A stretch of 64,000 bases of DNA, from the NCBI RefSeq assembly GCF_009766065.1, contig NZ_LMUE01000017.1:157662-221661 (forward strand). The letters run 5' to 3'. This stretch comes from Dyella sp. S184. GTDB taxonomy: Bacteria > Pseudomonadota > Gammaproteobacteria > Xanthomonadales > Rhodanobacteraceae. A program made the translations under genes and the position numbers. Every line of letters begins with the position of its first letter. Position 1 is the stretch's first letter. The notes under the pieces were generated by a model. That model worked only from the letters and a program-made list of their open reading frames with translations. It had not been told where the DNA came from and made no database searches. Below, piece by piece: positions 1-64,000 of this stretch.

Positions 1-148
1 GCTGCTGTCATCGCACGGACACGAGCTGGAGATCGGCGCTTTTCTGGCGGAACAGGAACGCGTCGAGCTGTCGAAGAAACTCATGGTGTTGCTGGCTGAT
101 TTCAATGGCCCGCCACGCGAACAGGTTCAACAAAGGTGCAAGACATGA
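1..148 (+). CDS. DUF2244 family protein, C-terminal fragment
   Basis: This is an open frame running in from the left edge (reading from base 2) to a TGA at 146-148. The visible 48 residues include IGAFLAEQERVELSKKL, which resembles the C-terminal end of DUF2244 proteins. In xanthomonads and related bacteria a DUF2244 gene commonly sits just upstream of coxB, and its biochemical role is unknown. The stop overlaps the ATG of the next gene (ATGA), which suggests translational coupling with the oxidase operon. The start and the N-terminal membrane part lie outside the window, so the family call rests on a short tail plus context. Confidence 0.6.
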   Translation, partial: LLSSHGHELEIGAFLAEQERVELSKKLMVLLADFNGPPREQVQQRCKT

Positions 149-1080
149 CATCTGGCGGCATCAGGCGATCATTCACGGCATGGGCGGCACTTGCCCTTGC
201 GCTGTTCGGCGGCGCGGCTCAGGCCAATCCGCATCCGTACCAGCTGAACATGCAGCGCGGCGTGAGCACCTGGTCACAGGTGCCCTATGACCTGAACAAC
301 ATATCGCTCGGCGTGTGCGTGGTGATCGGCATCCTGGTGTTCGGCGCGATGTTCATCGCCATGTTCCGCTTCCGCAAATCGCGCGGCGCGGTGGCCGAGA
401 AGTGGTCGCACAACACCATGCTGGAAATCGTCTGGACCACGGTCCCGGTGATCATCCTGATCGTGCTGGCCTACCTGGCGACCGGCGGCATTACCTCCTG
501 GTCCGACACCACCGGTTCGCAGATGACGGTCAAGGTCACCGGCTACCAGTGGAAGTGGCGCTACGACTACGTCGACTACCTGGGCAAGCCGATCAGCAAG
601 GTCGGCTTCATGTCCAAGCTTGATACGCTGAGCGACCAGACCCGCCAGCTCGGTTCCGGCATGGACCCTTATAAGGTCATGACGGGCGACGAGAACACCT
701 ACCTGCTGAACGTGGACAAGCCGTTAGTGGTGCCGGTCGACACCAAGATCCGCTTCGTGATCACCGGTGCCGACGTGATCCACTCCTGGTGGGTGCCGGC
801 GCTGGGCTGGAAGCTCGATGCGATTCCCGGAATCATCAATGCGGCCTGGACCAACATCACGGTGCCGGGTACGTATCGCGGCCAGTGTGCCGAGCTGTGT
901 GGCCAGGATCACGGCTTCATGCCGATCGTGGTGGTGGCCAAGTCCAAGGCGGATTTCGCCAAGTGGCTGGCCGAGCAGGAGGCGCAGTCGGCAGCACCTG
1001 CCGCGGCACCGGCGGCGGCCTCCACGGCGGCTGCACCGGCGTCCGCCCAGACCGCTGCGGCACCTGCCACGGCCAAGTAA
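145..1080 (+). CDS. coxB: cytochrome c oxidase subunit II (CuA subunit)
   Basis: Accepts electrons from cytochrome c through the binuclear CuA centre and passes them to subunit I of the aa3 oxidase. I chose ATG 145 because AAAGGTG at 133-138 is a well-spaced ribosome binding site; a GTG at 136 would only add three residues. The 311-residue protein has a signal peptide ending near AQANP, two transmembrane helices (about residues 50-75 and 90-115) and a periplasmic cupredoxin domain. CuA ligands are visible: His213 in VIHSWW, then Cys248, Cys252, His256 and Met259 in GQCAELCGQDHGFM. The tail is an Ala/Pro-rich stretch. There is no fused cytochrome c domain, so this is the plain aa3 type rather than caa3. 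It is the first oxidase gene in the operon, 69 bp before subunit I. Confidence 0.97.
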   Translation: MTSGGIRRSFTAWAALALALFGGAAQANPHPYQLNMQRGVSTWSQVPYDLNNISLGVCVVIGILVFGAMFIAMFRFRKSRGAVAEKWSHNTMLEIVWTTVPVIILIVLAYLATGGITSWSDTTGSQMTVKVTGYQWKWRYDYVDYLGKPISKVGFMSKLDTLSDQTRQLGSGMDPYKVMTGDENTYLLNVDKPLVVPVDTKIRFVITGADVIHSWWVPALGWKLDAIPGIINAAWTNITVPGTYRGQCAELCGQDHGFMPIVVVAKSKADFAKWLAEQEAQSAAPAAAPAAASTAAAPASAQTAAAPATAK

Positions 1081-1149
1081 GGCCGATCCCCAGCTACTCG
1101 CAGTCTCATCGCAGTCGCATTCAATATTTCAGGTTAGAGGTGCAAGGCC

Positions 1150-2766
1150 ATGTCCCACGCAGCCACCCATGATCAGCACGATGATCACCACGGCGCGCCG
1201 AAGAGTTTCTTCCAGCGTTGGTGCATGTCCACCAACCACAAGGACATCGGCACGCTGTACCTGGTTTTCGCGCTGGTAATGTTCTTCATCGGCGGCAGTT
1301 TCGCGATGCTGATCCGCGCCGAGCTGTTCACGCCGGGCATGCAGCTGATGCAGCCGTATTTCTTCAACCAGCTGACCACGATGCATGCGCTGGTGATGAT
1401 CTTCGGCGCGATCATGCCGGCCTTCGTCGGCCTCGGTAACTGGATGATCCCGTTGATGGTCGGCGCGCCGGACATGGCATTGCCGCGCATGAACAACCTA
1501 TCGTTCTGGATCCTGCCGTTCGCCTTCACCCTGCTGCTGTCCACCCTGTTCATGGCAGGCGGTGGCCCGGCCGGTGGCTGGACGATGTATCCGCCGCTGT
1601 CACTGCAGAGCGATTCGCTGGCCTATGTGGTGTTCGCGATCCACCTGATGGGCATCAGCTCGATCATGGGCGCGATCAACATCATCGCGACCATCCTCAA
1701 CATGCGCGCGCCCGGCATGGATCTGCTGAAGATGCCGGTATTCGTGTGGAGCTGGCTGATCACGGCGTTCCTGCTGATCGCGGTGATGCCGGTGCTGGCC
1801 GGTGCGGTGACGATGCTGCTCACCGACAAGTACTTCGGCACCAACTTCTTCAACCCGGGCGGCGGCGGTGACCCCGTCCTGTTTCAACATATCTTCTGGT
1901 TCTTCGGGCATCCCGAGGTGTACATCATGATCCTGCCGGCATTCGGGATCATCTCGGAGATCATCCCGACCTTCGCGCGCAAGCCGATCTTCGGCTACAA
2001 GGCGATGGTGTTCGCGATTGCCTCGATCGCTTTCCTCTCGTTCATCGTGTGGGCGCACCACATGTTCGCGGTCGGCTTGCCGATGGGCGCCGAGATCTTC
2101 TTCATGTACGCGACGATGTTGATCGCGGTGCCGACCGGCGTGAAGGTGTTCAACTGGGTCAGCACCATGTGGGGCGGCTCGATGACGTTCGAGACGCCGA
2201 TGCTGTTCGCGATCGCGTTCGTCATCCTGTTCACCATCGGCGGTTTCTCCGGCCTGATGCTGGCGCTGGTACCGGCCGACTTCCAGTACCACGACACCTA
2301 CTTCGTGGTGGCGCATTTCCATTACGTGCTGGTGACCGGCGCGCTGTTCGCGATCATCGCTGCCACGTATTACTGGCTGCCGAAGTGGAGCGGCCGGATG
2401 TACAGCGAGTTCTGGGGCAAGGTGCATTTCTGGAACAGCGTGATCTGGGTCAACGTGCTGTTCTTCCCGCAGCACTTCCTGGGCCTGGCCGGCATGCCGC
2501 GCCGCATCCCGGACTACAACGTGGCGTTCGCCAACTTCAACATGATCAGCTCGATCGGCGGCTTCCTGTTCGGCGCCTCGCAGCTGATCTTCCTCGGCGT
2601 GCTGATCCACGGCGTGTGGTTCTCCAAGAAGAAGGCCACCGACCGCGTGTGGGAAGGTGCCAAGGGCCTGGAGTGGACGGTGCCTTCGCCGGCGCCGCAT
2701 CACACCTTCGAGGTGCCGCCGGTGATTCACGACGACGAACTGGCGCACGGCCACGTCAACGATTGA
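1150..2766 (+). CDS. ctaD: cytochrome c oxidase subunit I (heme a/a3-CuB)
   Basis: Catalytic subunit that reduces oxygen to water and pumps protons. The length of 538 residues is normal for the heme-copper oxidase A family. Ligands can be placed: His79 (TTMHALVM) and His391 for low-spin heme a, His389 for heme a3, and His254 with His303/His304 (WAHHMF) for CuB. HPEVY at 254-258 carries the glutamate of the D-channel and the tyrosine that cross-links to a CuB histidine, which marks the A1 type of oxidase. About twelve membrane helices are apparent. A ribosome binding site (AGAGGTG) precedes ATG 1150. It is cotranscribed with coxB and followed by a small membrane-protein gene instead of the usual ctaG. 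Confidence 0.98.
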   Translation: MSHAATHDQHDDHHGAPKSFFQRWCMSTNHKDIGTLYLVFALVMFFIGGSFAMLIRAELFTPGMQLMQPYFFNQLTTMHALVMIFGAIMPAFVGLGNWMIPLMVGAPDMALPRMNNLSFWILPFAFTLLLSTLFMAGGGPAGGWTMYPPLSLQSDSLAYVVFAIHLMGISSIMGAINIIATILNMRAPGMDLLKMPVFVWSWLITAFLLIAVMPVLAGAVTMLLTDKYFGTNFFNPGGGGDPVLFQHIFWFFGHPEVYIMILPAFGIISEIIPTFARKPIFGYKAMVFAIASIAFLSFIVWAHHMFAVGLPMGAEIFFMYATMLIAVPTGVKVFNWVSTMWGGSMTFETPMLFAIAFVILFTIGGFSGLMLALVPADFQYHDTYFVVAHFHYVLVTGALFAIIAATYYWLPKWSGRMYSEFWGKVHFWNSVIWVNVLFFPQHFLGLAGMPRRIPDYNVAFANFNMISSIGGFLFGASQLIFLGVLIHGVWFSKKKATDRVWEGAKGLEWTVPSPAPHHTFEVPPVIHDDELAHGHVND

Positions 2767-2824
2767 CCCTCCACAGGGCACTCACACTGGAAACGGTGGT
2801 GAGGCGCCCAGAGCAGCGATTCAC

Positions 2825-2971
2825 ATGGCGCAACCGAAAATGCAGCAAGCAGTGACTGACCAGTTCGATGCGGACCGCCGCAAGGGTGTGCGGCGCACCG
2901 TGACGATCCTTGTCGTGATCGTGGCCGCGTTCTTCCTGGTGTCGTTCGTGCAGATCATGCTGATGAAATAG
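2825..2971 (+). CDS. small single-pass membrane protein in the oxidase operon
   Basis: A 48-residue frame, ATG 2825 to TAG 2971, lying between subunits I and III. It starts MAQPKMQQAVTDQF, has a basic patch (RRKGVRR, about 19-25) and then one hydrophobic helix (about 26-46), ending QIMLMK. The positive-inside rule places the N-terminus in the cytoplasm. Small oxidase assembly proteins of this size occur between ctaD and ctaG in other proteobacteria, so an assembly role is reasonable but inferred. It also occupies the spot where Cox11/CtaG is normally found and looks like a membrane anchor without any copper-binding domain. No cysteine or histidine is present. Confidence 0.6.
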   Translation: MAQPKMQQAVTDQFDADRRKGVRRTVTILVVIVAAFFLVSFVQIMLMK

Positions 2972-3087
2972 CGGTACCGCAGTCGCGACATGTTTTTCTT
3001 CAACCGGTCATGTCTGACGACCGGCATGCAGTTCCCCGGTCGGCCTGACGGGGTTAAGTCATCAAGAGAAATCCACGGGGTCTCACC

Positions 3088-3975
3088 ATGGGTCAGCAGC
3101 ACGACGCTTACTTTGTTCCGGCCAAGAGCTACTGGCCGTTCGTGGCCGCAGTGGTCATGTTCACCACCGTGTTCGGTGCCGCGCACTGGCTGAATGCGGA
3201 GCCTGGCGATGCCGGCTTCGGCAAGACCGTGTTGCTCATCGGCGTGATCGGCGTGCTGGGCATGTTCTTCGGCTGGTTCCGCTCGGTGATCAACGAGTCG
3301 CTGGCCGGCAACTACAACCACCAGGTGGACACCTCGTTCCGCATGGGCATGATGTGGTTCATCTTCTCCGAGGTGATGTTCTTCGGTGCGTTCTTCGGCG
3401 CGCTGTTCTACATCCGCATGTTCTCGGTGCCGTGGCTCGGCGGTACCGGCCATGGCACGCTGACCCATGAGTTCCTGTGGAGCAATTACGCCGCCTCCTG
3501 GGGCGCCAATGGCGGCAATGGCCCGCAACATATCGGCGGTACTTTCAGTACCGTACCGGCATGGGGCCTGCCGCTGCTGAACACGCTGATCCTGCTCAGC
3601 TCCAGCGTAACCGTGACGATCGCGCATCACGCGCTGCGCGCGGGCCATCGCGGCAAGATCCTGGTGTTCCTGGGTCTCACCGTGCTGTTGGGCGCGCTGT
3701 TCCTGAACTTCCAGGCGCACGAGTACATCGAGGCCTACAAGGAACTGAACCTGACCCTGCACAGTGGCGTCTACGGTTCGACCTTCTTCCTGCTGACCGG
3801 TTTCCATGGCCTGCACGTGACGCTGGGCACGATCATGCTGGCGGTGATCTGGTTCCGCGTGCTGAAGGGTCACTTCAACAAGGACCACCACTTCGGCTTC
3901 GAGGCGGTGGCCTGGTACTGGCATTTCGTCGACGTGGTCTGGCTCGGCCTGTTCATGTTCGTCTATATTCTCTGA
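3088..3975 (+). CDS. ctaE: cytochrome c oxidase subunit III
   Basis: Third core subunit of the aa3 oxidase; it stabilises subunit I and supports sustained proton uptake. The 295 residues are highly hydrophobic, with about seven helices, and the family end motif EAVAWYWHFVDVVWLGLF is present near the C-terminus. HEYIEAYKELNLTLHSGVYG and the HGLHVTLGT segment are also typical. The start at ATG 3088 gives MGQQHDAYFVPAKSYWP, a usual subunit III N-terminus. The ribosome binding site is weak. The gene ends 20 bp before a strong bidirectional terminator, which closes the structural-gene part of the oxidase cluster. Confidence 0.97.
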   Translation: MGQQHDAYFVPAKSYWPFVAAVVMFTTVFGAAHWLNAEPGDAGFGKTVLLIGVIGVLGMFFGWFRSVINESLAGNYNHQVDTSFRMGMMWFIFSEVMFFGAFFGALFYIRMFSVPWLGGTGHGTLTHEFLWSNYAASWGANGGNGPQHIGGTFSTVPAWGLPLLNTLILLSSSVTVTIAHHALRAGHRGKILVFLGLTVLLGALFLNFQAHEYIEAYKELNLTLHSGVYGSTFFLLTGFHGLHVTLGTIMLAVIWFRVLKGHFNKDHHFGFEAVAWYWHFVDVVWLGLFMFVYIL

Positions 3976-3995
3976 TTCGGCAGTACTGACTCAGG

Positions 3996-4030
3996 CAACA
4001 AAAAGCCCGCCATTGGCGGGCTTTTTGTTG
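3996..4030. terminator. bidirectional intrinsic terminator after ctaE
   Basis: A perfect 16-bp inverted repeat (CAACAAAAAGCCCGCC and its complement) with a 3-nt ATT loop. The A-run on the left and T-run on the right make it a rho-independent terminator on both strands. It serves ctaE on the plus strand and the convergent DUF2909 gene on the minus strand. Confidence 0.93.
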
Positions 4031-4120
4031 TAGCGAGGAACCACTCAACGTTTGCCGCAGTCAGCCGCCATATCGCGCGATTTGTCGCGGGGCCGCAGTG
4101 CCGACAGTAGCCGGGTACAA

Positions 4121-4354
4121 TTACTGGCCGATGTCGTGGGGATGCAGCCAACCCATCCAGATGCCAAACGCGACCATGCCAATCAGCACCAGTGACAGGC
4201 CGATGCGACGGGTCAGCGCCCACACGGTGCGCTTGTCGTCGTCCTTGTCGGTCATCATGAAGTACAGCGCCTGGCCGAGGCTGAAAATAACCACCAGCAG
4301 CATCACCACCAGCGCACATTTGTAGATGGTTTCCACGTGATTGATCCGATCCAT
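4121..4354 (-). CDS. DUF2909 family twin-transmembrane protein
   Basis: A 77-residue protein with two hydrophobic helices (about 12-30 and 50-70) separated by a short charged loop (MMTDKDDDKRTVW). It matches the DUF2909 / twin-transmembrane type that sits between subunit III and SURF1 in many gammaproteobacteria. I chose ATG 4354 (MDRINHVETIYK); the frame is open further upstream but that extension is not hydrophobic and runs over the SURF1 start. It is unusual in lying on the strand opposite to the cox genes, divergent from SURF1, with 41 bp between the start codons. Function unknown; a role in oxidase assembly is suggested only by location. Confidence 0.75.
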   Translation of the reverse strand: MDRINHVETIYKCALVVMLLVVIFSLGQALYFMMTDKDDDKRTVWALTRRIGLSLVLIGMVAFGIWMGWLHPHDIGQ

Positions 4355-4395
4355 TTCGACAACGGCAGTATAGCGATCGCCGGCGGGCACGCCGC

Positions 4396-5157
4396 GTGAT
4401 CCGGTTTCGCCGTCCGTCATGGTGGGCCATCCTGCTGACCGCGGCTGGCGCCTTGCTGTTCATACGTTTGGGCGTCTGGCAGCTGCACCGCGCCGACTTC
4501 AAGGAAGCACTTCTGCGGCGGTATGCCGCATCGGCTTCCGCGCCCCGGCAGGACTTCGCCAAGGTGGCCGAGATGCCACCCGCCGATGGGTTTCCAAGGG
4601 TGCAGGTAGATGGCCGTTATCTGGTCGATCGGCTGTATCTGCTGGACAACCCGCAGCATGACGAGCGCGGCGGGGTGGAAGTCTTTGCGCCGTTCGTGGT
4701 GCGCGATCAAGCGCAACCTCTGCTGCTGGTGGATCTCGGTTTCCTGCCGGGCAATGGCACGGCGCAGGTGCCGCAATTGCCGCCGTTGCCCACTGGTGAG
4801 GTCAGCCTGGAGGGCTTGTACGTGCCGCCGCCGCCGCTCGGTTTCGAAATGGGTGGCGATGCGCTGGCGCGGCAGACCCAATGGCCGAAGAGCAGCATCT
4901 TCCTGGATCCAGTGGCAGTCGCCCGCGACCTCGGCCGCCCGCTGTATCCGCGCGTGCTGGCGCTGGATGCCGATCCGGCCTCGATCTATGTGCGCGTGCA
5001 CACACTCGACTTTTCCTCGATGCCGCCGGCACGGCACCGGGCCTATGCGTTCCAGTGGTTCTCGTTTGCGATCGCGGCGGTGGTGATCCTGCTGGTGCTC
5101 AATCGCAAGCGCAAGCCACGCGAATCCCGTCCTCCGAATGACGATGAAGTCCGATGA
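4396..5157 (+). CDS. SURF1 family cytochrome oxidase assembly protein
   Basis: Membrane protein that helps deliver heme a to subunit I during oxidase assembly. The 253-residue product has the family layout: an N-terminal helix (about 9-26, ending LGVWQLHRADFK), a large periplasmic domain with a YLLDNP-like segment, and a C-terminal helix (about 222-240) followed by a basic tail. The start is GTG 4396 (MIRFRRPSWWAI); no in-frame ATG fits. The gene overlaps the next one by 4 bp (ATGA), so SURF1, the CxxxC protein, ctaA and ctaB form one assembly operon. Confidence 0.93.
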   Translation: MIRFRRPSWWAILLTAAGALLFIRLGVWQLHRADFKEALLRRYAASASAPRQDFAKVAEMPPADGFPRVQVDGRYLVDRLYLLDNPQHDERGGVEVFAPFVVRDQAQPLLLVDLGFLPGNGTAQVPQLPPLPTGEVSLEGLYVPPPPLGFEMGGDALARQTQWPKSSIFLDPVAVARDLGRPLYPRVLALDADPASIYVRVHTLDFSSMPPARHRAYAFQWFSFAIAAVVILLVLNRKRKPRESRPPNDDEVR

Positions 5158-5723
5158 ATACTGTTGATCCGAAATCGTTGCGCCGCAGCCGGATGTTCCT
5201 GCTCCTGATCGCGCTGGTGTTTGCCGCGCCGATGATCGCGGCCGGCTTGCTCACCTGGAGTGGCTGGCAACCGGGTGCCAAGGGCAATGGTCAGCCGATC
5301 CAGCCACAACGAAATTTCGTCGACGAGAAGCTGCAGGTGCAGCTGGCCGATGGCCAGGCCTATGCCTGGCGCGACAGCGAGCCGCGCATGACCCTGGTGG
5401 CGCTGGCTGGTCCCGGCTGCGCGAAGGAATGTCTGGCGACGCTGACCAGCATGGCGGCCGCGCGCGTCACGCTCAACCGCAACCAGTCGCGCCTGCGCCT
5501 GCTGTATCTGGGCACACCGCCGGCGGATGACGATCGCGATGGCATGAAGAACTACTGGCAGCTCGGCAGCGATGTCGATGGCAAGCTCGCCATGTATCGA
5601 CCGACCACACCGGACAGTGTCAGCGCCGTACTGGTGGAATCCGATGGCACGGCGTTGTCGCTGTACCCTGCGGGCTTCGATCCCTCCGGTTTGCGCAAGG
5701 ATCTGCAGAAGGTGATCAAGTAA
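5154..5723 (+). CDS. membrane-anchored CxxxC protein of the oxidase assembly operon
   Basis: A 189-residue protein with one N-terminal helix (about 14-36) and a periplasmic domain. GPGCAKEC at 86-93 gives a CxxxC pair (Cys89, Cys93), the spacing of Sco copper chaperones, and the surrounding strand-then-helix pattern (TLVALAG before, LATLTSM after) looks like a thioredoxin-type fold. The whole protein contains no histidine, so the third copper ligand of real Sco proteins is missing. Related proteins sit at this place in Pseudomonas and xanthomonad cox clusters and are annotated as hypothetical. It overlaps SURF1 and ctaA by a few bases, so coordinated expression is near certain. Thiol-disulfide handling of CuA cysteines is one possible role, inferred. 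Confidence 0.7.
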   Translation: MNTVDPKSLRRSRMFLLLIALVFAAPMIAAGLLTWSGWQPGAKGNGQPIQPQRNFVDEKLQVQLADGQAYAWRDSEPRMTLVALAGPGCAKECLATLTSMAAARVTLNRNQSRLRLLYLGTPPADDDRDGMKNYWQLGSDVDGKLAMYRPTTPDSVSAVLVESDGTALSLYPAGFDPSGLRKDLQKVIK

Positions 5724-6898
5724 TGCCGTCGCGTACCCTGAAGATCCTGCGTAGCCTGTCGCTGCTGGCGGCGGTGTTCGCGCTCGGGCTGGTGATGTTC
5801 GGCGCGTTCGTGCGGCTGTCCAATGCCGGCCTGTCTTGCCCGGACTGGCCGACCTGTTACGGCCAGGCGACTTGGCCGCAGCACGCGCAGGCGGTGGCCA
5901 AGGCCGACGCAGCCTTCCCTGAGCGCCCGTATGAGGCGCACAAGGCGTGGCGCGAGCAGGTGCATCGCTTCCTCGCTGGCACGCTCGGCGTACTGGTGCT
6001 GGTGCTGGCACTGCTGGCGAGCTGGCGTCGGCGCGGCGCGCAGCTGGCGATCATCGTTGCTGCGGTGTTTGCAGCCGTCGGGGTCGGTTTGTACATCAGC
6101 GGTGAGCATCGGTGGTCGTCGTTGCTGGCGGCGTGTGCGATCGCGCTGCCGCTGTTCGCCGCGATCTCACTGCGCCGACCGGGCGCGTGGCGGATCAGCG
6201 TGCTGGCGCTGGCGGTGATCATCTTCCAGGCGATGCTCGGCATGTGGACGGTGACCTTGCTGCTGAAGCCGATCGTGGTGATGGGCCATCTGCTCGGCGG
6301 CATGACCACGTTCGCGCTGCTGGCGTATGCGGCGCTGCGTTTTGCCGGCATCGGGGCGCCGGACGATCGGCTGGCCGATCTGCGCCGACCAGTAGCGATC
6401 GGTGTGGTGCTGCTGTTCTGCCAGATCGCGCTGGGCGGCTGGACCTCGGCGAACTATGCGGCACTGGCTTGTGGCTACGGCCCCGGTTCGTTTCCGCAGT
6501 GCCTCAATCAGTGGGCACCGCCGACGGATTTCCATCAGGGCTTCGTGCTGTGGCGTGGCATTGGCGTCAATTACGAAGGCGGCGTATTGGACATGGCGGC
6601 GCGCAGTGCGATCCAGCTCGTGCATCGGCTCGGCGCGTTGGTGGTGTTCTGTTATCTCGGCTGGTTGTCGCACAAGCTGGCGCGGCGTGGCCTGCGCGTC
6701 TTTGGCATCGCGATCGTCGTGGTGCTGGTGAGTCAGGTATTGCTGGGTATCAGCAATGTGTACTTCGGGCTGCCGCTGGCGGTGGCAACCGCGCACAATG
6801 GCGTGGCCGCACTGTTGCTGTTCACCCTGCTGGCCACACTGGCGCGTACCCAGCGTCGTCATGACGAGTCGATGTCCCTGTCGCTGGAGCCACGTTGA
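5723..6898 (+). CDS. ctaA: heme A synthase (COX15/CtaA family)
   Basis: Oxidises the C8 methyl group of heme O to give heme A, the cofactor of the upstream aa3 oxidase. The 391-residue protein has eight predicted membrane helices in two four-helix bundles. Conserved heme-ligand histidine segments are visible in both halves: [11 protein letters not shown] near residue 75, MGHLLGGM near 190, QLVHRLG near 300 and [11 protein letters not shown] near 360. The ATG at 5723 shares its A with the stop codon of the previous gene (TAATG), so the two are translationally coupled. Long Cox15-type proteins like this one are usual in proteobacteria. Confidence 0.95.
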
Positions 6899-6899
6899 G

Positions 6900-7802
6900 A
6901 TGGAGCTATTCCACGAATACCTGCAACTGACCAAGCCGCGCGTCGTCGCGCTGCTGGTGTTCTGCGCGGTAATCGGCATGTTTCTCGCCGTGCCGGGCAT
7001 CCCGCCATGGCGCGCGCTGGTGTTCGGCACGCTGGGCATCTGGATGGCCTCCGGCTCGGCCGCTGCCTTCAACCATCTGATCGATGAACGCATCGACAAG
7101 CTGATGGCGCGCACCGCGCGGCGTCCGCTGGCCACCGGCTCGCTCACCCCACGCCAGGTGCTGGTGTTCGCTGTGCTGCTGGGCATCGCCTCGATGCTGG
7201 TGCTGGCGTTGCTGGTCAACCTGCTCACCGCGTTGCTCACCTTCGGCGGGCTGATCGGTTACGCACTGGTGTACACCGCTTATCTCAAGCGCGCCACGCC
7301 GCAAAACATCGTGATCGGCGGTCTCGCCGGGGCGATTCCGCCGGTGCTGGGCTGGACGGCGGTTACCGGTCATCTGCACGCGTTCGCCTTGCAGCTGTGC
7401 CTGATCATCTTCGTGTGGACGCCGCCGCATTTCTGGGCACTGGCGATCTTCCGTCGCGACGATTACGCACGGGCGCAGGTGCCGATGCTGCCGGTCACCC
7501 ATGGCATCGTGTACACCCGCTGGCATGTGTTGTTCTACACCGTGCTGCTGGTGCTGGTGACCCTGCTGCCGGCGCTGACCGGAATGAGCGGCCTGATCTA
7601 TCTGGGCGGCGCGATCGTGCTCGACGTGGGCTTCCTGTATTACGCCGTACGCTTGCTGAATCCGCCGGACGAGATGTTCCCGATGAAGGTGTTCAAGTAC
7701 TCGATCGTGTACCTGATGGCGCTGTTTGCGTTCCTGCTGGCCGACCACTGGCTGGTCGGGCCGATGGTGCAGCACGGGCTGGTGTTCCAGCCCGCGAGCT
7801 GA
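6900..7802 (+). CDS. ctaB: protoheme IX farnesyltransferase (heme O synthase)
   Basis: Transfers a farnesyl group from farnesyl diphosphate to the vinyl group of heme B, making heme O for CtaA. ATG 6900 lies 1 bp after the ctaA stop (TGAGATG) and gives a 300-residue protein starting [15 protein letters not shown], the usual CtaB beginning; an open frame upstream of it inside ctaA is a shadow. UbiA-family motifs are clear: [19 protein letters not shown] (prenyl diphosphate and Mg2+ binding) and the [12 protein letters not shown] segment. About eight helices. Last gene of the assembly operon, ending 10 bp from the convergent sulfotransferase gene. Confidence 0.96.
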
Positions 7803-7812
7803 GCGCCGCGTT

Positions 7813-9390
7813 TTACGGTTTGAGCGCGATGCCGGCACTCTCCAGCAGTTCCTTGAGTCCGGTCAGCTGCGTCTCGTACTGCTTCCAGCGTTGGACAGCG
7901 CGGCGATAAATCGGCTCACGCACCTGCACGGCGCTGGCCGTTGTCACCGGTGCCTGATTGTCCTGGAAGTGCAGGCAGGCGTCATTCCACGGCAAGCCGC
8001 AGAACTCCAGCAACTCCCGCGACTTGGCCTCCTGCATATCCACCAGCATTTCGTAGTCCACTTCCAGGATGCGCCCCGGAAATGCCTGCTTCCAGTGCGC
8101 CATCAGGCGATCGAACAGGACGTAGTACCTGCCGGTATCGAGCAGTTCGTACGAATAGTCGTGGTATGGCGATGCCGGCGCGAAGAGCTGGCGGAAATTG
8201 CTGAGACAGGTGTCCATCGGATCGCGCCGCAGGCAGATGATCTTTGCATGGGGTAGCGCGTTCGCGATTGCACCGACATACAGAAAGTTGTGTGGCAACT
8301 TGTCGATGAAGTGCGGCTTGTGGCTGGTATCGGGGCGAGTGCTGGCCAGATAGGCCTCGCCGAGTTGTTGCCAGTCGACTTCGCGCGCACGTTCGAGGGT
8401 GTCCACATCGAGCAGTTGAGGCGTGCGGCTGCCGGAGGCGCGCTTTAAGGCGATCCCGAAGTTCTGCAATTCACCAGCTGCATGCACGTCAGGGTGACTG
8501 GAGAGGATGCGTTCGACCAGGGTGGTGCCCGAGCGCGGCATGCCGATCACGAAGATCGGCTCATCGCTCGAACAGCCTGCACCGACGGGTTGTGGCTCCG
8601 GCGATGCCTGGATCAACTTCTCAAACAGGACTTCATCTTGCCGCGGCGAATAGTGGCGCATGCTGCCGGCGGCCAGCTTGCCGGCGACGAGGTGCTCGAA
8701 TGCTCTGGGGTAGTCGGCCAGATCCTCGTACTCCTTGGCCAGTGCCAGTTGCAGGTTCATCTGTGCCGTCGGGTTACCTGCACCTTTCGGCAATAACGAG
8801 TGCAGACGCTCCAGATGATTCTTGGTCAGGCTCTGCTTGCGCAGTTCCGACAAACTCAGGTACACGCCCCAATGATCTGGCGCCAGTCGGAGGCAGGACT
8901 CGAGTTCGCGCTCGGCGTCATCCAGCCGGCCGAGGAAGACCAGCGATTTGGCGAAGTTGTAGCGATAGCTGGGATGTTGCGGTACCAGCTTGACGGCACG
9001 CTCATACAACGCGGTTGCACGCTCGTGGGCATTGGCGCGCGTGAAAATGACGCCGAGGGTGTCGAGCGCATGCGCATCCAGGGGCAGCAAAGTGAGCGCC
9101 CGATCCGCGACGACCGTGGCATCGGCTGAAAGGTTGACCATGGACAGCGCTTTGGCGAATTGCGTCGCATAGTCGGCACGTTGCGGATACAGCTGAACGG
9201 CTCGCTGCAAGTACGACAGTGCCTGTGACATCTGCTGCAGTTCCAGTGCCGACAGTCCCGCCAGGTAATACAGCTCGGCATGGTTTGGTGCCTGCGGTAA
9301 CAGTTGCATAGACAGTTCCAGTGCTTGTCGCCAGTTCTTCTGGTTGTATGCAGCAGTGGCCTGGGCGTAAAGCTTGGCGGGATCAGTCAT
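7813..9390 (-). CDS. TPR-repeat sulfotransferase family protein
   Basis: A 525-residue soluble protein. The N-terminal part (about 1-240) contains tandem tetratricopeptide repeats of about 34 residues (for example AELYYLAGLSALELQQMSQA). The C-terminal part (about 275-500) is a sulfotransferase domain of the Sulfotransfer_3 type, with the PAPS 5'-phosphosulfate loop IGMPRSGTTLVERIL and a later LRRDPMDTCLSNF segment for 3'-phosphate binding. I chose ATG 9390 (MTDPAKLYAQATAAYNQ), since the TPR fold begins there. Such fusions are frequent in Xanthomonadales. The acceptor substrate is unknown, and no PAPS synthesis or export gene lies nearby. Confidence 0.85.
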   Translation of the reverse strand: MTDPAKLYAQATAAYNQKNWRQALELSMQLLPQAPNHAELYYLAGLSALELQQMSQALSYLQRAVQLYPQRADYATQFAKALSMVNLSADATVVADRALTLLPLDAHALDTLGVIFTRANAHERATALYERAVKLVPQHPSYRYNFAKSLVFLGRLDDAERELESCLRLAPDHWGVYLSLSELRKQSLTKNHLERLHSLLPKGAGNPTAQMNLQLALAKEYEDLADYPRAFEHLVAGKLAAGSMRHYSPRQDEVLFEKLIQASPEPQPVGAGCSSDEPIFVIGMPRSGTTLVERILSSHPDVHAAGELQNFGIALKRASGSRTPQLLDVDTLERAREVDWQQLGEAYLASTRPDTSHKPHFIDKLPHNFLYVGAIANALPHAKIICLRRDPMDTCLSNFRQLFAPASPYHDYSYELLDTGRYYVLFDRLMAHWKQAFPGRILEVDYEMLVDMQEAKSRELLEFCGLPWNDACLHFQDNQAPVTTASAVQVREPIYRRAVQRWKQYETQLTGLKELLESAGIALKP

Positions 9391-9508
9391 GGGGTTCAGG
9401 ATCGAGACAGGAGGGTGGTCGATCATCACGCGGCGTGCCGGCATTGTATGTATTACGCATCGTTGCGTGTCTTCCCCCGGATCTGTCGGCCCGGATGCAA
9501 TTGATGGG

Positions 9509-9537
9509 TTGACACTTCCGCAGCGCAGCACGACAAT
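9509..9537 (+). promoter_or_regulatory. sigma70-type promoter for the mgtA leader
   Basis: TTGACA (9509-9514), a 17-bp spacer and GACAAT (9532-9537) form a good sigma70 promoter reading right; the -35 is a perfect match and the -10 matches 4 of 6. Predicted transcription would start near 9544, giving a leader of more than 600 nt before mgtA and about 230 nt before the small ORF at 9773. It lies in the 380-bp gap between the sulfotransferase start and that small ORF. Confidence 0.6.
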
Positions 9538-9606
9538 GCGCGCGCCTCCCGGCGCATCGCGTCGGCTGGCTCCCAGTCCTGACAAACCAAGGCATATGGA
9601 CGTTTA

Positions 9607-9755
9607 CCCTAGTCGCAACGTCGTCATCCGCGAGCATCGGATGCCGGCGACGCATAACAACAAGTTGAACGCCTGCGGCGACCGCCTGCGGTCGGCTGGT
9701 GCTTTCCTCGACTAGGGAAAGTCCGGCCCACCCCTGACGACGCCATAGGCGTCGT
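9607..9755 (+). promoter_or_regulatory. structured 5' leader, candidate cis-acting RNA upstream of mgtA
   Basis: The stretch folds into several strong local hairpins. A closing helix pairs CCCTAGTCG (9607-9615) with CGACTAGGG (9709-9717). Inside it are CATCCG/CGGATG (9625-9630 with 9638-9643) and CGACCG/CGGTCG around a CCTG loop (9679-9694). After it comes an 8-bp stem ACGACGCC/GGCGTCGT with a 3-nt loop (9737-9755), only 3 nt before the GAGGAG ribosome binding site of the small ORF. This is the architecture of a translation- or ligand-controlled leader. I could not match it to the M-box or other riboswitch consensus by eye. Confidence 0.45.
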
Positions 9756-9772
9756 TACGAGGAGATGGGCCC

Positions 9773-10015
9773 ATGAAGCTCCTTCGCGATACCCTTCTGT
9801 TGCGCGCACTGCGTCGGCTGCTGGCTGGCCGTCGTGAGGCTGTGCGCCGTTCTTACGCCATCACCGTGCCCGCCCCGCTCGAACGTGCGGCGGTCGGCAG
9901 CAACGTGATCGAACTGTCCCGCCGGACCCCGGTGGCGGCCAGCCGTGCGTCGACGCCGGCCCCGGCCGATGCGTTGCCATCGTCCGTACATCTTGCACTG
10001 GTATCCAGTCGCTGA
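9773..10015 (+). CDS. small basic protein or leader peptide upstream of mgtA
   Basis: An 80-residue frame with a strong ribosome binding site (GAGGAG 9759-9764, 8-nt spacing) and GC-rich third positions like neighbouring genes, so it is probably translated. The N-terminal third is strongly basic and amphipathic (LLRALRRLLAGRREAVRR); the rest is Pro/Ala/Ser-rich with no recognised domain or signal peptide. It sits between a structured leader and two more hairpins ahead of mgtA. In enteric bacteria mgtA is controlled by a proline-containing leader peptide, so a regulatory role is a plausible analogy, but this ORF is longer than those peptides and unrelated in sequence. Confidence 0.5.
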   Translation: MKLLRDTLLLRALRRLLAGRREAVRRSYAITVPAPLERAAVGSNVIELSRRTPVAASRASTPAPADALPSSVHLALVSSR

Positions 10016-10047
10016 TGGTCGCAAATACGTCATGCAAGGGATGGCCC

Positions 10048-10086
10048 CCGCCAGTGGCGGTGCCGTTCTGGCCGCATGCGCGGCCA
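10048..10086 (+). promoter_or_regulatory. tandem hairpins between leader ORF and mgtA
   Basis: Two adjacent stem-loops: CCGCC-AGT-GGCGG (10048-10060) and TGGCCGC-ATGC-GCGGCCA (10069-10086). They lie 33-71 nt after the small ORF stop and 86 nt before the mgtA start. No T-run follows, so they are not a simple intrinsic terminator; they could act as an attenuator or rho-control structure. Confidence 0.35.
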
Positions 10087-10171
10087 AACGCGCTGACCGT
10101 GGCGCAGCTGGCGGATTGATTCCGCCGACTCGCACCGGCAGCAGGCATCAGCGAATTCACGGAAGCGGGTC

Positions 10172-12826
10172 ATGAGCAAGCAATCCAATCAGGCCGTCGC
10201 AGGCAAGGCGGCGGGCAAGGCTGCGGCAGCGATACATGCGGCTGTTGCGCAGGAGGCCTTCCGCGCGAACGACGAGTTGCTGGCTGCACTGGAGACCACC
10301 CCGGCCGGCCTCGATGAGGAACAGATCGAGGCGCGGCTGCATCGCGACGGCCCCAACGAGGTCTCGCACGAGAAGCCGCCGCACTGGACACGGCAGTTGC
10401 TGCGCGCGTTCAAGAACCCGTTCATCATCGTGCTGCTGGTACTGGCGGTGGTGGAGGTGTTTGCCACGCCCGATGACTTGTCCGGGCCGATCATCATCGC
10501 GGTGATGGTGGCGATCAGCGTGCTGCTGAACTTCACCCAGGAGTTCCGTTCGTCGCGTGCGGCCGAGAATCTCAAGGCGATGGTGCGCAACACGGCCACA
10601 GTGACGCGCAGGGCGTCCGATGGCCACAGCGAGCAGATCGAGGTGCCGGTGGCCGAGCTGGTCGCCGGTGACATCGTGCACCTGGGCGCGGGTGACATGG
10701 TGCCCGGCGACCTGCGCCTGCTCACCGCGAAGGATCTGTTCATCAGCCAGGCGATCCTCACCGGCGAATCGCTGCCGGTGGAGAAGTCCGCGCCGGCGCG
10801 CGTGAGTGATGGCAGCAGCCCCCAGAAATACGACAGCCCACTTGAATTGCCCACGGTCTGCTACATGGGCACCAACGTGATCAGCGGCACGGCCGCGGCG
10901 GTCGTGGTGGCGACGGGTGCGCGCAGTTATCTCGGCTCGCTGGCGCACAGCATGTCCGGCCAGCGCGTACAGACCAGTTTCGACCGCGGCGTGAAGAGCG
11001 TCAGCTGGCTGCTGATCCGCTTCATGGCGGTGATGGTGCCGGTGGTGCTGGGCATCCAGTGGATCAGGCATGGTTTCTTCGAGGCTCTGTTGTTCGCACT
11101 GTCCGTCGCGGTCGGCCTGACCCCGGAGATGCTGCCGCTGATCGTCACCGCCAACCTTTCCAAGGGCGCACTGGCGATGTCCCGGCGCAAGGTGGTGGTG
11201 AAACGGCTCAGTGCGATCCAGAATTTCGGTGCGATGGATGTCCTGTGCACGGACAAGACCGGCACGCTGACGCTGGACAAGATCGTGCTGGAGCGTCATC
11301 TCGATCTGGATGGCGAGGAATCCGACGAGGCGCTGGAATTCGGCTATCTCAACAGCCGTTTCCAGACCGGCCTGAAGAATCTGATGGACAAGGCAGTGCT
11401 GGAGCACCGTGATCTGGAGGCGGCGGCGACGCGCTACCGCGTGATCGACGAGATCCCGTTCGACTTCCAGCGCCGGCGCATGTCGGTGGTGGTGGCCAAG
11501 GACGATGGCGAGCACCTGCTGATCTGCAAGGGCGCGGTCGAGGAGATGCTGTCAATCTGCACGTTCGCCAAGGTCGGTGATGTCACCGAGCCGATGACTG
11601 ATGAGCGGCGCAACGACATCAAGGCGATGACGCACAAGCTCAACGAGGACGGCCTGCGCGTGCTGGTTGTCGCGGTGCAGCGTGAGCCGAGCCACGATCG
11701 GCCGTACAGCGTGGCCGACGAGAGCGATCTGATCGCGGTCGGCTGTCTGGCGTTTCTCGATCCGCCGAAGGACTCGGCGGGCACCGCGATCCGCGCGCTG
11801 CACCAGCACGGCGTCGAGGTGAAGGTGATTACCGGCGACAACGAGGCGGTGACCCGCAAGATCTGCCGTGAAGTCGGCCTCGATGTCACCCATTCGGTGC
11901 AGGGCAAGGAAATCGAGGCGCTCGATGATGCCGCGCTGGATGCGCTGGTGGCGCGCACCACGGTGTTCGCCAAGATGTCGCCGTTGCAGAAGGCGCGGGT
12001 GGTGCGTTCGCTGCAGCGGCAAGGCCATACCGTGGGTTTCCTCGGTGACGGCATCAATGATGCGCCGGCGCTGCATGATGCGGATGTCGGCATCTCGGTG
12101 GATACCGCGACCGATATCGCCAAGGAATCGGCCGACATCATCCTGCTCGAGAAAAACCTGATGGTGCTGGAGGAGGGCGTGCTGGAAGGGCGCGTCACCT
12201 TCGGCAACATCATGAAGTACATCAAGATGACTGCCAGCTCGAACTTCGGCAACGTGCTGAGCATGCTGATCGCCAGCGCATTCCTGCCGTTCCTGCCGAT
12301 GTTGCCGCTGCAGATCCTGGTGTTGAACCTGCTGTACGACATCTCTCAGCTATCGATCCCGTTCGACCGCATGGACGAGGAATACCTGCGCAAGCCGCGC
12401 AAGTGGGACGCGGGCGACATCGGCCGCTTCATGGTGTGGATCGGTCCGGCCAGTTCGGTGTTCGACATGACCACCTTCGTGCTGCTGTGGTACGTGTTCG
12501 GTGCGAATTCAGTAGCGCACCAATCGTTGTTCCAGTCCGGCTGGTTCATCGAGAGCTTGCTGACGCAGACGCTGGTGGTGCACATGATCCGCACGCGCAA
12601 GATCCCGTTCCTGCAGAGCAGCGCCGCGGCGCCCGTGCTCGGCCTGACCACAGCGATCATCGTGATCGGCATGTTGCTGCCGTACACAGCGATCGGCGCG
12701 AAGATCGGCATGATGCAAATGCCGCCGGTGTATTTCGCGTGGCTGGCACTGACCGTGGTGGCGTATTGCGCGCTAACCCAGCTAGTGAAGGTGATCTACA
12801 TACGTCGTTACGGGCACTGGCTGTAA
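10172..12826 (+). CDS. mgtA: magnesium-translocating P-type ATPase
   Basis: Inner-membrane pump importing Mg2+ using ATP (P3B type). The 884-residue length fits the family. The domains run in the standard order: cytoplasmic N-terminus, two helices (about 80-125), an actuator domain with TGES at 197-200, two helices, the phosphorylation site DKTGTLT at Asp361, a nucleotide-binding domain, the hinge GDGINDAP near 626, and six C-terminal helices. NLLYDISQLSIPFDRMDEE in the C-terminal membrane part is typical of MgtA/MgtB. ATG 10172 follows a structured leader with a small ORF, which suggests control by magnesium or translation status. The next gene is a phosphate cotransporter in the same orientation. 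Confidence 0.95.
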   Translation: MSKQSNQAVAGKAAGKAAAAIHAAVAQEAFRANDELLAALETTPAGLDEEQIEARLHRDGPNEVSHEKPPHWTRQLLRAFKNPFIIVLLVLAVVEVFATPDDLSGPIIIAVMVAISVLLNFTQEFRSSRAAENLKAMVRNTATVTRRASDGHSEQIEVPVAELVAGDIVHLGAGDMVPGDLRLLTAKDLFISQAILTGESLPVEKSAPARVSDGSSPQKYDSPLELPTVCYMGTNVISGTAAAVVVATGARSYLGSLAHSMSGQRVQTSFDRGVKSVSWLLIRFMAVMVPVVLGIQWIRHGFFEALLFALSVAVGLTPEMLPLIVTANLSKGALAMSRRKVVVKRLSAIQNFGAMDVLCTDKTGTLTLDKIVLERHLDLDGEESDEALEFGYLNSRFQTGLKNLMDKAVLEHRDLEAAATRYRVIDEIPFDFQRRRMSVVVAKDDGEHLLICKGAVEEMLSICTFAKVGDVTEPMTDERRNDIKAMTHKLNEDGLRVLVVAVQREPSHDRPYSVADESDLIAVGCLAFLDPPKDSAGTAIRALHQHGVEVKVITGDNEAVTRKICREVGLDVTHSVQGKEIEALDDAALDALVARTTVFAKMSPLQKARVVRSLQRQGHTVGFLGDGINDAPALHDADVGISVDTATDIAKESADIILLEKNLMVLEEGVLEGRVTFGNIMKYIKMTASSNFGNVLSMLIASAFLPFLPMLPLQILVLNLLYDISQLSIPFDRMDEEYLRKPRKWDAGDIGRFMVWIGPASSVFDMTTFVLLWYVFGANSVAHQSLFQSGWFIESLLTQTLVVHMIRTRKIPFLQSSAAAPVLGLTTAIIVIGMLLPYTAIGAKIGMMQMPPVYFAWLALTVVAYCALTQLVKVIYIRRYGHWL

Positions 12827-12840
12827 TCCTTGCTGGTCTT

Positions 12841-12966
12841 CTCTGTGGGGAGAGGATTGAGGTGGGGGAAAGGTCTTTCGGTGCGATTGGATCGGAGCCT
12901 GCTTCGATGAGTGTCTTCGCGAGCACCCGCTCCTCATCTTGACCTTCTCCCCGAAACGGAGAAGGG
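12841..12966. repeat. imperfect inverted repeat pair, REP-like
   Basis: GTGGGGAGAGGATTGAGGTGGGG (about 12846-12868) is approximately complementary to CTCCTCATCTTGACCTTCTCCCC (about 12930-12952). The right arm continues into its own small hairpin, CCTTCTCC-CCGAAAC-GGAGAAGG (about 12943-12965). Elements of this C/T-rich over G/A-rich kind are common between genes in xanthomonads. It lies after the mgtA stop and before the Na/Pi cotransporter, and may also act as an mRNA end or processing element. Only one copy is in the window. Confidence 0.45.
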
Positions 12967-13006
12967 CGAACGCGACGAGCGCGTAATTTTTTTAGGAGCT
13001 GCGAAC

Positions 13007-14671
13007 ATGAAAGGCACATTCGCCTTGTTCGACATCGCTGGCTATGTCGCGCTGCTGCTATGGGGCACGCACATGGTGACCAGTGGCGTGCTGCGCGGCT
13101 ACGGCAGCGCGCTGCGCCGCTGGCTGGGCCGTTATCTCGGGCGGCGTCCGGCTGCATTCGCGTTCGGCGTATGCATCACCGCGCTGCTGCAGAGCAGTAC
13201 CGCTACCGGCATGATGGCAACCTCGTTCGCCGCGAGCGGTTTCCTCGGCCTGGCGCCGGGGTTGGTGGTGATGCTGGGCGCGAATGTCGGCACCACGCTG
13301 ATCGTGCAGGTGATGTCGTTCGACATCGCGGTGATTGCGCCGATCCTGATACTGCTCGGTACCGCGGTGCACCGGCGCAGCGATGATGTGCGCTACGAGA
13401 ACCTTGGTCGTGTCGCGATCGGCTTGGGCCTGATGCTGTTGTCGTTGCACCTGCTGGTGTTGACGATGGCGCCGATGGAGAACGCACAGGCGTTGCGCGC
13501 CGTGCTGCAAAGCCTGTCGGACGAGCCGTTCATTGCGCTGCTGGTCGCGGCGGTGCTGACCTGGGCGTGCCATTCCAGTGTGGCGGTGGTGCTGTTGATC
13601 GTCTCGCTGGCGACTACGGGCGTGGTCGATGCACCGGGTGCGTTGGCACTGGTGCTGGGTGCGAACCTCGGCGGCACGCTGCCGGCGCTGTTTGATGCGG
13701 GTTCGCCGGTGGCGCGTCGGCTGCCGCTGGGCAACCTGCTGGTACGCGCCTTCGGCTGCCTGATCTGCCTGCCACTGCTGCATCTGATCGCGCAGTGGCT
13801 GGCACCGCTGGGCGTGTCGCCGGCACGCATCGTGGTGAATTTCCATACAGCGTTCAATCTCGCGTTGGCGTTGCTGTTCATCCTGCCGGTCGAGCGCTTT
13901 GCGCAATTCCTGGTACGCCTGTTGCCGGAGCCGCCGAAGCCGTCCGATGCTTCGGTGCCGCAGTATCTCGATCCCGCCGCGTTGGACAGCGCCAACGTGG
14001 CATTGGCGAATGCGGCGCGCGAGGCGATGCGCATGCTCGACATGGTCGAGAACATGCTCAAGGGGCTGGTCGAGGTGTTCGGCAAGGATGACCGCATGCG
14101 CGCTGCCGCGATCAGCCGGATGGATCCGACCCTGGACCGGCTCGGCGTGGCGATCCGCGAATACCTCGCCGACCTCGGCGGCGAAGCGCTGAACGAGGAA
14201 GACGGCGAGCGCAGCCAGGACATCCTGTCCTTCATCATCAACATCGAGCATATCGGCGACATCACCGCGAACAACCTGATGGAGTTCGCGGCGAAGAAGG
14301 CCGAGCGCGGCCAGGATTTCAGCGCCGACGACATCCTCGACCTGGCCGCGATACACAACCAGGTGATGGAGAGCCTGCAGCTGGCGGTGGCGGTGTTCCT
14401 GCGCAGTGACGTGCGCGCTGCGCAGCAGCTGGTGGCGCGCAAGCCGGCGTTGTGGCGAATGGAGAACGAAAGCTCGGAGCGGCACATTCGCGCACTGCGC
14501 GAGCAGCGTGACGATGGTGGTGGCGGCGACGTTTACCTGCGCATCCTGCGCGACCTCAAGCGCATACATTCGCATCTGGCTGCGCTTGCCTACCCGGTGC
14601 TGGAGCGTGTCGGGCTGCTGCAGGAACGGCTGGTTCGCGAATCCCCTAGCCCCAGCAACGGCGTGCTGTAA
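13007..14671 (+). CDS. Na+/phosphate cotransporter family protein with PhoU-like domain
   Basis: Inner-membrane carrier of the Na/Pi cotransporter (NptA/YjbB) type, 554 residues. Two repeated Na_Pi_cotrans units are visible, with ALLQSSTATG in the first and CHSSVAVV in the second; these QSS-type segments form the substrate path. After about eight helices comes a cytoplasmic PhoU-like helical domain (about 330-535), including a SFIINIEHIGDITANN segment. I chose ATG 13007 (MKGTFALFDIAG) because of TTAGGAG just upstream; the frame stays open 96 bp earlier without a ribosome site. Substrate is most likely phosphate; some family members export it. It follows mgtA by 180 bp. Confidence 0.88.
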   Translation: MKGTFALFDIAGYVALLLWGTHMVTSGVLRGYGSALRRWLGRYLGRRPAAFAFGVCITALLQSSTATGMMATSFAASGFLGLAPGLVVMLGANVGTTLIVQVMSFDIAVIAPILILLGTAVHRRSDDVRYENLGRVAIGLGLMLLSLHLLVLTMAPMENAQALRAVLQSLSDEPFIALLVAAVLTWACHSSVAVVLLIVSLATTGVVDAPGALALVLGANLGGTLPALFDAGSPVARRLPLGNLLVRAFGCLICLPLLHLIAQWLAPLGVSPARIVVNFHTAFNLALALLFILPVERFAQFLVRLLPEPPKPSDASVPQYLDPAALDSANVALANAAREAMRMLDMVENMLKGLVEVFGKDDRMRAAAISRMDPTLDRLGVAIREYLADLGGEALNEEDGERSQDILSFIINIEHIGDITANNLMEFAAKKAERGQDFSADDILDLAAIHNQVMESLQLAVAVFLRSDVRAAQQLVARKPALWRMENESSERHIRALREQRDDGGGGDVYLRILRDLKRIHSHLAALAYPVLERVGLLQERLVRESPSPSNGVL

Positions 14672-14780
14672 CACTTTTGTCATCGACATCGAGCAAACAG
14701 GAGAACACAGCTCTTGCACAGTAGTCCTTCAATCGATCAACCACATCCAAGCCAGCCGTACTGACGCCGTATTCGTGCGC

Positions 14781-14841
14781 ACTTCGCCCTGAAGTGAGCT
14801 CCGGACGCGGCGACCGTTCACGGTCTTACCGCGGTCCGGAA
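14781..14841 (+). promoter_or_regulatory. hairpins in the gap before the efflux operon
   Basis: The 282-bp gap between the Na/Pi gene and the efflux operon holds ACTTC-GCCCT-GAAGT (14781-14795) and a long stem from TCCGGAC-GCGG (14800-14810) to CCGCGGTCCGGA (14829-14840), with an inner GACCG/CGGTC hairpin. No T-run follows. They could be an mRNA end structure or the operon's 5' leader. I found no convincing -35/-10 pair or open gene here. Confidence 0.35.
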
Positions 14842-14953
14842 TGCGCCGACAGTTCACCAGCGAACTGCCTGCCTTTCCCTTGCCGTATGCATCGCCCGCC
14901 GCTCGCATGATCGCCGCGGGTCCGTTCATACCTTCATGTCGAAGGGGAAGCTC

Positions 14954-16072
14954 ATGTCGTTCCGTTCCGTCCAGAATCTTTTGCGCCTGTCCGCCGCCAT
15001 CGTGCTGGTGTGGTCCCTTGCTGCCTGTTCACACGGGTCGGGCGACGAGGCGCAACCCGCACCGGTGGTCATCGCCGATCACGGCCAGCTGCAGGTGCCC
15101 GTGAAATCGCCGCTGCGTTCGGAGTTGGTGGTGCAGCCGGTCGAGATGCGCACCGCCCCGCATGCGATGGTGTTCCCGGCGACGGTCGAAGCCGATCCGG
15201 GGCATACCGCCAACGTGCTGCCGGCATTGACTGGTCGGGTGGTCGAGCTGAAAGTCGGACTTGGTGACCACGTCATCCGCGGGCAGCTGCTGGCCGTGGT
15301 TGATTCGGGCGACCTGGCGCAGGCCAACTCCGATGTCGCCAAGGCACGCGATGCGCTCGATCTGGCGAAGAAGAGCCTGGACCGCGCGCATGGCGTACAG
15401 CAGGCCGGTGGTAATGCGGTGAAGGACCTGGAGGCCGCGCAGAGCGGCTACAACCAGGCGCTGGCCGAGTTCAATCGCGCGCAGACACGTCTCACCGCCG
15501 TGGGCGGATCGGGATCCACGCGGACGATGAATGTAGTCGCGCCGATCAGCGGCTACGTGACCGCGCTGTCGGTGTCGCCCGGCATGTATGTCAATGACGC
15601 CACCGCGGCGATGATGACCGTATCCAATCTCGATACAGTCTGGATCACCGCGAATGTGCCGGAAAGCGATGTCGGACTGGTTGCCAAGGGGCAACTGGTC
15701 GACGCGATCCTGTCGGCCTATCCGGACCAGGTGTTCCATGGTCGCGTGAGTTTCGTCAGCCCCCTGTTGCAGGCGGACACCCGGCGCGACATGGTGCGCG
15801 TTGCCGTGGCCAATGCGGACGGACGGCTGAAGCCGAACATGTACGCGAATGCGAGCTTCAGCATCCCGCAACCGGCGCAGGTGTTCGTGCCGGAGTCGGC
15901 GCTGCTGATGAACAACGACAGCATCACGGTGTTCGTCGAAGTGTCGCCGTGGACGTTCGAGCGTCGCACGGTCGAGCTCAGCTACGACGAGACGGCCGGT
16001 GCGCGCGTGGTGAAAGGCCTGAAGGCGGGCGATCGCGTGATCGTGAAGGGCGGAGTGCTGCTCAATGATTAA
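14954..16072 (+). CDS. RND efflux periplasmic adaptor (membrane fusion) lipoprotein
   Basis: Links the inner-membrane RND pump to the outer-membrane channel. The 372-residue protein has a lipobox (SLAAC near residue 25) followed by HlyD-type modules: a first lipoyl half (VVELKVGLGDHVIRGQLLAVV), an alpha-helical hairpin (about 120-170), the second lipoyl half (VVAPISGYVTALSVSPGMYV), a beta-barrel domain and a C-terminal membrane-proximal domain. I chose ATG 14954, which has AAGGGGAA just upstream, over ATG 14936. The stop overlaps the start of the pump gene by 8 bp. It belongs to the CzcB/CusB-like adaptors but lacks the extra metal-binding segments of CusB. Confidence 0.9.
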   Translation: MSFRSVQNLLRLSAAIVLVWSLAACSHGSGDEAQPAPVVIADHGQLQVPVKSPLRSELVVQPVEMRTAPHAMVFPATVEADPGHTANVLPALTGRVVELKVGLGDHVIRGQLLAVVDSGDLAQANSDVAKARDALDLAKKSLDRAHGVQQAGGNAVKDLEAAQSGYNQALAEFNRAQTRLTAVGGSGSTRTMNVVAPISGYVTALSVSPGMYVNDATAAMMTVSNLDTVWITANVPESDVGLVAKGQLVDAILSAYPDQVFHGRVSFVSPLLQADTRRDMVRVAVANADGRLKPNMYANASFSIPQPAQVFVPESALLMNNDSITVFVEVSPWTFERRTVELSYDETAGARVVKGLKAGDRVIVKGGVLLND

Positions 16073-19000
16073 CGCGATCTTTCACTTCTGCTTCCAGAAG
16101 CGCGTGTTGTTCATTGTCGTGACGATCCTCGTCGCGTGCTTCGGCTATTACTCCTGGACCCAGCTGGCGATCGAGGCCTATCCGGAACTGAGCGACGTCA
16201 CTGCCCAGGTCACCACCCAGGTGCCGGGCTTGGCCGCCGAGGAAATCGAACAGGAAATCACCACCCCGTTGGAACGTGGCTTGGCTGGCACGCCTGGGCT
16301 GGTGAGCATGCGCTCGAGCAGCACGTTCGGCCTGTCGCTGATCACGCTGGTATTCAAGGATGGCGCCGAGGATTACTGGGAACGCCAGCGCATCATGGAG
16401 CGGATCGGCCAGGTCACGCTGCCGCCCGGGATCACGCCTGGTCTCGATCCCGTATCCGGGCCTGCCGGTGAGATTTATCGCTACACGCTGGAGTCCAGCA
16501 GCAAGAACCTGATGCAGCTGTCGGAACTGCAGAACTGGGTGATCGTGCCCGCGCTGGAACAGATCCCCGGCGTTGCCAACGTCGATATCTTCGGCGGCTT
16601 CACCAAGGAGTTCCAACTGCAACTGGATCCGGCCCAGTTGCTGCATTACGGCGTCAGCGTGAGCCAGGTCAGCAGCGCGATTTCGGCCAATACCGCGAAC
16701 GCGGGCGGCGGCCGCATCACCCGGGGCGAGCAGTCCTACATCGTGCGTGGCATCGGTATGGTGCACACGCTGAAGGATCTGGGCGACATCGTGGTCATCC
16801 AGACCAATGGCGTGCCGGTGTTCGTGCGCGATCTGGGCAAATTGCAGTACGGCCATCAGGTGCGCGAAGGCATCCTCGGCAAGGACAACAACCCCGACAC
16901 GATCGAGGGCATCGTCGACCTGCTCAAGTACGAGAACCCGTCGCGCGTGCTCGAAAGCATCCACGCCAGGGTGGCTGAACTCAACAAGCAGTTCGCCGCG
17001 CAGGACGTGCGCATCGTGCCGTACATCGATCGCGACGACCTGGTCAACGCGACCAAGGAAAAAGTCTTCCACACGGTGATGGAGGGCGTCGGCCTGGTCT
17101 GCATCGTGCTGATCCTGTTCCTCGGCAGCCCGCGTTCGGCGCTGGTGGCGGCGGTGGCGATCCCGATGTCGCTGGTCACCGTGTTCATCCTGATGCAGTT
17201 CACCCGGATGCCGGCGAACCTGTTCTCGCTGGGCGCGATCGACTTCGGCGTGATCGTCGACGGCACCATCGTGGTGATGGAGGCGATCCTGCGCCGGCGC
17301 GAGGAGAAACCCAACGAAGTGCTCACCGAAGACGATGTGATGACGGTGACCAAACACGTCGGCCGCTCGATCTTCTTCGCCACGCTGATCATCATCACCG
17401 CCTACCTGCCGTTGTTCGCATTCGAACATGCCGAAGGCAAGCTTTTCCGCCCGATGGCGTTCACCGTGGGCTATGCCTTGCTGGCCGCGTTGCTGTGCAC
17501 GGTCACCCTGACGCCCGGGCTGGCCTATATCGCATTGCGCAAGCCGCGCAAGCTGTTCCACAACAAGCCACTGGAGCGGCTGCAGGCGGCTTACCGCATC
17601 AGCCTGGGCCGGCTGCTGCACAAGCTGCCGGTGGTTTATACGGTGGCGGGCGTGGCGCTGCTCAGCGTGGTGTTGCTGGGTGCGACGATCGGGCGCGAAT
17701 TCCTGCCCGACCTGGATGAGGGTTCACTGTGGCTGCAGGTGCAGATGCCGACCGGGCTGTCGCTGGATAAAGCCAGTGCGATGACGGCCGAGCTGCGCCG
17801 CGCCGTGCGCGAATTTCCGGAAGTCTCCTACGTGGTGACCCAGCTCGGCCGCAACGATACCGGCACCGATCCGTGGACGCCGTCGCACGTCGAGTCAGCG
17901 GTGGGCCTCAAGCCCTATGGCAGCTGGACGAACGGCGAGACCAAGGCGGAGTTCCTGCGCAAGTTCAACGCGCGGATGCAGCAGATTCCCGGCATCAGCG
18001 TGGGCATCAGCCAGCCGATCGTGGATGGCGAGAACGACATGGTTGGCGGTGCGCACAGTCCGCTGGTGCTTCGTATCTATGGTGACGATTTCAAGGAACT
18101 GCGCCGCATCGGTGGCCAGATCGTCGACGTGCTCCGGAATGTGCGCGGCACGGCGGATGCGTCGATCTTCCAGGAGCCGCCTATCCCGCAACTGGCGATC
18201 GAGGCGGACCGCGACGCGGCGGCACGCTATGGCATCAACATCGCCGATATCAGCAACCTGATCCAGACCGCGATCGGCGGCACACCGATCACCCAGGTCT
18301 ATGTGGGCGATCGCGTCTATAACGTGACTGCGCGCGTGTCGAACGAAGTGGCCAACAATATCGAGGCGATCGGCCAGCTGCCACTTACCGCGGCCAACGG
18401 CGCCCAGGTGCCGCTCAAGCTGGTCGCACATATCAGCCTGAAGACCGGCGAGAGCACGATCTCACACGAACAGGACCATCGCGAGTTGACCATCCGCATC
18501 GACAACCGTGACCGTGCGTTGTCGGAGTACCTGGCCGACGCCCAACAGCAGATCGACGCGAAGGTGCACTACGACAAACAGGATTATCGGCTGGAATGGG
18601 CCGGCAATTTCCAGAATGCGCAGCGCGCGCAGGCGCGCCTGATCGTGGTGCTTGGCATGGTACTGGCGATCATGGCCGTGCTGCTGTTCGCCGAGTTCGG
18701 CAAGCTGCATCAGGCCGTGCTGGTGCTGGCCGTGGTGCCGCTGGCTGCCGTGGGTGGCCTGATTTCGCTGCATCTGCGCGGCGAGACGCTGAACATCGCC
18801 ACGGCCGTGGGCTTCATTGCCCTGTTCGGTGTGGCGGTGCAAAACGGCATCATCATGGTGTCGAACATCAATCGTGTGCGAAAGGAAGGCCTGACGCTGG
18901 CAGAGGCGGTGCTGGCCGGCGCCACCGAGCGCTTCCGCCCGGTATTGATGACGGCGACCGTGGCCAGCGTGGGCATGCTGCCGGCTGCGATGGCCACTGG

Positions 19001-19160
19001 CATCGGTACGGACGTGCAGCGCGGCCTGGCCACCGTGGTGGTAGGTGGCCTGCCGATTGCCACCTTGCTTACGCTGTACATCCTGCCCAGCTTCTATTTC
19101 GCGATCGAGCGCTTCATCGAGAGGCACCGCGGTCACGCGCCGTCGGCGAGGGACATCTGA
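16065..19160 (+). CDS. efflux RND transporter permease, heavy-metal (HME/CzcA-like) type
   Basis: Proton-driven inner-membrane pump of 1031 residues with twelve helices and two large periplasmic loops. It fits the HME group: DFGVIVDGTIVVME at 393-406 reproduces the Asp-x6-Asp-x7-Glu spacing of the CzcA proton relay (Asp393, Asp399, Glu406). The N-terminus MINAIFHFCFQKRVLF and ATAVGFIALFGVAVQNGIIM near 930 are also family-typical. The substrate cannot be read from the sequence; no methionine cluster like that of CusA is obvious and no metal regulator lies beside the operon. It overlaps the adaptor gene and is followed after 2 bp by the outer-membrane factor, so the three form a complete tripartite pump. 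Confidence 0.92.
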   Translation: MINAIFHFCFQKRVLFIVVTILVACFGYYSWTQLAIEAYPELSDVTAQVTTQVPGLAAEEIEQEITTPLERGLAGTPGLVSMRSSSTFGLSLITLVFKDGAEDYWERQRIMERIGQVTLPPGITPGLDPVSGPAGEIYRYTLESSSKNLMQLSELQNWVIVPALEQIPGVANVDIFGGFTKEFQLQLDPAQLLHYGVSVSQVSSAISANTANAGGGRITRGEQSYIVRGIGMVHTLKDLGDIVVIQTNGVPVFVRDLGKLQYGHQVREGILGKDNNPDTIEGIVDLLKYENPSRVLESIHARVAELNKQFAAQDVRIVPYIDRDDLVNATKEKVFHTVMEGVGLVCIVLILFLGSPRSALVAAVAIPMSLVTVFILMQFTRMPANLFSLGAIDFGVIVDGTIVVMEAILRRREEKPNEVLTEDDVMTVTKHVGRSIFFATLIIITAYLPLFAFEHAEGKLFRPMAFTVGYALLAALLCTVTLTPGLAYIALRKPRKLFHNKPLERLQAAYRISLGRLLHKLPVVYTVAGVALLSVVLLGATIGREFLPDLDEGSLWLQVQMPTGLSLDKASAMTAELRRAVREFPEVSYVVTQLGRNDTGTDPWTPSHVESAVGLKPYGSWTNGETKAEFLRKFNARMQQIPGISVGISQPIVDGENDMVGGAHSPLVLRIYGDDFKELRRIGGQIVDVLRNVRGTADASIFQEPPIPQLAIEADRDAAARYGINIADISNLIQTAIGGTPITQVYVGDRVYNVTARVSNEVANNIEAIGQLPLTAANGAQVPLKLVAHISLKTGESTISHEQDHRELTIRIDNRDRALSEYLADAQQQIDAKVHYDKQDYRLEWAGNFQNAQRAQARLIVVLGMVLAIMAVLLFAEFGKLHQAVLVLAVVPLAAVGGLISLHLRGETLNIATAVGFIALFGVAVQNGIIMVSNINRVRKEGLTLAEAVLAGATERFRPVLMTATVASVGMLPAAMATGIGTDVQRGLATVVVGGLPIATLLTLYILPSFYFAIERFIERHRGHAPSARDI

Positions 19161-19162
19161 CC

Positions 19163-20665
19163 ATGCATGCTTTCCACAAAATCACCCCGTGGCGCGCTGG
19201 CAACATGCTGCTCGGTCTTGGCATCGGCCTGCTGCTCAGCGCATGCGCGGTCGGACCGGATTACCAGCGTCCGGCGGCACCTGCCGCCCATGACTATGCG
19301 CCGACGGCAACACCGCAGGCGACCGTTTCCACGACGGGGCCGGGCGGCAACGCGCAGCAGTTCGTGCAGACGATGGACATTCCGGGTCAGTGGTGGACGC
19401 TGTTCCATTCGGAACCGCTGAATGCGCTGATCGACGATGCACTGAAGCACAATGCCGACGCCGATGCGGCGCAGGCGGCGTTGCAGGCGGCGTGGGAAAA
19501 CGTGCGCGCGCAGCGCGGCGCGTATTTCCCCAGCGTCGATGCCAGCGTCAATCCGACCCGGCAGAAAACCGGCAACGTGCTGTCCAGCAACGTCGCTTCG
19601 AACAGCACGCTGTACAACCTCACCACGGCGCAACTCAGTATTTCGTACTCGCCAGATCTGTGGGGTGGCAACCGCCGCCAGGTGGAATCGCTGGTGGCGC
19701 AGGCGAATGCCCAGCGCTTCCAGCTGGAGGCGACCTATCTCACGCTGACGACCAACCTGGTCAACGCGGCGATCGAGGAAGCCTCATTGCGCGCGCAGAT
19801 CGACGCCACCCACAGGATCATCGCGGACCAGGAAAAGATCATGGCGACGCTGCTGCGCCAGCAGACGCTCGGTGATGCACCCGAGGCTGCCGTCGCCGCA
19901 CAGCAGGCGGCGCTGGAACAGAGCCGTGCCACACTGCCACCGCTGGAGAAACAGCTTGCGCAGCAACGCGATCTGCTTGCCGCGCTCAGCGGACGCATGC
20001 CGAGCGACACCATCGATGCCCGCTTCACGCTGGATGCGCTGCAGTTGCCGGCCGAGCTGCCGCTGAGCCTGCCGGCACGCCTGGTCGAACAGCGTCCCGA
20101 CGTGCGCATGGCCGACGAGCAGCTGCATGCGGCCAGCGCACAGGTCGGTGTGGCGATCGCCAACCGGCTGCCAAACGTGCAGATCACCGCGAACATCGGC
20201 AGCGCGGCAGAGAGCGCGAGTTCCTTGCTGAGCACCGGTACCGGCTTCTGGAATATAGGCGCTGCGATCACCGCGCCGCTGTTCGATGGCGGCACGTTGA
20301 AGCACAAGCAGCGCGCGGCCGAGGCGACCTATCGGCAGAGCTCCGCGCAGTACCGCAGCACGGTGATCGATGCGGTGCAGAACGTGGCTGACGTGCTGCA
20401 CGCGGTGCAGTCCGATGCCGCGGCGCTGGCTTCAGCCGAACTGGCCGAACGGGCTGCTGCGCGCAGTCTGGCGATTGCGCAGCGGCAACTGGCGTTGGGT
20501 GATCTCAGCGAGATCGCCATGCTGAATGCCGAACAGACCTGGCGGCAGGCCGAGATCAGCCTCGCGCAAGCGCGTGCGAACCGTTATGCCGATACCGTGG
20601 CATTGTTCCAGGCGCTCGGCGGTGGCTGGTGGAATCGGCATGACGTGGCGGCGCCGTCGTCATGA
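19163..20665 (+). CDS. outer-membrane factor lipoprotein of RND efflux system (NodT family)
   Basis: TolC-like trimeric channel carrying effluxed substrate across the outer membrane. ATG 19163 is 2 bp after the pump stop and gives 500 residues; the frame is open upstream inside the pump gene but that part is a shadow. The lipobox is LLSAC followed by AVGPDYQRP, the hallmark start of NodT/OprM-type lipoproteins. Two repeated outer-membrane efflux domains follow, with LPAELPLSLPARLVEQRPDV at the junction region near residue 300 and a C-terminal coiled-coil half rich in Ala/Gln. It completes the operon. Confidence 0.93.
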   Translation: MHAFHKITPWRAGNMLLGLGIGLLLSACAVGPDYQRPAAPAAHDYAPTATPQATVSTTGPGGNAQQFVQTMDIPGQWWTLFHSEPLNALIDDALKHNADADAAQAALQAAWENVRAQRGAYFPSVDASVNPTRQKTGNVLSSNVASNSTLYNLTTAQLSISYSPDLWGGNRRQVESLVAQANAQRFQLEATYLTLTTNLVNAAIEEASLRAQIDATHRIIADQEKIMATLLRQQTLGDAPEAAVAAQQAALEQSRATLPPLEKQLAQQRDLLAALSGRMPSDTIDARFTLDALQLPAELPLSLPARLVEQRPDVRMADEQLHAASAQVGVAIANRLPNVQITANIGSAAESASSLLSTGTGFWNIGAAITAPLFDGGTLKHKQRAAEATYRQSSAQYRSTVIDAVQNVADVLHAVQSDAAALASAELAERAAARSLAIAQRQLALGDLSEIAMLNAEQTWRQAEISLAQARANRYADTVALFQALGGGWWNRHDVAAPSS

Positions 20666-20687
20666 TCCGTGATGCCACCGTGCCGGT

Positions 20688-21308
20688 TCAGTCAGGGGTG
20701 CGGTGCGCGTGGTGCCGATGCCGCCACCACAGCACCAGCCCGGCCAATACGACCAGGCCGACGAGCGCCCACAGGCTGCCCTGGCCGCGGCGCACCCATT
20801 TCATCAGCCACTCGTGGTTGTCGGCGCCGAAATAGCCGAGATATACCCAGAACGGCACGCTGATCAGCGCGGCCAATCCGTCGATCAGCAGGAAGCGCGT
20901 AAACGACACGCGATGACTGGTGCCGGCGGTGATGTAGACGGTGGTGCGCATGCCGGGCAGGAAGCGCGCGATGAACAGCATGCGATTGCCGTAGCGCACG
21001 AATTTTTCCTGCACCATCGCATAGCGCTTGGGCGTGAGTATGCGTGCCACCAGCCGCCACTTCAGCATGCGCGCGCCGTAATGATGGCCGAGCAGGAAGA
21101 TCGCGGAATCACCCAGCAGCACGCCAAACATTGCCAGCGCGAACATGCCGTGCACATTGACGTAGCCAAGTCCGGCGATGACGCCGCCAGCGACCAGGGT
21201 GATGTCCTCCGGTAACGGCAGGCCCGCGCCGCAGATCATCAACGCGATGAACACCGCGAGGTAACCGTTCTCGGCGAAGATCGTGATCAATCGTTCAAGC
21301 AGATCCAT
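20688..21308 (-). CDS. DedA family membrane protein
   Basis: A 206-residue inner-membrane protein of the DedA/VTT family. Several DedA proteins act in undecaprenyl phosphate or phospholipid flipping and affect proton-motive force and cell-envelope homeostasis. Family motifs are present: GLPLPEDITLVAGG near the N-terminus (the Glu/Asp reentrant region) and the FIARFLPGMRTTVYITAG segment (F/Y-x-A-R-F-x-P-G-x-R). It lies on the minus strand, converging with the efflux operon (22 bp apart), and 132 bp downstream of dnaG, where rpoD is usually found in related bacteria. Confidence 0.92.
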   Translation of the reverse strand: MDLLERLITIFAENGYLAVFIALMICGAGLPLPEDITLVAGGVIAGLGYVNVHGMFALAMFGVLLGDSAIFLLGHHYGARMLKWRLVARILTPKRYAMVQEKFVRYGNRMLFIARFLPGMRTTVYITAGTSHRVSFTRFLLIDGLAALISVPFWVYLGYFGADNHEWLMKWVRRGQGSLWALVGLVVLAGLVLWWRHRHHAHRTPD

Positions 21309-21440
21309 CGATATCCTTGCGCTTCATGCGAACCCGCATTGTGGCAACGGGGCATGATCCCATAGTCGGGTTGTTGTTGATGTGCAACGACTCTGCATGA
21401 GCCGGCAGCGATGAGTCGACCTGCACTGCAGCATCAACAT

Positions 21441-23177
21441 TCAGGCTGAAGTGACCGGTGGCCGGCCACGCGCCGCCAACAGCTCGCGCAGTTCGGCTTT
21501 TTCGGCGCTGTCCAGCGGGCCCTGGCTCATCTTGGCGTGCAGTGCCTCGCGTCGCAGCGTGATGGCCTGTTCTTCCATCCGGGCCAGCGCTTCGAAGAAT
21601 TCGATGCGCTGGAGTTCCGGTTCACCCACCGACATCGCTGCCATCAACTTCTGCAGCGACGGGTACTCCGGCCGTTCGGCGAAATGCTCGACCAGCATGG
21701 CCGGATTGATACCGGGACGTGAGCGGGCGATGTCGAGCAGTTCGGCAAGCAGTTCCACGCCCGGCTTGTCCAGGCGCAGGAAGCGGTACGGCCTTTCCAC
21801 CTGATCGGCCACGCCCGGCTGCGCCAGCAGCAACGAGATCGCGCTGCGCACCAGGCTGCGCTGCACGGCGACCGGTCGTTGCACCGCGCGATGCGTGGCG
21901 GGGTCGGCCTGCAATACCGCACGGGCGCCACTGCGTCGCTCCAGCTCCTGTGCCATCAGGTCACGGAACGCGCCATCGGGCAGTTTCGCGATCAGCGGGC
22001 GGGCGCGTTCGGCCAGTCGCGCGCGACCATCGAGACTGCCCATTTCCACATCGTGCGACAGCTCGTTGAAGAAGTAGTCCGACAACGGCATCGCTTGCTT
22101 GATGCGCTGCTCGAAGCCGTCCTTGCCCTCCTTGCGCACCAGCGAATCGGGATCCTCGCCATCGGGCAGGAACAGGAAGTACGCCTGGCGGCCGTCGCGC
22201 AGTCGCGGGAGGGCGGACTCCAGCGCCTTCCATGCCGCGGCACGGCCGGCGCGGTCGCCATCGAAGCAGAACACCACGTCCGGCGCAGCGCGGAACAGCA
22301 CCTCGGTGTGCTCCGGCGTGGTCGCCGTGCCCAGCGTGGCCACCGCGATCGGCAGGCCGGCCTGATGCAACGCGATCACGTCCATGTAGCCCTCGACCAC
22401 CATGATCCGCGTCAGATTCGCATTGGCTTGTTTCACCTGCCACAGCGCGAACAACTCACGCCCTTTGTGGAACAGCGGTGTCTCGGGCGAATTCAGATAT
22501 TTCGGCGACTGCTCCGAACTTAAAACTCTTCCACCGAATGCGATCACCCGGCCGCGGCGGTCGAGGATCGGGAACATCAGCCGCTCGCGGAAGCGGTCGT
22601 ACTTGCTGCCACGCTCGCTGCTGGCGACCATGCCGGCCTCGTTGAGCAGCTGCATGCGCCGCTCGCTGCTGCCCAGTGCCTTGATCACACCGTCATAGCC
22701 GGCCGGCGCCCAGCCGAGCCGGAACTGCTTGATGGTTTCCGCGTCCAGCCCGCGTTTCTTGCAGTACGCCTGCGCCTCGGCACTGCGCGGCAGCTCGCCC
22801 TCATACCAGCCGGCGGCCGCATCCAGCAGCGCGTACAGGTCGGTCTTGTCCTCGCGCGGTGCGGCCTCGCGACCGCCTTCGCGTGGCACTTTCAAGCCGA
22901 CCGTCTGCGCCAGTTCCTCGACCGCGTCGGGAAACTCCAGCCGCTCGTAGTCCATCAGAAACTTCACCGCGCTGCCGTGCGCGCCGCAACCGAAGCAGTG
23001 GAAGAACTGCTTGGCCGGGCTGACGTAAAACGACGGCGAACGCTCGTTGTGGAACGGGCAGCAGGCAGTCCATTCGCGCCCGGCCTTCTTCAGCGGCACG
23101 CGCCGCTCGATCACGTCGACGATGTCGACGCGGGCAAGCAGTTCATCGATGAAACTGTCGGGAATCAGGCCGCGCAT
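21441..23177 (-). CDS. dnaG: DNA primase
   Basis: Synthesises RNA primers for DNA replication. The 578-residue protein has the zinc-binding domain with Cys40, His43, Cys61 and Cys64 (CPFHNERSPSF and FHCFGCGAHG), the catalytic core, then a TOPRIM domain with VVEGYMDVIALHQAG and FCFDGDRAGRAAAW supplying the acidic metal ligands. A C-terminal helicase-binding domain follows. The start MRGLIPDSFIDELLARVDIV is the usual DnaG N-terminus. It lies in the same orientation as rpsU and yqeY further upstream, but a divergent GNAT gene separates them and rpoD does not follow. Confidence 0.97.
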   Translation of the reverse strand: MRGLIPDSFIDELLARVDIVDVIERRVPLKKAGREWTACCPFHNERSPSFYVSPAKQFFHCFGCGAHGSAVKFLMDYERLEFPDAVEELAQTVGLKVPREGGREAAPREDKTDLYALLDAAAGWYEGELPRSAEAQAYCKKRGLDAETIKQFRLGWAPAGYDGVIKALGSSERRMQLLNEAGMVASSERGSKYDRFRERLMFPILDRRGRVIAFGGRVLSSEQSPKYLNSPETPLFHKGRELFALWQVKQANANLTRIMVVEGYMDVIALHQAGLPIAVATLGTATTPEHTEVLFRAAPDVVFCFDGDRAGRAAAWKALESALPRLRDGRQAYFLFLPDGEDPDSLVRKEGKDGFEQRIKQAMPLSDYFFNELSHDVEMGSLDGRARLAERARPLIAKLPDGAFRDLMAQELERRSGARAVLQADPATHRAVQRPVAVQRSLVRSAISLLLAQPGVADQVERPYRFLRLDKPGVELLAELLDIARSRPGINPAMLVEHFAERPEYPSLQKLMAAMSVGEPELQRIEFFEALARMEEQAITLRREALHAKMSQGPLDSAEKAELRELLAARGRPPVTSA

Positions 23178-23330
23178 AAGCGCCCTAGTTTAGGGCCTGC
23201 ACCGCGGCGACGGGGGCGAGTCGGCCAATGCAGTGGGCAACCCGGCCAATCTGCCGGTGCGGGACCGTACTCGCGTGTTCGTCAAGCTAGCATCCCGGAC
23301 AACTCCCGGTTGCTCATTATGAGGTCCCTG

Positions 23331-23975
23331 ATGCATCAGGCTGGACATAAAGCGGTGCAGTTTCGGCCGGCAGCACCGGAGGATGCGCTGCAGGCGGTAC
23401 CGCTGATGCACAGCTCCGGTCCGGCGGCGTTCGATTACGTTTTCGCCGTACCGGGATATAGCGATGCGCAGGCGTTCCTGCGCCAGGCATTCACCGACGG
23501 TGCCGGTGAGTTTGGCTGGCGCAATCATGTGGTGGGTGAATTGGATGGCGCAGTGGTGGCGGTCGGCGCTGGCTATGGTGGCGCCACGAAATGGCCGTTC
23601 ACGCTGGCGGCAGCGCGCCAGATCCTCGGTCATTACGGCTGGCGCCATGCGACCGGGGTGATCGCGCGTGGCCTGAGGGTGGAGTCGGTGATCCCGCCAC
23701 CGACTGGCGCCATGCATTATCTGGCACATCTGGCGGTGAGCCCGTCATGGCGCGGCCATGGCTTCGGCTCGGCCCTGGTCGGCCACCTGCTCGATACGAC
23801 GCGGGCTGCCCCTCGGGATCCGGTGATACTGGATGTGGCGACGACCAACCCGGATGCCCAGCGGCTATACCAGCGACTGGGCTTCGAGGTCACCGGCGAA
23901 CGCCGCTCGACGCTTGCCAATCGGCAGGGGCGGGTACCGGATCACCGGCGCATGCAATGGCGTGCGCCGGCCTGA
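23331..23975 (+). CDS. GNAT family N-acetyltransferase
   Basis: A 214-residue acetyltransferase-fold protein. The acetyl-CoA binding motif A region is visible as LAVSPSWRGHGFGSALVGHL (about 127-146), and NPDAQRLYQRLGFEVTGERR near the C-terminus is the usual motif B end. I chose ATG 23331 because GAGG at 23321-23324 gives 6-nt spacing; an ATG at 23319 lies just upstream. The N-terminal part (VQFRPAAPEDALQAVPLMHS) is a typical GNAT beginning. The substrate is unknown. It is divergent from dnaG and interrupts the rpsU-yqeY-dnaG grouping. Confidence 0.85.
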   Translation: MHQAGHKAVQFRPAAPEDALQAVPLMHSSGPAAFDYVFAVPGYSDAQAFLRQAFTDGAGEFGWRNHVVGELDGAVVAVGAGYGGATKWPFTLAAARQILGHYGWRHATGVIARGLRVESVIPPPTGAMHYLAHLAVSPSWRGHGFGSALVGHLLDTTRAAPRDPVILDVATTNPDAQRLYQRLGFEVTGERRSTLANRQGRVPDHRRMQWRAPA

Positions 23976-23991
23976 TGACGACAATTCGTCG

Positions 23992-24162
23992 TCAGAAAAG
24001 GTGGATCACGCCGATCACCGCCAGCACGGCCAGCAGGAACAGGATCACGAAGCACGCAAACAACACCTTGGCGATGGTTGCCGTGGCGCCGGAGATTCCA
24101 CCGAAACCGAGCCAGCCGCTGACCAGCGAGACGATGGCGAAAATGATGGCCCACTTGATCAT
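23992..24162 (-). CDS. DUF1328 family small membrane protein
   Basis: A 56-residue protein, [20 protein letters not shown], with two hydrophobic helices and a Gly/Ala-rich hinge ([12 protein letters not shown]). This is the DUF1328/YtjA pattern, found in many proteobacteria and often associated with stress-induced expression. ATG 24162 has a good ribosome site (AGGAG on the minus strand). Function unknown. It converges with the GNAT gene, 16 bp away. Confidence 0.88.
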
Positions 24163-24316
24163 GCGTTTCTCCTGCGGCGATGAGCGGCTGCGCGGCAGGA
24201 AGATTGCCCGGCAAGCCAAGTGCGCTTTTGTAACGGGCTGGATGTGAACGGGATGCATCGCCGGCTTGTGGCGGTACTGGCGGTGATCCTGCCGACAGCA
24301 AGAACCGGTGGAAGCC

Positions 24317-24763
24317 TCAACCGGCCAGCTTTGCCTTGATCTTGCCGGACACCACGGCCATGTCGGCGCGGCCGGCGGCCTTTTCCTTCACCGCGGCGAC
24401 CACCTTGCCCATGTCGCGGGCCGAGCTGGCGCCGGTGTCGCTGATCGCGGCCGCGATCAAGGCGTCGATCTCCGCCTCGTTCAGCTTGCTCGGCAAGTAG
24501 GTTTCGATGACCACCATCTCGGCACGCTCGATCGCGGACAGATCCTCGCGGTGGGCGGCATCGAACTGGCTGACCGAGTCGCGCCGCTGCTTGAGCATCT
24601 TTTCCAGCGTGGCGAGGATCTGCACGTCATCCAGCTCGATCCGCTCGTCCACCTCGCGCTGCTTGATCGCGGCCAGCATCAGCCGGATCACCCCCAGCCG
24701 GTGCTTTTCGCCGCTGCGCATGGCGTTTTTCATGTCTTCGGTGAGCTGCTGCTTGAGCGTCAT
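24317..24763 (-). CDS. GatB/YqeY domain protein
   Basis: A 148-residue protein matching the YqeY family: [20 protein letters not shown] at the start, an [12 protein letters not shown] segment, and the helical GatB/YqeY tail with [18 protein letters not shown]. The family is related to the tRNA-binding tail of the amidotransferase subunit GatB, but its own function is unclear. ATG 24763 matches the family start; the frame stays open upstream without homology. It follows rpsU on the same strand, as in many beta- and gammaproteobacteria. Confidence 0.92.
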
Positions 24764-24810
24764 GCCGGGAGCCTCGGGAGATAGGGGGAAATCCATGCTA
24801 CGGAAACGAC

Positions 24811-24843
24811 GAAGCCGGCGTTGTCCTGAGGGGACAACACCGG
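24811..24843 (-). terminator. hairpin between rpsU and yqeY
   Basis: GCCGGCGTTGTCC and GGACAACACCGGC flank a short GAGG-type loop, giving a strong stem with one mismatch. It lies in the 198-bp gap after rpsU on the minus strand. The downstream T content is poor, so it is more likely a partial terminator or mRNA-stability element that sets rpsU above yqeY than a full stop. Confidence 0.45.
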
Positions 24844-24961
24844 CCAGATCGAAGCCGAGTGCTTGCGGTGGCTGCGAGAACCCGCGCCGACCGCGTTTCC
24901 TGTGCATGCAGCGCCGGAGCGCTGCTGGATCCACCGACGAAGCGGCAGATCAGGGGGAAAC

Positions 24962-25177
24962 TCAGTACAGGCGGACTTTGCGCGAGACGTCACGCGACAG
25001 GCGACGCAGGTGACGCTTCACCGCGGCAGCGCGCTTGCGCTTGCGCTCCTGGGTCGGCTTCTCATAGAACTCACGCTTGCGCGTTTCAGCCAGGACGCCG
25101 GCCTTCTCGCAGGTACGCTTGAAACGACGCAGTGCAATCTCGAACGGCTCGTTCTCGCGAACTTTTACGTTGGGCAT
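24962..25177 (-). CDS. rpsU: 30S ribosomal protein S21
   Basis: A 71-residue, very basic protein of the small ribosomal subunit, needed for efficient translation initiation. The sequence [20 protein letters not shown] and the Lys/Arg-rich C-terminal half are characteristic, and the length is exactly that of S21 in gammaproteobacteria. ATG 25177 follows a promoter at 25238-25267 and is divergent from tsaD, the standard arrangement. Confidence 0.98.
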
Positions 25178-25237
25178 GGAAACTCCGAGTGGTAATCTGC
25201 CCGCATGTACGGGACTGTCAAATAGGGCGAGCCGCGA

Positions 25238-25267
25238 ATTATACCGTGGATATCACAGAATTTTCAA
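25238..25267 (-). promoter_or_regulatory. sigma70 promoter of rpsU
   Basis: Read on the minus strand: TTGAAA (25267-25262), an 18-bp spacer and TATAAT (25243-25238), a near-consensus promoter consistent with strong ribosomal-protein expression. It lies over the predicted tsaD start codon. A second TTGACA on the minus strand near 25217 has no good -10. Confidence 0.65.
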
Positions 25268-26319
25268 AGGTGGCGAACAAGCCGGTAACCGGCCCGGTGC
25301 TGGGCATCGAGACTTCGTGCGATGAAACCGGGGTGGCCCTGCTGCGCTGGGAGCCGGATGCGCCGGGTCGTGGACTGCTGGCGCACACCTTATATAGCCA
25401 GATCAAGCTGCATGCCGACTACGGCGGGGTGGTGCCGGAACTGGCCAGCCGCGACCACGTACGCAAGCTGCTGCCGCTGATCCGCGAAGCGCTGGCCGAG
25501 GCCGGGATGACCGTGCAGGACCTGGGCGGGGTGGCCTATACCGCCGGCCCCGGCCTGGTTGGTGCCTTGCTGGTGGGGGCTTCCGCCGGGCGCGCACTGG
25601 CCTGGGCGCTGGGTGTACCGGCGATCGGGGTACACCACATGGAAGGTCACCTGCTGGCGCCGCTGCTGGAGGAAAACCCGCCGGAACCGCCGTTCGTGGC
25701 GCTGTTGGTGTCCGGCGGCCATTCCATGCTGGTCGAGGTCAAGGCGATCGGCCAGTACACCATCCTCGGCGACACGCTGGACGATGCCGCCGGTGAGGCG
25801 TTCGACAAGACCGCCAAGCTGATGGGCTTGCCGTATCCGGGTGGTCCGGCGCTGGCCAAGCTGGCCGAACAGGGTCGGCCCGGGGCGTTTCGCTTCTCAC
25901 GCCCGATGACCGACCGGCCCGGGCTGGATTTCAGTTTCTCCGGCCTGAAGACCCAGGTGCTGCTGGCCTGGCAGAAGTCGGATCAGAGCGAACAGACCCG
26001 CGCCGACATCGCCCGCGCGTTCGAGGAGGCGATCGTCGACACGCTGATCATCAAGTGCAGACGCGCCTTGCAGGCCAGCGGTGCGCAGCGGTTGGTGATC
26101 GCAGGCGGCGTCGGCGCAAACCGAAGATTGCGCAGCGAACTGGCCGCAGCCGCTGCGAAGGACGGCTTCCAGGTGTACTTCCCGCGGATGGACTTCTGCA
26201 CCGACAACGGCGCGATGATCGCCTTGGCCGGCGCGATCCGGCTGGCCAGCGGCCAGCATCAGGACGCCTCGGTGCAGGTTTATCCGCGCTGGGATCTGCA
26301 GAGTCTGCCGGCGGCGTAA
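25246..26319 (+). CDS. tsaD: tRNA N6-adenosine threonylcarbamoyltransferase
   Basis: Transfers the threonylcarbamoyl group to A37 of ANN-decoding tRNAs, together with TsaB and TsaE. Family motifs are present: [14 protein letters not shown] at the start, HHMEGH for the metal site, [13 protein letters not shown] and the late [13 protein letters not shown]. The start is uncertain: GTG 25246 gives 357 residues, and in-frame GTGs at 25270 and 25297 are alternatives because homologues often begin just before LGIETS. No strong ribosome binding site is seen for any of them. It is divergent from rpsU. Confidence 0.95.
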
Positions 26320-26335
26320 GGCCACCAAGTCACAC

Positions 26336-27055
26336 TTACCACTGCATGCGCCCGGGCAGAAGCCCTTTCAGCTCCGCTTCCGTGAGATTGCGCCACTGGC
26401 CGACCTTCAGGTGGGCGAGCTTCACGTTGACAATGCGCACGCGGCGCAGCTGGGTCACGCGGTAGCCGAACGCGGCGGCCATCAGGCGGATCTGCCGGTT
26501 CAGGCCCTGGGTCAGCACGATCGAGAAACCGTACTTGGCGATCCGGCGCACGCGGCACGGCTGGGTCATCTGGCCGTGGATGCGCACCCCCTTGGCCATG
26601 CCGGCGAGGAATTCGTCGGTGACCGACTTGTTCACCGCAACGAGGTATTCCTTCTCGTGGTGGTTCTCCGAACGCAGAATCTCGTTGACGATATCGCCGT
26701 TGCTGGTCAGCAGGATCAGCCCTTCGGAATCCTTGTCCAGCCGCCCGATCGGGAAGATCCGCTGCGGATGGTCGACGAAGTCGATGATGTTGCCGTCGAC
26801 GCCGTGATCGGTAGTGCAGGTGATGCCGACCGGCTTGTTCAGCGCGATATACACCGCCTTCTTCGCCGCCGGTGTGGCGGCGAGGATGCGTGCACGCACG
26901 ATCTCGCCATCGACGCGCACTTCGTCGCCCTCGAGTGCCTTGGCGCCCGTCGAGACCACTTCACCATTGATGGTGACGCGGCCGGCGATCAATAGATCAT
27001 CCGCCTCGCGGCGCGAGCACAGGCCGGCTTCGCTGATGTATTTGTTGACGCGCAT
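26336..27055 (-). CDS. rluF: 23S rRNA pseudouridine synthase, RluF-like
   Basis: Modifies uridine in 23S rRNA (U2604 in the E. coli enzyme). The 239-residue protein starts with an S4 RNA-binding domain (VNKYISEAGLCSRREADDL) and continues with the RsuA/RluB/E/F catalytic domain carrying IGRLDKDSEGLILLT, where the aspartate of GRLD is the nucleophile. LNRQIRLMAAAFGYRV near the C-terminus fits RluF better than RluB. It converges with tsaD and lies 3 bp beyond the end of the ABC permease gene on the same strand, so it is probably the last gene of that unit. Confidence 0.88.
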   Translation of the reverse strand: MRVNKYISEAGLCSRREADDLLIAGRVTINGEVVSTGAKALEGDEVRVDGEIVRARILAATPAAKKAVYIALNKPVGITCTTDHGVDGNIIDFVDHPQRIFPIGRLDKDSEGLILLTSNGDIVNEILRSENHHEKEYLVAVNKSVTDEFLAGMAKGVRIHGQMTQPCRVRRIAKYGFSIVLTQGLNRQIRLMAAAFGYRVTQLRRVRIVNVKLAHLKVGQWRNLTEAELKGLLPGRMQW

Positions 27056-27058
27056 GCG

Positions 27059-27834
27059 TTACGAACGCAGCCCGACGCCGCGCTTGAGCAACTGCAGCGC
27101 CACGATCGACAACCCGGCCACGAAGCCCAGCATCACCAGGAACGCGACACCGACGTGCACGTCACTGATGCCGAGTACGCCGAAGCGGAACGCATTGACC
27201 ATGTACAGGATCGGGTTGATCCGTGAGATCGCCTGCCACGGTTCGCCCAGCATGTTCACCGAATAGAATACGCCGCCTAGATAGGTCAGCGGGGTCAGGA
27301 TGAAGGTCGGCACCAGCGCGATGTCGTCGAACTTCTTCGCGTAGACCGCATTGACGAAGCCGGCCAGCGAGAAAATCGTGGCGCCGAGCAGCACCGACAG
27401 GAAGGTGATGAAAGGGTGCGCCACATGCAGCGAAGTGAAGAGCAAGGCGATGCCCAGCACCATCGCACCGACCACCAGTCCACGCGCCACCGCGCCGGTG
27501 ACATAGCCGAGCAGGATCACCCAGTTCGGCATCGGCGACACCAGCATCTCCTCTACCGCGCGGCTGAACTTGGCGCCGAAGAACGAGCTGGAGATGTTCG
27601 CGTAGCAGTTGTTGATCACGCTCATCATCACCAGGCCAGGCACGATGTACTGCATGTAGCTGAAGCCGCCCTGGATCGTACCGATGCGGCTGCCGATCAG
27701 TTTGCCGAAGATCACGAAGTACAGCGTCATGGTGATCGCCGGCGGGATCAGCGTCTGGGTCCAGATCCGCACGATGCGCACGATCTCGCGGCGCACGATG
27801 GTGTTGAGGGCGACCAGGTTGGCGGCGGTATTGC

Positions 27835-27838
<4 letters not shown>
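27059..27838 (-). CDS. ABC-2 type transporter permease, YadH-like
   Basis: A 259-residue inner-membrane protein with six helices and the ABC-2 fold. The segment YMQYIVPGLVMMSVINNCYANISSS and VEEMLVSPMPNWVILLGYV match the YadH group. It overlaps the upstream ATPase gene by 4 bp (ATGA). Together they should form a homodimeric exporter. YadGH homologues have no firmly known substrate; drug or polysaccharide-related export is only suggested by family. Confidence 0.9.
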
Positions 27839-28794
<956 letters not shown>

Positions 28795-28885
28795 GGATGA
28801 CGCCGGATGAGGGAAAGCCGAGGGAAACCAGCTGCATGGGCATGGCTGGCACCGGCAAAACAGGTAGCCGAGCGTGCCATGCAGC

Positions 28886-28914
28886 TTGGTCGGTGGCTCG
28901 CAGCCACCTATTAT
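28886..28914 (+). promoter_or_regulatory. promoter of the ferredoxin-NADP reductase gene, with palindromic spacer
   Basis: TTGGTC (28886-28891), a 17-bp spacer and TATTAT (28909-28914) form a plausible sigma70 promoter about 60 bp before ATG 28976. The spacer itself is a palindrome, GGTGGCT-CGC-AGCCACC (28892-28908), so it could be a binding site for a repressor or MerR-type activator acting within the spacer. Confidence 0.45.
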
Positions 28915-28975
28915 AGCGGGCTTGATGCCACTGCCCGGTCCCTGCCGGTGCACTCACTGTCCCGGAATCCGCTAC

Positions 28976-29722
28976 ATGGCCGACCACTTCCAGCTCCGCC
29001 TCGTCGACAGCCGCATGCTTGTCCCCACGGTGCGCCACCTCGTGTTCGAGCGCGTCGACGGCCAGCCGCTGGCGTTCGTGCCGGGCCAGTTCCTGCAGGT
29101 GCACTTTCACTACGACGACGGCACCGCGACCAAGCGCAGCTACTCGGTGGCTACTATCGGTGATGGCAGCTCGCCGGTGCAGCGCATCGAGATCGCGGTG
29201 AGCTATGTCGAGGGCGGCGCGGCCACCAAGTTGCTGGGCGGTCTCGAAAACGGCGGCGTCATCGATGCCAGCGGCCCCTACGGCCGCTTCTGCCTGCAGG
29301 ACGCCGACACCCATCCGCGCTATCTCCTGCTCGCCACCGGCACCGGCGTCACCCCGTACCGCGCGATGCTGCCGCTGATCGAAAAACTGCTGGCAAAAGG
29401 CGGCCGCGAAGTAGTGTTGCTGTACGGCGCCCGCACCGAAGCCGAGCTGCTCTACGGCGAAGAATTCGAAGCATTCGCGCAGTCACACCTCGGCTTCGTA
29501 TTCCATGGCTGCCTCAGCCGTCAGCCACGCGCCATGCCACGCAGCACGGACCGCAGTGGTCACGTGCAGAATGTGCTCGCCGAACTCGGCCCCAGCGCCG
29601 AACGCGACATCGCCTACCTGTGCGGCAATCCGAACATGGTCGACGCTGCGTTTACTGTGTTGAAGGAATTTGGTCTGCCGGTACCGCAGATCCGGCGCGA
29701 GAAGTACATTTCATCGCGCTGA
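28976..29722 (+). CDS. fpr: ferredoxin/flavodoxin-NADP+ reductase
   Basis: FAD enzyme moving electrons between NADPH and ferredoxin or flavodoxin. The 248-residue protein has an FAD domain with RSYSVAT (the RxYS motif at about 58-64) and GGAATKLL, then a NADP domain with LLATGTGVTPYRAML and the late YLCGNPNMVDAA. Length and motifs fit bacterial Fpr. ATG 28976 (MADHFQLRLVDSRML) is preferred; the open frame before it lies over the promoter. In other bacteria fpr responds to oxidative stress, and the palindromic promoter spacer is compatible with regulation. Confidence 0.88.
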   Translation: MADHFQLRLVDSRMLVPTVRHLVFERVDGQPLAFVPGQFLQVHFHYDDGTATKRSYSVATIGDGSSPVQRIEIAVSYVEGGAATKLLGGLENGGVIDASGPYGRFCLQDADTHPRYLLLATGTGVTPYRAMLPLIEKLLAKGGREVVLLYGARTEAELLYGEEFEAFAQSHLGFVFHGCLSRQPRAMPRSTDRSGHVQNVLAELGPSAERDIAYLCGNPNMVDAAFTVLKEFGLPVPQIRREKYISSR

Positions 29723-29744
29723 GAACCAGGAGTGATCGTACTGC

Positions 29745-29766
29745 TTCGGAGCGGCGCCCCTCCGAA
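29745..29766. terminator. weak hairpin between convergent fpr and adhesin genes
   Basis: TTCGGAG (29745-29751) pairs with CTCCGAA (29760-29766) around an 8-nt GC-rich loop, in the 80-bp space between the fpr stop and the adhesin stop. No clear T-run, so termination is likely but not proven by sequence. Confidence 0.35.
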
Positions 29767-29802
29767 ACGCTATATTGAAAGCTGTGGTAATTGCGCCTTC
29801 AA

Positions 29803-31005
29803 TCACGGGTAGTAAATGGTGAAAGCCACAGTGCTCTTTACCGTGCCGGCACCCGCAGCGGCGCCATTTATGGCAACGTATTGCGCGTAGTAGTTCAGCG
29901 TCGCATTGCCACTGGTAATGTTGTATGTCCCCGAGTTTTGCGCACTACCGGCTTGATCCAGCAGGATCGGTGTGCCGGCGGTCTGACTGGTACTGCCGGC
30001 ACCATTCAACAATTGCACCTCGACATTTGTGGCGGTGCCCGTATTCTTCAGGTAGCCAGTGGTGGTATCAATTCCACTTCCGCTGAACACGCTTACGGCA
30101 TCGGGGGAGGCACTCTGGCAACCCGTCATCGTAATCGAGAAAGCGGTACTGCCAGCGACTTGTCCAGCCTGTAATGCCGCAGTCGACACAGTCGGCAGGG
30201 TCACTGTGGGCGACGTAATATTGCAGGTGGATGCGACCACCGTGATTGCGGGCATTACAAGATTGGCATTCAGCAGGGCGCTGGATGAGTCCACACTGCC
30301 GCCGGAGATATACCACCAGAACGGTATCAGGTTGATCGAAGATTGCGTGCCTACTTTGACCGTGCCAGTCTTGTAGAGTTGTGCCGTGTAGGTTGCAGTC
30401 ACGGTACCCGAGTAAGTTCCTTGGGCGGTGCCTGCAGGCGCTGTGACATTGCCTGGCACATAACCTGCCGTGCTGGCGGGGCCGCAAGCAAGACATGCCT
30501 GACTGGTGGCTTGAACAGGTGTGGCTGTCACCAGCAACGCAAGACCGGTCAGCTTGGGCAGCGCAAAGGTAATGCCCGGGCCGGCGGGGACATTTGCAGT
30601 GGACAGGGTGGCCAGAGTATCACCTGCCTGAATTTGTGCCTCGTAATCAGCTGGGTGGTTAGTGGTGGCGGGGAGGCCGACGCACGTAAAGACTATGGTG
30701 GCTGTGCCGGCCGGATATGGCAGCACACCATTTGGTGCATTGGGCGAGATGTATACGGTGCCCGGCAGACTAAGCGTCGCGGAGGAAGCGGTGCAATTTG
30801 TTGTCTGGACTGGCCCTATCGTCTGGCCCTTGGCCTTGGCCTTGGTTTGCGTTTGGACTTTCGTTTGCGGGCTAATTCTCACCGGCGCCGTAGTGGTCAG
30901 ACTCACCGTCGCCGCAACGGTCAGGGTTGCCCAGCCGGTAAGCACGAACAAACCCCAGCCCAACAACCACGAGAATCGCTGAGCTTTATCGGGGCGAATC
31001 TTCAT
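29803..31005 (-). CDS. fimbrial tip adhesin, two-domain
   Basis: A 400-residue secreted protein, last gene of the fimbrial operon. A signal peptide (LLGWGLFVLTGWATLTVAA) is followed by an odd short stretch rich in Thr, Gln and Lys (about 44-60), an N-terminal domain of about 200 residues with cysteine pairs, and a C-terminal pilin domain (about 245-400). The pilin domain shares LKNxGxATNVEVQLLNGxG and the Tyr-rich end (NYYAQYVA, FTIYYP) with the major pilin, so it should insert by donor-strand exchange. The first domain is therefore the probable receptor-binding part; the ligand is unknown. It overlaps the usher gene by 4 bp. Confidence 0.8.
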   Translation of the reverse strand: MKIRPDKAQRFSWLLGWGLFVLTGWATLTVAATVSLTTTAPVRISPQTKVQTQTKAKAKGQTIGPVQTTNCTASSATLSLPGTVYISPNAPNGVLPYPAGTATIVFTCVGLPATTNHPADYEAQIQAGDTLATLSTANVPAGPGITFALPKLTGLALLVTATPVQATSQACLACGPASTAGYVPGNVTAPAGTAQGTYSGTVTATYTAQLYKTGTVKVGTQSSINLIPFWWYISGGSVDSSSALLNANLVMPAITVVASTCNITSPTVTLPTVSTAALQAGQVAGSTAFSITMTGCQSASPDAVSVFSGSGIDTTTGYLKNTGTATNVEVQLLNGAGSTSQTAGTPILLDQAGSAQNSGTYNITSGNATLNYYAQYVAINGAAAGAGTVKSTVAFTIYYP

Positions 31006-33770
31006 GTGCCGCTCCTGGTGACTTGTGCGATGGCGTCGGGACGCGTGCAGATCGCGTTGATCTCTTCGTAGGCCTGTGCCCGCTTACCCTTGGCTTTCGG
31101 TCCAAGATGATAAGAGAAGGAACACGACTGCGCCGCATGGTTGTCGTCCTGCCAGCGTGCGGTTACCTGGCCTGCCTGGTCGACACCACGCAGCAGAATC
31201 TGTCCGGCCTGGCCCACCACGCCCAGCGAAACGCCCTTCTGGTTGAATACCTCAGCTCCAAAGGGCAGTGCATCGCCGTTTTTCAGATGCGCGCGCACGA
31301 TGATTGTGCGGCCATATTCGGTCTTGAACTTCAGCATCACCACCGCGCCGGCATAGGGGGCCACCTGTGCGCTGGTGGCGTCAAGCTGCACATCCAGCGG
31401 CAGGCCCTTGGGATCGATCTGGATCGTGTTGAGGATGTACGGCGTGAGGTAGGGCACCAGCGCATAGCCGCTGCCATCGACACGCGCTCCGGCTGCGTTG
31501 AGCAAACGTGCGCCTGTCGCACCCGGTATGTAGACGATGCCGACGGTGTCGCCGGTCGGCTGACCGAACGTGATACCACCTGGATGCGCGACCACGGCGC
31601 CGCTCACGTTCAGCGACTCCTGCGAATAACCGTTGCCCTCGCCATAACTGGCGTTGACCACCGCATACGGGCCGCGATAGCCGCCATTGACACTGCCGGA
31701 ATTGCCGGTGCCAGCACTGCCTTGAGCCGCGGTTACGCCATAGTTGTATTGGTTGTCGGCGCCGAGCGACCCGCTGACCATTCCTTGATCCTGTGAGCCA
31801 CTTAGCTGATCGTGGGTCAGGTTGAGAGTTAGGTTCGGCGCGTGGGCGCTGGCTCCCAGAGGGATGCTGAAGCTGACCAGATACTCGTTGTCATTGCGTC
31901 CCAGAGGATCCAGCGTGCGCATGGCGGAGATGCCATAGGTAACGCGGTGGAACGAGTTGTTGTAGCCCACCTGGAACTGCGTGCTGGTACCAGGAGTATT
32001 CCAGTAGTCGTTGGCGGAGACATTCGCGTAAAACGAACCGCCATGTGTACCCAGCTGCTGGCTCATGCTGAGGGAAAACGTGCTGCGCGGGCGTTGCAAC
32101 CCTGTGCTGCTGACGACGGTGCTGCTGCCATCGAGTGTTGCCTGCTCGGCAGGCGTAAGCAGGCTCGATACGGGCTCGCCGTCGACGGTCGTCTGTATCG
32201 CAGGTGCGATGTAGTTGAATGGGTTGATACCGCGGCGCACCTCATCACGGGCCTGCGCTGCATCGGTCAGGTTGAAGTAACCACTGGTCGAATACCGGTA
32301 AGCAGCTACCGAGATCGAGGTTTGGGTATCCGGAAAGATCTTGCTGTAACTCAGCCGCATGCTCTGGCCGGACTGGGTGGAATAACCCGGAATCTGCGCG
32401 CGCGCCTGGGTAACGTCGAAGGCGACCGCGCCATAACGCGTGTTCAGCGCGGTGCCAAGCAAGACGGCTGCATAGCCTTGTGAACCCACCATGCCGGCAT
32501 AGCCGGTGAGCAGATTGCTGAAACCATGCTGCACGGCAGCCTGCACGACCGCGGGCTCATGCCTGATCGACAAGTCGCGCAACTGGCCGATGGCAATATC
32601 GAAACGCGTGATGCCCGGGCGCAGCAGCTGCACTACCGACGCATAAGGCACGGAAAACGTGCTGACGCGACCGTCCGCCTCAGTGACCGTCACGTCCAGG
32701 CTGCCGCCGTAGCCGGTCGGGTAAAGATCCTTGATCTCGAACGGGCCGGGGGCCACCGTGGTCTGGTAGATCAGCGCGCCATTCTGGCGCACAGTGACTT
32801 TGGCATTGGTCTGGGCCACGCCGCGCACTACGGGCGCGTAGCCCTGCAACGATTGCGGCAGCATGCGATCATCGGTGGCGAGTTGGATGCCGCGCAACCC
32901 GTAACTGTTGAACACCTGGCCGTCGGTGTAAGAATCGCCAAGTGTGAGCTGCGCGCGCAACGACGGTAGGTCACGTTGCACGTAGGTCTGGAGATCCTGC
33001 CACTGGGTGCGCGCTGGTGTTCCGGCCGTGGCCGATTGGGAGTCTACGTTCGACTCCTGACGAAAATACCACTGGCCAATATTGAAACCGGCATTCAGAC
33101 CGAGGTATGAGGTGGTCAGATTCTGTCCCTGGCTGCGGACGCGGAAGCTGTTGAAGTTGTAGTTGAGCAGCGCCGCCGGTACACCGGCATCCCAGTATTC
33201 CGGGCTGACATAACCTCGCGGCATCTGCTTGAGATAGGCCTGCGGTACGCTGATGTCCAGTCGCAGGTCAGCCAAGTCCAGGGTCGTCGTGGCACCGGGG
33301 ATCAGGCTGCCGACGTCAACGCAGGCGCCGGGATCTTTCAGTTCTGCCACAAGCTCGGCGGATAGCTTGTCTGGATGCAGGCTAATTTGATCCAGGAGTT
33401 TGCGATCGATACATGGCGTCGCACTTGCATTTGCCGAAGCAGTGGCGAAACGTATGTCGCTGCGACCGACCCAGGCTGTGTTGAAGTAGATGTCGACATT
33501 GTATGTGCCTGGCAGCACCGGGTTGCCATGTTCGAAGCGTGAAAGATCAGTGGTGTTGATTCCGGCGCCGGACAGCAGGTTGCGGTCGAAACTAGCATCA
33601 GCGCCACTGGCATCCGCACCGCTGGCCGCTGGTGCAGCTGCATCGGCAGCGGTGACCTTGGTGCTCCAGCTATTCAGGGCAACTGCAATACCCACGCAAA
33701 GCAATAGCTGGCGACACGCAGCATGCCTGCGCGGGTGGGCCGCCTGGCGTGCTGCGTGTATCTGATTCAC
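31002..33770 (-). CDS. fimbrial outer-membrane usher
   Basis: Outer-membrane assembly platform that receives chaperone-subunit complexes and secretes the fimbria. The 922 residues include a long signal region, an N-terminal chaperone-binding domain (FDRNLLSGAGINTTDLSRFE), the 24-strand barrel with plug (segments such as VVRGVAQTNAKVTVRQNG) and C-terminal domains. SFSYHLGPKAKG near the end contains a cysteine typical of the C-terminal domain. It overlaps both neighbours by 4 bp (ATGA), so chaperone, usher and adhesin are translationally coupled. Confidence 0.95.
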   Translation of the reverse strand: MNQIHAARQAAHPRRHAACRQLLLCVGIAVALNSWSTKVTAADAAAPAASGADASGADASFDRNLLSGAGINTTDLSRFEHGNPVLPGTYNVDIYFNTAWVGRSDIRFATASANASATPCIDRKLLDQISLHPDKLSAELVAELKDPGACVDVGSLIPGATTTLDLADLRLDISVPQAYLKQMPRGYVSPEYWDAGVPAALLNYNFNSFRVRSQGQNLTTSYLGLNAGFNIGQWYFRQESNVDSQSATAGTPARTQWQDLQTYVQRDLPSLRAQLTLGDSYTDGQVFNSYGLRGIQLATDDRMLPQSLQGYAPVVRGVAQTNAKVTVRQNGALIYQTTVAPGPFEIKDLYPTGYGGSLDVTVTEADGRVSTFSVPYASVVQLLRPGITRFDIAIGQLRDLSIRHEPAVVQAAVQHGFSNLLTGYAGMVGSQGYAAVLLGTALNTRYGAVAFDVTQARAQIPGYSTQSGQSMRLSYSKIFPDTQTSISVAAYRYSTSGYFNLTDAAQARDEVRRGINPFNYIAPAIQTTVDGEPVSSLLTPAEQATLDGSSTVVSSTGLQRPRSTFSLSMSQQLGTHGGSFYANVSANDYWNTPGTSTQFQVGYNNSFHRVTYGISAMRTLDPLGRNDNEYLVSFSIPLGASAHAPNLTLNLTHDQLSGSQDQGMVSGSLGADNQYNYGVTAAQGSAGTGNSGSVNGGYRGPYAVVNASYGEGNGYSQESLNVSGAVVAHPGGITFGQPTGDTVGIVYIPGATGARLLNAAGARVDGSGYALVPYLTPYILNTIQIDPKGLPLDVQLDATSAQVAPYAGAVVMLKFKTEYGRTIIVRAHLKNGDALPFGAEVFNQKGVSLGVVGQAGQILLRGVDQAGQVTARWQDDNHAAQSCSFSYHLGPKAKGKRAQAYEEINAICTRPDAIAQVTRSGT

Positions 33771-34510
33771 GGCGCCACAGTGCCCTTGTAGGAGTCAACC
33801 GCACCGTAGTCATTGGCGATGTCATACGCGACCGGCGTGCCTGTTGCTGGCGCTTGAGCCAAACCCTTTACCGACAAGCGCAGCATGCCAAACGGATCAA
33901 CCATGCCTAGGTCGCCGGTGTACTGCTTGCCGCCGATGTTCAGCGACAAACGAATGATTGTGACGTGGTACGCCGTGGGATTGTGTATTTCCAGCGCATA
34001 GCCCTGGCCATCGGCGACGGCCTTCCAGGTCAGTTGGGCGGGTGCCTTTAGCGGATCGCCCGGCAGGTTAGCCGGACGATAGAAAAACTTGAGTCGCGAA
34101 CGGATCGCGAGTTGCACCAGATTCTTGCCGGCGGCTTCCTCAGCGGTAGGCTTGGGCGGTATTTCCAGCACGTTAAGCCAGAACAGCGATTCGCGGTCAG
34201 CCGGTACATGCGGCGACGTCGCGATGATGCGCAGGCTCTGATCCTTGTGCGGCTCCATACGAAACAATGGCGGGGTGATCAGGAAAGGTGTATTCACCTT
34301 GTCCGGTGTGGAATGGATGTCGCCACTGTCGATCCACGCCTCGACCAAGGCCGGCACGGTATTGTCGTTGGTCAGTCGCAGCGTCACTTCACCGTCGGTC
34401 GCCGGAAAAATCACGCGGGTACCGCCGATGATGACGTTGGCGTGCGCACCGGCTGCAAATAGACAAAATGCAACCAAGCCCGCGCGAATGGCGCAGAGTG
34501 GATTTTTCAT
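33767..34510 (-). CDS. periplasmic fimbrial chaperone
   Basis: PapD-like chaperone that caps pilin subunits and delivers them to the usher. I chose ATG 34510 (MKNPLCAIRAGLVAF), which begins a signal peptide cleaved near AHANV; the protein has 247 residues. The N-terminal immunoglobulin domain has the conserved G1-strand type region and SLFWLNVLEIPPKP, a hallmark of the family, and RSRLKFFYRPANLPG contains the basic residue that anchors subunit C-termini. The upstream hairpin and 95-bp gap separate it from the pilin gene. Confidence 0.95.
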   Translation of the reverse strand: MKNPLCAIRAGLVAFCLFAAGAHANVIIGGTRVIFPATDGEVTLRLTNDNTVPALVEAWIDSGDIHSTPDKVNTPFLITPPLFRMEPHKDQSLRIIATSPHVPADRESLFWLNVLEIPPKPTAEEAAGKNLVQLAIRSRLKFFYRPANLPGDPLKAPAQLTWKAVADGQGYALEIHNPTAYHVTIIRLSLNIGGKQYTGDLGMVDPFGMLRLSVKGLAQAPATGTPVAYDIANDYGAVDSYKGTVAP

Positions 34511-34558
34511 CGAAGTTGTCCGGTAAAGATTGCGGTTACGCCCCGGGGGTCGGCTACA

Positions 34559-34591
34559 ACATTGGCGGCCGGGAGGACCGGCCGCCAATGT
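34559..34591 (-). terminator. perfect hairpin between pilin and chaperone genes
   Basis: A 14-bp perfect inverted repeat (ACATTGGCGGCCGG and complement) around a 5-nt loop, 15 bp after the pilin stop. There is no T-run, so it is more likely a 3'-end stabiliser or partial terminator that keeps pilin mRNA well above that of chaperone, usher and adhesin, as in other fimbrial operons. Confidence 0.6.
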
Positions 34592-34605
34592 GTGCTATTG
34601 CTGGC

Positions 34606-35178
34606 TTACTGGTAAATCATCGAGTACTGCACAGTGGTTGATACCGTACCGGCACCCGGTGCAGCTGCTGCCGTGGCGTAGTACTGCGCGAAGTAGTTCA
34701 GCGTGGCACCCTTGGTTGCGCCAGAGGTGGTCAGCGTATACACGCTGGAGTTCTGGGTGGCCGCGGGGTTGTTGAGCGCGATGACACTTCCGGCGGCTTG
34801 GCTGCCACCGCTGCCGTTCAACAGCTGAACTTCCACATTGGTGGCGGAGCCGGCATTTTTCAGGTTGCCATCCGTGGAGTCAGTGGCACCATTTTCAAAG
34901 TAGGTGGTCGCACTGGTCTGGCTCGTGGCGCAGCCGCTAACCACGATGTTGAAACCAGTCGAGCCGGCGACACTGCCTACACCAGAAAACGCGGTGTTGG
35001 AGACCGTCGGCAACACGACGGCGACGTTGTTCGGGCTGCCGGTGCCGACCTTGCAGGTGACGGCGTTGATTGCACCGGTAATGGTGATGGTGCCGTCGGT
35101 CGCGCGAGCGGCCTGCGGAGCGAATGCTGCGATGCCGAAACCGGCGATCAGGGCAGCGGAGAGGAGAGTCTTGTTCAT
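34606..35178 (-). CDS. major fimbrial subunit (pilin)
   Basis: A 190-residue type 1-like pilin. A signal peptide (MNKTLLSAALIAGFG ... ARATDG) is followed by a fimbrial domain with an early cysteine (NAVTCKVGTG) paired with a later one (VVSGCATS), the usual disulfide, and the beta-zipper end ending QYSMIYQ with the penultimate tyrosine region used by chaperones. GTITITGAINAVTC is a clear family start. A ribosome site AAGGAAA precedes ATG 35178. It is the first gene of the fimbrial operon. Confidence 0.93.
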   Translation of the reverse strand: MNKTLLSAALIAGFGIAAFAPQAARATDGTITITGAINAVTCKVGTGSPNNVAVVLPTVSNTAFSGVGSVAGSTGFNIVVSGCATSQTSATTYFENGATDSTDGNLKNAGSATNVEVQLLNGSGGSQAAGSVIALNNPAATQNSSVYTLTTSGATKGATLNYFAQYYATAAAAPGAGTVSTTVQYSMIYQ

Positions 35179-35524
35179 GCGTATTTCCTTTCAATGGTAT
35201 TGGTTTGGCTAAGTGGTTCGACGCGCTTCTGAATTGCACTACTGCATTACCCCGACTGCAGCCTTGCGCGCGGCTGGGTCTGCCCAACCATCAGCAAGCT
35301 GTGTGCCAAGTCCTGTTTGAAAACGGTTTCCGAGCCGCTTGACCGCCCTCGGGGAGGGTTTTGCCCGTTTGCAGGCTATACAGTCACATCCCCTGTGGTC
35401 CGTCCCTGACAAATTATGGCATCGAAAAGTGCGGCCTGCGTCACCTTTTAACCAACTATTCACGTGATTTCCACGCATAGCTCGCAGTTATGCCAAGCGG
35501 TGATGGCATAAATGTAAAGCTCGC
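35179..35524. other. intergenic control region between fimbrial operon and XRE operon
   Basis: About 420 bp separate the divergent pilin and membrane-protein genes. The stretch is richer in A/T than its surroundings. It holds a small inverted repeat TATGCCA-N8-TGGCATA (35489-35510) close to the rightward promoter, a second TATGGCAT half-like sequence near 35414, and a short CCCTC-GGG-GAGGG-TTTT hairpin near 35346. No open gene was supported. A convincing promoter for the pilin gene could not be placed. Confidence 0.4.
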
Positions 35525-35553
35525 TTGACACAGATGACTGCGCTCCGTACGCT
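35525..35553 (+). promoter_or_regulatory. promoter of the XRE/hydrolase/NatAB operon
   Basis: TTGACA (35525-35530), a 17-bp spacer and TACGCT (35548-35553), placed about 45 bp before TTG 35598. The -35 is perfect and the -10 matches 3 of 6. The TATGCCA/TGGCATA repeat ending 15 bp upstream could be the operator of the XRE regulator encoded by the second gene. Confidence 0.45.
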
Positions 35554-35597
35554 GTGGCTGTCAAGGTCGCTTGACATTCACATCCGGAGCCGTCCGC

Positions 35598-36215
35598 TTG
35601 GACAATACCCGTTCAATCCATAAGCGCTATCAGCGCGAGTTCTGGCCCGCGATGCTGGCCTATGTCGCGATCATGTTCCTGCTGTGGCCATTGCTGCCGC
35701 GGGTGCACAGTGAGCTGTTGAAGATTGCGCTGGCGCTGTTGCCGGTGCTGCCGGTGCTGTTTGTAGTGCGCGCGATGGTGCGGCTCGTGCTGGGCAGCGA
35801 CGAGCTGGAGCAGCGCATTCACCTGATCGGCCTGGCGATAGCGGCCACCGTGGTGAGTACGCTGAGTCTGGTCGGCGGTTTTCTCGCCGCGGCCGGCGTG
35901 ATCAGGCTCGATGGCGCGATCCTGCTCTGGGTGTGGCCGACCCTGGTGCTGGTGTATGCCGCCGGGCGTGGCTGGGCCAGTCGCCGCTACGGCGGCGGTT
36001 CCGATGTGGTGTGTAACAACGGGATTGCCTTGTATTGGCAACTGTTGCTGGTGGCGCTGGTGATTGCCGCGATCGCCGGGCTTGGACGCGATCAGATGAG
36101 TGGTGCCCAGCTGGCCATGCTGTGTGGCATGAGCTCGGTGCTGGTGGCGTGGGCGCTGGTGCTGGCGATCCTGCGTCGGCGCAAGCGGCAACGCGGCGAG
36201 CACGAGGCGCTGTGA
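35598..36215 (+). CDS. multi-pass membrane protein, first gene of XRE operon
   Basis: A protein of about 205 residues with four or five hydrophobic helices and a conserved-looking loop GSDELEQRIHLIGLA. The start is uncertain: TTG 35598 has CCGGAG eight bases upstream and is preferred, while TTG 35571 would add nine residues; there is no in-frame ATG nearby. It ends in a basic tail (RRRKRQRGEHEAL). Small proteins of this type are often encoded beside a short XRE regulator, as here (33 bp to the next gene). No function recognised; a membrane sensor or partner for the regulator is a guess. Confidence 0.7.
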   Translation: MDNTRSIHKRYQREFWPAMLAYVAIMFLLWPLLPRVHSELLKIALALLPVLPVLFVVRAMVRLVLGSDELEQRIHLIGLAIAATVVSTLSLVGGFLAAAGVIRLDGAILLWVWPTLVLVYAAGRGWASRRYGGGSDVVCNNGIALYWQLLLVALVIAAIAGLGRDQMSGAQLAMLCGMSSVLVAWALVLAILRRRKRQRGEHEAL

Positions 36216-36248
36216 TGTCGGGATGGCATTCGATATCGGCGGTTGCCG

Positions 36249-36446
36249 ATGAATAACCACGTACGCGAACTGCGCGGCGAGCAGGGCTGGTCGCAGGCGG
36301 ATCTGGCCGAGCGGCTGGAGGTATCGCGGCAGACCATCAACGCGATCGAGACAGGCAAGTACGATCCCAGTTTGCCCTTGGCATTCAAGATCGCGGCGTT
36401 GTTTGGCCGTCCGATCGAATCGATTTTTGTACCGGGTGAGGAGTGA
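36249..36446 (+). CDS. short XRE-family HTH transcriptional regulator
   Basis: A 65-residue, single-domain regulator: VRELRGEQGWSQADLAERLEVSRQTINAIETG is a textbook Cro/CI helix-turn-helix, and KYDPSLPLAFKIAALFGRPIESIF is the usual closing helix of this compact group. ATG 36249 is preferred over a TTG two codons earlier. There is no ligand or oligomerisation domain beyond the HTH, so it probably binds DNA as a dimer and may control its own operon. The next gene starts 5 bp after its stop. Confidence 0.9.
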   Translation: MNNHVRELRGEQGWSQADLAERLEVSRQTINAIETGKYDPSLPLAFKIAALFGRPIESIFVPGEE

Positions 36447-36451
36447 TAGGC

Positions 36452-38023
36452 ATGGCATTGAAGGGACGTACGGCAATGCGCATCGGTGCGGTGGTCGTGG
36501 GGCTGGGGGCGCTGGCCTGGCACCAGTTCCATCATCCGCAGCAGGTCGCGACAGAAACGGCAGCAACTCCGGTTGTCGCCATCGGCGCGGTGACGCCGGC
36601 CAAACCGCAGACGTGGACGCTCGGCACGGTGACGTTGACTGCGTGTCAGCTCGGCCAGCCGAACAGCGGGCTCAGCACGGCAGCATGGTGCGCCGACTTC
36701 CCCGTGCCGGAGAACCGCGACGATCCGCACAGCCGCACGATCAAGCTGAAGCTGGCGCTGCTGCGTTCCAGTGCGCAGGTGGCGAGCAAGGACATGCTGG
36801 TGTTTCTCGCCGGCGGCCCGGGCCAGGCCGCCACCGATTCGGCCGGTGCAATCGCCACGATGCTGGAACCCTTGCGCGCGCATCGCGATGTGCTGCTGCT
36901 CGACCAGCGTGGCACCGGTGGTTCCAATGCGCTTACCTGCAAAGATTCCGATGATGCGACTACACCAGATGACGACGACAGTTTCGATGCCGACAAGATG
37001 CGCGCAGCGGCCGCCGATTGCCTGAAGCAGCTGGCCAGCCGTGCCGACCCGCGCTTCTACACCACCACAGTCGCGGCACAGGACCTGGAGGATGTGCGCA
37101 AGGCGCTCGGTTCGCCGCAGTTCGACCTGATCGGCGTGTCGTATGGCACACGGATGGCGCAGCAATACCTGATGCGTTATCCGGATGCGGTGCGCAGCGT
37201 GATCCTGGACAGCGTGGTACCGAATTCGCTGGCACTGGGCGAGGACTTTGCACGCAACCTGGACGATGCGCTTAAAGCACAGTTCGCGCGCTGCACCGCC
37301 GAGCCTGCATGCAGGAAACAGTTCGGCGACCCGGACCAGACCCTGTATCAGTTGCGTGATGCGCTGCGTGCCAACCCGCATCAGGTCAGTTTCCGCGATC
37401 CGCAGAGCTACCAGACCGTCAAGCGGGTGTTGGACGAGAACTCGTTGGCCAGCGTGGTACGGATGTTTGCCTATACGCCGGCGACGGCGGCGCTGTTGCC
37501 GCTGTCGATCGACGCGGCCGCACATGGCGATGTCGGCCCGCTGCTGGGCCAGGCGAAGATCCTGTCCGGTGATCTGTCCGAGCTGCTGGGCAGCGGCATG
37601 CAGTACTCCGTGATCTGCAGCGAGGACGCCGACCTGCTCATGCCGCGCCCGCAGGATGCCAATACCATCCTCGGCACACACATGATCGATGCATTCAAGG
37701 CGGTCTGCTCGGTGTGGCCCAAGGGCTCGCGCCCGGCGGATTTCCATCAGCCACTGAAGACCGACAAGCCGATGCTGCTGCTGGCTGGCCAGTACGACCC
37801 CGTGACGCCACCGCGCTATGCCGATGAAGTGGCCAAGGGCTTGTCGAACGCACGCGTGCTGGTGCTCAAGGGACAGGGCCATAGCGTGATGTCGGCCGGC
37901 TGCACGCCTGAATTGGTCAAGCATTTTGTCGAGAAACTCGATCCGAAGACGCTGGATGCCAGCTGTCTGGATCGGCTGCAACCCACGCCGATCTTCATCG
38001 ACTTCAACGGAGCAACGCCATGA
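36452..38023 (+). CDS. alpha/beta hydrolase, S33 peptidase-like, membrane-anchored or exported
   Basis: A 523-residue protein with an N-terminal hydrophobic segment (about 11-27) that acts as signal or anchor. The hydrolase core has VFLAGGPGQAA (oxyanion region), DQRGTGGSN, the nucleophile elbow GVSYGT, a late aspartate in AGQYDPVTPP and the catalytic histidine in GQGHSVMS. Together with the TAP-like C-terminal part this resembles tripeptidyl or proline aminopeptidases of the S33 family. ATG 36452 is preferred because GAGGAG lies 8 bp upstream; GTG 36443 would overlap the XRE stop. Coexpressed with an ABC exporter, it may process what is exported or act at the cell surface; that is inference. 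Confidence 0.8.
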   Translation: MALKGRTAMRIGAVVVGLGALAWHQFHHPQQVATETAATPVVAIGAVTPAKPQTWTLGTVTLTACQLGQPNSGLSTAAWCADFPVPENRDDPHSRTIKLKLALLRSSAQVASKDMLVFLAGGPGQAATDSAGAIATMLEPLRAHRDVLLLDQRGTGGSNALTCKDSDDATTPDDDDSFDADKMRAAAADCLKQLASRADPRFYTTTVAAQDLEDVRKALGSPQFDLIGVSYGTRMAQQYLMRYPDAVRSVILDSVVPNSLALGEDFARNLDDALKAQFARCTAEPACRKQFGDPDQTLYQLRDALRANPHQVSFRDPQSYQTVKRVLDENSLASVVRMFAYTPATAALLPLSIDAAAHGDVGPLLGQAKILSGDLSELLGSGMQYSVICSEDADLLMPRPQDANTILGTHMIDAFKAVCSVWPKGSRPADFHQPLKTDKPMLLLAGQYDPVTPPRYADEVAKGLSNARVLVLKGQGHSVMSAGCTPELVKHFVEKLDPKTLDASCLDRLQPTPIFIDFNGATP

Positions 38024-38211
38024 AATATCACTTCGCGAAAAGTCCGTACGTTCTGGCCAACGCCATGTTGTGGGCTGCTGCCATCATCGCTGCCGCGATG
38101 CTCGGCGCGCCGAAATTCCTTTTCCTGGTACTGCTTCCGCTGCTGGCCACGCTGTCCGTGGTGACCTTCGGCCTGCGCGCTGCTTCAAACGGAGTGATTT
38201 GTCGTGATTGA
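38020..38211 (+). CDS. small membrane protein in the ABC operon
   Basis: A 63-residue frame, MKYHFAKSPYVLANAMLWAA, with two hydrophobic helices (about 12-27 and 33-52). It overlaps the hydrolase gene by 4 bp (ATGA) and the ATPase gene by 8 bp, so it is clearly part of the operon. No recognised family; it may be an accessory subunit of the transporter. Confidence 0.7.
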   Translation: MKYHFAKSPYVLANAMLWAAAIIAAAMLGAPKFLFLVLLPLLATLSVVTFGLRAASNGVICRD

Positions 38212-38938
38212 AGTCAGAAACCTGCATAAAGCATTTGGCGCAGTGAAGGCCGTCGATGGCGTCAGCTTTACTGCGCGCGATGGCGAGATCACCGGCCTGC
38301 TTGGTCCCAACGGCGCGGGCAAGACCACCACGCTACGCATGCTGTACACGCTGATGACGCCGGATCGCGGCCAAGTGCTGGTGGATGGTATCGACGCGGC
38401 AGTCGATCCGCTCCGCGTGCGCCGCGAGCTCGGCGTGCTGCCGGATGCGCGCGGACTCTACAAGCGACTTACCGCGCGTGAGAACATCGAATACTTCGGT
38501 CGCCTGCATGGTCTGCCGGAGGATCTGCTGGCCAGTCGTCGTGATGCGTTGATCAAGGCGCTGGAGATGGGCGATATCGCCGATCGCCGCACCGAGGGCT
38601 TTTCGCAAGGCCAACGCGTGAAGACCGCGATCGCACGTGCCCTTGTGCACGACCCGCGCAACGTGATCCTTGACGAGCCGACCAATGGCCTCGACGTGAT
38701 GGCCACGCGAGCATTGCGCCAGTTCATGGCGCGACTGAAAGGCGAGGGCCGCTGCGTGCTGTTTTCCAGCCACATCATGCAGGAGGTCGCTGCGCTGTGT
38801 GACCGCATCGTGGTGATCGCGCATGGTCGCGTGGTGGCTGACGAGTCACCGGATGCGCTGCGTGCGCAGACCGGCGAGAACAACCTGGAGGATGCGTTCG
38901 TGAAGATCATCGGCACCGACGAGGGTCTGGCCGCATGA
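38204..38938 (+). CDS. ABC transporter ATP-binding protein, NatA-like
   Basis: ATPase of 244 residues starting at GTG 38204 (MIEVRNLHKAFGAVKAVDG). Walker A is LGPNGAGKTTTL, the signature is the variant FSQGQRVKTAIAR, Walker B VILDEPTNGLD, and the switch histidine is in FSSHIMQEV. It matches the NatA group that exports Na+ with NatB, though the assignment to Na+ rather than another substrate depends on family resemblance only. It overlaps the permease gene by 4 bp. Confidence 0.9.
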   Translation: MIEVRNLHKAFGAVKAVDGVSFTARDGEITGLLGPNGAGKTTTLRMLYTLMTPDRGQVLVDGIDAAVDPLRVRRELGVLPDARGLYKRLTARENIEYFGRLHGLPEDLLASRRDALIKALEMGDIADRRTEGFSQGQRVKTAIARALVHDPRNVILDEPTNGLDVMATRALRQFMARLKGEGRCVLFSSHIMQEVAALCDRIVVIAHGRVVADESPDALRAQTGENNLEDAFVKIIGTDEGLAA

Positions 38939-40140
38939 ATAATGTCACGGGAAAAAATCAGCGTAGCCGCGCCTTCCTCACCGTGTTCCTGAAGGAGGTG
39001 AAGGAAAACCTGCGTGACCGCCGCACCCTGATCAGTGCCTTCCTCACCGGCCCGCTGCTGGGGCCGCTGCTGTTCGTGATGCTGATCAACTTCACTCTCA
39101 ACCGCGAACTGGACAAGGCGGAGAAGCCACTGCCGGTGCCAGTGATCGGCGCCGAATACGCACCGAACCTGCTCGACGCGCTGAGAGCCGGCGGCGTGGT
39201 GCCGGGTGCGGCGGTGGCCGATCCGGAGCGGGCCGTGCGCAAGCAGGACGCCGACGTGGTGCTGCGCATTGCATCCGACTACGGCAAAGCCTGGCGCAAG
39301 GGCGAGCCGGTGCAGGTGGAGTTGTTTTACGACTCCTCGCAGCGCGATGCGAACACATCGGTGGAGCGGGTGAGCACGCTGGTCGAGAACTACGCGCGGC
39401 AGCAGGGCGCGATGCGGCTGGTCGCACGCGGGATGTCGCCGAGCACGGCGTGGCCATTGCAGGTCGCCCGGCGCGACCAGGCCACGCCGCAGTCACGCGC
39501 GGTGCTGATGTTCGCGATGCTGCCGTACTTCTTCGTGATAACCGTTTTCATGGGTGGCATGTACCTGGCGATCGACCTCACCGCCGGCGAGCGCGAGCGG
39601 CAATCGCTGGAGCCGCTGTTCGCCAATCCGGTGGCGCGCTGGAAGATCCTGTGCGGCAAGCTGGCAGCGATCTGCGCATTCTCCACCGCCAGCCTGTTGA
39701 TGACCCTGCTGGCATTCGCGGTGGTGGGGCAGTTCATCCCTGCCGAGAAGATCGGCATGGAGCTGGATCTTGGCGTGCACTTCGCGGCCTACGTGCTGCT
39801 GCTGATGCTGCCATTGGTGCTGCTGCTGGCCGCGTTGCAATCGATGGTGGCGGCGTTCGCGAAGAGTTACCGCGAGGCGCAGACCTACATCTCGCTGCTG
39901 ATGCTGGTCCCACTGATTCCGAGTGCACTGCTGTCGTTCATGCCGATCAAGGCGCAGGCATGGATGTACGCGGTGCCGCTGCTGGGGCAGAACCTCGGCA
40001 TCATGCAGTTGCTGCGTGGCGATGGTGTCAGCGTGGAACAGCTCGGTCTGTGCCTGGCCGGCAGCTTTGCGGCGGCGCTGCTCGCGCTGCTGGCCACGGT
40101 CCAGTTGTATCGCTCGGAGCGGCTGGCGATTTCAGCCTGA
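38935..40140 (+). CDS. ABC-2 type permease, NatB-like
   Basis: A 401-residue permease with one N-terminal helix (about 30-55), a large extracytoplasmic domain (about 60-185) and five or six C-terminal helices. TAGERERQSLEPLFANPV is the conserved cytoplasmic segment of the NatB/ABC-2 class, and FFVITVFMGGMYLAIDL precedes it. It overlaps the ATPase gene and ends the operon, 2 bp before a strong hairpin. Likely a Na+ or small-molecule exporter; the real substrate is unknown. Confidence 0.88.
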   Translation: MNNVTGKNQRSRAFLTVFLKEVKENLRDRRTLISAFLTGPLLGPLLFVMLINFTLNRELDKAEKPLPVPVIGAEYAPNLLDALRAGGVVPGAAVADPERAVRKQDADVVLRIASDYGKAWRKGEPVQVELFYDSSQRDANTSVERVSTLVENYARQQGAMRLVARGMSPSTAWPLQVARRDQATPQSRAVLMFAMLPYFFVITVFMGGMYLAIDLTAGERERQSLEPLFANPVARWKILCGKLAAICAFSTASLLMTLLAFAVVGQFIPAEKIGMELDLGVHFAAYVLLLMLPLVLLLAALQSMVAAFAKSYREAQTYISLLMLVPLIPSALLSFMPIKAQAWMYAVPLLGQNLGIMQLLRGDGVSVEQLGLCLAGSFAAALLALLATVQLYRSERLAISA

Positions 40141-40141
40141 G

Positions 40142-40178
40142 GCCACCAGCAGGGGCGGAGCCTCAGCCCTGCGGTGGC
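40142..40178. terminator. bidirectional hairpin between natB-like and EF-hand genes
   Basis: GCCACC-A-GCAGGG (40142-40154) pairs with CCCTGC-GGTGGC (40167-40178), a 12-bp stem with one bulged A. It overlaps the last codons of the convergent EF-hand gene. Without a T-run it is a probable but unproven terminator for both strands. Confidence 0.45.
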
Positions 40179-40492
40179 GCGGTCAGTTCCTGCGCGTTGA
40201 GGTAGCCGTGGTGGTGGCGGTCAAGCTTGTGGAACTGACGGCGCAAGTTGTCCTGGTATTCCTTCAGCGTGATCGGTTTGCCGCGGCCACCCGGTAGCTC
40301 ACTGGTCTCCAGGATGCCGTCGTGGTTGGTATCCATGCGGTAGAAACCCTGGCTCATGTACGCCACGTATTCGGCTTCGCTTACCTTGCCATCGCCGTTG
40401 GTGTCGAACTGCTTGAGATAGTCCGCGCGCGAGTCCTGTGCAAATGCGGCCAGCGGCATGAGCAGTGCCATGGCGATGACCAGGCGGCGCAT
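40163..40492 (-). CDS. secreted EF-hand calcium-binding protein
   Basis: A 109-residue protein with a signal peptide ([19 protein letters not shown]) and EF-hand loops: DTNGDGKVSEAE (about 30-41) and DTNHDGILETSE (about 54-65) are canonical, while DRHHHGYLNAQE (about 91-102) is a degenerate third loop rich in histidine. It is probably periplasmic and binds Ca2+. ATG 40492 shares one base with the folE stop (TGATG), so it is translationally coupled to a cytoplasmic enzyme gene, an unexpected pairing. Confidence 0.85.
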   Translation of the reverse strand: MRRLVIAMALLMPLAAFAQDSRADYLKQFDTNGDGKVSEAEYVAYMSQGFYRMDTNHDGILETSELPGGRGKPITLKEYQDNLRRQFHKLDRHHHGYLNAQELTAPPQG

Positions 40493-41085
40493 CAGCGGCT
40501 GCCGCCGTGGATGCCGATGAACTGCAGGAACTCCGCGCGGGTGCGCGCGTCGTCGCGAAAGGTCCCGAGCATCTGGCTGGTCACCATCGACACGCCGCGC
40601 TTGTGCACGCCACGGGTGGTCATGCATTCGTGGCTGGCATCGATCACCACCGCCACGCCGGCCGGCTGCAGGGTTTCCTGGATGCACTGGGCGATTTGCG
40701 CGGTGAGCTTTTCCTGCACCTGGAAGCGGCGTGCGAAGCCCTCGACCACACGGGCCAGCTTGCTGATGCCGACGACGCGGTTGGTCGGCAGATAGCCCAC
40801 ATGAGCGCGGCCGATGATCGGCGCCATGTGATGCTCGCAATGGCTCTCGAACTCGATGTCGCGCAACACCACCATCTCGTCGTAACCGTTCACCTCCTTG
40901 AAGGTGCGGCGCAGGTAGTCGCCCGGGTCGCTTTCGTAGCCGGAGAACCAGTCGCGGTAAGCCTTGACCACGCGCTTGGGTGTATCGAGCAGGCCCTCAC
41001 GCGCCGGGTCCTCGCCGGCCCAGCGCAGCAGGATGCGCACCGCCTCTTCGGCCTGTTCGCGGGTGACGTCGTGCTGGTCGCTCAT
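40492..41085 (-). CDS. folE: GTP cyclohydrolase I
   Basis: Converts GTP to 7,8-dihydroneopterin triphosphate, the first step of folate (and queuosine-related) synthesis. The 197-residue protein has the zinc and substrate residues: [18 protein letters not shown] (Cys and His ligands), [19 protein letters not shown] (third ligand Cys and catalytic segment), and the family end EFLQFI. ATG 41085 is preceded by AAGGAA. A longer upstream frame has no family similarity. Confidence 0.97.
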
Positions 41086-41184
41086 GGAGATTCCTTCGGT
41101 TCTGCGGATTCCCTCCAGTTTAGCGAATGCGTCAAGGGATGCCCTGTTCCGTGTGGAGGAGGGCACCCGGATCGGGCGCCGGAC

Positions 41185-42039
41185 TCAGGGATCGGGCACG
41201 AAATGGTCGGGGAACGGCTCCGGCATGCCCGGGCGCGGCGCCGGTACCACACCACGGGCGAGCAGGTGGTCCCAGGTGTCGTAGTACAGCGCGATCACTT
41301 CGTCCGGCGTACTCGACGCACGCTCGAAATCGACATAATGGATCGAGGACTCCTCGCGCTGGCCGTGGCCGGTGCCGAGCGGGCCTTCACTCTGGGCCTT
41401 GGCCATCGCTGCCGGGTTCATGGAAGCCTGGGTTGACGGTGCAGCCATGGCCGGAGCGGGATTCACGGCAGAACGGGACGTCGATTCCATGATCGGCGCC
41501 GGAGCGGGTGGCGCTGGAGCGGGCATCGGTGCATAGGTTTCCCGCGAAGCCGCATCGGCCACGGGTGCGGGCATCGCCGGCTGAGCGTAGGCGCGCTGAC
41601 GACGGAACACCGCCACACCGATCACGCCGACATTGTCGGGACGCCCGGTGCGCACCGCATAACTCTGCGCGAAATCCGCGAACACGAAGTCGGCGACCTG
41701 CGCCATGCTCTTGCGCCAGCCGAGTACATCGGTGTTGGTATAAGGGTCCAGTACGTAGCCGGTCTGCGACCAGTCGGCGCTATCGCCAGAGATCGCGTTG
41801 ATCGCGTCGACCGAAAGGACCGCCATCACATCGTTGCCGGAACGGTTGCGCAGGCTGATCTGGTAGCGATGCCCAGGCTCACCGGCGATGTAGTAGCGGC
41901 CATCGTGCCGGTAGACCGGCAGCGCGCGCTGGCTGTCGCGGTCGTACACGCTCAGATCGACCAGCCGACCCACCGCAGCGGCGGCCGCGGCATGGGCCAG
42001 ACTCGCCGCGAAGGCGAGCGCGAGCAACAGGGTTTTCAT
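41185..42039 (-). CDS. exported protein of unknown function with Pro/Ala-rich linker
   Basis: A 284-residue protein. After a signal peptide (MKTLLLALAFAASLAHA) comes a domain of about 115 residues (RLVDLSVYDRDSQRALPVYR to VIGVAVFRRQ) with beta-strand-like pattern, then a low-complexity Pro/Ala/Met linker (about 150-215), and a short charged C-terminal part containing GTGHGQREESSIHYVDFERA. I do not recognise the family; similar exported proteins with this two-part plan occur in xanthomonads. Probably periplasmic or surface-exposed. It lies 99 bp beyond the folE start and has no strongly linked neighbours. Confidence 0.75.
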   Translation of the reverse strand: MKTLLLALAFAASLAHAAAAAAVGRLVDLSVYDRDSQRALPVYRHDGRYYIAGEPGHRYQISLRNRSGNDVMAVLSVDAINAISGDSADWSQTGYVLDPYTNTDVLGWRKSMAQVADFVFADFAQSYAVRTGRPDNVGVIGVAVFRRQRAYAQPAMPAPVADAASRETYAPMPAPAPPAPAPIMESTSRSAVNPAPAMAAPSTQASMNPAAMAKAQSEGPLGTGHGQREESSIHYVDFERASSTPDEVIALYYDTWDHLLARGVVPAPRPGMPEPFPDHFVPDP

Positions 42040-42154
42040 GGGGCGACTCCGGCATGCATCGCGGATCGATGCATGGGATGTAACGCTGCGCCGTTGCCGA
42101 TGGGGTTAACCCGTGATCAGATTTCGGTGGCGTCTGTCGAGGAAATGCTACGGC

Positions 42155-42733
42155 CTATGATGACGAGCGGCCGGCGAAGAGACGCCGATCCAGCATGTCG
42201 AACGCGAGCGTCACCAGCAGGGCTGCCGCAGCGCCGAGGGTGACCTCGCCCCAACGGAACAGGGCGAACTGCCAGAATGCACCGCTGTGCGGCACCAGCA
42301 TGATGATCGTGGTGGTAGTGCCACTGATGCGGCCGGCGGCACCCAGATTGAAGGCCGAGCACAACATCATGCCGACGATCACCGCCAGCACGTAGGCCAG
42401 GTAATGATCATGGCCGAGCATCGCGGCGCCCATGCCGATCAGGCCGCCGATCATCGCGCCGACGAACTGGTCGCGAGAGGAACTGCGCACCTCCGCATAG
42501 CTGCTCTGGCTCACCGCGATCGCGGTGATTGCGGCCCAGAAGCCTTGCCCCAGGCCCAATTCGAGGGCGATGAAGTAGCTGATGCTCGCGGCCAGCACGG
42601 CACGCAGCGCATGGACCAGGCCGACAATCAGGCGGTCGCGTGGTGGCAACGCCTGCCGCAGCCGCGCCAGTTCATCCGTCAGCAGATCGAGCCGGCGATG
42701 GTGTTCGACCAACGGTCGGCGTGGTTCGCTCAT
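42155..42733 (-). CDS. FUSC family membrane protein
   Basis: A 192-residue inner-membrane protein with a cytoplasmic N-terminal helix (about 1-30) and about six hydrophobic segments. FWAAITAIAVSQSSYAEV and DQFVGAMIGGLIGMGAAMLG fit the FUSC (fusaric acid resistance / AaeB-like) half-unit. Full AaeB proteins are much longer; short single-domain members like this are common. Overlaps the rmuC stop by 4 bp, so it is cotranscribed. Substrate unknown. Confidence 0.75.
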   Translation of the reverse strand: MSEPRRPLVEHHRRLDLLTDELARLRQALPPRDRLIVGLVHALRAVLAASISYFIALELGLGQGFWAAITAIAVSQSSYAEVRSSSRDQFVGAMIGGLIGMGAAMLGHDHYLAYVLAVIVGMMLCSAFNLGAAGRISGTTTTIIMLVPHSGAFWQFALFRWGEVTLGAAAALLVTLAFDMLDRRLFAGRSSS

Positions 42734-44187
42734 GTTTCCTCGTCAGCTTCGCTATCGGTGCCACTGCTATCGCCGTCGATCAATTCACTGCCGAGCAGCT
42801 CGGTGGTATCTTCGCTGGACAGGGACTCCACGCTGCGCAGCTTTTTCTCGATCGTGCGGGTCTTCTTGCCGGCATCGCTGATGCTCTTGCTCACCGTGTT
42901 GAGCTGGCGTTCGGCCTTTTCCAGCACGAGTCCGAATTTTCCGAATTCGTTCTTCACCGCGCCGAGCAATTTCCACACTTCGCTGCTGCGCTTGGCAATC
43001 GCCAAGGTGCGGAAGCCCATCTGCAGGCTGTTGAGCAGGGCGCTCAGCGTGGTCGGGCCGGCCACGGTGACGCGGTGGTCGCGCTGCAGGCTTTCGAACA
43101 GGCCGGGCCTGCGCAGTACCTCGGCATACAGCCCTTCGGTCGGCAGAAACAGCACGGCGAAATCCGTGGTGTGTGGCGGCGCCACATACTTGGACCGGAT
43201 GCGCTTGGCTTCTTCGCGCACGCGGACTTCCAGTCCGCGACCTGCTGCCGCTGCCGCGTCGGGATCCGCCGCGTCCTGGGCTTCCAGCAGGCGCTGATAG
43301 TCCTCCACCGGGAACTTCGAGTCGATCGGCAGATAGACGTTCTCGCCATCGCCCTGGCCCGGCATACGGATCGCGTACTCGACCCGTTCGTTGCTGCCAG
43401 GCACGGTGATGACGTTGGAGGCGTATTGCTCGGCAGTCAGCAGGTCCTCCAGCAATGCGCCAAGCTGCGCTTCGCCGAAAATGCCGCGTTGCTTCACATT
43501 GTTGAGTACGCGCTTCAAGTCGCCCACGCCGACCGCGAGGTTCTGCATTTCGCCGAGACCACGCTGCACGGCCTCCAATCGCTCGGAGACCAGCTGGAAC
43601 GATTGGCCCAGCCGTGTCTCCAGCGTGCTCTGCAATTTCTCGTCGACGGTGGCGCGCATCTGTTCGAGCTTGGCCGCGTTGTCCTGCTGGATCGCGCCGA
43701 GCTTGGTTTCCAGCGTGGCGCGTACTTCGCCCATGCGCTTCTCGTTGTCGGCAGTGAGCGCGGCGAGGCGTTGCTGTTGTTGTTCGCCGAAGCGATTGAG
43801 CGAAAGCGTGACTTCCTCGCGACTCTTGCGTGCGTCTTCGGCGAGACGCTGCGCCAGTGATTGCAGGCCGTTGTCGGTGCGTTCGGTGAGCAGGTTCAGA
43901 CGCTGACCGAAACCGTCAATGCGTTCGATCTGTTGCTGTGACATGCCGCTGAGTTGTTCAACGACGTGACCACGAAAGCGGTCGAAGCCCTGCTGCAGCT
44001 CCTCGCGGCCGCTGCGCTGCTCTTCGCGCAACGCGCGCTGCAGTCGTTCACCATCGTCTTTCAGCGCGTCCAGCCGCGGGGCGAGTCCTGCATCGCCGCG
44101 CCCGCGCATTAGTACGATCACCTGCAGCACGATGACCAGCAGCACGGCGACGATGAGAACGATCAGCAGCATTTCAGTGGCAGGCAT
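42730..44187 (-). CDS. rmuC: DNA recombination protein RmuC
   Basis: Nuclease-like protein that limits recombination at inverted repeats and short sequences. The 485-residue protein has an N-terminal transmembrane anchor (ATEMLLIVLIVAVLLVIVLQ), a long coiled coil (about 40-215) and the RmuC domain with LPIDSKFPVEDYQRLL and the DFAVLFLPTEGLYAEV motif. The acidic tail (DGDSSGTDSEADEET) is typical. It sits between an RlmI-like methyltransferase and a FUSC protein on the same strand. Confidence 0.93.
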   Translation of the reverse strand: MPATEMLLIVLIVAVLLVIVLQVIVLMRGRGDAGLAPRLDALKDDGERLQRALREEQRSGREELQQGFDRFRGHVVEQLSGMSQQQIERIDGFGQRLNLLTERTDNGLQSLAQRLAEDARKSREEVTLSLNRFGEQQQQRLAALTADNEKRMGEVRATLETKLGAIQQDNAAKLEQMRATVDEKLQSTLETRLGQSFQLVSERLEAVQRGLGEMQNLAVGVGDLKRVLNNVKQRGIFGEAQLGALLEDLLTAEQYASNVITVPGSNERVEYAIRMPGQGDGENVYLPIDSKFPVEDYQRLLEAQDAADPDAAAAAGRGLEVRVREEAKRIRSKYVAPPHTTDFAVLFLPTEGLYAEVLRRPGLFESLQRDHRVTVAGPTTLSALLNSLQMGFRTLAIAKRSSEVWKLLGAVKNEFGKFGLVLEKAERQLNTVSKSISDAGKKTRTIEKKLRSVESLSSEDTTELLGSELIDGDSSGTDSEADEET

Positions 44188-44253
44188 AAGGGAATCCAGT
44201 GATGCAGGTTGCGAGTTTACGCAAGGCTGTCTCGCCCGCTGCGATCAGGCCGA

Positions 44254-45444
44254 TCAATCCACGCGGCAGAATACGGCTTTCAGATAACGCCCCTCGGGTA
44301 CATCGGTACGGAACGGATGGTCGGTACCGGCACCGCGCACTTCCAGCACCTGGATCTCGCGGCCGGCATTCAGTGCCACGCGGCGCAGCATTTCCAGAAA
44401 TTCGCTTTCGCCGACCAAGCCGGTGCACGAGCAGGTCAGCAGCAGACCGCCCGGCGGGATGATGTCCAGCGCCATGCGGTTCATCGCGAAGTATTTCTTC
44501 AGCGCATCCATCACCTTGCTGCGATCACGTGTGAGCTTGGCCGGATCGAGGACCACCGCGTCGTAATGCTCGCCGCGCGCGACCGCGGCGCGTACCCAGT
44601 CGAAGATGTCGGATTGCTCGAAGCTTACGGCGACGTTGTTCGCCGCGGCGTTGGCGCGGGCGACCTCAAGTATGCCCGCATCCAGATCCACGCCGACCGC
44701 TTCGCGCGCGCCGGCCGCCATCGCATGCACCGCGAATCCACCGGCGTTGCAGCACAAGTCGAGTACGCGCCGACCCTTGGCCAGTTCGGCGAAGCGCTTG
44801 CGGTTGTCGCGCTGGTCGGCGAAGAAGCCGGTCTTGTGGCCGGAGCCGGGCGTGGCGTGGAAGCGCAGGCCGTGCTCATGCACTTCGACGGCCTCCGGAG
44901 CATCCGGACTGCGGACGTCGAACGATTCCTGCTTTTGCACGTGCGATTCGGCGAACCAATACAGCCGCGCGTCGGGGAAGTGGTGCAGCAACGCGGCATG
45001 GATGGCCTCGCGGAACTTCCACATGCCAGCGGCGAAGTATTCGATGACGAGGATATCGGCGTAGCGATCGACGATCAGTCCGGACAGGTCATCGCCTTCG
45101 CTGTGCACCACGCGCCAGGCGTCACTGACGCTGTCGAGTTTTAACCACTCGCGCCGCAGCTCCACCGCGCGAGCGATGCGTGCGGCAATCCAGTCCGCGT
45201 CGATCACCTGATCCGGATGACTGTCGAGCAGGCGCAAGGCAATCCGCGCATGACCGTTCCAGAAAGCGCGGCCGACGAAACGGCCCTTCGCGTCCTGCAC
45301 CTCGACCACGCTGCCTGGCGGCAGCTTGGATTCCGGCTTGTAGATCTGCGCCGACCACACCCACGGGTGGCCGGGGTTGCGATCGGATTTCAGGCGAATG
45401 ACAGGCAGGGTCGGTGCCGGCGAAAGCTGGTCAGGAGAGTTCAT
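44254..45444 (-). CDS. 23S rRNA m5C methyltransferase, RlmI-like
   Basis: SAM-dependent rRNA methyltransferase; the E. coli RlmI methylates C1962 of 23S rRNA and has the same length, 396 residues. An N-terminal PUA domain (VIRLKSDRNPGHPWVWSAQI) is followed by a linker and the Rossmann-like domain with LDLCCNAGGFAVHA, DAVVLDPAKL and the catalytic-cysteine segment TCSCTG. ATG 45444 (MNSPDQLSPAPTLPVIR) is chosen; ATG at 45471 is an alternative and neither has a strong ribosome site. Confidence 0.9.
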   Translation of the reverse strand: MNSPDQLSPAPTLPVIRLKSDRNPGHPWVWSAQIYKPESKLPPGSVVEVQDAKGRFVGRAFWNGHARIALRLLDSHPDQVIDADWIAARIARAVELRREWLKLDSVSDAWRVVHSEGDDLSGLIVDRYADILVIEYFAAGMWKFREAIHAALLHHFPDARLYWFAESHVQKQESFDVRSPDAPEAVEVHEHGLRFHATPGSGHKTGFFADQRDNRKRFAELAKGRRVLDLCCNAGGFAVHAMAAGAREAVGVDLDAGILEVARANAAANNVAVSFEQSDIFDWVRAAVARGEHYDAVVLDPAKLTRDRSKVMDALKKYFAMNRMALDIIPPGGLLLTCSCTGLVGESEFLEMLRRVALNAGREIQVLEVRGAGTDHPFRTDVPEGRYLKAVFCRVD

Positions 45445-45482
45445 CCGCGCATGATAGCGTGCGCGCCCCATTGAACAGGCTC

Positions 45483-45818
45483 TCAATCGGCCTGCATCAC
45501 CGCCAGTTCATTGCCGTGCGGATCGAGAAACTGGAAGCGGCGACCACCGGGAAACGCGAAGATCGGCCTCACGATGCGGGCACCGGCTGCAGTGACCGCG
45601 GCCAGCGCGGCCTCCAGATCGTCCACCGCTATCACCGGCAGCGGCGCGCGGGTGGCTTCGGCCGGGTTGCCCTGCAGACCGATATCGACGTCGCCGGTCA
45701 TGGTGCAGGCGTAGGTCGGGCCGAAATCGGTTAGCTCCCAGCCGAACGCCTGGGTGTAAAAGGCTCTGGCCGCGACGATATCGCTGGCCGGCAGTTCGAT
45801 GTAATTGGGACGCGCCAT
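45483..45818 (-). CDS. VOC family (glyoxalase-like) protein
   Basis: A 111-residue single-domain vicinal-oxygen-chelate protein: NYIELPASDIVAARAFYTQA at the start and FQFLDPHGNELAVMQ at the end form the two beta-alpha-beta halves, with the metal ligand position in DPHGNELA. ATG 45818 (MARPNYIELP) is the likely start. Small VOC proteins act in dioxygenase, lyase or antibiotic-resistance reactions; this one cannot be specified. It lies 38 bp past the methyltransferase start region. Confidence 0.88.
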   Translation of the reverse strand: MARPNYIELPASDIVAARAFYTQAFGWELTDFGPTYACTMTGDVDIGLQGNPAEATRAPLPVIAVDDLEAALAAVTAAGARIVRPIFAFPGGRRFQFLDPHGNELAVMQAD

Positions 45819-45859
45819 GGTCGGCTCCGTTGTGTGGTCGATTGAAGTAGGTGAATGGC

Positions 45860-46297
45860 TCAGCGCAGCCTGAGTACCAGCCATGACAGCAGGGCCAGCA
45901 GGTTAATGCCCAGTCGCGATACGCCTGGGCCGGCCAAGGCCAGCACAAAGCCTTGGCTGCCGAAATGCCAGTCGATGCCGAGCCGCGGTGCGGCCTGCAG
46001 CGTGGCGAACACATTCACGAAGGCACCACAGTGCAGCGCATAGCTGAAGATCGGCAACGCGATCAGTGGCAATTGCAGCAGCTGTGCCCAACTGGACATG
46101 TGCACGCCACGATCGCTGCCGTCGAGCAACTGCACGCCGGCAGCCAGCACAAACCCGTACAGCGCCAGGCTGATCAGCGCGATCACGCTTTCGTGGGCCG
46201 AACCGAACGGCAACAACCGATGCAACGCCGCCGCCACGCCATACAGGCCACCGGCAATTTCGAGGATGCCGATCAGGCGGAACAGGATGGTGCGCAT
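45860..46297 (-). CDS. hypothetical four-helix membrane protein
   Basis: A 145-residue hydrophobic protein with about four helices. It begins MRTILFRLIGILEIAGGLYG; ATG 46297 is chosen because GGAG lies six bases upstream, over an ATG 12 bp earlier. Not recognised at family level. Its neighbours are the VOC protein and the SrkA-like kinase on the same strand, which do not indicate a shared role. Confidence 0.75.
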   Translation of the reverse strand: MRTILFRLIGILEIAGGLYGVAAALHRLLPFGSAHESVIALISLALYGFVLAAGVQLLDGSDRGVHMSSWAQLLQLPLIALPIFSYALHCGAFVNVFATLQAAPRLGIDWHFGSQGFVLALAGPGVSRLGINLLALLSWLVLRLR

Positions 46298-46350
46298 GCA
46301 GAACTCCATAGGGGAAATGATGAGAATTGTAAGGGTGACTACCGTGGGAG

Positions 46351-47295
46351 CTATTCAAGCTCGTCGGCGAGCTCATGCAGGTCGGCGATGTGCTGCTCCC
46401 ACCAGCGCGACTCGGCGGCAAATGGGAACGCGGCCGGAAACGCTGGGTCATGCCAGCGCGCGGCGATCCAGCCGGCGTAGTGCAGCTGACGCATCGCGCG
46501 CAGGGCGGGGACCAGCATCAACTCGCTGTCGTCGAAATCGCGGAATTGCCGATAACCCTCGAGCACGGCATTCATCGCGCGTTCGTCGCTGGCGAGCATC
46601 CACAGGTCCTGCACTGCCGGGCCGGCGCGCGCGTCGTCGAGATCGACGAAGTGCGGGCCCTCGTCAGTCCACAGCACGTTGCCGGGATGGCAGTCGCCGT
46701 GCAGGCGCAGTTGCCGCACTGGGCCGACCGCTTCAAGACGCGAGGCAATCGAGGCATCGAGGCGCATCGCTGCCGCGCGGTAGTTCGTCTGCAGCGATGC
46801 TGGCAGCAAGGACGACGCGAGCACTGCCAGCATCGGTTGCCGCACCATGGTGTCGCGATCGAGCTTGCCGCGATGAACGAACGGCTGGCGCGCACCAACC
46901 ACATGCATGCGCGCGATCAGCCGGCCCAGCCATTGCAGTTGATCGAGCGCTTCCAGTTCCGGCGCACGGCCACCGCGGCGTGGGGTCAGTGCATAGCGAA
47001 AGCCGTCGTGCAGCAGCATGGTGTGGCCACCGAACACGAGCGGTGCGACCACCGGCAACTCGGCCATTGCCAGTTCCTGCGCAAACGTGTGTTCCTCGAT
47101 GATCGCCGCATCGCTCCAGCGGGCGGGACGGTAGAACTTCGCAATCACTGGTGTCGTATCTTCCAGCCCCACCTGCCACACCCGGTTTTCGTAACTGTTC
47201 AGTGCGAGCAGCCGACCGTCCGGCCAAAGGCCGCAGGCGCTAACCGCATCCAGTACCAGGTCGGGGCTGAGGCTGGCGTACGGCGTGTCGTTCAA
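46351..47295 (-). CDS. srkA: stress response kinase A-like Ser/Thr protein kinase
   Basis: A 314-residue protein kinase of the YihE/SrkA (APH-fold) family, which protects cells during envelope and antibiotic stress. It has the nucleotide-binding ENRVWQVGLEDTTPVIAKFYRP, the catalytic loop LRLHGDCHPGNVLW and the metal aspartate segment FVDLDDARAGPAVQDLW. There is no suitable ATG: TTG 47295 overlaps the stop of the upstream thioesterase (TTGA) and gives MNDTPYASLSPDLVLDA, matching the usual family start. The unusual start plus overlap implies translational coupling. Confidence 0.9.
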   Translation of the reverse strand: MNDTPYASLSPDLVLDAVSACGLWPDGRLLALNSYENRVWQVGLEDTTPVIAKFYRPARWSDAAIIEEHTFAQELAMAELPVVAPLVFGGHTMLLHDGFRYALTPRRGGRAPELEALDQLQWLGRLIARMHVVGARQPFVHRGKLDRDTMVRQPMLAVLASSLLPASLQTNYRAAAMRLDASIASRLEAVGPVRQLRLHGDCHPGNVLWTDEGPHFVDLDDARAGPAVQDLWMLASDERAMNAVLEGYRQFRDFDDSELMLVPALRAMRQLHYAGWIAARWHDPAFPAAFPFAAESRWWEQHIADLHELADELE

Positions 47296-47732
47296 CGCGG
47301 GCCCACGACGCGTGCCGGCACCACCGCCATGGTGATGCGTGAGATGCACACCAGCGCGCCTTCCTCGCTTTCGATGCGGATTTCCCATACCTGGGTGGTG
47401 CGACCGATATGCATCGCCTTCGCGGTGCCGGTGACGGTGCCGCTGCGCACGCCGCGGATATGGTTGGCGTTGATGTCGAGGCCGACCGCGAGTTCCTTCT
47501 CAGGATCGAGCGTGAGCATCGCCGCGCTGCTGCCTAGCGTTTCGGCCAGCACCACCGAGGCGCCGCCATGCAGCAGGCCGTACGGCTGGTGAGTGCGGTG
47601 GTCGACCGGCATGGTGCCCTGAAGCCAGTCGTCGCCGATCGCCGTGATGCGGATGCCCAGCGTCTCCATCATCGTATTCGTGCTCCAGGCGTTGATCCGC
47701 GCCAGGTCGGTGGGCTGTTTCCAGAGGCTCAT
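47292..47732 (-). CDS. hotdog-fold thioesterase (PaaI/MenI-like)
   Basis: A 146-residue acyl-CoA thioesterase. The typical motif is HQPYGLLHGGASVVLAETLG, where HGG and the following glutamate form the active-site region, and NANHIRGVRSGTVTGTAK is the second conserved strand. ATG 47732 (MSLWKQPTDLARINAWSTNT) is chosen. Members hydrolyse 1,4-dihydroxy-2-naphthoyl-CoA or phenylacetate-type CoA esters; which one applies is unknown. It is coupled to the kinase gene and divergent from the ferredoxin-reductase fusion. Confidence 0.92.
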   Translation of the reverse strand: MSLWKQPTDLARINAWSTNTMMETLGIRITAIGDDWLQGTMPVDHRTHQPYGLLHGGASVVLAETLGSSAAMLTLDPEKELAVGLDINANHIRGVRSGTVTGTAKAMHIGRTTQVWEIRIESEEGALVCISRITMAVVPARVVGPR

Positions 47733-47794
47733 CGTTGATTCCTGTGTGTCGAGCCCGCATTGTTGTCCGCTCTCATCGCCACGACAATGCATGC

Positions 47795-48868
47795 GTGTTT
47801 AATGTCACTCTCAAAACCTCCGAGCGTCAGTTTTCGGTAGCTGCCGGTGAAACCGTGCTGGAAGCGGCACAGCGGGCAGGCGTGGCGTTGCCGTATTCCT
47901 GTCGGGCCGGCGTCTGCGGCAGTTGCAAGGCGACCTTGCTGCAAGGGCATTGCGAGTACCCGCGCAATCCGCCGCTGGCGCTGAGTGCCAGCGCGCTGGC
48001 ACATCATGCGGTGCTGTTGTGCCAGGCGGTGCCGACCAGCGATCTGCTGCTGGAGGCGCGCGAAGTGACCTCGGTCGAGGACATCGCGCGGCGCCAGCTC
48101 GGCATGGTGGTGACCGAGAAATGGCCGCTGACACCGGATGTGATCGGCCTGCGCCTGCTGCCGGCGCACGGCGAGCGCCGGCTCAACCGCTTGCCGGGCC
48201 AGTATGTGGATGTGTTACTGGAGGACGGCAAGCGACGCCCGTTCTCGATCGCCAATGGCCCGCAGGTGGACGGCATGATCGAGCTGCATGTGCGGCACGT
48301 GGCGGGCGGTGGCTTCACCTCGTGGGTCAACGATGCCCTGAAAGTGGGTGACCACCTGCGCATCGAGGGTCCGCTGGGTACCTTCGTGCCACGCGAGGAT
48401 TCGGAGCGGCCGATGCTGTTCATGGCCGGCGGCACCGGTTTCGCGCCGGTCAAGGCGATCATCGAGCACTTCATCGCGCTGGGTACGCGCCGGCCGATGC
48501 AGGTGTACTGGGGCGCGCGCACAGCGGCGGACCTGTACTTGCTCCCGCTGGCCGAGCACTGGGCGCGCGAGGTACCAAACCTGCAGTTCCACGCCGTGGT
48601 GTCGGATCCGGAACAGGCGGCGGGTTTGCGCACGGGGCTGGTACACGAGGCGGTGTTGCAGGATCAGCCCGACCTGTCCGGCCACGATCTGTACATGAGC
48701 GGGCCACCGGCGATGATCGATGCAGCTCACCCGCTGTTCCTCGATGCCGGCCTGCCGGAAGAGCGGCTTTATTACGACTCGTTCGATTACGCGCCGGACG
48801 TGCTGGCGCAGATCATTGCCGCCCGCGCGGGGATCCATGACAGCGGAGCAGTGAGAGAAAAGGAGTGA
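47795..48868 (+). CDS. 2Fe-2S ferredoxin-FAD/NAD(P) reductase fusion
   Basis: An electron-transfer protein of 357 residues combining an N-terminal plant-type [2Fe-2S] domain (CRAGVCGSCKATL with a fourth cysteine in HHAVLLCQAV), an FAD domain (RPFSIANG as the RxYS-like motif) and a NAD domain (LFMAGGTGFAPVKAII, YMSGPPAMIDAAH). Proteins of this plan are annotated as CDP-6-deoxy-L-threo-D-glycero-4-hexulose-3-dehydrase reductase or oxygenase reductases. The start is uncertain: GTG 47795 (MFNVTLKTSERQFSV) fits the domain, with GTG 47744 and TTG 47735 upstream and no clear ribosome site. No oxygenase gene is adjacent, so its partner lies elsewhere. Confidence 0.87.
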   Translation: MFNVTLKTSERQFSVAAGETVLEAAQRAGVALPYSCRAGVCGSCKATLLQGHCEYPRNPPLALSASALAHHAVLLCQAVPTSDLLLEAREVTSVEDIARRQLGMVVTEKWPLTPDVIGLRLLPAHGERRLNRLPGQYVDVLLEDGKRRPFSIANGPQVDGMIELHVRHVAGGGFTSWVNDALKVGDHLRIEGPLGTFVPREDSERPMLFMAGGTGFAPVKAIIEHFIALGTRRPMQVYWGARTAADLYLLPLAEHWAREVPNLQFHAVVSDPEQAAGLRTGLVHEAVLQDQPDLSGHDLYMSGPPAMIDAAHPLFLDAGLPEERLYYDSFDYAPDVLAQIIAARAGIHDSGAVREKE

Positions 48869-48919
48869 GGAGTGAGAGAAGAGCCGTGCTGTGCATGCCT
48901 TCTCTCACTCCTCACTCCT
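48861..48919. repeat. 21-bp perfect inverted repeat with GAGTGAG motifs
   Basis: AGGAGTGAGGAGTGAGAGAAG (48861-48881) and its exact complement (48899-48919) flank a 17-bp loop, spanning the end of the reductase gene and the space before the convergent rhodanese gene. The left arm also holds short direct repeats (AGTGAGAGAA occurs at 48850 and 48871). It can serve as a bidirectional terminator or be a dispersed intergenic repeat; there is no T-run. Confidence 0.7.
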
Positions 48920-48934
48920 CTCCACTCACTCTTG

Positions 48935-49384
48935 CTACTTGTTGCCTTTGGCAACGGGGAGCTGCGCCGCATGCCACGCCAGCACGCCGCCACCCAGCGT
49001 ATGCACCTTGACGAAACCGGCCTTGACCAGCCGCTGAGCGGCCTTGATCGAATTGCCGCGGCCATCCTTGTCCATCACCACCACCGGCAGTTCCTTCGCC
49101 TTGGCCAGATCCTTGTTCTCCGGATCGAACTGGCTCATCGCCACGTGCTTCGCGCCAGGCACATGCATCTTCTCGAAATCGGCGATCGATGACAGGTCGA
49201 TCAGCAACGGTGTTTCGCGATTGATCAGCAAGGTCAGGCCGGCCGGGGTCAGCTCCTTGGTCTTGCTGAACAGTTCGATGATCTGCATGACGATCAACGC
49301 CACCAGCAGGATCGCGAACAGGGCCACCAGGGCCACATGATTGCCGATAAATTCGGGCAGCTTGTGCAGGATGTCGTTCATCAT
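48935..49384 (-). CDS. membrane-anchored rhodanese-like domain protein without cysteine
   Basis: A 149-residue protein with an N-terminal helix (about 17-38) and a rhodanese-like domain (about 50-145) resembling YibN. The fold markers PLLIDLSSIADFEKMHVPGA and HTLGGGVLAW are present. The active-site loop reads VVVMDKDGRGNS (about 101-112): the catalytic cysteine of rhodaneses is absent, and the protein has no cysteine anywhere. It is therefore probably a binding or scaffold protein and not a sulfurtransferase. Start ATG 49384 or the next codon 49381. Confidence 0.85.
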   Translation of the reverse strand: MMNDILHKLPEFIGNHVALVALFAILLVALIVMQIIELFSKTKELTPAGLTLLINRETPLLIDLSSIADFEKMHVPGAKHVAMSQFDPENKDLAKAKELPVVVMDKDGRGNSIKAAQRLVKAGFVKVHTLGGGVLAWHAAQLPVAKGNK

Positions 49385-49472
49385 CAGTCCACAGGTGCGT
49401 GGATCGCACCGACTCGGGTAAACCGACGATTATACGGGTACGGCACGACCGGCAGGCGGCTGCCGGCCCTAG

Positions 49473-49892
49473 TCAGGGTTGCTGGGTGATGTCCGGCAAG
49501 CCGCTGGTCAGCCACCAGTGATTGGTTTTCTCGTCGTATTGCCAAGTCTGGTGGTCGACGATACCGCGCTCGGACTGGGTGTGGATGTTGACCAGGCTGA
49601 TGTGCACGGTCTGCTTCACGCTATCCTTGCCAGCCGGTAGCGGGCCGCTGCCGTCGTCGTAGTCGCTGATCTGCACCTGCTTGTAACGCGCGATATCCAG
49701 CTCGCTCAGCGGATGCTCGGCGCGGATCTTGGGATCGATGAAGTGCTCCGCGTTCTCGACATCGCCCCAGCGCAGCGCGCTGGCATAAGCGTTGAGCGTC
49801 GTGGTCAACGTATCGCCGCGCTTCTGGGCGGTGGCGCAGCCGGCCAGCAACAGTACGGAGAGCAGGGCAAGCAGGCTCAGGATACGGCGCAT
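49473..49892 (-). CDS. lipoprotein of unknown function
   Basis: A 139-residue protein with a lipobox (LLLAGC, cysteine near 19), so it should be lipid-anchored. The mature part begins ATAQKRGDTLTTTLNAYASAL and ends HQTWQYDEKTNHWWLTSGLP, a pattern found in small NTF2-like or DUF-type envelope lipoproteins of xanthomonads. ATG 49892 is preceded by GGGAGAA. Not recognised as a named family. It lies between the rhodanese-like protein and a thioesterase on the same strand. Confidence 0.8.
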   Translation of the reverse strand: MRRILSLLALLSVLLLAGCATAQKRGDTLTTTLNAYASALRWGDVENAEHFIDPKIRAEHPLSELDIARYKQVQISDYDDGSGPLPAGKDSVKQTVHISLVNIHTQSERGIVDHQTWQYDEKTNHWWLTSGLPDITQQP

Positions 49893-49965
49893 GTGGGTTT
49901 CTCCCCCGATGAATACCTGCCCATTCTGCCTCAACGCGGCTTGTCGTGGTTCAGCCGCGCCGGAT

Positions 49966-50454
49966 TCAATCCCGTCTCTTGGCGACGAAGCGCGCACTCA
50001 GCGTGGCGGCCGGCTTGCCGTCCTCGCCGGGTACCACGCAGGCGACTTCGATGCGTGCCCTGCCGCGTGCCTTCAGTGTGTTGAAAAACGTGGCCCAGTC
50101 GGCGTCCGCGCTCAGTCGCGCCTCGCTGCGAAAGTCCTGCCACAGCGGTGACAGATAGCGCACCGTGGATTCGGCCACGAATACATCGCAGTCGTGGCCC
50201 AGTCGGCGCAGCGCCAGTTCCACCAGCGCCCAGCCACTCAACGTCATCAGGCTGACCAGGCTGCCGCCGAACGCGCAACCCTTGTCGTTGACGTTTGGTG
50301 CCAGCGGCGCCAGCAGGCTGAGCATGTCGTCGCTGCACTCGCCGAGCTGCAGATCCATCGTATGGGCCAGCGGAATCTCGTCGCGGATGAACTGGATCAG
50401 CTGTTGAGCACGGGTGGTTGCGTCGTCGGTCAGGGTCACGTTGATCGGGGCCAA
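49966..50454 (-). CDS. thioesterase domain protein (YiiD C-terminal type)
   Basis: A protein of about 162 residues with a hotdog-type domain; NDKGCAFGGSLVSLMTLSGW resembles the substrate-binding helix of the YiiD/thioesterase group, and FVAESTVRYLSPLW is the conserved strand. The start is uncertain: TTG 50454 or GTG 50439 (MTLTDDATTRAQQL) are both possible and neither has a good ribosome site. It is divergent from hemD. Substrate unknown. Confidence 0.8.
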   Translation of the reverse strand: MAPINVTLTDDATTRAQQLIQFIRDEIPLAHTMDLQLGECSDDMLSLLAPLAPNVNDKGCAFGGSLVSLMTLSGWALVELALRRLGHDCDVFVAESTVRYLSPLWQDFRSEARLSADADWATFFNTLKARGRARIEVACVVPGEDGKPAATLSARFVAKRRD

Positions 50455-50527
50455 GCGGGGAAGGGGACTTCCCAGTGTAAGGCGGCCGTTACACTGGAGC
50501 CATGGTCATGATGGATGCGGTGTGCGG

Positions 50528-51298
50528 ATGCAGCGGCAAACCCCGGTGAACAAGACGGATCTCGGTGGTCGGGTCGTGGTCATCACCCGGCCCGCCGGTA
50601 CCGCGGCTGCGCTGGCACGACGGGTGCGAACGCTGGGCGGCATACCCGTGCTGCTGCCAGGGCTGACCCTGCGCGGCGTGGCCGATGAAGCCACGGCGCG
50701 CACGGCCTTGCTGGCGACACTGCAGAGCGATGTGCTGATCTTCACCAGCCCGGCCGCCGTGCGCTTCGCCGCGGCACTGGCATCATTGCAGACCGCAGCC
50801 ACGGTGCTGGCCGTGGGCCAAGGGACGGCGCGGGCATTGCGCCGGCACGGCGTCCTGGCGCCGCTGACACCGTCGCGACAGGACAGCGAAGGCCTGTTGG
50901 ATCAGCCGGTGCTGCACCGTCTGCACGATCGCCGCGTCGGCCTGATCGGCGCCTCCGGCGGTCGCGGCCTGCTGCGCAAACAACTTGTCGCGCGCGGTGC
51001 CCGGCTGCATGAGTTGCATGTGTATCAGCGGGCACGGCCGCGGCTGGATCGTCGGCATGTCGGTGCACTGCTGCAGCTGCCACCCTCGGCGCAGGTGCTG
51101 TGGTCCAGTGTGGAGGCCTTGCAGAATCTGCAGCAACTGCTGCCGGGGACGGCATGGGCGCGGCTGTGTGCAGCGACGGCGGTGGTCAGCAGCGAACGGC
51201 TGGCTGACGCTGCGCGTGCTGCCGGTTTCTCACGCATCACGCGGGCCGCCTCGGCACTGGCTGCCGATCTGCTCGCTGCGGCGATGCACGCGGACTGA
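50528..51298 (+). CDS. hemD: uroporphyrinogen-III synthase
   Basis: Closes and inverts ring D of hydroxymethylbilane to uroporphyrinogen III in heme biosynthesis. The 256-residue protein shows the two-domain fold: VVVITRPAGTAAALARRVR at the start and DVLIFTSPAAVRFAAALASL, with the second domain from about 150. ATG 50528 (MQRQTPVNKTDLGGRV) is chosen; the open frame upstream has no similarity. HemD sequences diverge strongly, so the call leans on hemX and hemY directly downstream. hemC is not upstream as in enterics. Confidence 0.9.
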   Translation: MQRQTPVNKTDLGGRVVVITRPAGTAAALARRVRTLGGIPVLLPGLTLRGVADEATARTALLATLQSDVLIFTSPAAVRFAAALASLQTAATVLAVGQGTARALRRHGVLAPLTPSRQDSEGLLDQPVLHRLHDRRVGLIGASGGRGLLRKQLVARGARLHELHVYQRARPRLDRRHVGALLQLPPSAQVLWSSVEALQNLQQLLPGTAWARLCAATAVVSSERLADAARAAGFSRITRAASALAADLLAAAMHAD

Positions 51299-51356
51299 CC
51301 CGTTCTTCACATCGGCTTGCTACGAACGCGGGCGTATGGGCTGCTAGCATGCGCGC

Positions 51357-52502
51357 ATGAGCAACGTAGACAATCCCAGCGAGTCCGCCGCGCCCGAGGG
51401 CGTTCCTCCTGATGTGATGCCGGCGCGTCCGGCACGAACGGTGCCCGCACCGCGCGAACCAGGCCCGCGTGGCGGCGGCAGTCTTGCGCTGGCCGTGCTG
51501 CTGGCCTTGATCGCGCTAGGCGCTTCCGGCTACGTCGGCTGGCGTCAATGGCAGCAGGAGCAGGGCAATGCCGCCGACAGCCAGAGTGTGGCCAGCCTGC
51601 AGCAGCGCGTGGCCAGTCTGGAAACCACGCTGTCCGGCGTCAGCGGCGAGCGCACCAGCCTCAATCAGCGCCTGAACGATGCGGCCGCGGTCAACCGTTC
51701 GTTGCGCGAGGAATTGCTCGGCCAGGCCGAGCGCACGCGCAATCTCGAGGATGCGGTGGCCAAGCTCGCCGAGAAGAGCCTCTCCGGTCACGACGCGATG
51801 CTGCTGGATGAAACCGAATCGCTGCTGCGCATGGCCAGCGAACGCTACACGTTGTTCCACGACGCGCAGGGCGCGGCGGCCGCGTATGCGCTGGCCGACC
51901 AGACCCTGGCGGCGGTCAACGACACCGCGTTCAGCGGTCTGCGCCAGAGCATCAGTGCCGAACGCGACGCCCTGGCGAAGAGCCAGCCGGCGAGCCAGGC
52001 CAATGCGCTGCAGCAGCTGACCGCCTTGCGCGGCACGCTGGCCATGCTGCCGTTGAAGCCGCTCGACAACCCGGGCACCACGCAGGCGCCGGATGCCTGG
52101 TCGCGCATCAGTCACGCGCTGGCCAGCGTAGTCAGCGTGCAGCGCGACAATGGCGCGCCGCTGGCGGTGGCCGATGCGCGCTTTGCCCGCGAACTGGCCG
52201 AGTTGGATCTGGCGCAGGCGCAGGTCGCCCTGCTGGCTTACGACAGTACGGAGTACACAGCGGCGCTGCAGCGGGTGGATGCCGCCTTGTCGACCCAGTT
52301 CGATGGCAGAGCGCCCGCGGTGCAGCAGGCACAGGTCACGCTCAAGCAACTCGCCGCCGCGTTGCCCGCAAGTGCGCCGGTGCAACTGGGTGCCGCCTTG
52401 AGCGAATTGCGCAATCTGCGCGCCGTGCATGCGCTGAATCCGGACACGCTGCCGGCGGCTGCCAGTAGTGCGGCCAAGCCGACCAGTGGAGCCAAACCAT
52501 GA
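51357..52502 (+). CDS. hemX: HemX-like membrane protein (uroporphyrinogen-III C-methyltransferase family)
   Basis: A 381-residue membrane protein encoded between hemD and hemY. It has a proline-rich cytoplasmic N-terminus, one helix (about 43-62, LALAVLLALIALGASGYVGW) and a periplasmic coiled-coil part with many Gln/Asn/Leu heptads (about 70-160). The HemX family carries the methyltransferase name in databases but has no methyltransferase motifs; its role in heme synthesis is structural or regulatory and still unclear. The stop overlaps the hemY start by 4 bp. Confidence 0.9.
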   Translation: MSNVDNPSESAAPEGVPPDVMPARPARTVPAPREPGPRGGGSLALAVLLALIALGASGYVGWRQWQQEQGNAADSQSVASLQQRVASLETTLSGVSGERTSLNQRLNDAAAVNRSLREELLGQAERTRNLEDAVAKLAEKSLSGHDAMLLDETESLLRMASERYTLFHDAQGAAAAYALADQTLAAVNDTAFSGLRQSISAERDALAKSQPASQANALQQLTALRGTLAMLPLKPLDNPGTTQAPDAWSRISHALASVVSVQRDNGAPLAVADARFARELAELDLAQAQVALLAYDSTEYTAALQRVDAALSTQFDGRAPAVQQAQVTLKQLAAALPASAPVQLGAALSELRNLRAVHALNPDTLPAAASSAAKPTSGAKP

Positions 52503-53755
52503 GGTTATGGCGTTGGATTCTGCTGCTGGTGATCGTCGCTGCGCTGGCCGCATTCGGCTGGCACTGGGTGGCGGCGGATCCTGGCTATGTGCTGCTGCGC
52601 CTGCACGGTTGGCGGGTGGAAACCACTGTCGTCGCCGCCGTGCTCATCCTGCTGCTGGCGTGGGCTTTGCTAACCGTGTTGTGGCGCTTGTTGCGCTGGC
52701 CGTTCGGCGCGTTCTCGCGGCGACATCGGCGACTCAGCCAGCAACGCATGGGCGATGGCTTGATTGCTTTGATCGAAGGCCGTCACGGCGACGCCGAGCG
52801 CGACCTCAACCGCGCCTCGCGCCTGGACAGCCTGCGTGCCCCAGCCTTGTTGGCCTCGGCCGAAGCGGCCTCGCGTCGCGGCGAACATGGCCGCGCGCTG
52901 GAAGCGTTGAACCAGGCTTCGCAATCCGCGCCGCAGGCGGCCCGTGTCTTGCGCGCCCGCGTGCTGCGCCGTGAAGGCAAGCCGGCCGAAGCATTGGCGC
53001 TGCTGGCCCCCGAATCCGACAAGGGCACGCTGACTCCCGGCGGCTGGCGCGAGCTGGCACTGGCCGCATTGGCTAGCGGCGATGTCCGGCGCGCGCGCGC
53101 GGCGCTCGATCCATTGCAGAAAAGCGGCGCGCTCGGCACCCGTGCTTACGCGGCGCTGGAAGCGAAAGTACTCATCGCGACGATCAATGTCGCGCCGGAC
53201 GGTGCCGCGCTCAATACGCTGTGGTCGCAGTTGCCCAAGGCGCAGCGCCGGGTGCCGGCGGTGATCGACGCGTATGCGCGCCGTGCGGCTGGCTTCGGCC
53301 TGATCCTGCCGGCGATGGATGAAGTCGAATCGGCGCTGCGTCGCGAATGGTCGCCGCTGCTCGTGGAAACCTACGGCGTACTCGGTGGCGACGATCTCGA
53401 GGCGCGCCTGCGCCGCGCCGAAAGCTGGCTCGACGGTCATCCGAACGACGCCACCTTGTTGCTCACGCTCGGTCGCATGTGTGTGCGGCTAAAGCTGTGG
53501 GGCAAGGCTAACCAGTACCTGCAACGCTCGCTCGCCTTGGTGCCGAGCGCGGGCGCATGGGAAGCGCTCGGCGACACCTTTGCCGGCCAGGGCAATCCGG
53601 AGCAGGCACAACGCTGTTACCGCAACGCGCTCTCGTTGATCCGCGGTGACGCCGTCGAGTCACTGCCGCAGGAACAGCGGGCCGACCGTCTCGATACGCG
53701 CCCGGTCGCGATCGAAGAACGCAACGAGCATGGGGTGCCGCGGCTGCGCGAATAA
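52499..53755 (+). CDS. hemY: HemY heme-biosynthesis-associated TPR protein
   Basis: A 418-residue inner-membrane protein with two N-terminal helices (about 3-20 and 40-62) followed by the HemY domain and TPR-like helical repeats in the cytoplasm or periplasm (for example PALLASAEAASRRGEHGRAL). HemY proteobacterial type (not the Bacillus oxidase) is thought to organise late porphyrin enzymes. Overlaps hemX and closes the operon, 30 bp before a convergent membrane protein gene. Confidence 0.92.
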   Translation: MRLWRWILLLVIVAALAAFGWHWVAADPGYVLLRLHGWRVETTVVAAVLILLLAWALLTVLWRLLRWPFGAFSRRHRRLSQQRMGDGLIALIEGRHGDAERDLNRASRLDSLRAPALLASAEAASRRGEHGRALEALNQASQSAPQAARVLRARVLRREGKPAEALALLAPESDKGTLTPGGWRELALAALASGDVRRARAALDPLQKSGALGTRAYAALEAKVLIATINVAPDGAALNTLWSQLPKAQRRVPAVIDAYARRAAGFGLILPAMDEVESALRREWSPLLVETYGVLGGDDLEARLRRAESWLDGHPNDATLLLTLGRMCVRLKLWGKANQYLQRSLALVPSAGAWEALGDTFAGQGNPEQAQRCYRNALSLIRGDAVESLPQEQRADRLDTRPVAIEERNEHGVPRLRE

Positions 53756-53785
53756 CGCGCCATCGCATCGTGCAATGCGTTGCCC

Positions 53786-54139
53786 TCAGTGCACCGACAT
53801 CGCCCAGGTGATGTAGGCGGCGTTGACTGCGGTCAACGTCAGTGCGACCAGGAAGATGATGTCGGCGATGCGTTCCAGTCGATAGTTACGGGTCACACTG
53901 CGCGTGCGCAGAGCCCAGTACGACAGCAGGGAAGATGCCAGGTAGAGCATGGCGTTTATGGCCAGCAGATCGTCCGCAAGCATGTCAGATCGGTGCTGTG
54001 AGATCACCACGCGAATGATCCCGATCACCGTCAGGCAGACGCCCACCATCGCAGCCGACGCGGTAAAGATGTGTACGCAGATGTTCTCGTCGAGCCGGGT
54101 GCGCTCCGATGTGCCTGGCGTCGTGATCTGTTGATCCAT
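53786..54139 (-). CDS. hypothetical three-helix membrane protein
   Basis: A 117-residue protein with a hydrophilic N-terminus (MDQQITTPGTSERTRLDENI) and three hydrophobic helices (about 22-44, 53-70 and 88-110). ATG 54139 is chosen; the longer frame to 54223 has no ribosome site. I do not recognise the family. It converges with hemY and is separated by about 250 bp from uvrD. Confidence 0.7.
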   Translation of the reverse strand: MDQQITTPGTSERTRLDENICVHIFTASAAMVGVCLTVIGIIRVVISQHRSDMLADDLLAINAMLYLASSLLSYWALRTRSVTRNYRLERIADIIFLVALTLTAVNAAYITWAMSVH

Positions 54140-54230
54140 GATGACTCTTCGCTGGCTATAGGTGACTAGGGATTGAACGCGCCAGCGGTACAAGAGTTTC
54201 ATCGCATGGGTGCACGCGTTCATATCACTC

Positions 54231-54252
54231 CCGCAAGATCATGATCTTGCGG
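54231..54252. repeat. 22-bp perfect palindrome
   Basis: CCGCAAGATCA followed directly by TGATCTTGCGG, a perfect palindrome with no spacer. It lies in the 247-bp gap between the start of the three-helix protein gene and the uvrD stop, about 92 bp upstream of the membrane-protein start. It could be an operator for a dimeric regulator. No -35/-10 pair is clear in this gap. Confidence 0.6.
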
Positions 54253-54386
54253 CTGGGTCGTGATGATCCGCTACCTTGGTTCGAGGCCAGCCAACAGATG
54301 TGCCGACTTATCGCGCCGCGCTGCTCGCTATTCCACGCAATATGATTCGTCGCGGTGAACCTAGGCGAACAGATCCGAATGCAGCT

Positions 54387-56582
54387 CTAAAGCGGCGTCA
54401 GATTCGCGTACGCCGCCACCAGCCACTTGCTGCCGGCGCCTTCGAAATTCACCTGCAGCCGCGTGTGTGCGCCGTTGCCTTCGGCGCTGAGTACGATGCC
54501 TTCGCCGAAGCTGGGGTGGCTGACGCGCTGGCCGAGTTTCACCGGCAGGGTTTCCTCGAGCGATGATGAGGTTTCGCGCGGGCGACCGGCATACATCGGC
54601 CGGGTGACTTGCACCCGCGGGCGCACTTCGTCGATCAGCTCGGCCGGTATTTCACCGAGGAAGCGCGAGGGCCGTGCCAGCATCTCGGTGCCGTGCATGC
54701 GGCGCGATTCGGCGTGGGTGACAAACAGCTTCTCGCGGGCGCGGGTGATGCCGACGTAGGCCAGTCGGCGTTCCTCTTCCAGCCTTCCTTCATCGTCGAC
54801 CGAGCGCTGGCTGGGAAACAGGCCTTCTTCCATGCCGACCAGGAACACCACCGGAAACTCCAGCCCCTTGGCCGAATGCAGTGTCATCAACTGCACGCAG
54901 TCGTCCCACGCCTCGCCCTGGTTCTCGCCGGCTTCCAGTGTGGCGTGCGAGAGAAAGGCGGACAGTTCGCTGAGGCCCGCATCGATATCTTCCTGCGTGG
55001 GTTCGAAGCGGCTGGCGACGTTGACCAGTTCATCGAGGTTCTCGACGCGCGATTCGGCATTGCCGCGCGAATCCTTCTCGTAGAAGTCGCGCAGGCCGGT
55101 GTGGGTGATCGCGTGGTCGATCTGTTCGGCGAGGGTGAGTGCTTCGTCGCTGCCATGACCGAGAAAGGTTTGCGCCATCTCATCGATCAGCGTAAGAAAT
55201 GCCTTTACCGCGTTCTTCGCGCGACCGGCCAGTTCGCTGCCGCTGCTCAATTCGGCGAGCACGGCTTCCCACATCGAGGTGTTGTCGCCACGCGCGCGGC
55301 GGCGCAGTGCATCCAGCGTACGGTCGCCGATGCCGCGTGGCGGTGTGTTCACCGCGCGCTCGAACGCGGCATCGTCATGACGGTTCGCGCTGAGGCGCAG
55401 ATAGGCCAGTGCATCCTTGACCTCGGCACGCTCGAAGAAGCGCTGGCCGCCGTAGACGCGGTACTTGATGTTGCGCTGAGTCAGTTGTTCCTCGAAGTTG
55501 CGTGATTGTGCGTTCGAGCGGTACAGGATCGCGCAGTCCTTCGCGTGGCCGTGTTCGGCGATGTATTCGCGGATGCGTTCGATCACGAAGCGCGCCTCGT
55601 CCTGCTCGTTGTAGGCGGCATACAGCGCGATGCGCTCGCCATCCTCGCCCGCGGTCCACAACTGCTTGCCGAGGCGGCTGCCGTTGCGTGCGATCACGCT
55701 GTTGGCGGCTTTCAGGATGGTCGAGGTCGAGCGGTAATTCTGCTCCAGCTTGATCGTCTTCGCGCCGGGGAAATCGCGCAGGAATTGCTGCACGTTCTCC
55801 ACCTTGGCGCCGCGCCAGCCATAGATCGCCTGGTCGTCGTCGCCGACCACGAACACCTGGCCGGTGCTGCCGGCGAGTACGCGGATCCACGCGTACTGCA
55901 GCGTGTTGGTGTCCTGGAATTCGTCGATCAGCAGGTAGCGCCAGCGCTGCTGGTAATGCTCGAGCACCGCCGGGTTCTTCAGCCATAGCTCGTGCGCGCG
56001 CAGCAGCAGTTCCGCGAAATCGACCAGCCCGGCGCGGCGGCAGGCGTCTTCATATGCCTTGTAAATGTTGACGAAGGTGTGCGTGACCGGATGATCGCGA
56101 TGCTCGATGCTGTCCGGACGCTTGCCTTCATCCTTCCAGTTGTTGATCTGCCAGCTGGCCTGGCGCGGCGGGAATTTCGCATCGTCCAGCCCCAGTCCGG
56201 CGACCACGCGTTTAACCAGTCGCAACTGATCGTCGGCATCGAGGATCTGGAAGGTTTCCGGCAGGCCTGCTTCACGCCAGTGCCGGCGCAGCAGCCGATG
56301 CGCAATGCCGTGGAAGGTGCCCACGGTGAGGCCTTGGGTGCCGCCGGGAATCAGCGCGTCCAGTCGCGCACGCATTTCGCCGGCGGCCTTGTTGGTGAAG
56401 GTGACGGCGAGGATCGCCCATGGCGGCACGCGTTCGACCTGGTTGAGCCAGCCGATGCGGTGGGTGAGCACGCGGGTCTTGCCGGAGCCGGCACCGGCCA
56501 ATACCAGATAGTGGCCAGGCGGGGCGCAGACTGCTTCGCGCTGTGCGTCGTTGAGCGGGTCGATCAGGTACGAGACATCCAT
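54387..56582 (-). CDS. uvrD: DNA helicase II (UvrD)
   Basis: 3'-5' DNA helicase for nucleotide-excision and mismatch repair. The 731-residue protein carries superfamily 1 motifs: GAGSGKTRVLTHRIGWL (Walker A), LAVTFTNKAAGEM, DEFQDTN (motif II), VVGDDDQAIYGWRGA (motif III), YRSTSTILKAAN, VQLMTLHSAKGLEFPVVF and YVGITRAREKLF (motif VI). ATG 56582 (MDVSYLIDPLND) matches the E. coli start; ATG 56591 would add three residues. It is terminated region-side by the next gene's hairpin. Confidence 0.97.
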   Translation of the reverse strand: MDVSYLIDPLNDAQREAVCAPPGHYLVLAGAGSGKTRVLTHRIGWLNQVERVPPWAILAVTFTNKAAGEMRARLDALIPGGTQGLTVGTFHGIAHRLLRRHWREAGLPETFQILDADDQLRLVKRVVAGLGLDDAKFPPRQASWQINNWKDEGKRPDSIEHRDHPVTHTFVNIYKAYEDACRRAGLVDFAELLLRAHELWLKNPAVLEHYQQRWRYLLIDEFQDTNTLQYAWIRVLAGSTGQVFVVGDDDQAIYGWRGAKVENVQQFLRDFPGAKTIKLEQNYRSTSTILKAANSVIARNGSRLGKQLWTAGEDGERIALYAAYNEQDEARFVIERIREYIAEHGHAKDCAILYRSNAQSRNFEEQLTQRNIKYRVYGGQRFFERAEVKDALAYLRLSANRHDDAAFERAVNTPPRGIGDRTLDALRRRARGDNTSMWEAVLAELSSGSELAGRAKNAVKAFLTLIDEMAQTFLGHGSDEALTLAEQIDHAITHTGLRDFYEKDSRGNAESRVENLDELVNVASRFEPTQEDIDAGLSELSAFLSHATLEAGENQGEAWDDCVQLMTLHSAKGLEFPVVFLVGMEEGLFPSQRSVDDEGRLEEERRLAYVGITRAREKLFVTHAESRRMHGTEMLARPSRFLGEIPAELIDEVRPRVQVTRPMYAGRPRETSSSLEETLPVKLGQRVSHPSFGEGIVLSAEGNGAHTRLQVNFEGAGSKWLVAAYANLTPL

Positions 56583-56608
56583 CCTGCCCATTGTAGCCGG
56601 CCACAAAT

Positions 56609-56636
56609 GAAAACCGCCGCGTAGGCGGCGGTTTTC
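56609..56636 (-). terminator. intrinsic terminator after the DUF3185 gene
   Basis: A 12-bp stem GAAAACCGCCGC/GCGGCGGTTTTC with a 4-nt loop; on the minus strand the stem is followed by TTTTCATTT. It lies 20 bp past the stop of the DUF3185 gene and 27 bp before the uvrD start, separating the two transcripts. Confidence 0.85.
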
Positions 56637-56655
56637 CGGATGCGTCCGATGACGC

Positions 56656-56874
56656 TCAGCGCTTGCTGATGAAACCGCCAACGGCCAGCAGGCCACCGAC
56701 CACGATGCCGGCGATGCCGATCCATTGCGGCAGGCCCTTGTCATGGGTGGCGGTGATCTTGGCCGAGCCGACCTGGAACAGCGTATCGGTGGTCTGGTAA
56801 CTGGCGTGGCCGGAGACGATCCAGATGCCGGCTACCAGCAAGATGATGCCGACGATGATCAGTCCTGCGCGCAT
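56656..56874 (-). CDS. DUF3185 family small membrane protein
   Basis: A 72-residue protein with two helices, MRAGLIIVGIILLVAGIWIV and GIAGIVVGGLLAVGGF, joined by a loop with TTDTLFQVGSAKIT. This fits the DUF3185 family (small two-helix membrane proteins, unknown function). ATG 56874 is the natural start. It lies between uvrD and the polA-side small RNA, with a terminator of its own. Confidence 0.88.
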   Translation of the reverse strand: MRAGLIIVGIILLVAGIWIVSGHASYQTTDTLFQVGSAKITATHDKGLPQWIGIAGIVVGGLLAVGGFISKR

Positions 56875-56966
56875 GGATGTTTCCCCTCAATGGATGTGGC
56901 TGGAGTATGCCGGGTGCCGGTGTGCACAAAAAGTACAGGCTGGAGAGTTCGGGCCCGATTGCAGGC

Positions 56967-57088
56967 AAAAAAAGGCCCCGAAGGTTAGGGGGAACCTTCG
57001 GGGCCGGGCGGACGCGAAGACCCAGGGGAGAGGTTCTCGTCCGTGGCGGCTCAGGGAGGTGAGCCAGCCGTGGATGCCGTTGCGTGCA
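56967..57088 (-). ncRNA. candidate sX13-like small RNA with C-rich loops, downstream of polA
   Basis: Read on the minus strand, about 120 nt end in a perfect terminator: GGCCCCGAAGGTT/AACCTTCGGGGCC with loop CCCCCT, followed by seven T residues (56967-57005). Upstream of it are two more stem-loops: CGGACG/CGTCCG (57008-57043) closing an inner loop with CTCCCC, and GGCTCA/TGAGCC with loop CCTCCC (57048-57065). A TAAGTT -10 at 57100-57095 gives a start near 57088; the -35 is weak. Three C-rich loops, this size and a location next to polA are features of the Xanthomonas small RNA sX13, which pairs with G-rich mRNA sites. The rest of the 357-bp gap (57089-57231) is A/T-richer and holds the promoter region. 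Confidence 0.65.
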
Positions 57089-57231
57089 TCCGATAACTTA
57101 GAGCGAGGTTTGCCGGGAAAGTTGCAGTGGAAGCGCAGAAAAATTTATCGCAGGTTCATATGATGAAACATTAACGCGCAAGCCATTGTTATACGGGAAG
57201 GTCTGCATGTGCGGCATACGAGACTATTGCT

Positions 57232-60000
57232 TCAGTGCGCCTCGTCCCAGTTCGCGCCCACCCCTACATCGACCAGCAACGGCACCGCCAGTTCCGCCGC
57301 GCCCGACATCCGCTCAATCACCGCGGCGCGCACCTCATCAACTGCATCGGCGCGCACTTCGAACACCAGTTCATCGTGTACCTGCATCAGCATGTGCACG
57401 TCGTCGCGCCCGTTGATCCATCCGGCCACGGTGATCATTGCGCGCTTGATGATGTCGGCGGCGCTGCCCTGCATCGGCGCGTTCACCGCGGCGCGCTCGG
57501 CGCCCTGGCGCAGGCCCTGATTGCGCGAGGTGAGGTTTTCCAGATACAGGCGGCGACCGAAGATCGTCTCGACGTAGCCGTCGCGGTGCGCCTGCTCGCG
57601 GGTCGCATCCATGAACGCGCGTACGCCGGGATAGCGCGAGAAATAACGCGCCATGTAGTCACTGGCCTCGCCACGGTCGACACCAAGCTGGCGCGCCAGC
57701 CCGAACGCACTCATGCCGTACATCAGGCCGAAGTTGATCGCTTTGGCAGCGCGGCGCTGGTTGGTGGTGATGTCTTCTGGCGGCACGCCGAACACTTCTG
57801 CCGCGGTGGCGCGATGCACGTCGCCGCCTTCATGGAACGCGCGCAGCAGGCCTTCGTCGCCGGACAGGTGCGCCATGATGCGCAGCTCGATCTGCGAATA
57901 GTCTGCTGCCATCACCTTCCAGCCCGGCGGCGCGATGAACGCCTGGCGGATGCGCCGGCCTTCCTCGGTGCGCACCGGGATGTTCTGCAGGTTCGGATCG
58001 GACGAGGAGATCCGTCCGGTCGCCACCGCACCCTGGTGATAGCTGGTATGCACACGACCGGTGCGCGGATTGACGATGCCGGACAGCTTGTCGGTATAGG
58101 TAGAGCGCAGCTTGGCCAGTCCGCGGTAATCGAGGATCAGCCGTGGCAATTCGTGCGTATCGGCAATTGCTTCCAGCGCTTCCTCGTTGGTGGACGGCTG
58201 CCCGGTCGGTGTTTTCAGCTTGGCCTGCAGGCCAAGTTCGTCGAAGAGGATGGCCTGCAGTTGTTTCGGCGAGTCGAGATTGAATTCACGTCCGGCCAGA
58301 GCGTAGGACTGCCGTTGCAGTTCCAGCATGCGCTTGCCGAGCTGCTGGCTTTGCCGGCGCAGTTCGTCACCGTCGATCAGCACGCCGCGACGTTCCATCG
58401 CCGCAAGCACCGGCACCAGTGGAATCTCGATGTCTTCGTACACCTTGCGCAGCGACGGGACGCTCTCGAGCTTGGGCCACAGCGCATGGTGAAGGCGCAG
58501 GGTGACGTCGGCGTCCTCGGCGGCATAGCGGCAGGCGGTGTCCAGATCCACCTGCGAGAACGAAATCTGCTTCGCCCCCTTGCCGGCGACCTGTTCGTAC
58601 TTGATCGTCTCGTAGCCGAGGTACAGCCGCGCCAGCGAATCCATGTCGTGGCGCGTCGCGGTGGCGTTCCACACGTAGGACTCGAGCATCGAATCGTGCT
58701 TCAGCCCCTGCACGGCGACGCCGTAGTGCGACAGGATGTTGATGTCGTACTTCGCATGCTGGCCGAGCTTCGGTTTGCCGGCATCCTCGAACACAGGTTT
58801 CAGTGCAGCCAGTACCGCGTCGCGATCGAGTTGCTTCGGTGCGCCGGGATAGTCGTGGCCCAGCGGGATATAGCAGGCATGGCCAGGTTCGATGGAGAGA
58901 CTGAGGCCGACGATGTCCGCACGCATAGCATCGATGCTGGTGGTTTCGGTATCGAACGCGATCAGCTCGGCGTCGCGCAATTTTCCCAGCCATGCGTCGA
59001 GTTGTGGCTGGGTGGTAACCAGTTCGTAGCTGCCGGGCGCTGACAAGGCGGCATCCGGTGCGGCGCGGTTGTTATCCAGCAAAGGTGTCGGGGCAGCCGT
59101 TATCCCGGATAGTTCGCTCTGCGCGCTGCTTTCCAAGGGTGAGGATGCCGAGGAGCTTGCGGCGTCGAGATCCTTCAGCGCCGCCTTGAATTCATAGCGC
59201 GCGTACAGCTCGCGCAACTGCGCGGTATCAGCATCGCGCTGAGCCAGATCGGTGGGACAGAGTTCCAGCGCCACGTCGGTCTTGATCGTCACCAGTTCGC
59301 GCGACAGCGGGAGTTGCGGTAGCGCGGCGCGCAGGCTCTCGCCGATCTTTCCCCCGATCTTGTCGGCGTTCGCGACCACACCATCCAGCGTGGTGTATTC
59401 GGCCAGCCATTTGGCGGCGGTCTTCGGGCCGCACTTGGGTACGCCCGGGACGTTGTCGACGGTGTCGCCGGTGAGTGCGAGGAAGTCGATGATCTGTTCC
59501 GGTCGCACACCGAATTTCTCCATGACCCCGGCGCTGTCCATCACCGTGTTGCTCATGGTGTTGACCAGGGTGATGTGCGGATTCACCAGTTGCGCCAGGT
59601 CCTTGTCGCCGGTGGAGATCTCGACCTCGATACCGAGCGCCTGTGCCTGCACGGCCAGCGTGCCGATCACGTCGTCGGCCTCGACGCCGGGCACGCGCAG
59701 AATCGGAAACCCCAGCGCGCCGACGATCGCCAGCATTGGCTCGACCTGCGAGCGCAGGTCTTCCGGCATCGGCGGCCGGTTCGCCTTGTACTGGTCGTAC
59801 AGCGCATCGCGAAAAGTGGGGCCGGGGGCATCGCTGACGAACGCCAGATAGTCCGGCTTTGCCTTCAGCGTGGCGCGCAGCATGTTGACCACCCCGAACA
59901 GCGCACCGGTCGGTTCGCCGTGGGCATTGGTCAGTGGCGGCAACGCGTGGAAGGCGCGATACAGATAGGAGGAGCCGTCGATCAGGATTAATTTGGCCAT
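57232..60000 (-). CDS. polA: DNA polymerase I
   Basis: Replication and repair polymerase of 922 residues in the classic three-part form: an N-terminal 5'-3' exonuclease (about 1-290; KLILIDGSSYLYRAFHALPP and the helix-hairpin-helix part), a 3'-5' exonuclease with the metal site FDTETTSID (about 348-356), and the polymerase domain with motif A DYSQIELRIMAHLSGD, motif B RRAAKAINFGLMYG and motif C QVHDELVFEV. ATG 60000 (MAKLILIDGSSYLYR) is the family start; five upstream codons are ignored. It is followed by the small-RNA locus and divergent from the DUF2782 gene. Confidence 0.98.
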   Translation of the reverse strand: MAKLILIDGSSYLYRAFHALPPLTNAHGEPTGALFGVVNMLRATLKAKPDYLAFVSDAPGPTFRDALYDQYKANRPPMPEDLRSQVEPMLAIVGALGFPILRVPGVEADDVIGTLAVQAQALGIEVEISTGDKDLAQLVNPHITLVNTMSNTVMDSAGVMEKFGVRPEQIIDFLALTGDTVDNVPGVPKCGPKTAAKWLAEYTTLDGVVANADKIGGKIGESLRAALPQLPLSRELVTIKTDVALELCPTDLAQRDADTAQLRELYARYEFKAALKDLDAASSSASSPLESSAQSELSGITAAPTPLLDNNRAAPDAALSAPGSYELVTTQPQLDAWLGKLRDAELIAFDTETTSIDAMRADIVGLSLSIEPGHACYIPLGHDYPGAPKQLDRDAVLAALKPVFEDAGKPKLGQHAKYDINILSHYGVAVQGLKHDSMLESYVWNATATRHDMDSLARLYLGYETIKYEQVAGKGAKQISFSQVDLDTACRYAAEDADVTLRLHHALWPKLESVPSLRKVYEDIEIPLVPVLAAMERRGVLIDGDELRRQSQQLGKRMLELQRQSYALAGREFNLDSPKQLQAILFDELGLQAKLKTPTGQPSTNEEALEAIADTHELPRLILDYRGLAKLRSTYTDKLSGIVNPRTGRVHTSYHQGAVATGRISSSDPNLQNIPVRTEEGRRIRQAFIAPPGWKVMAADYSQIELRIMAHLSGDEGLLRAFHEGGDVHRATAAEVFGVPPEDITTNQRRAAKAINFGLMYGMSAFGLARQLGVDRGEASDYMARYFSRYPGVRAFMDATREQAHRDGYVETIFGRRLYLENLTSRNQGLRQGAERAAVNAPMQGSAADIIKRAMITVAGWINGRDDVHMLMQVHDELVFEVRADAVDEVRAAVIERMSGAAELAVPLLVDVGVGANWDEAH

Positions 60001-60085
60001 GCCGCATTCTCGCATGCGTCAATCCGCTTCACGGAAGCTGTGCGAAGGCACTGTTATGCTTTGCACCCCGATCGAGGTTGCCGCC

Positions 60086-60610
60086 ATGAAAACCGCTGCC
60101 TTGCTGGCTACCGCCAGCGTCCTGCTCGTTTCGAGCCTGTTTGCGTCAAACGTTTCTGCGCAGTCCTTCTCGTCCACCGTGCCGCCACCGCCTGGAATGA
60201 ACGATCCGGGCGTCAAGGCGGTGGCGCCCCCAGCCACGCCGGCAGCCACTTCGAATCGCACCACCGCAACGCCGAACGGAAATCCGATGACCCGGGAGCC
60301 GCCAGCATTGCCGACGATGCAGGATGCGCGTACCGGCAGCAAGGACGCGTCGCTGCCGCAGATCAGGGTGCGCCAGGAAGGCGACAACACCATCCAGGAA
60401 TACAGCCACAGTGGCCAGGTCTACATGGTGGTGGTCACACCCAAGCACGGTTTACAGCAGACCTACATGGTCGATCCGCAGGGACGACTGGTCGACGAGC
60501 ATGGCCAGAAGCACGTGGGGCCGGCGATGTACAAGGTGCTGGAATGGGGCAAGAGCAAGCCGGCCACTGCGGACTCGACCGAGACGCCAGCGGATGACGG
60601 TAGCCACTGA
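60086..60610 (+). CDS. DUF2782 domain protein, exported
   Basis: A 174-residue protein with a signal peptide (MKTAALLATASVLLVSSLFA), a Pro/Thr-rich linker (about 35-80) and a DUF2782-type domain (IRVRQEGDNTIQEYSHSGQV to YMVDPQGRLVDE). In many gammaproteobacteria a DUF2782 gene lies directly next to polA, as here, which supports the call. Function unknown. ATG 60086 is preceded by GAGG. Confidence 0.85.
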   Translation: MKTAALLATASVLLVSSLFASNVSAQSFSSTVPPPPGMNDPGVKAVAPPATPAATSNRTTATPNGNPMTREPPALPTMQDARTGSKDASLPQIRVRQEGDNTIQEYSHSGQVYMVVVTPKHGLQQTYMVDPQGRLVDEHGQKHVGPAMYKVLEWGKSKPATADSTETPADDGSH

Positions 60611-60689
60611 GTCAGGCGTTGAGTGTCGTCATCGGCGCGTGTTGCCCTGACGACGCAGGTAAGACGGATCCCGAGCAGAGGGCGGCGCG

Positions 60690-61121
60690 ATGCAAGTGCG
60701 TGAAAGCTGGCTGCTGTTTGCCCTGGGCTCGGCGCTGTTCGCGGCGCTGACCGCGTTGTTCGGCAAGCTCGGCGTGGTCGGCATCAATTCCAACCTTGCT
60801 ACCTTCATCCGCACCATCGTGATCCTGATTGTCACCGCCGGCATCCTCAGCCTGCGCCAGGAGTGGGCGAAGCCGACCGGATTGCCGTTGCACAGCTGGC
60901 TTTTTCTGGTGCTGTCCGGCATCGCCACGGGCCTCTCGTGGCTGTGCTACTACCGCGCGCTGCAGTTGGGTCCGGTAAGCAAGGTGGCGCCGATCGACAA
61001 GCTCAGCGTGGCGATCGCGATCGTGCTGGCGCTGGTGTTCCTCGGCGAAAAGCCGAGCCTGCCGCTGTTGATCGGTGGCGGGCTGATCGTGGCTGGTGCG
61101 ATGGTGATTGCACTGTTCTGA
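60690..61121 (+). CDS. EamA-family half transporter
   Basis: A 143-residue protein with five hydrophobic helices: one EamA repeat instead of the usual two. VFLGEKPSLPLLIGGGLIVAGAMV at the C-terminus is the characteristic end of the EamA repeat, and YYRALQLGPVSKVAPIDKLSV is conserved in this short group. Small members are thought to dimerise in the membrane. Substrate unknown. It converges with the glutathione S-transferase gene. Confidence 0.9.
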   Translation: MQVRESWLLFALGSALFAALTALFGKLGVVGINSNLATFIRTIVILIVTAGILSLRQEWAKPTGLPLHSWLFLVLSGIATGLSWLCYYRALQLGPVSKVAPIDKLSVAIAIVLALVFLGEKPSLPLLIGGGLIVAGAMVIALF

Positions 61122-61137
61122 GCGGCGGGTGTTGCGT

Positions 61138-61848
61138 TCAGCGTGCCGCATCCAGTTCCGGGTAGTGGCGGAAGATGCCGTCCTCGTTGAAGGCCAGTCG
61201 GCGCGGCGAGGCCAGGTAGGCGGCGATCCGTGGCCGCTCGGCGACTTGCGCGGCGAGGGCGTGCAAATGCGGCAGCTTGCGACGCAGCCGGCGCATCGCC
61301 TGCGGGAAGGCATAATCGAGCCCGCTCATGATCTGAAACAGCGAGAGATCGACGTAGGAGTGGGCGGACAACGCGCGCAGGCCATCGCTGCGTACCAGCA
61401 CATCTTCGAAATAGCCGAGGTATTTGGGCAGCCGGTGCTGGCGGAAGTCTTCCGCGCGTTGTAGCGCGGCGGCGCGCTGATCCTTGTAATACAGGCTGCT
61501 GGCGATCGGGTGGTGGGTGTCGTGTACCTCGGCAACCAGGTCGGTGACGGTCAGCTGCAACTGGTGTGCATAAAGCCCGGCCACCGCCCCTGCCGGCACC
61601 AGCTTCAGCCGTGGCGCCAGGTAAAGCAGGATCGCGGCGGTCTGCGTGATCACCGTGCGTCCGACTTTGAGGAAGGGCGGCGCGAACGGCAGCGCACCGG
61701 CCTGGTCACCCGCAAGAAACGGCATGATGGCGTCGTCGCCCTGTTCCCGTGCGATATCGACGTAGTCTGCACCGGCGTCTTCCAGCGCCAGTCGCACGAA
61801 CTCACCGCGCCCCTGGATGCCGGACCAGTAGTAAAGCTGATAGCGCAT
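61138..61848 (-). CDS. glutathione S-transferase family protein
   Basis: A 236-residue protein. The N-terminal thioredoxin-like domain starts YQLYYWSGIQGRGEFVRLAL, with the usual Tyr/Ser catalytic position near the start, and the glutathione-binding TQTAAILLYLA segment is present. The all-helical second domain follows with DLVAEVHDTHHP and YVDLSLFQIMSGLDYAFP. It resembles the sigma/alpha-like eukaryotic-type GST group. Substrate unknown; probably detoxification. Confidence 0.88.
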   Translation of the reverse strand: MRYQLYYWSGIQGRGEFVRLALEDAGADYVDIAREQGDDAIMPFLAGDQAGALPFAPPFLKVGRTVITQTAAILLYLAPRLKLVPAGAVAGLYAHQLQLTVTDLVAEVHDTHHPIASSLYYKDQRAAALQRAEDFRQHRLPKYLGYFEDVLVRSDGLRALSAHSYVDLSLFQIMSGLDYAFPQAMRRLRRKLPHLHALAAQVAERPRIAAYLASPRRLAFNEDGIFRHYPELDAAR

Positions 61849-61938
61849 AGCGGCCTCCCTTGAGTGCCGTCGAGGCTAGGCGCGTCGGGTTCAAGGCGAT
61901 GTGAGCGAGTGGCTTGCCCGTTGATGAGTGGGTCGCGC

Positions 61939-62856
61939 TCAGCCCGGTTTCGATGGCGCGCGCCGCGCTGGCGACAGCTGAGCAGCCATGTCGCGGATCT
62001 GTGTCCATACCAGCTCGGCCACCGGCGACAGCGAGCGGTGACGGCGGCGGATCAGGGTGACGGCGCGCCTCGCGATGGGCGTCAGCGGACGTACCACCAA
62101 TTGCTCCGAGGCAGGCATCGACAGGCTGGGCGTGATGCTGATGCCCAGTCCCGCCTCGACCATGCGGAAGGCGGTATGCGTATGTCCGGTCTGTTGCACC
62201 ACGTCCGCTGCGATGTGGTGGGCTAGCAACTGATCGTCGATCAATCGGCGGCTGCCCGAGGTATGGTCGAGCAGCACCAGTGGTTCATCCTGGAGCTTCT
62301 TCCACGGTACCGCAGTGAGTTTTGCCAGCGGATGGTCGCGCCGGCAAACCAGCACGAACGGGTCATGCAGAATCGTTTCACTGTGGAACGCCTCGGGGTC
62401 GGCCGGTTCGATCGCCAGGCCGAAATCCACCTCGCCGCCACGCACGCTGTCCAGCACCAGGGTCTGCACCTGATCATGCAGCTGCACGGTCAGCTCGGGA
62501 TAGTGGTGGGCGCAGGCGGCGATGCACTGCGGCATCAGTCCGGCGGACAGCGTCGGCACAGCCGCGACGCGCACCTTGCCGTGACGGCGCTCGCTTTCCG
62601 AGTGGACGTGGCTCAGCACGCCCTCGAGTTCCTCGAGCACGCGCTCCATGGCACTTTGCAGATAACGGCCCGCCTCAGTCGGCACCACTTCGCGTGTATT
62701 GCGGTCGAACAGCCGTACGTCGAGTTCGGCTTCGAGGTCCGCAACGAGGCGGCTTACCGCCGGCTGGGTCAGGTGCAAGCTTTCCGCGGCACGGCGGAAA
62801 TGCTGCAGTCTGGCAACAGCCAGGAAAGCACGCAGCTGGCGCAGGCTGACATTCAT
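61939..62856 (-). CDS. LysR-family transcriptional regulator
   Basis: A 305-residue regulator with the N-terminal winged HTH (VSLRQLRAFLAVARLQHFRR to AVSRLVADLE) and a periplasmic-binding-protein-like effector domain from about 95 (RVAAVPTLSAGLMPQCIA). It is divergent from the bile acid:Na+ symporter-like gene with a 114-bp shared region containing an AT-rich palindrome, the normal layout for a LysR regulator and its target. The inducer is unknown. Confidence 0.92.
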   Translation of the reverse strand: MNVSLRQLRAFLAVARLQHFRRAAESLHLTQPAVSRLVADLEAELDVRLFDRNTREVVPTEAGRYLQSAMERVLEELEGVLSHVHSESERRHGKVRVAAVPTLSAGLMPQCIAACAHHYPELTVQLHDQVQTLVLDSVRGGEVDFGLAIEPADPEAFHSETILHDPFVLVCRRDHPLAKLTAVPWKKLQDEPLVLLDHTSGSRRLIDDQLLAHHIAADVVQQTGHTHTAFRMVEAGLGISITPSLSMPASEQLVVRPLTPIARRAVTLIRRRHRSLSPVAELVWTQIRDMAAQLSPARRAPSKPG

Positions 62857-62879
62857 GTGGATATGGTATCAGTGCATAA

Positions 62880-62900
62880 GATAAAACGATTTGATTTATC
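62880..62900. promoter_or_regulatory. candidate LysR operator
   Basis: GATAAA-N9-TTTATC (62880-62900), with outer GCAT/ATGC flanks, in the intergenic region between the divergent LysR gene and the carrier gene. It is A/T-rich in an otherwise GC-rich stretch and carries the T-N11-A type symmetry expected of LysR boxes. Its centre lies about 35 bp from the regulator start and 80 bp from the carrier start. Confidence 0.55.
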
Positions 62901-62970
62901 AATGCAGGAGCGGTGCAATAGCTGCACCTGACTACCCGCGCCGTCGTTCCAGACGGCATGCCGAGTACCC

Positions 62971-63981
62971 ATGCTTCGCCGTTTCCTTCCCGATCGTTTT
63001 ACCTGTGCCTTGCTATGCACGGTGCTGCTGGCCAGCGTACTGCCATGTCGCGGCGCTGCCGCGCAGGTGTTTGGCGTGCTCACCGATGTGGCGATCGCGC
63101 TGCTGTTCTTCCTGCACGGCGCCAAGCTATCGCGCACGGCGGTGGTCGCCGGCCTCACCAACTGGCGGCTGCATCTGACGGTGCTGGCCAGCACCTTCGT
63201 ACTGTTCCCGTTGCTGGGGTTTCTGTTGCGACCGGTGCTGTCGCCGCTGGTGACGCCGGACCTGTATATGGGTGTGTTGTTCCTGTGCATGTTGCCGTCG
63301 ACGGTGCAGTCGTCGATCGCATTCACCTCGATCGCACGCGGCAATGTTTCCGCCGCGGTGTGCTCGGCGTCTGCTTCCAGCTTGCTCGGCATCTTCATCA
63401 CCCCGCTGCTGGTGGGCGCCTTGCTGGAGTCGCATGGGCACGGTGGCATGTCGTGGGATGCGGTAGGCGGCATCGTGCTGCAACTGCTGGTGCCGTTCGT
63501 GGCCGGGCAGGTGGCGCAGCGCTGGATCGGCGGCTGGGTGCAGAAACACAAGCCGCTGGTCGGCGTGGTCGATCAGGGCTCGATTCTGCTGGTGGTCTAT
63601 ACCGCGTTCAGTGCGGCCGTACTGGAAGGGTTGTGGAAGCAGACCCCGCTGCCGGTGCTGGGCGGCCTGCTCATCGTCAATGCGGTGCTGCTGACGCTGG
63701 CGCTGCTGCTCACCACCTACGGTTCGCGTGCGTTGGGCTTCTGCAAGGACGACGAGATCACCATCGTGTTCTGCGGCTCCAAGAAGAGCCTGGCCAGCGG
63801 CGTGCCGATGGCCAAGGTGCTGTTTGCCGGCCATCCGCTGGGCATGATCGTGCTGCCGATCATGCTGTTCCACCAGATCCAGCTGATGACCTGCGCGGTG
63901 CTGGCGCGTCGCTATGCACGGCGACTCGACGCGGCGGCGCCGTCGATGCCAGGCGAGGCGGATGTCGCGCCAGCGAACTGA
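62971..63981 (+). CDS. bile acid:sodium symporter-like (SBF/YocS type) carrier
   Basis: A 336-residue inner-membrane carrier with about nine or ten helices. LYMGVLFLCMLPSTVQSSIA and IVFCGSKKSLASGVPMAKVL are the conserved crossover segments of the SBF-like (PF13593) group, whose bacterial members transport organic anions with Na+. ATG 62971 (MLRRFLPDRFTCALL) is chosen. It is divergent from the LysR regulator, which probably controls it. Substrate not deducible. Confidence 0.9.
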   Translation: MLRRFLPDRFTCALLCTVLLASVLPCRGAAAQVFGVLTDVAIALLFFLHGAKLSRTAVVAGLTNWRLHLTVLASTFVLFPLLGFLLRPVLSPLVTPDLYMGVLFLCMLPSTVQSSIAFTSIARGNVSAAVCSASASSLLGIFITPLLVGALLESHGHGGMSWDAVGGIVLQLLVPFVAGQVAQRWIGGWVQKHKPLVGVVDQGSILLVVYTAFSAAVLEGLWKQTPLPVLGGLLIVNAVLLTLALLLTTYGSRALGFCKDDEITIVFCGSKKSLASGVPMAKVLFAGHPLGMIVLPIMLFHQIQLMTCAVLARRYARRLDAAAPSMPGEADVAPAN

Positions 63982-64000
63982 GGCGCGTCGACGCCTGCCG

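Follow-up and report, generated by a model that had tools for sequence, protein, structure and literature searches.

The window, by which we mean the whole stretch of 64,000 nucleotides analysed here and on which all locus coordinates are counted, carries a series of hairpins with C-rich loops on the minus strand, downstream of polA. Does this locus encode a small RNA of its own, to which family would such an RNA belong, and how would its expression be controlled? The first-pass annotation had named it an sX13 homologue in a Rhodanobacter-like genome. sX13 was reportedly described in a 2012 paper by dRNA-seq. In the later study, which is also the source of the other statements on Xanthomonas below, it appears as an RNA of 115 nt whose gene begins 175 bp after polA; it has three loops rich in C and acts on G-rich mRNA motifs (PMC3771888).

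The C-rich locus downstream of polA

The covariance-model search that had been proposed as a check returned the sX13 family. The Rfam model (RF02232) matches 56969-57081 over its full length (positions 1-115) with 44.4 bits and an E-value of 9.5e-6 (14 kb searched with 4227 families), though this falls short of the gathering score, 50 bits, which is a database cut and not a biological trait. It is the single significant match to this model in the genome. Because the score lies under the curators' cut-off, membership in the family rests on a chain of relatives. Among genomes of the same family the Rfam model matches 141 of 147 at E <= 0.001, in all 26 genera, with 51 above the cut-off; one of 14 control genomes (Thermus composti) was matched, below the cut-off. 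A second covariance model, R1, was made from 28 aligned same-family sequences, the window among them, and finds the window at 56969-57092 with 125.5 bits, the score of a training sequence. At 80 named loci obtained by polA similarity alone, R1 gives one match each in 76, of which 16 are training sequences. For three of the four negative loci (L093, L099, L100, L108) the whole genomes give a strong match elsewhere (110-118 bits), and the genome of the fourth has a weak match only (33.7 bits, E 1.7e-4). R1 recovers five of the six family genomes missed by the Rfam model and has no match in the genome of G114, an 87%-complete assembly.

The surroundings point in the same direction. The predicted RNA start lies 140 nt 3' of the polA stop codon on the same strand, judging from the ORF positions, and the 322 C-terminal residues of PolA are 97% identical to those of Rhodanobacter sp. 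C03, in agreement with the Rhodanobacter-like genome proposed earlier. Pairwise identity, averaged over the window and 25 named close relatives, reaches 85% in the RNA, compared with 57% in the adjoining 45 nt on its upstream side, 63% in the preceding 60 nt and 54% in the 120 nt downstream. We conclude, with a probability of about 0.9, that the locus encodes an sX13-family small RNA, the Rhodanobacter orthologue of sX13. Its features are collected in Table 1.

Table 1 Features of the polA-sRNA locus, with positions counted on the window
Feature	Position	Strand	Basis
sX13-family sRNA, predicted primary transcript of about 125 nt	56967..57091	-	R1 and Rfam RF02232 matches; start predicted from promoter and hairpin
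5' hairpin, GGATGC-A-CG-CAA-CG-GCATCC	57072..57091	-	Covariation; only the 3' part lies inside the Rfam match
Hairpin 1, loop CCTCCC at 57059-57054	57045..57069	-	Fold
Hairpin 2, best-fold loop TCCCCT at 57029-57024, inside TCTCCCCT	57009..57043	-	Fold
Hairpin 3, intrinsic terminator, loop CCCCCT at 56992-56987, seven Ts	56967..57005	-	Terminator scan; covariation
ECF/sigmaE-type -35 element CAACTT	57119..57124	-	AACTT conserved upstream of the model start
ECF/sigmaE-type -10 element TCTAA, 16 nt from the -35	57098..57102	-	Spacing as at own rpoE; pattern test
polA, DNA polymerase I, 927 aa	57232..60015	-	ORF; identity of the PolA C-terminus
Small ORF, 72 aa, downstream of the RNA; RBS GAGGGG at 56888-56883	56656..56874	-	Read from sequence

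On the minus strand, positions 57091-56967 form three hairpins with C-rich loops, the last being the terminator, preceded by a 5' hairpin. The stretch 57110-56960 folds with -67.8 kcal/mol, against -46.1 +/- 4.0 for shuffled sequences (z -5.43), and none of 200 shuffles folds as well. All three stem-loops of the first-pass annotation are thus present on the strand that it named, together with a fourth, the 5' hairpin at 57091-57072, which it had overlooked; two of its loops, CCTCCC and CCCCCT, are recovered as described, whereas the best fold replaces CTCCCC in the second by TCCCCT. The elements ACCTCCCTG of hairpin 1 and CTCCCCTGG of hairpin 2 are invariant across 22 aligned sequences. The perfect 13-bp terminator stem followed by seven Ts was also found by the terminator scan (57005-56974, loop of 6), which on its own is weak, shuffled versions of the stretch averaging 0.5 terminator-like sites. 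It is plausible that this terminator also ends the polA transcript.

The same architecture recurs in the relatives, as the first-pass annotation had expected for the loops and stems: in each of 77 molecules folded singly (the window and 76 named loci), at least three hairpins carry CCC in the loop, three in 73 molecules and four in 4. Hairpin 2 was omitted from R1, because its stem moves by one column between sub-groups, and has its support from these individual folds. Four loci (L080:5054-5215, L084:5066-5226, L088:5066-5226 and L132:5066-5226) are longer and have an extra C-rich hairpin, as though hairpin 2 had been duplicated; L080 and L088 are the longer variants whose folds were computed. 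A 12-codon ORF inside the RNA (ATG at 57089) was rejected as a coding role, since it is not conserved: several relatives have ACG, GTG or GCG where the window has the ATG.

Arrangement and copy number vary. At L135:5124-5243 (Dokdonella fugitiva A3) the RNA, which is inverted with respect to polA, has retained AAACTTT and TCTAT elements on its upstream side; because promoter-like sequence accompanies it in this orientation, it has the look of a separate unit. A second, divergent C-rich RNA occurs in some Rhodanobacteraceae (L197:3001-3135, L156:541-652, and weak second matches such as G039:C1:1093175-1093297); it has no polA in the fetched stretch, L197 has TTGAACT and TCTAA upstream, and it is possibly a paralogue. 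Multiple copies are seen at L153/L158 (G056) and L151/L157 (G103), the two copies lying about 400 nt and 3.7 kb apart, respectively.

The 5' hairpin and the promoter region

The 5' hairpin was counted separately in each of the two main families, because one bulged A puts it out of register in a joint alignment. In the 28 aligned sequences of the window's family, 99.6% of the cells in the stem are paired, against 28-51% for slid partners. Both sides of the stem have changed at three pairs (A-U to G-C in 7 sequences, U-A to C-G in 8, G-C to A-U in 1), and G-U wobble occurs at four pairs. For the percentage paired, the count of double-changed cells and the covariation score, the observed value is matched by none of 500 shuffles; the other two of the five measures are not clearly above shuffles, the count of double-changed pairs being reached by 19 of 500 and that of further pair types by 498 of 500. 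An equivalent stem with a CAA triloop, in 14 distinct forms with compensatory and wobble changes, is found in 22 loci of family f2, taken as Xanthomonadaceae because Rfam sX13 scores reach 136 bits there. Single mismatches in this family are C-A in L042 and L043 and G-G beside the loop in L048, L055 and L057, and L049 pairs fully when read by eye.

The Rfam sX13 model begins at AACG, within the loop of this hairpin. Given this start and a covarying 5' hairpin, the transcript is probably about 125 nt long. Since a -10-like box lies a few nucleotides 5' of the hairpin, the simplest reading is a primary transcript that begins at the hairpin, which would probably head the RNA as a conserved element. 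This suggests that the 115-nt RNA, presumed to be the basis of the Rfam model start, is a product of processing in the hairpin loop, and that the Rfam model is truncated at its 5' end.

Upstream of the RNA, 105 of 129 regions have AACTT 30-35 nt 5' of the model start; for the window and the 76 named loci the count is 76 of 77. We used a loose joint pattern, [GC]AACT-N16-20-NTC[TA]NA, which was composed after the sequences had been seen, and a strict one, GAACT-N16-20-GTC[TA]NA; loci were counted, each tandem copy for itself, and one locus (genome G481) belongs to both groups of class loci. Rhodanobacteraceae loci show the loose pattern in 35 of 77 cases (mean of shuffles 0.58), and loci from the order's remaining families in 15 of 37 (0.10); at the level of the class it is present at 10 of the 22 loci that R1 found (0.02) and at 14 of the 29 that came from the anti-hemB or ErsA models (0.15). 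The corresponding counts for the strict pattern are 0, 11, 9 and 10. The window site, CAACTT-N16-TCTAA, agrees with the loose pattern and not with the strict GAACT...GTC form. The TAAGTT that the first-pass annotation took for the -10 (57100-57095) overlaps the likelier ECF-type -10 TCTAA (57102-57098), and a consensus scan of 56900-57260 found no sigma-70 promoter.

The sigmaE promoter consensus consists of GGAACTT or GAACTT and a TCTGA-type box at fixed spacing. The genome has an RpoE-family gene (318.9 bits, cut-off 236) among 11 matches to the RpoE model, and GAACTT-N16-TCTGA stands upstream of its own rpoE, with the same spacing as at the small RNA; we take this to be a sigmaE-type site, as in E. 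coli. Comparable elements accompany distant relatives: GAACTT-N17-TCATA at L224, a clear ErsA locus, and a GGTCTGA box at each of the four tandem copies of L204, after GGAACT at three of them. In family f2 the loose pattern is found in 1 of 22 loci and CACGAAC and TATA-like boxes stand instead; loci L032-L050 carry an CTTCACGA box and a TATA-like sequence ahead of the RNA, in which they differ from the window's family. Such boxes would suit the constitutive expression reported for sX13 in Xanthomonas (PMC3771888). For the window's RNA, control by sigmaE (RpoE) is a reasonably probable reading, and, judging from the promoter region, the RNA may be switched on by envelope stress.

That these hairpins are the structured 3' UTR of polA, with the terminator but no separate RNA, is very improbable. 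The RNA does lie on the strand of polA, 140 nt downstream, where its terminator could end that transcript; however, the hairpins 5' of the terminator are conserved and covarying, the promoter-like elements are conserved as well, the RNA of L135 is inverted with its own promoter-like sequence, and in eight other loci of the 76 it lies 540-2919 nt from polA. Hardly better are the chances that the 5' inverted repeat acts at the DNA level, as an operator at the start site. In favour of this, it sits just 3' of the -10, and the Rfam model start falls inside it. Yet the stem has compensatory changes and G-U wobble at four pairs in the 28 sequences, and changes of this kind recur in the 22 f2 loci; wobble leaves a stem in RNA intact, whereas in DNA it destroys the palindrome, and therefore counts against an operator.

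The question of the sigma factor is less one-sided. The RNA might be an sX13 homologue that is transcribed in the ordinary housekeeping manner or served by another ECF factor, the AACTT...TCTNA likeness then having no bearing on RpoE. We regard this as a doubtful reading that nevertheless carries real weight: it is made likelier by the absence of the strict pattern from 77 of 77 Rhodanobacteraceae loci and of the loose one from 21 of 22 f2 loci, and it is in line with the 42 of 77 Rhodanobacteraceae loci that miss the loose pattern, with the constitutive expression in Xanthomonas (PMC3771888) and with the 11 RpoE-model matches, by which other ECF factors exist in this genome. On the other hand, the scan gave no sigma-70 site at the locus, the loose pattern is far above shuffles in four groups with AACTT in place in 76 of 77 loci, the spacing is identical to that upstream of the genome's own rpoE, and the L204 copies have their four GGTCTGA boxes, three after GGAACT. 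SigmaE control remains the preferred reading.

Candidate targets and proposed mode of action

The best candidate target from sequence comparison is hfq. The hfq leader of this genome reads AAGGGGAGAACAAGAAATG and contains AGGGGAGA, an 8-nt complement of loop 2 (UCUCCCCU). GGGG occurs within 22 nt 5' of the hfq start at 25 of 31 loci (this genome's and 30 returned from 59 genomes searched), against a background of 349 in 9300 random 22-nt windows (3.8%). The duplex of loop 2 with hfq, which includes a second, distant stretch, has an energy of -17.0 kcal/mol, with a median of -11.3 and a best 1% of -20.7 for shuffled sequences. The complementarity is thus supportive only, because the duplex energy is unexceptional and the RBS is G-rich anyway. 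In Xanthomonas, hfq is a known sX13 target and loop 2 is needed to repress an Hfq::GFP fusion, though regulation was not restored when mutations in loop and target were combined (PMC3771888). The 72-aa ORF directly 3' of the RNA is a possible neighbouring target, its 4G motif fitting the published target rule.

In the mechanism that we propose, a separate small RNA of about 125 nt would be transcribed from an ECF/sigmaE-type promoter, with the conserved 5' hairpin probably heading the primary transcript, and would stop at its own intrinsic terminator, while processing within the 5' hairpin loop might yield a 115-nt form. The C-rich loops of the three hairpins would pair, by analogy with sX13, with G-rich (4G) RBS or enhancer sites, and this pairing would lower the translation of target mRNAs, with hfq as the best candidate.

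Relatives in the class and comparison with known systems

At the level of the order, R1 matches 87 of 151 genomes, and 46 of 64 genera are represented among the matches. Of the 38 matched genomes outside the two main families, 25 have polA in the fetched flanks, on the same strand in 23 and on the opposite one in 2 (L177, L187), and the other 13 are without polA in the stretch. At the level of the class, R1 matches 21 of 274 genomes, 18 of them outside the order, with scores of 31-56 bits outside the order. polA stands beside the match in 14 of these 18 (on the opposite strand in G515) and engB within 1.5 kb in three more; in the remaining genome, G485, the match starts 54 nt from the contig end, and no engB is found downstream. 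Because R1 holds no position information, this neighbourhood in 17 of 18 genomes is independent support. Phylum-wide, 9 of 299 genomes are matched, one of them (G653) outside the class.

Two further Rfam models lead to similar places. The anti-hemB model matches 123 of 274 class genomes, 13 above the cut-off, as well as 3 of 14 control genomes; the ErsA model matches 10 of 274, 1 above the cut-off. We examined 50 distinct class genomes, namely the 18 of R1, 9 further ones of ErsA and 23 further ones from the best 30 anti-hemB loci of the 123 matched genomes. polA is found in 32 of them, engB only in 10, a neighbouring cytochrome gene only in 2, and none of these in the flanks of 6. Within the 23 from the best 30 anti-hemB loci, polA or engB adjoins in 16. 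Locus L204 (G445) has four tandem copies between polA and engB, which in one scan match sX13 with 48.3 bits, anti-hemB with up to 41.8 and ErsA with 37.1, all below the cut-offs, and L214, beside polA, reaches 58.7 bits with the anti-hemB model, above its cut-off of 49.5. R1 has no match in the clear ErsA genome G437. The alphaproteobacterial ar14 model (RF02344) matches L206:1517-1620 with 40.5 bits and L204:1502-1604 with 38.0 bits, both below its cut-off.

Since polA, a C-rich small RNA and often engB recur together across the class, one family may include sX13, anti-hemB and ErsA as its branches. While the locus itself is a further member of the known sX13 family, this proposed superfamily is the new part. 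With odds barely on its side, we propose one ancient small RNA family of the polA-engB interval, belonging to the class Gammaproteobacteria in its wide sense. Its members would have a hairpin at the 5' end, hairpin loops rich in C and a GC-rich terminator, and the ancestral promoter would have been served by an RpoE-type envelope-stress sigma factor. The Xanthomonadaceae copy would have shifted to constitutive use, and the 115-nt sX13 would be cut in the 5' hairpin loop. An independent origin of the C-rich small RNAs beside polA in other orders is unlikely by comparison. It would agree with the modest R1 scores outside the order (31-56 bits), with the bridging L204 matches being all below cut-off and the anti-hemB model matching 3 of 14 controls, and with the sX13 study, which itself compares C-rich loops in distant species (PMC3771888). 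Nevertheless, R1 is blind to position and 17 of its 18 class matches adjoin polA or engB, the promoter pattern is common to the groups, one locus (L204) matches three Rfam families, and L214 passes the anti-hemB cut-off. The 5' hairpin is likewise enriched: measured against simple shuffles, the 5' segment equals or beats 95% of them in folding at 15 of 37 and 11 of 20 loci, whereas upstream controls reach this mark at 1 and 3.

The sX13 study describes the RNA as confined to Xanthomonadaceae, and the question is raised there whether polA loci elsewhere encode small RNAs (PMC3771888). Our comparisons answer yes: polA-locus small RNAs are found throughout the order and, within the class, in many families, pointing to a common promoter type. 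Among the papers listed in our literature searches, none was seen that links sX13 to ErsA, anti-hemB or sigmaE. If the common family is real, three small RNAs that have been studied separately, namely a virulence regulator of a plant pathogen, an RNA of Burkholderia and an envelope-stress RNA of Pseudomonas, have a single origin, and what is learnt about any of them would provide hypotheses for the other two.

Among known systems, the window's RNA is closest to sX13, as the first-pass annotation had proposed: it shares the place after polA on the same strand, the three C-loop hairpins, the terminator and the size, as well as the CAA-loop 5' inverted repeat that is also present in the 22 f2 loci taken as Xanthomonadaceae. 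An abundant transcript of about 115 nt and Hfq-independent action also belong to the criteria for sX13. The loops of Xanthomonas sX13 have 4, 4 and 5 Cs, whereas CCTCCC in loop 1 of the window is a broken run and loops 2 and 3 have runs of 4 and 5. Further differences are the score of 44.4, under 50, a predicted start about 10 nt further upstream, and a promoter region with AACTT...TCTAA in place of the CACGAAC and TATA-like boxes of f2.

Anti-hemB (RF02837), named from Burkholderia, resembles the window's RNA in a hairpin loop CUCCUCCC closed by CCGCU/GAGCGG and in the GC-rich terminator, but its model has 81 positions and the window scores 23.5 bits (E 0.077), below 49.5. ErsA of Pseudomonas (Pseudomon-1, RF01719) has 132 nt (PMC5819304), lies between polA and engB under sigma22-dependent envelope-stress control (PMC5819304, PMC8575079) and is Hfq-dependent for several targets (PMC8575079). 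It shares the polA-engB place and, in L224, the GAACTT element, and its envelope-stress sigma control would agree with that predicted for the window's RNA; however, its model has no match at E <= 0.001 in the window's genome, and the two RNAs are linked only through intermediates such as L204, R1 being without a match in G437. Spot 42 of E. coli also lies beside polA and, according to the sX13 study, has no sequence similarity to sX13 (PMC3771888); by its description it differs in being Hfq-dependent and acting in carbon metabolism.
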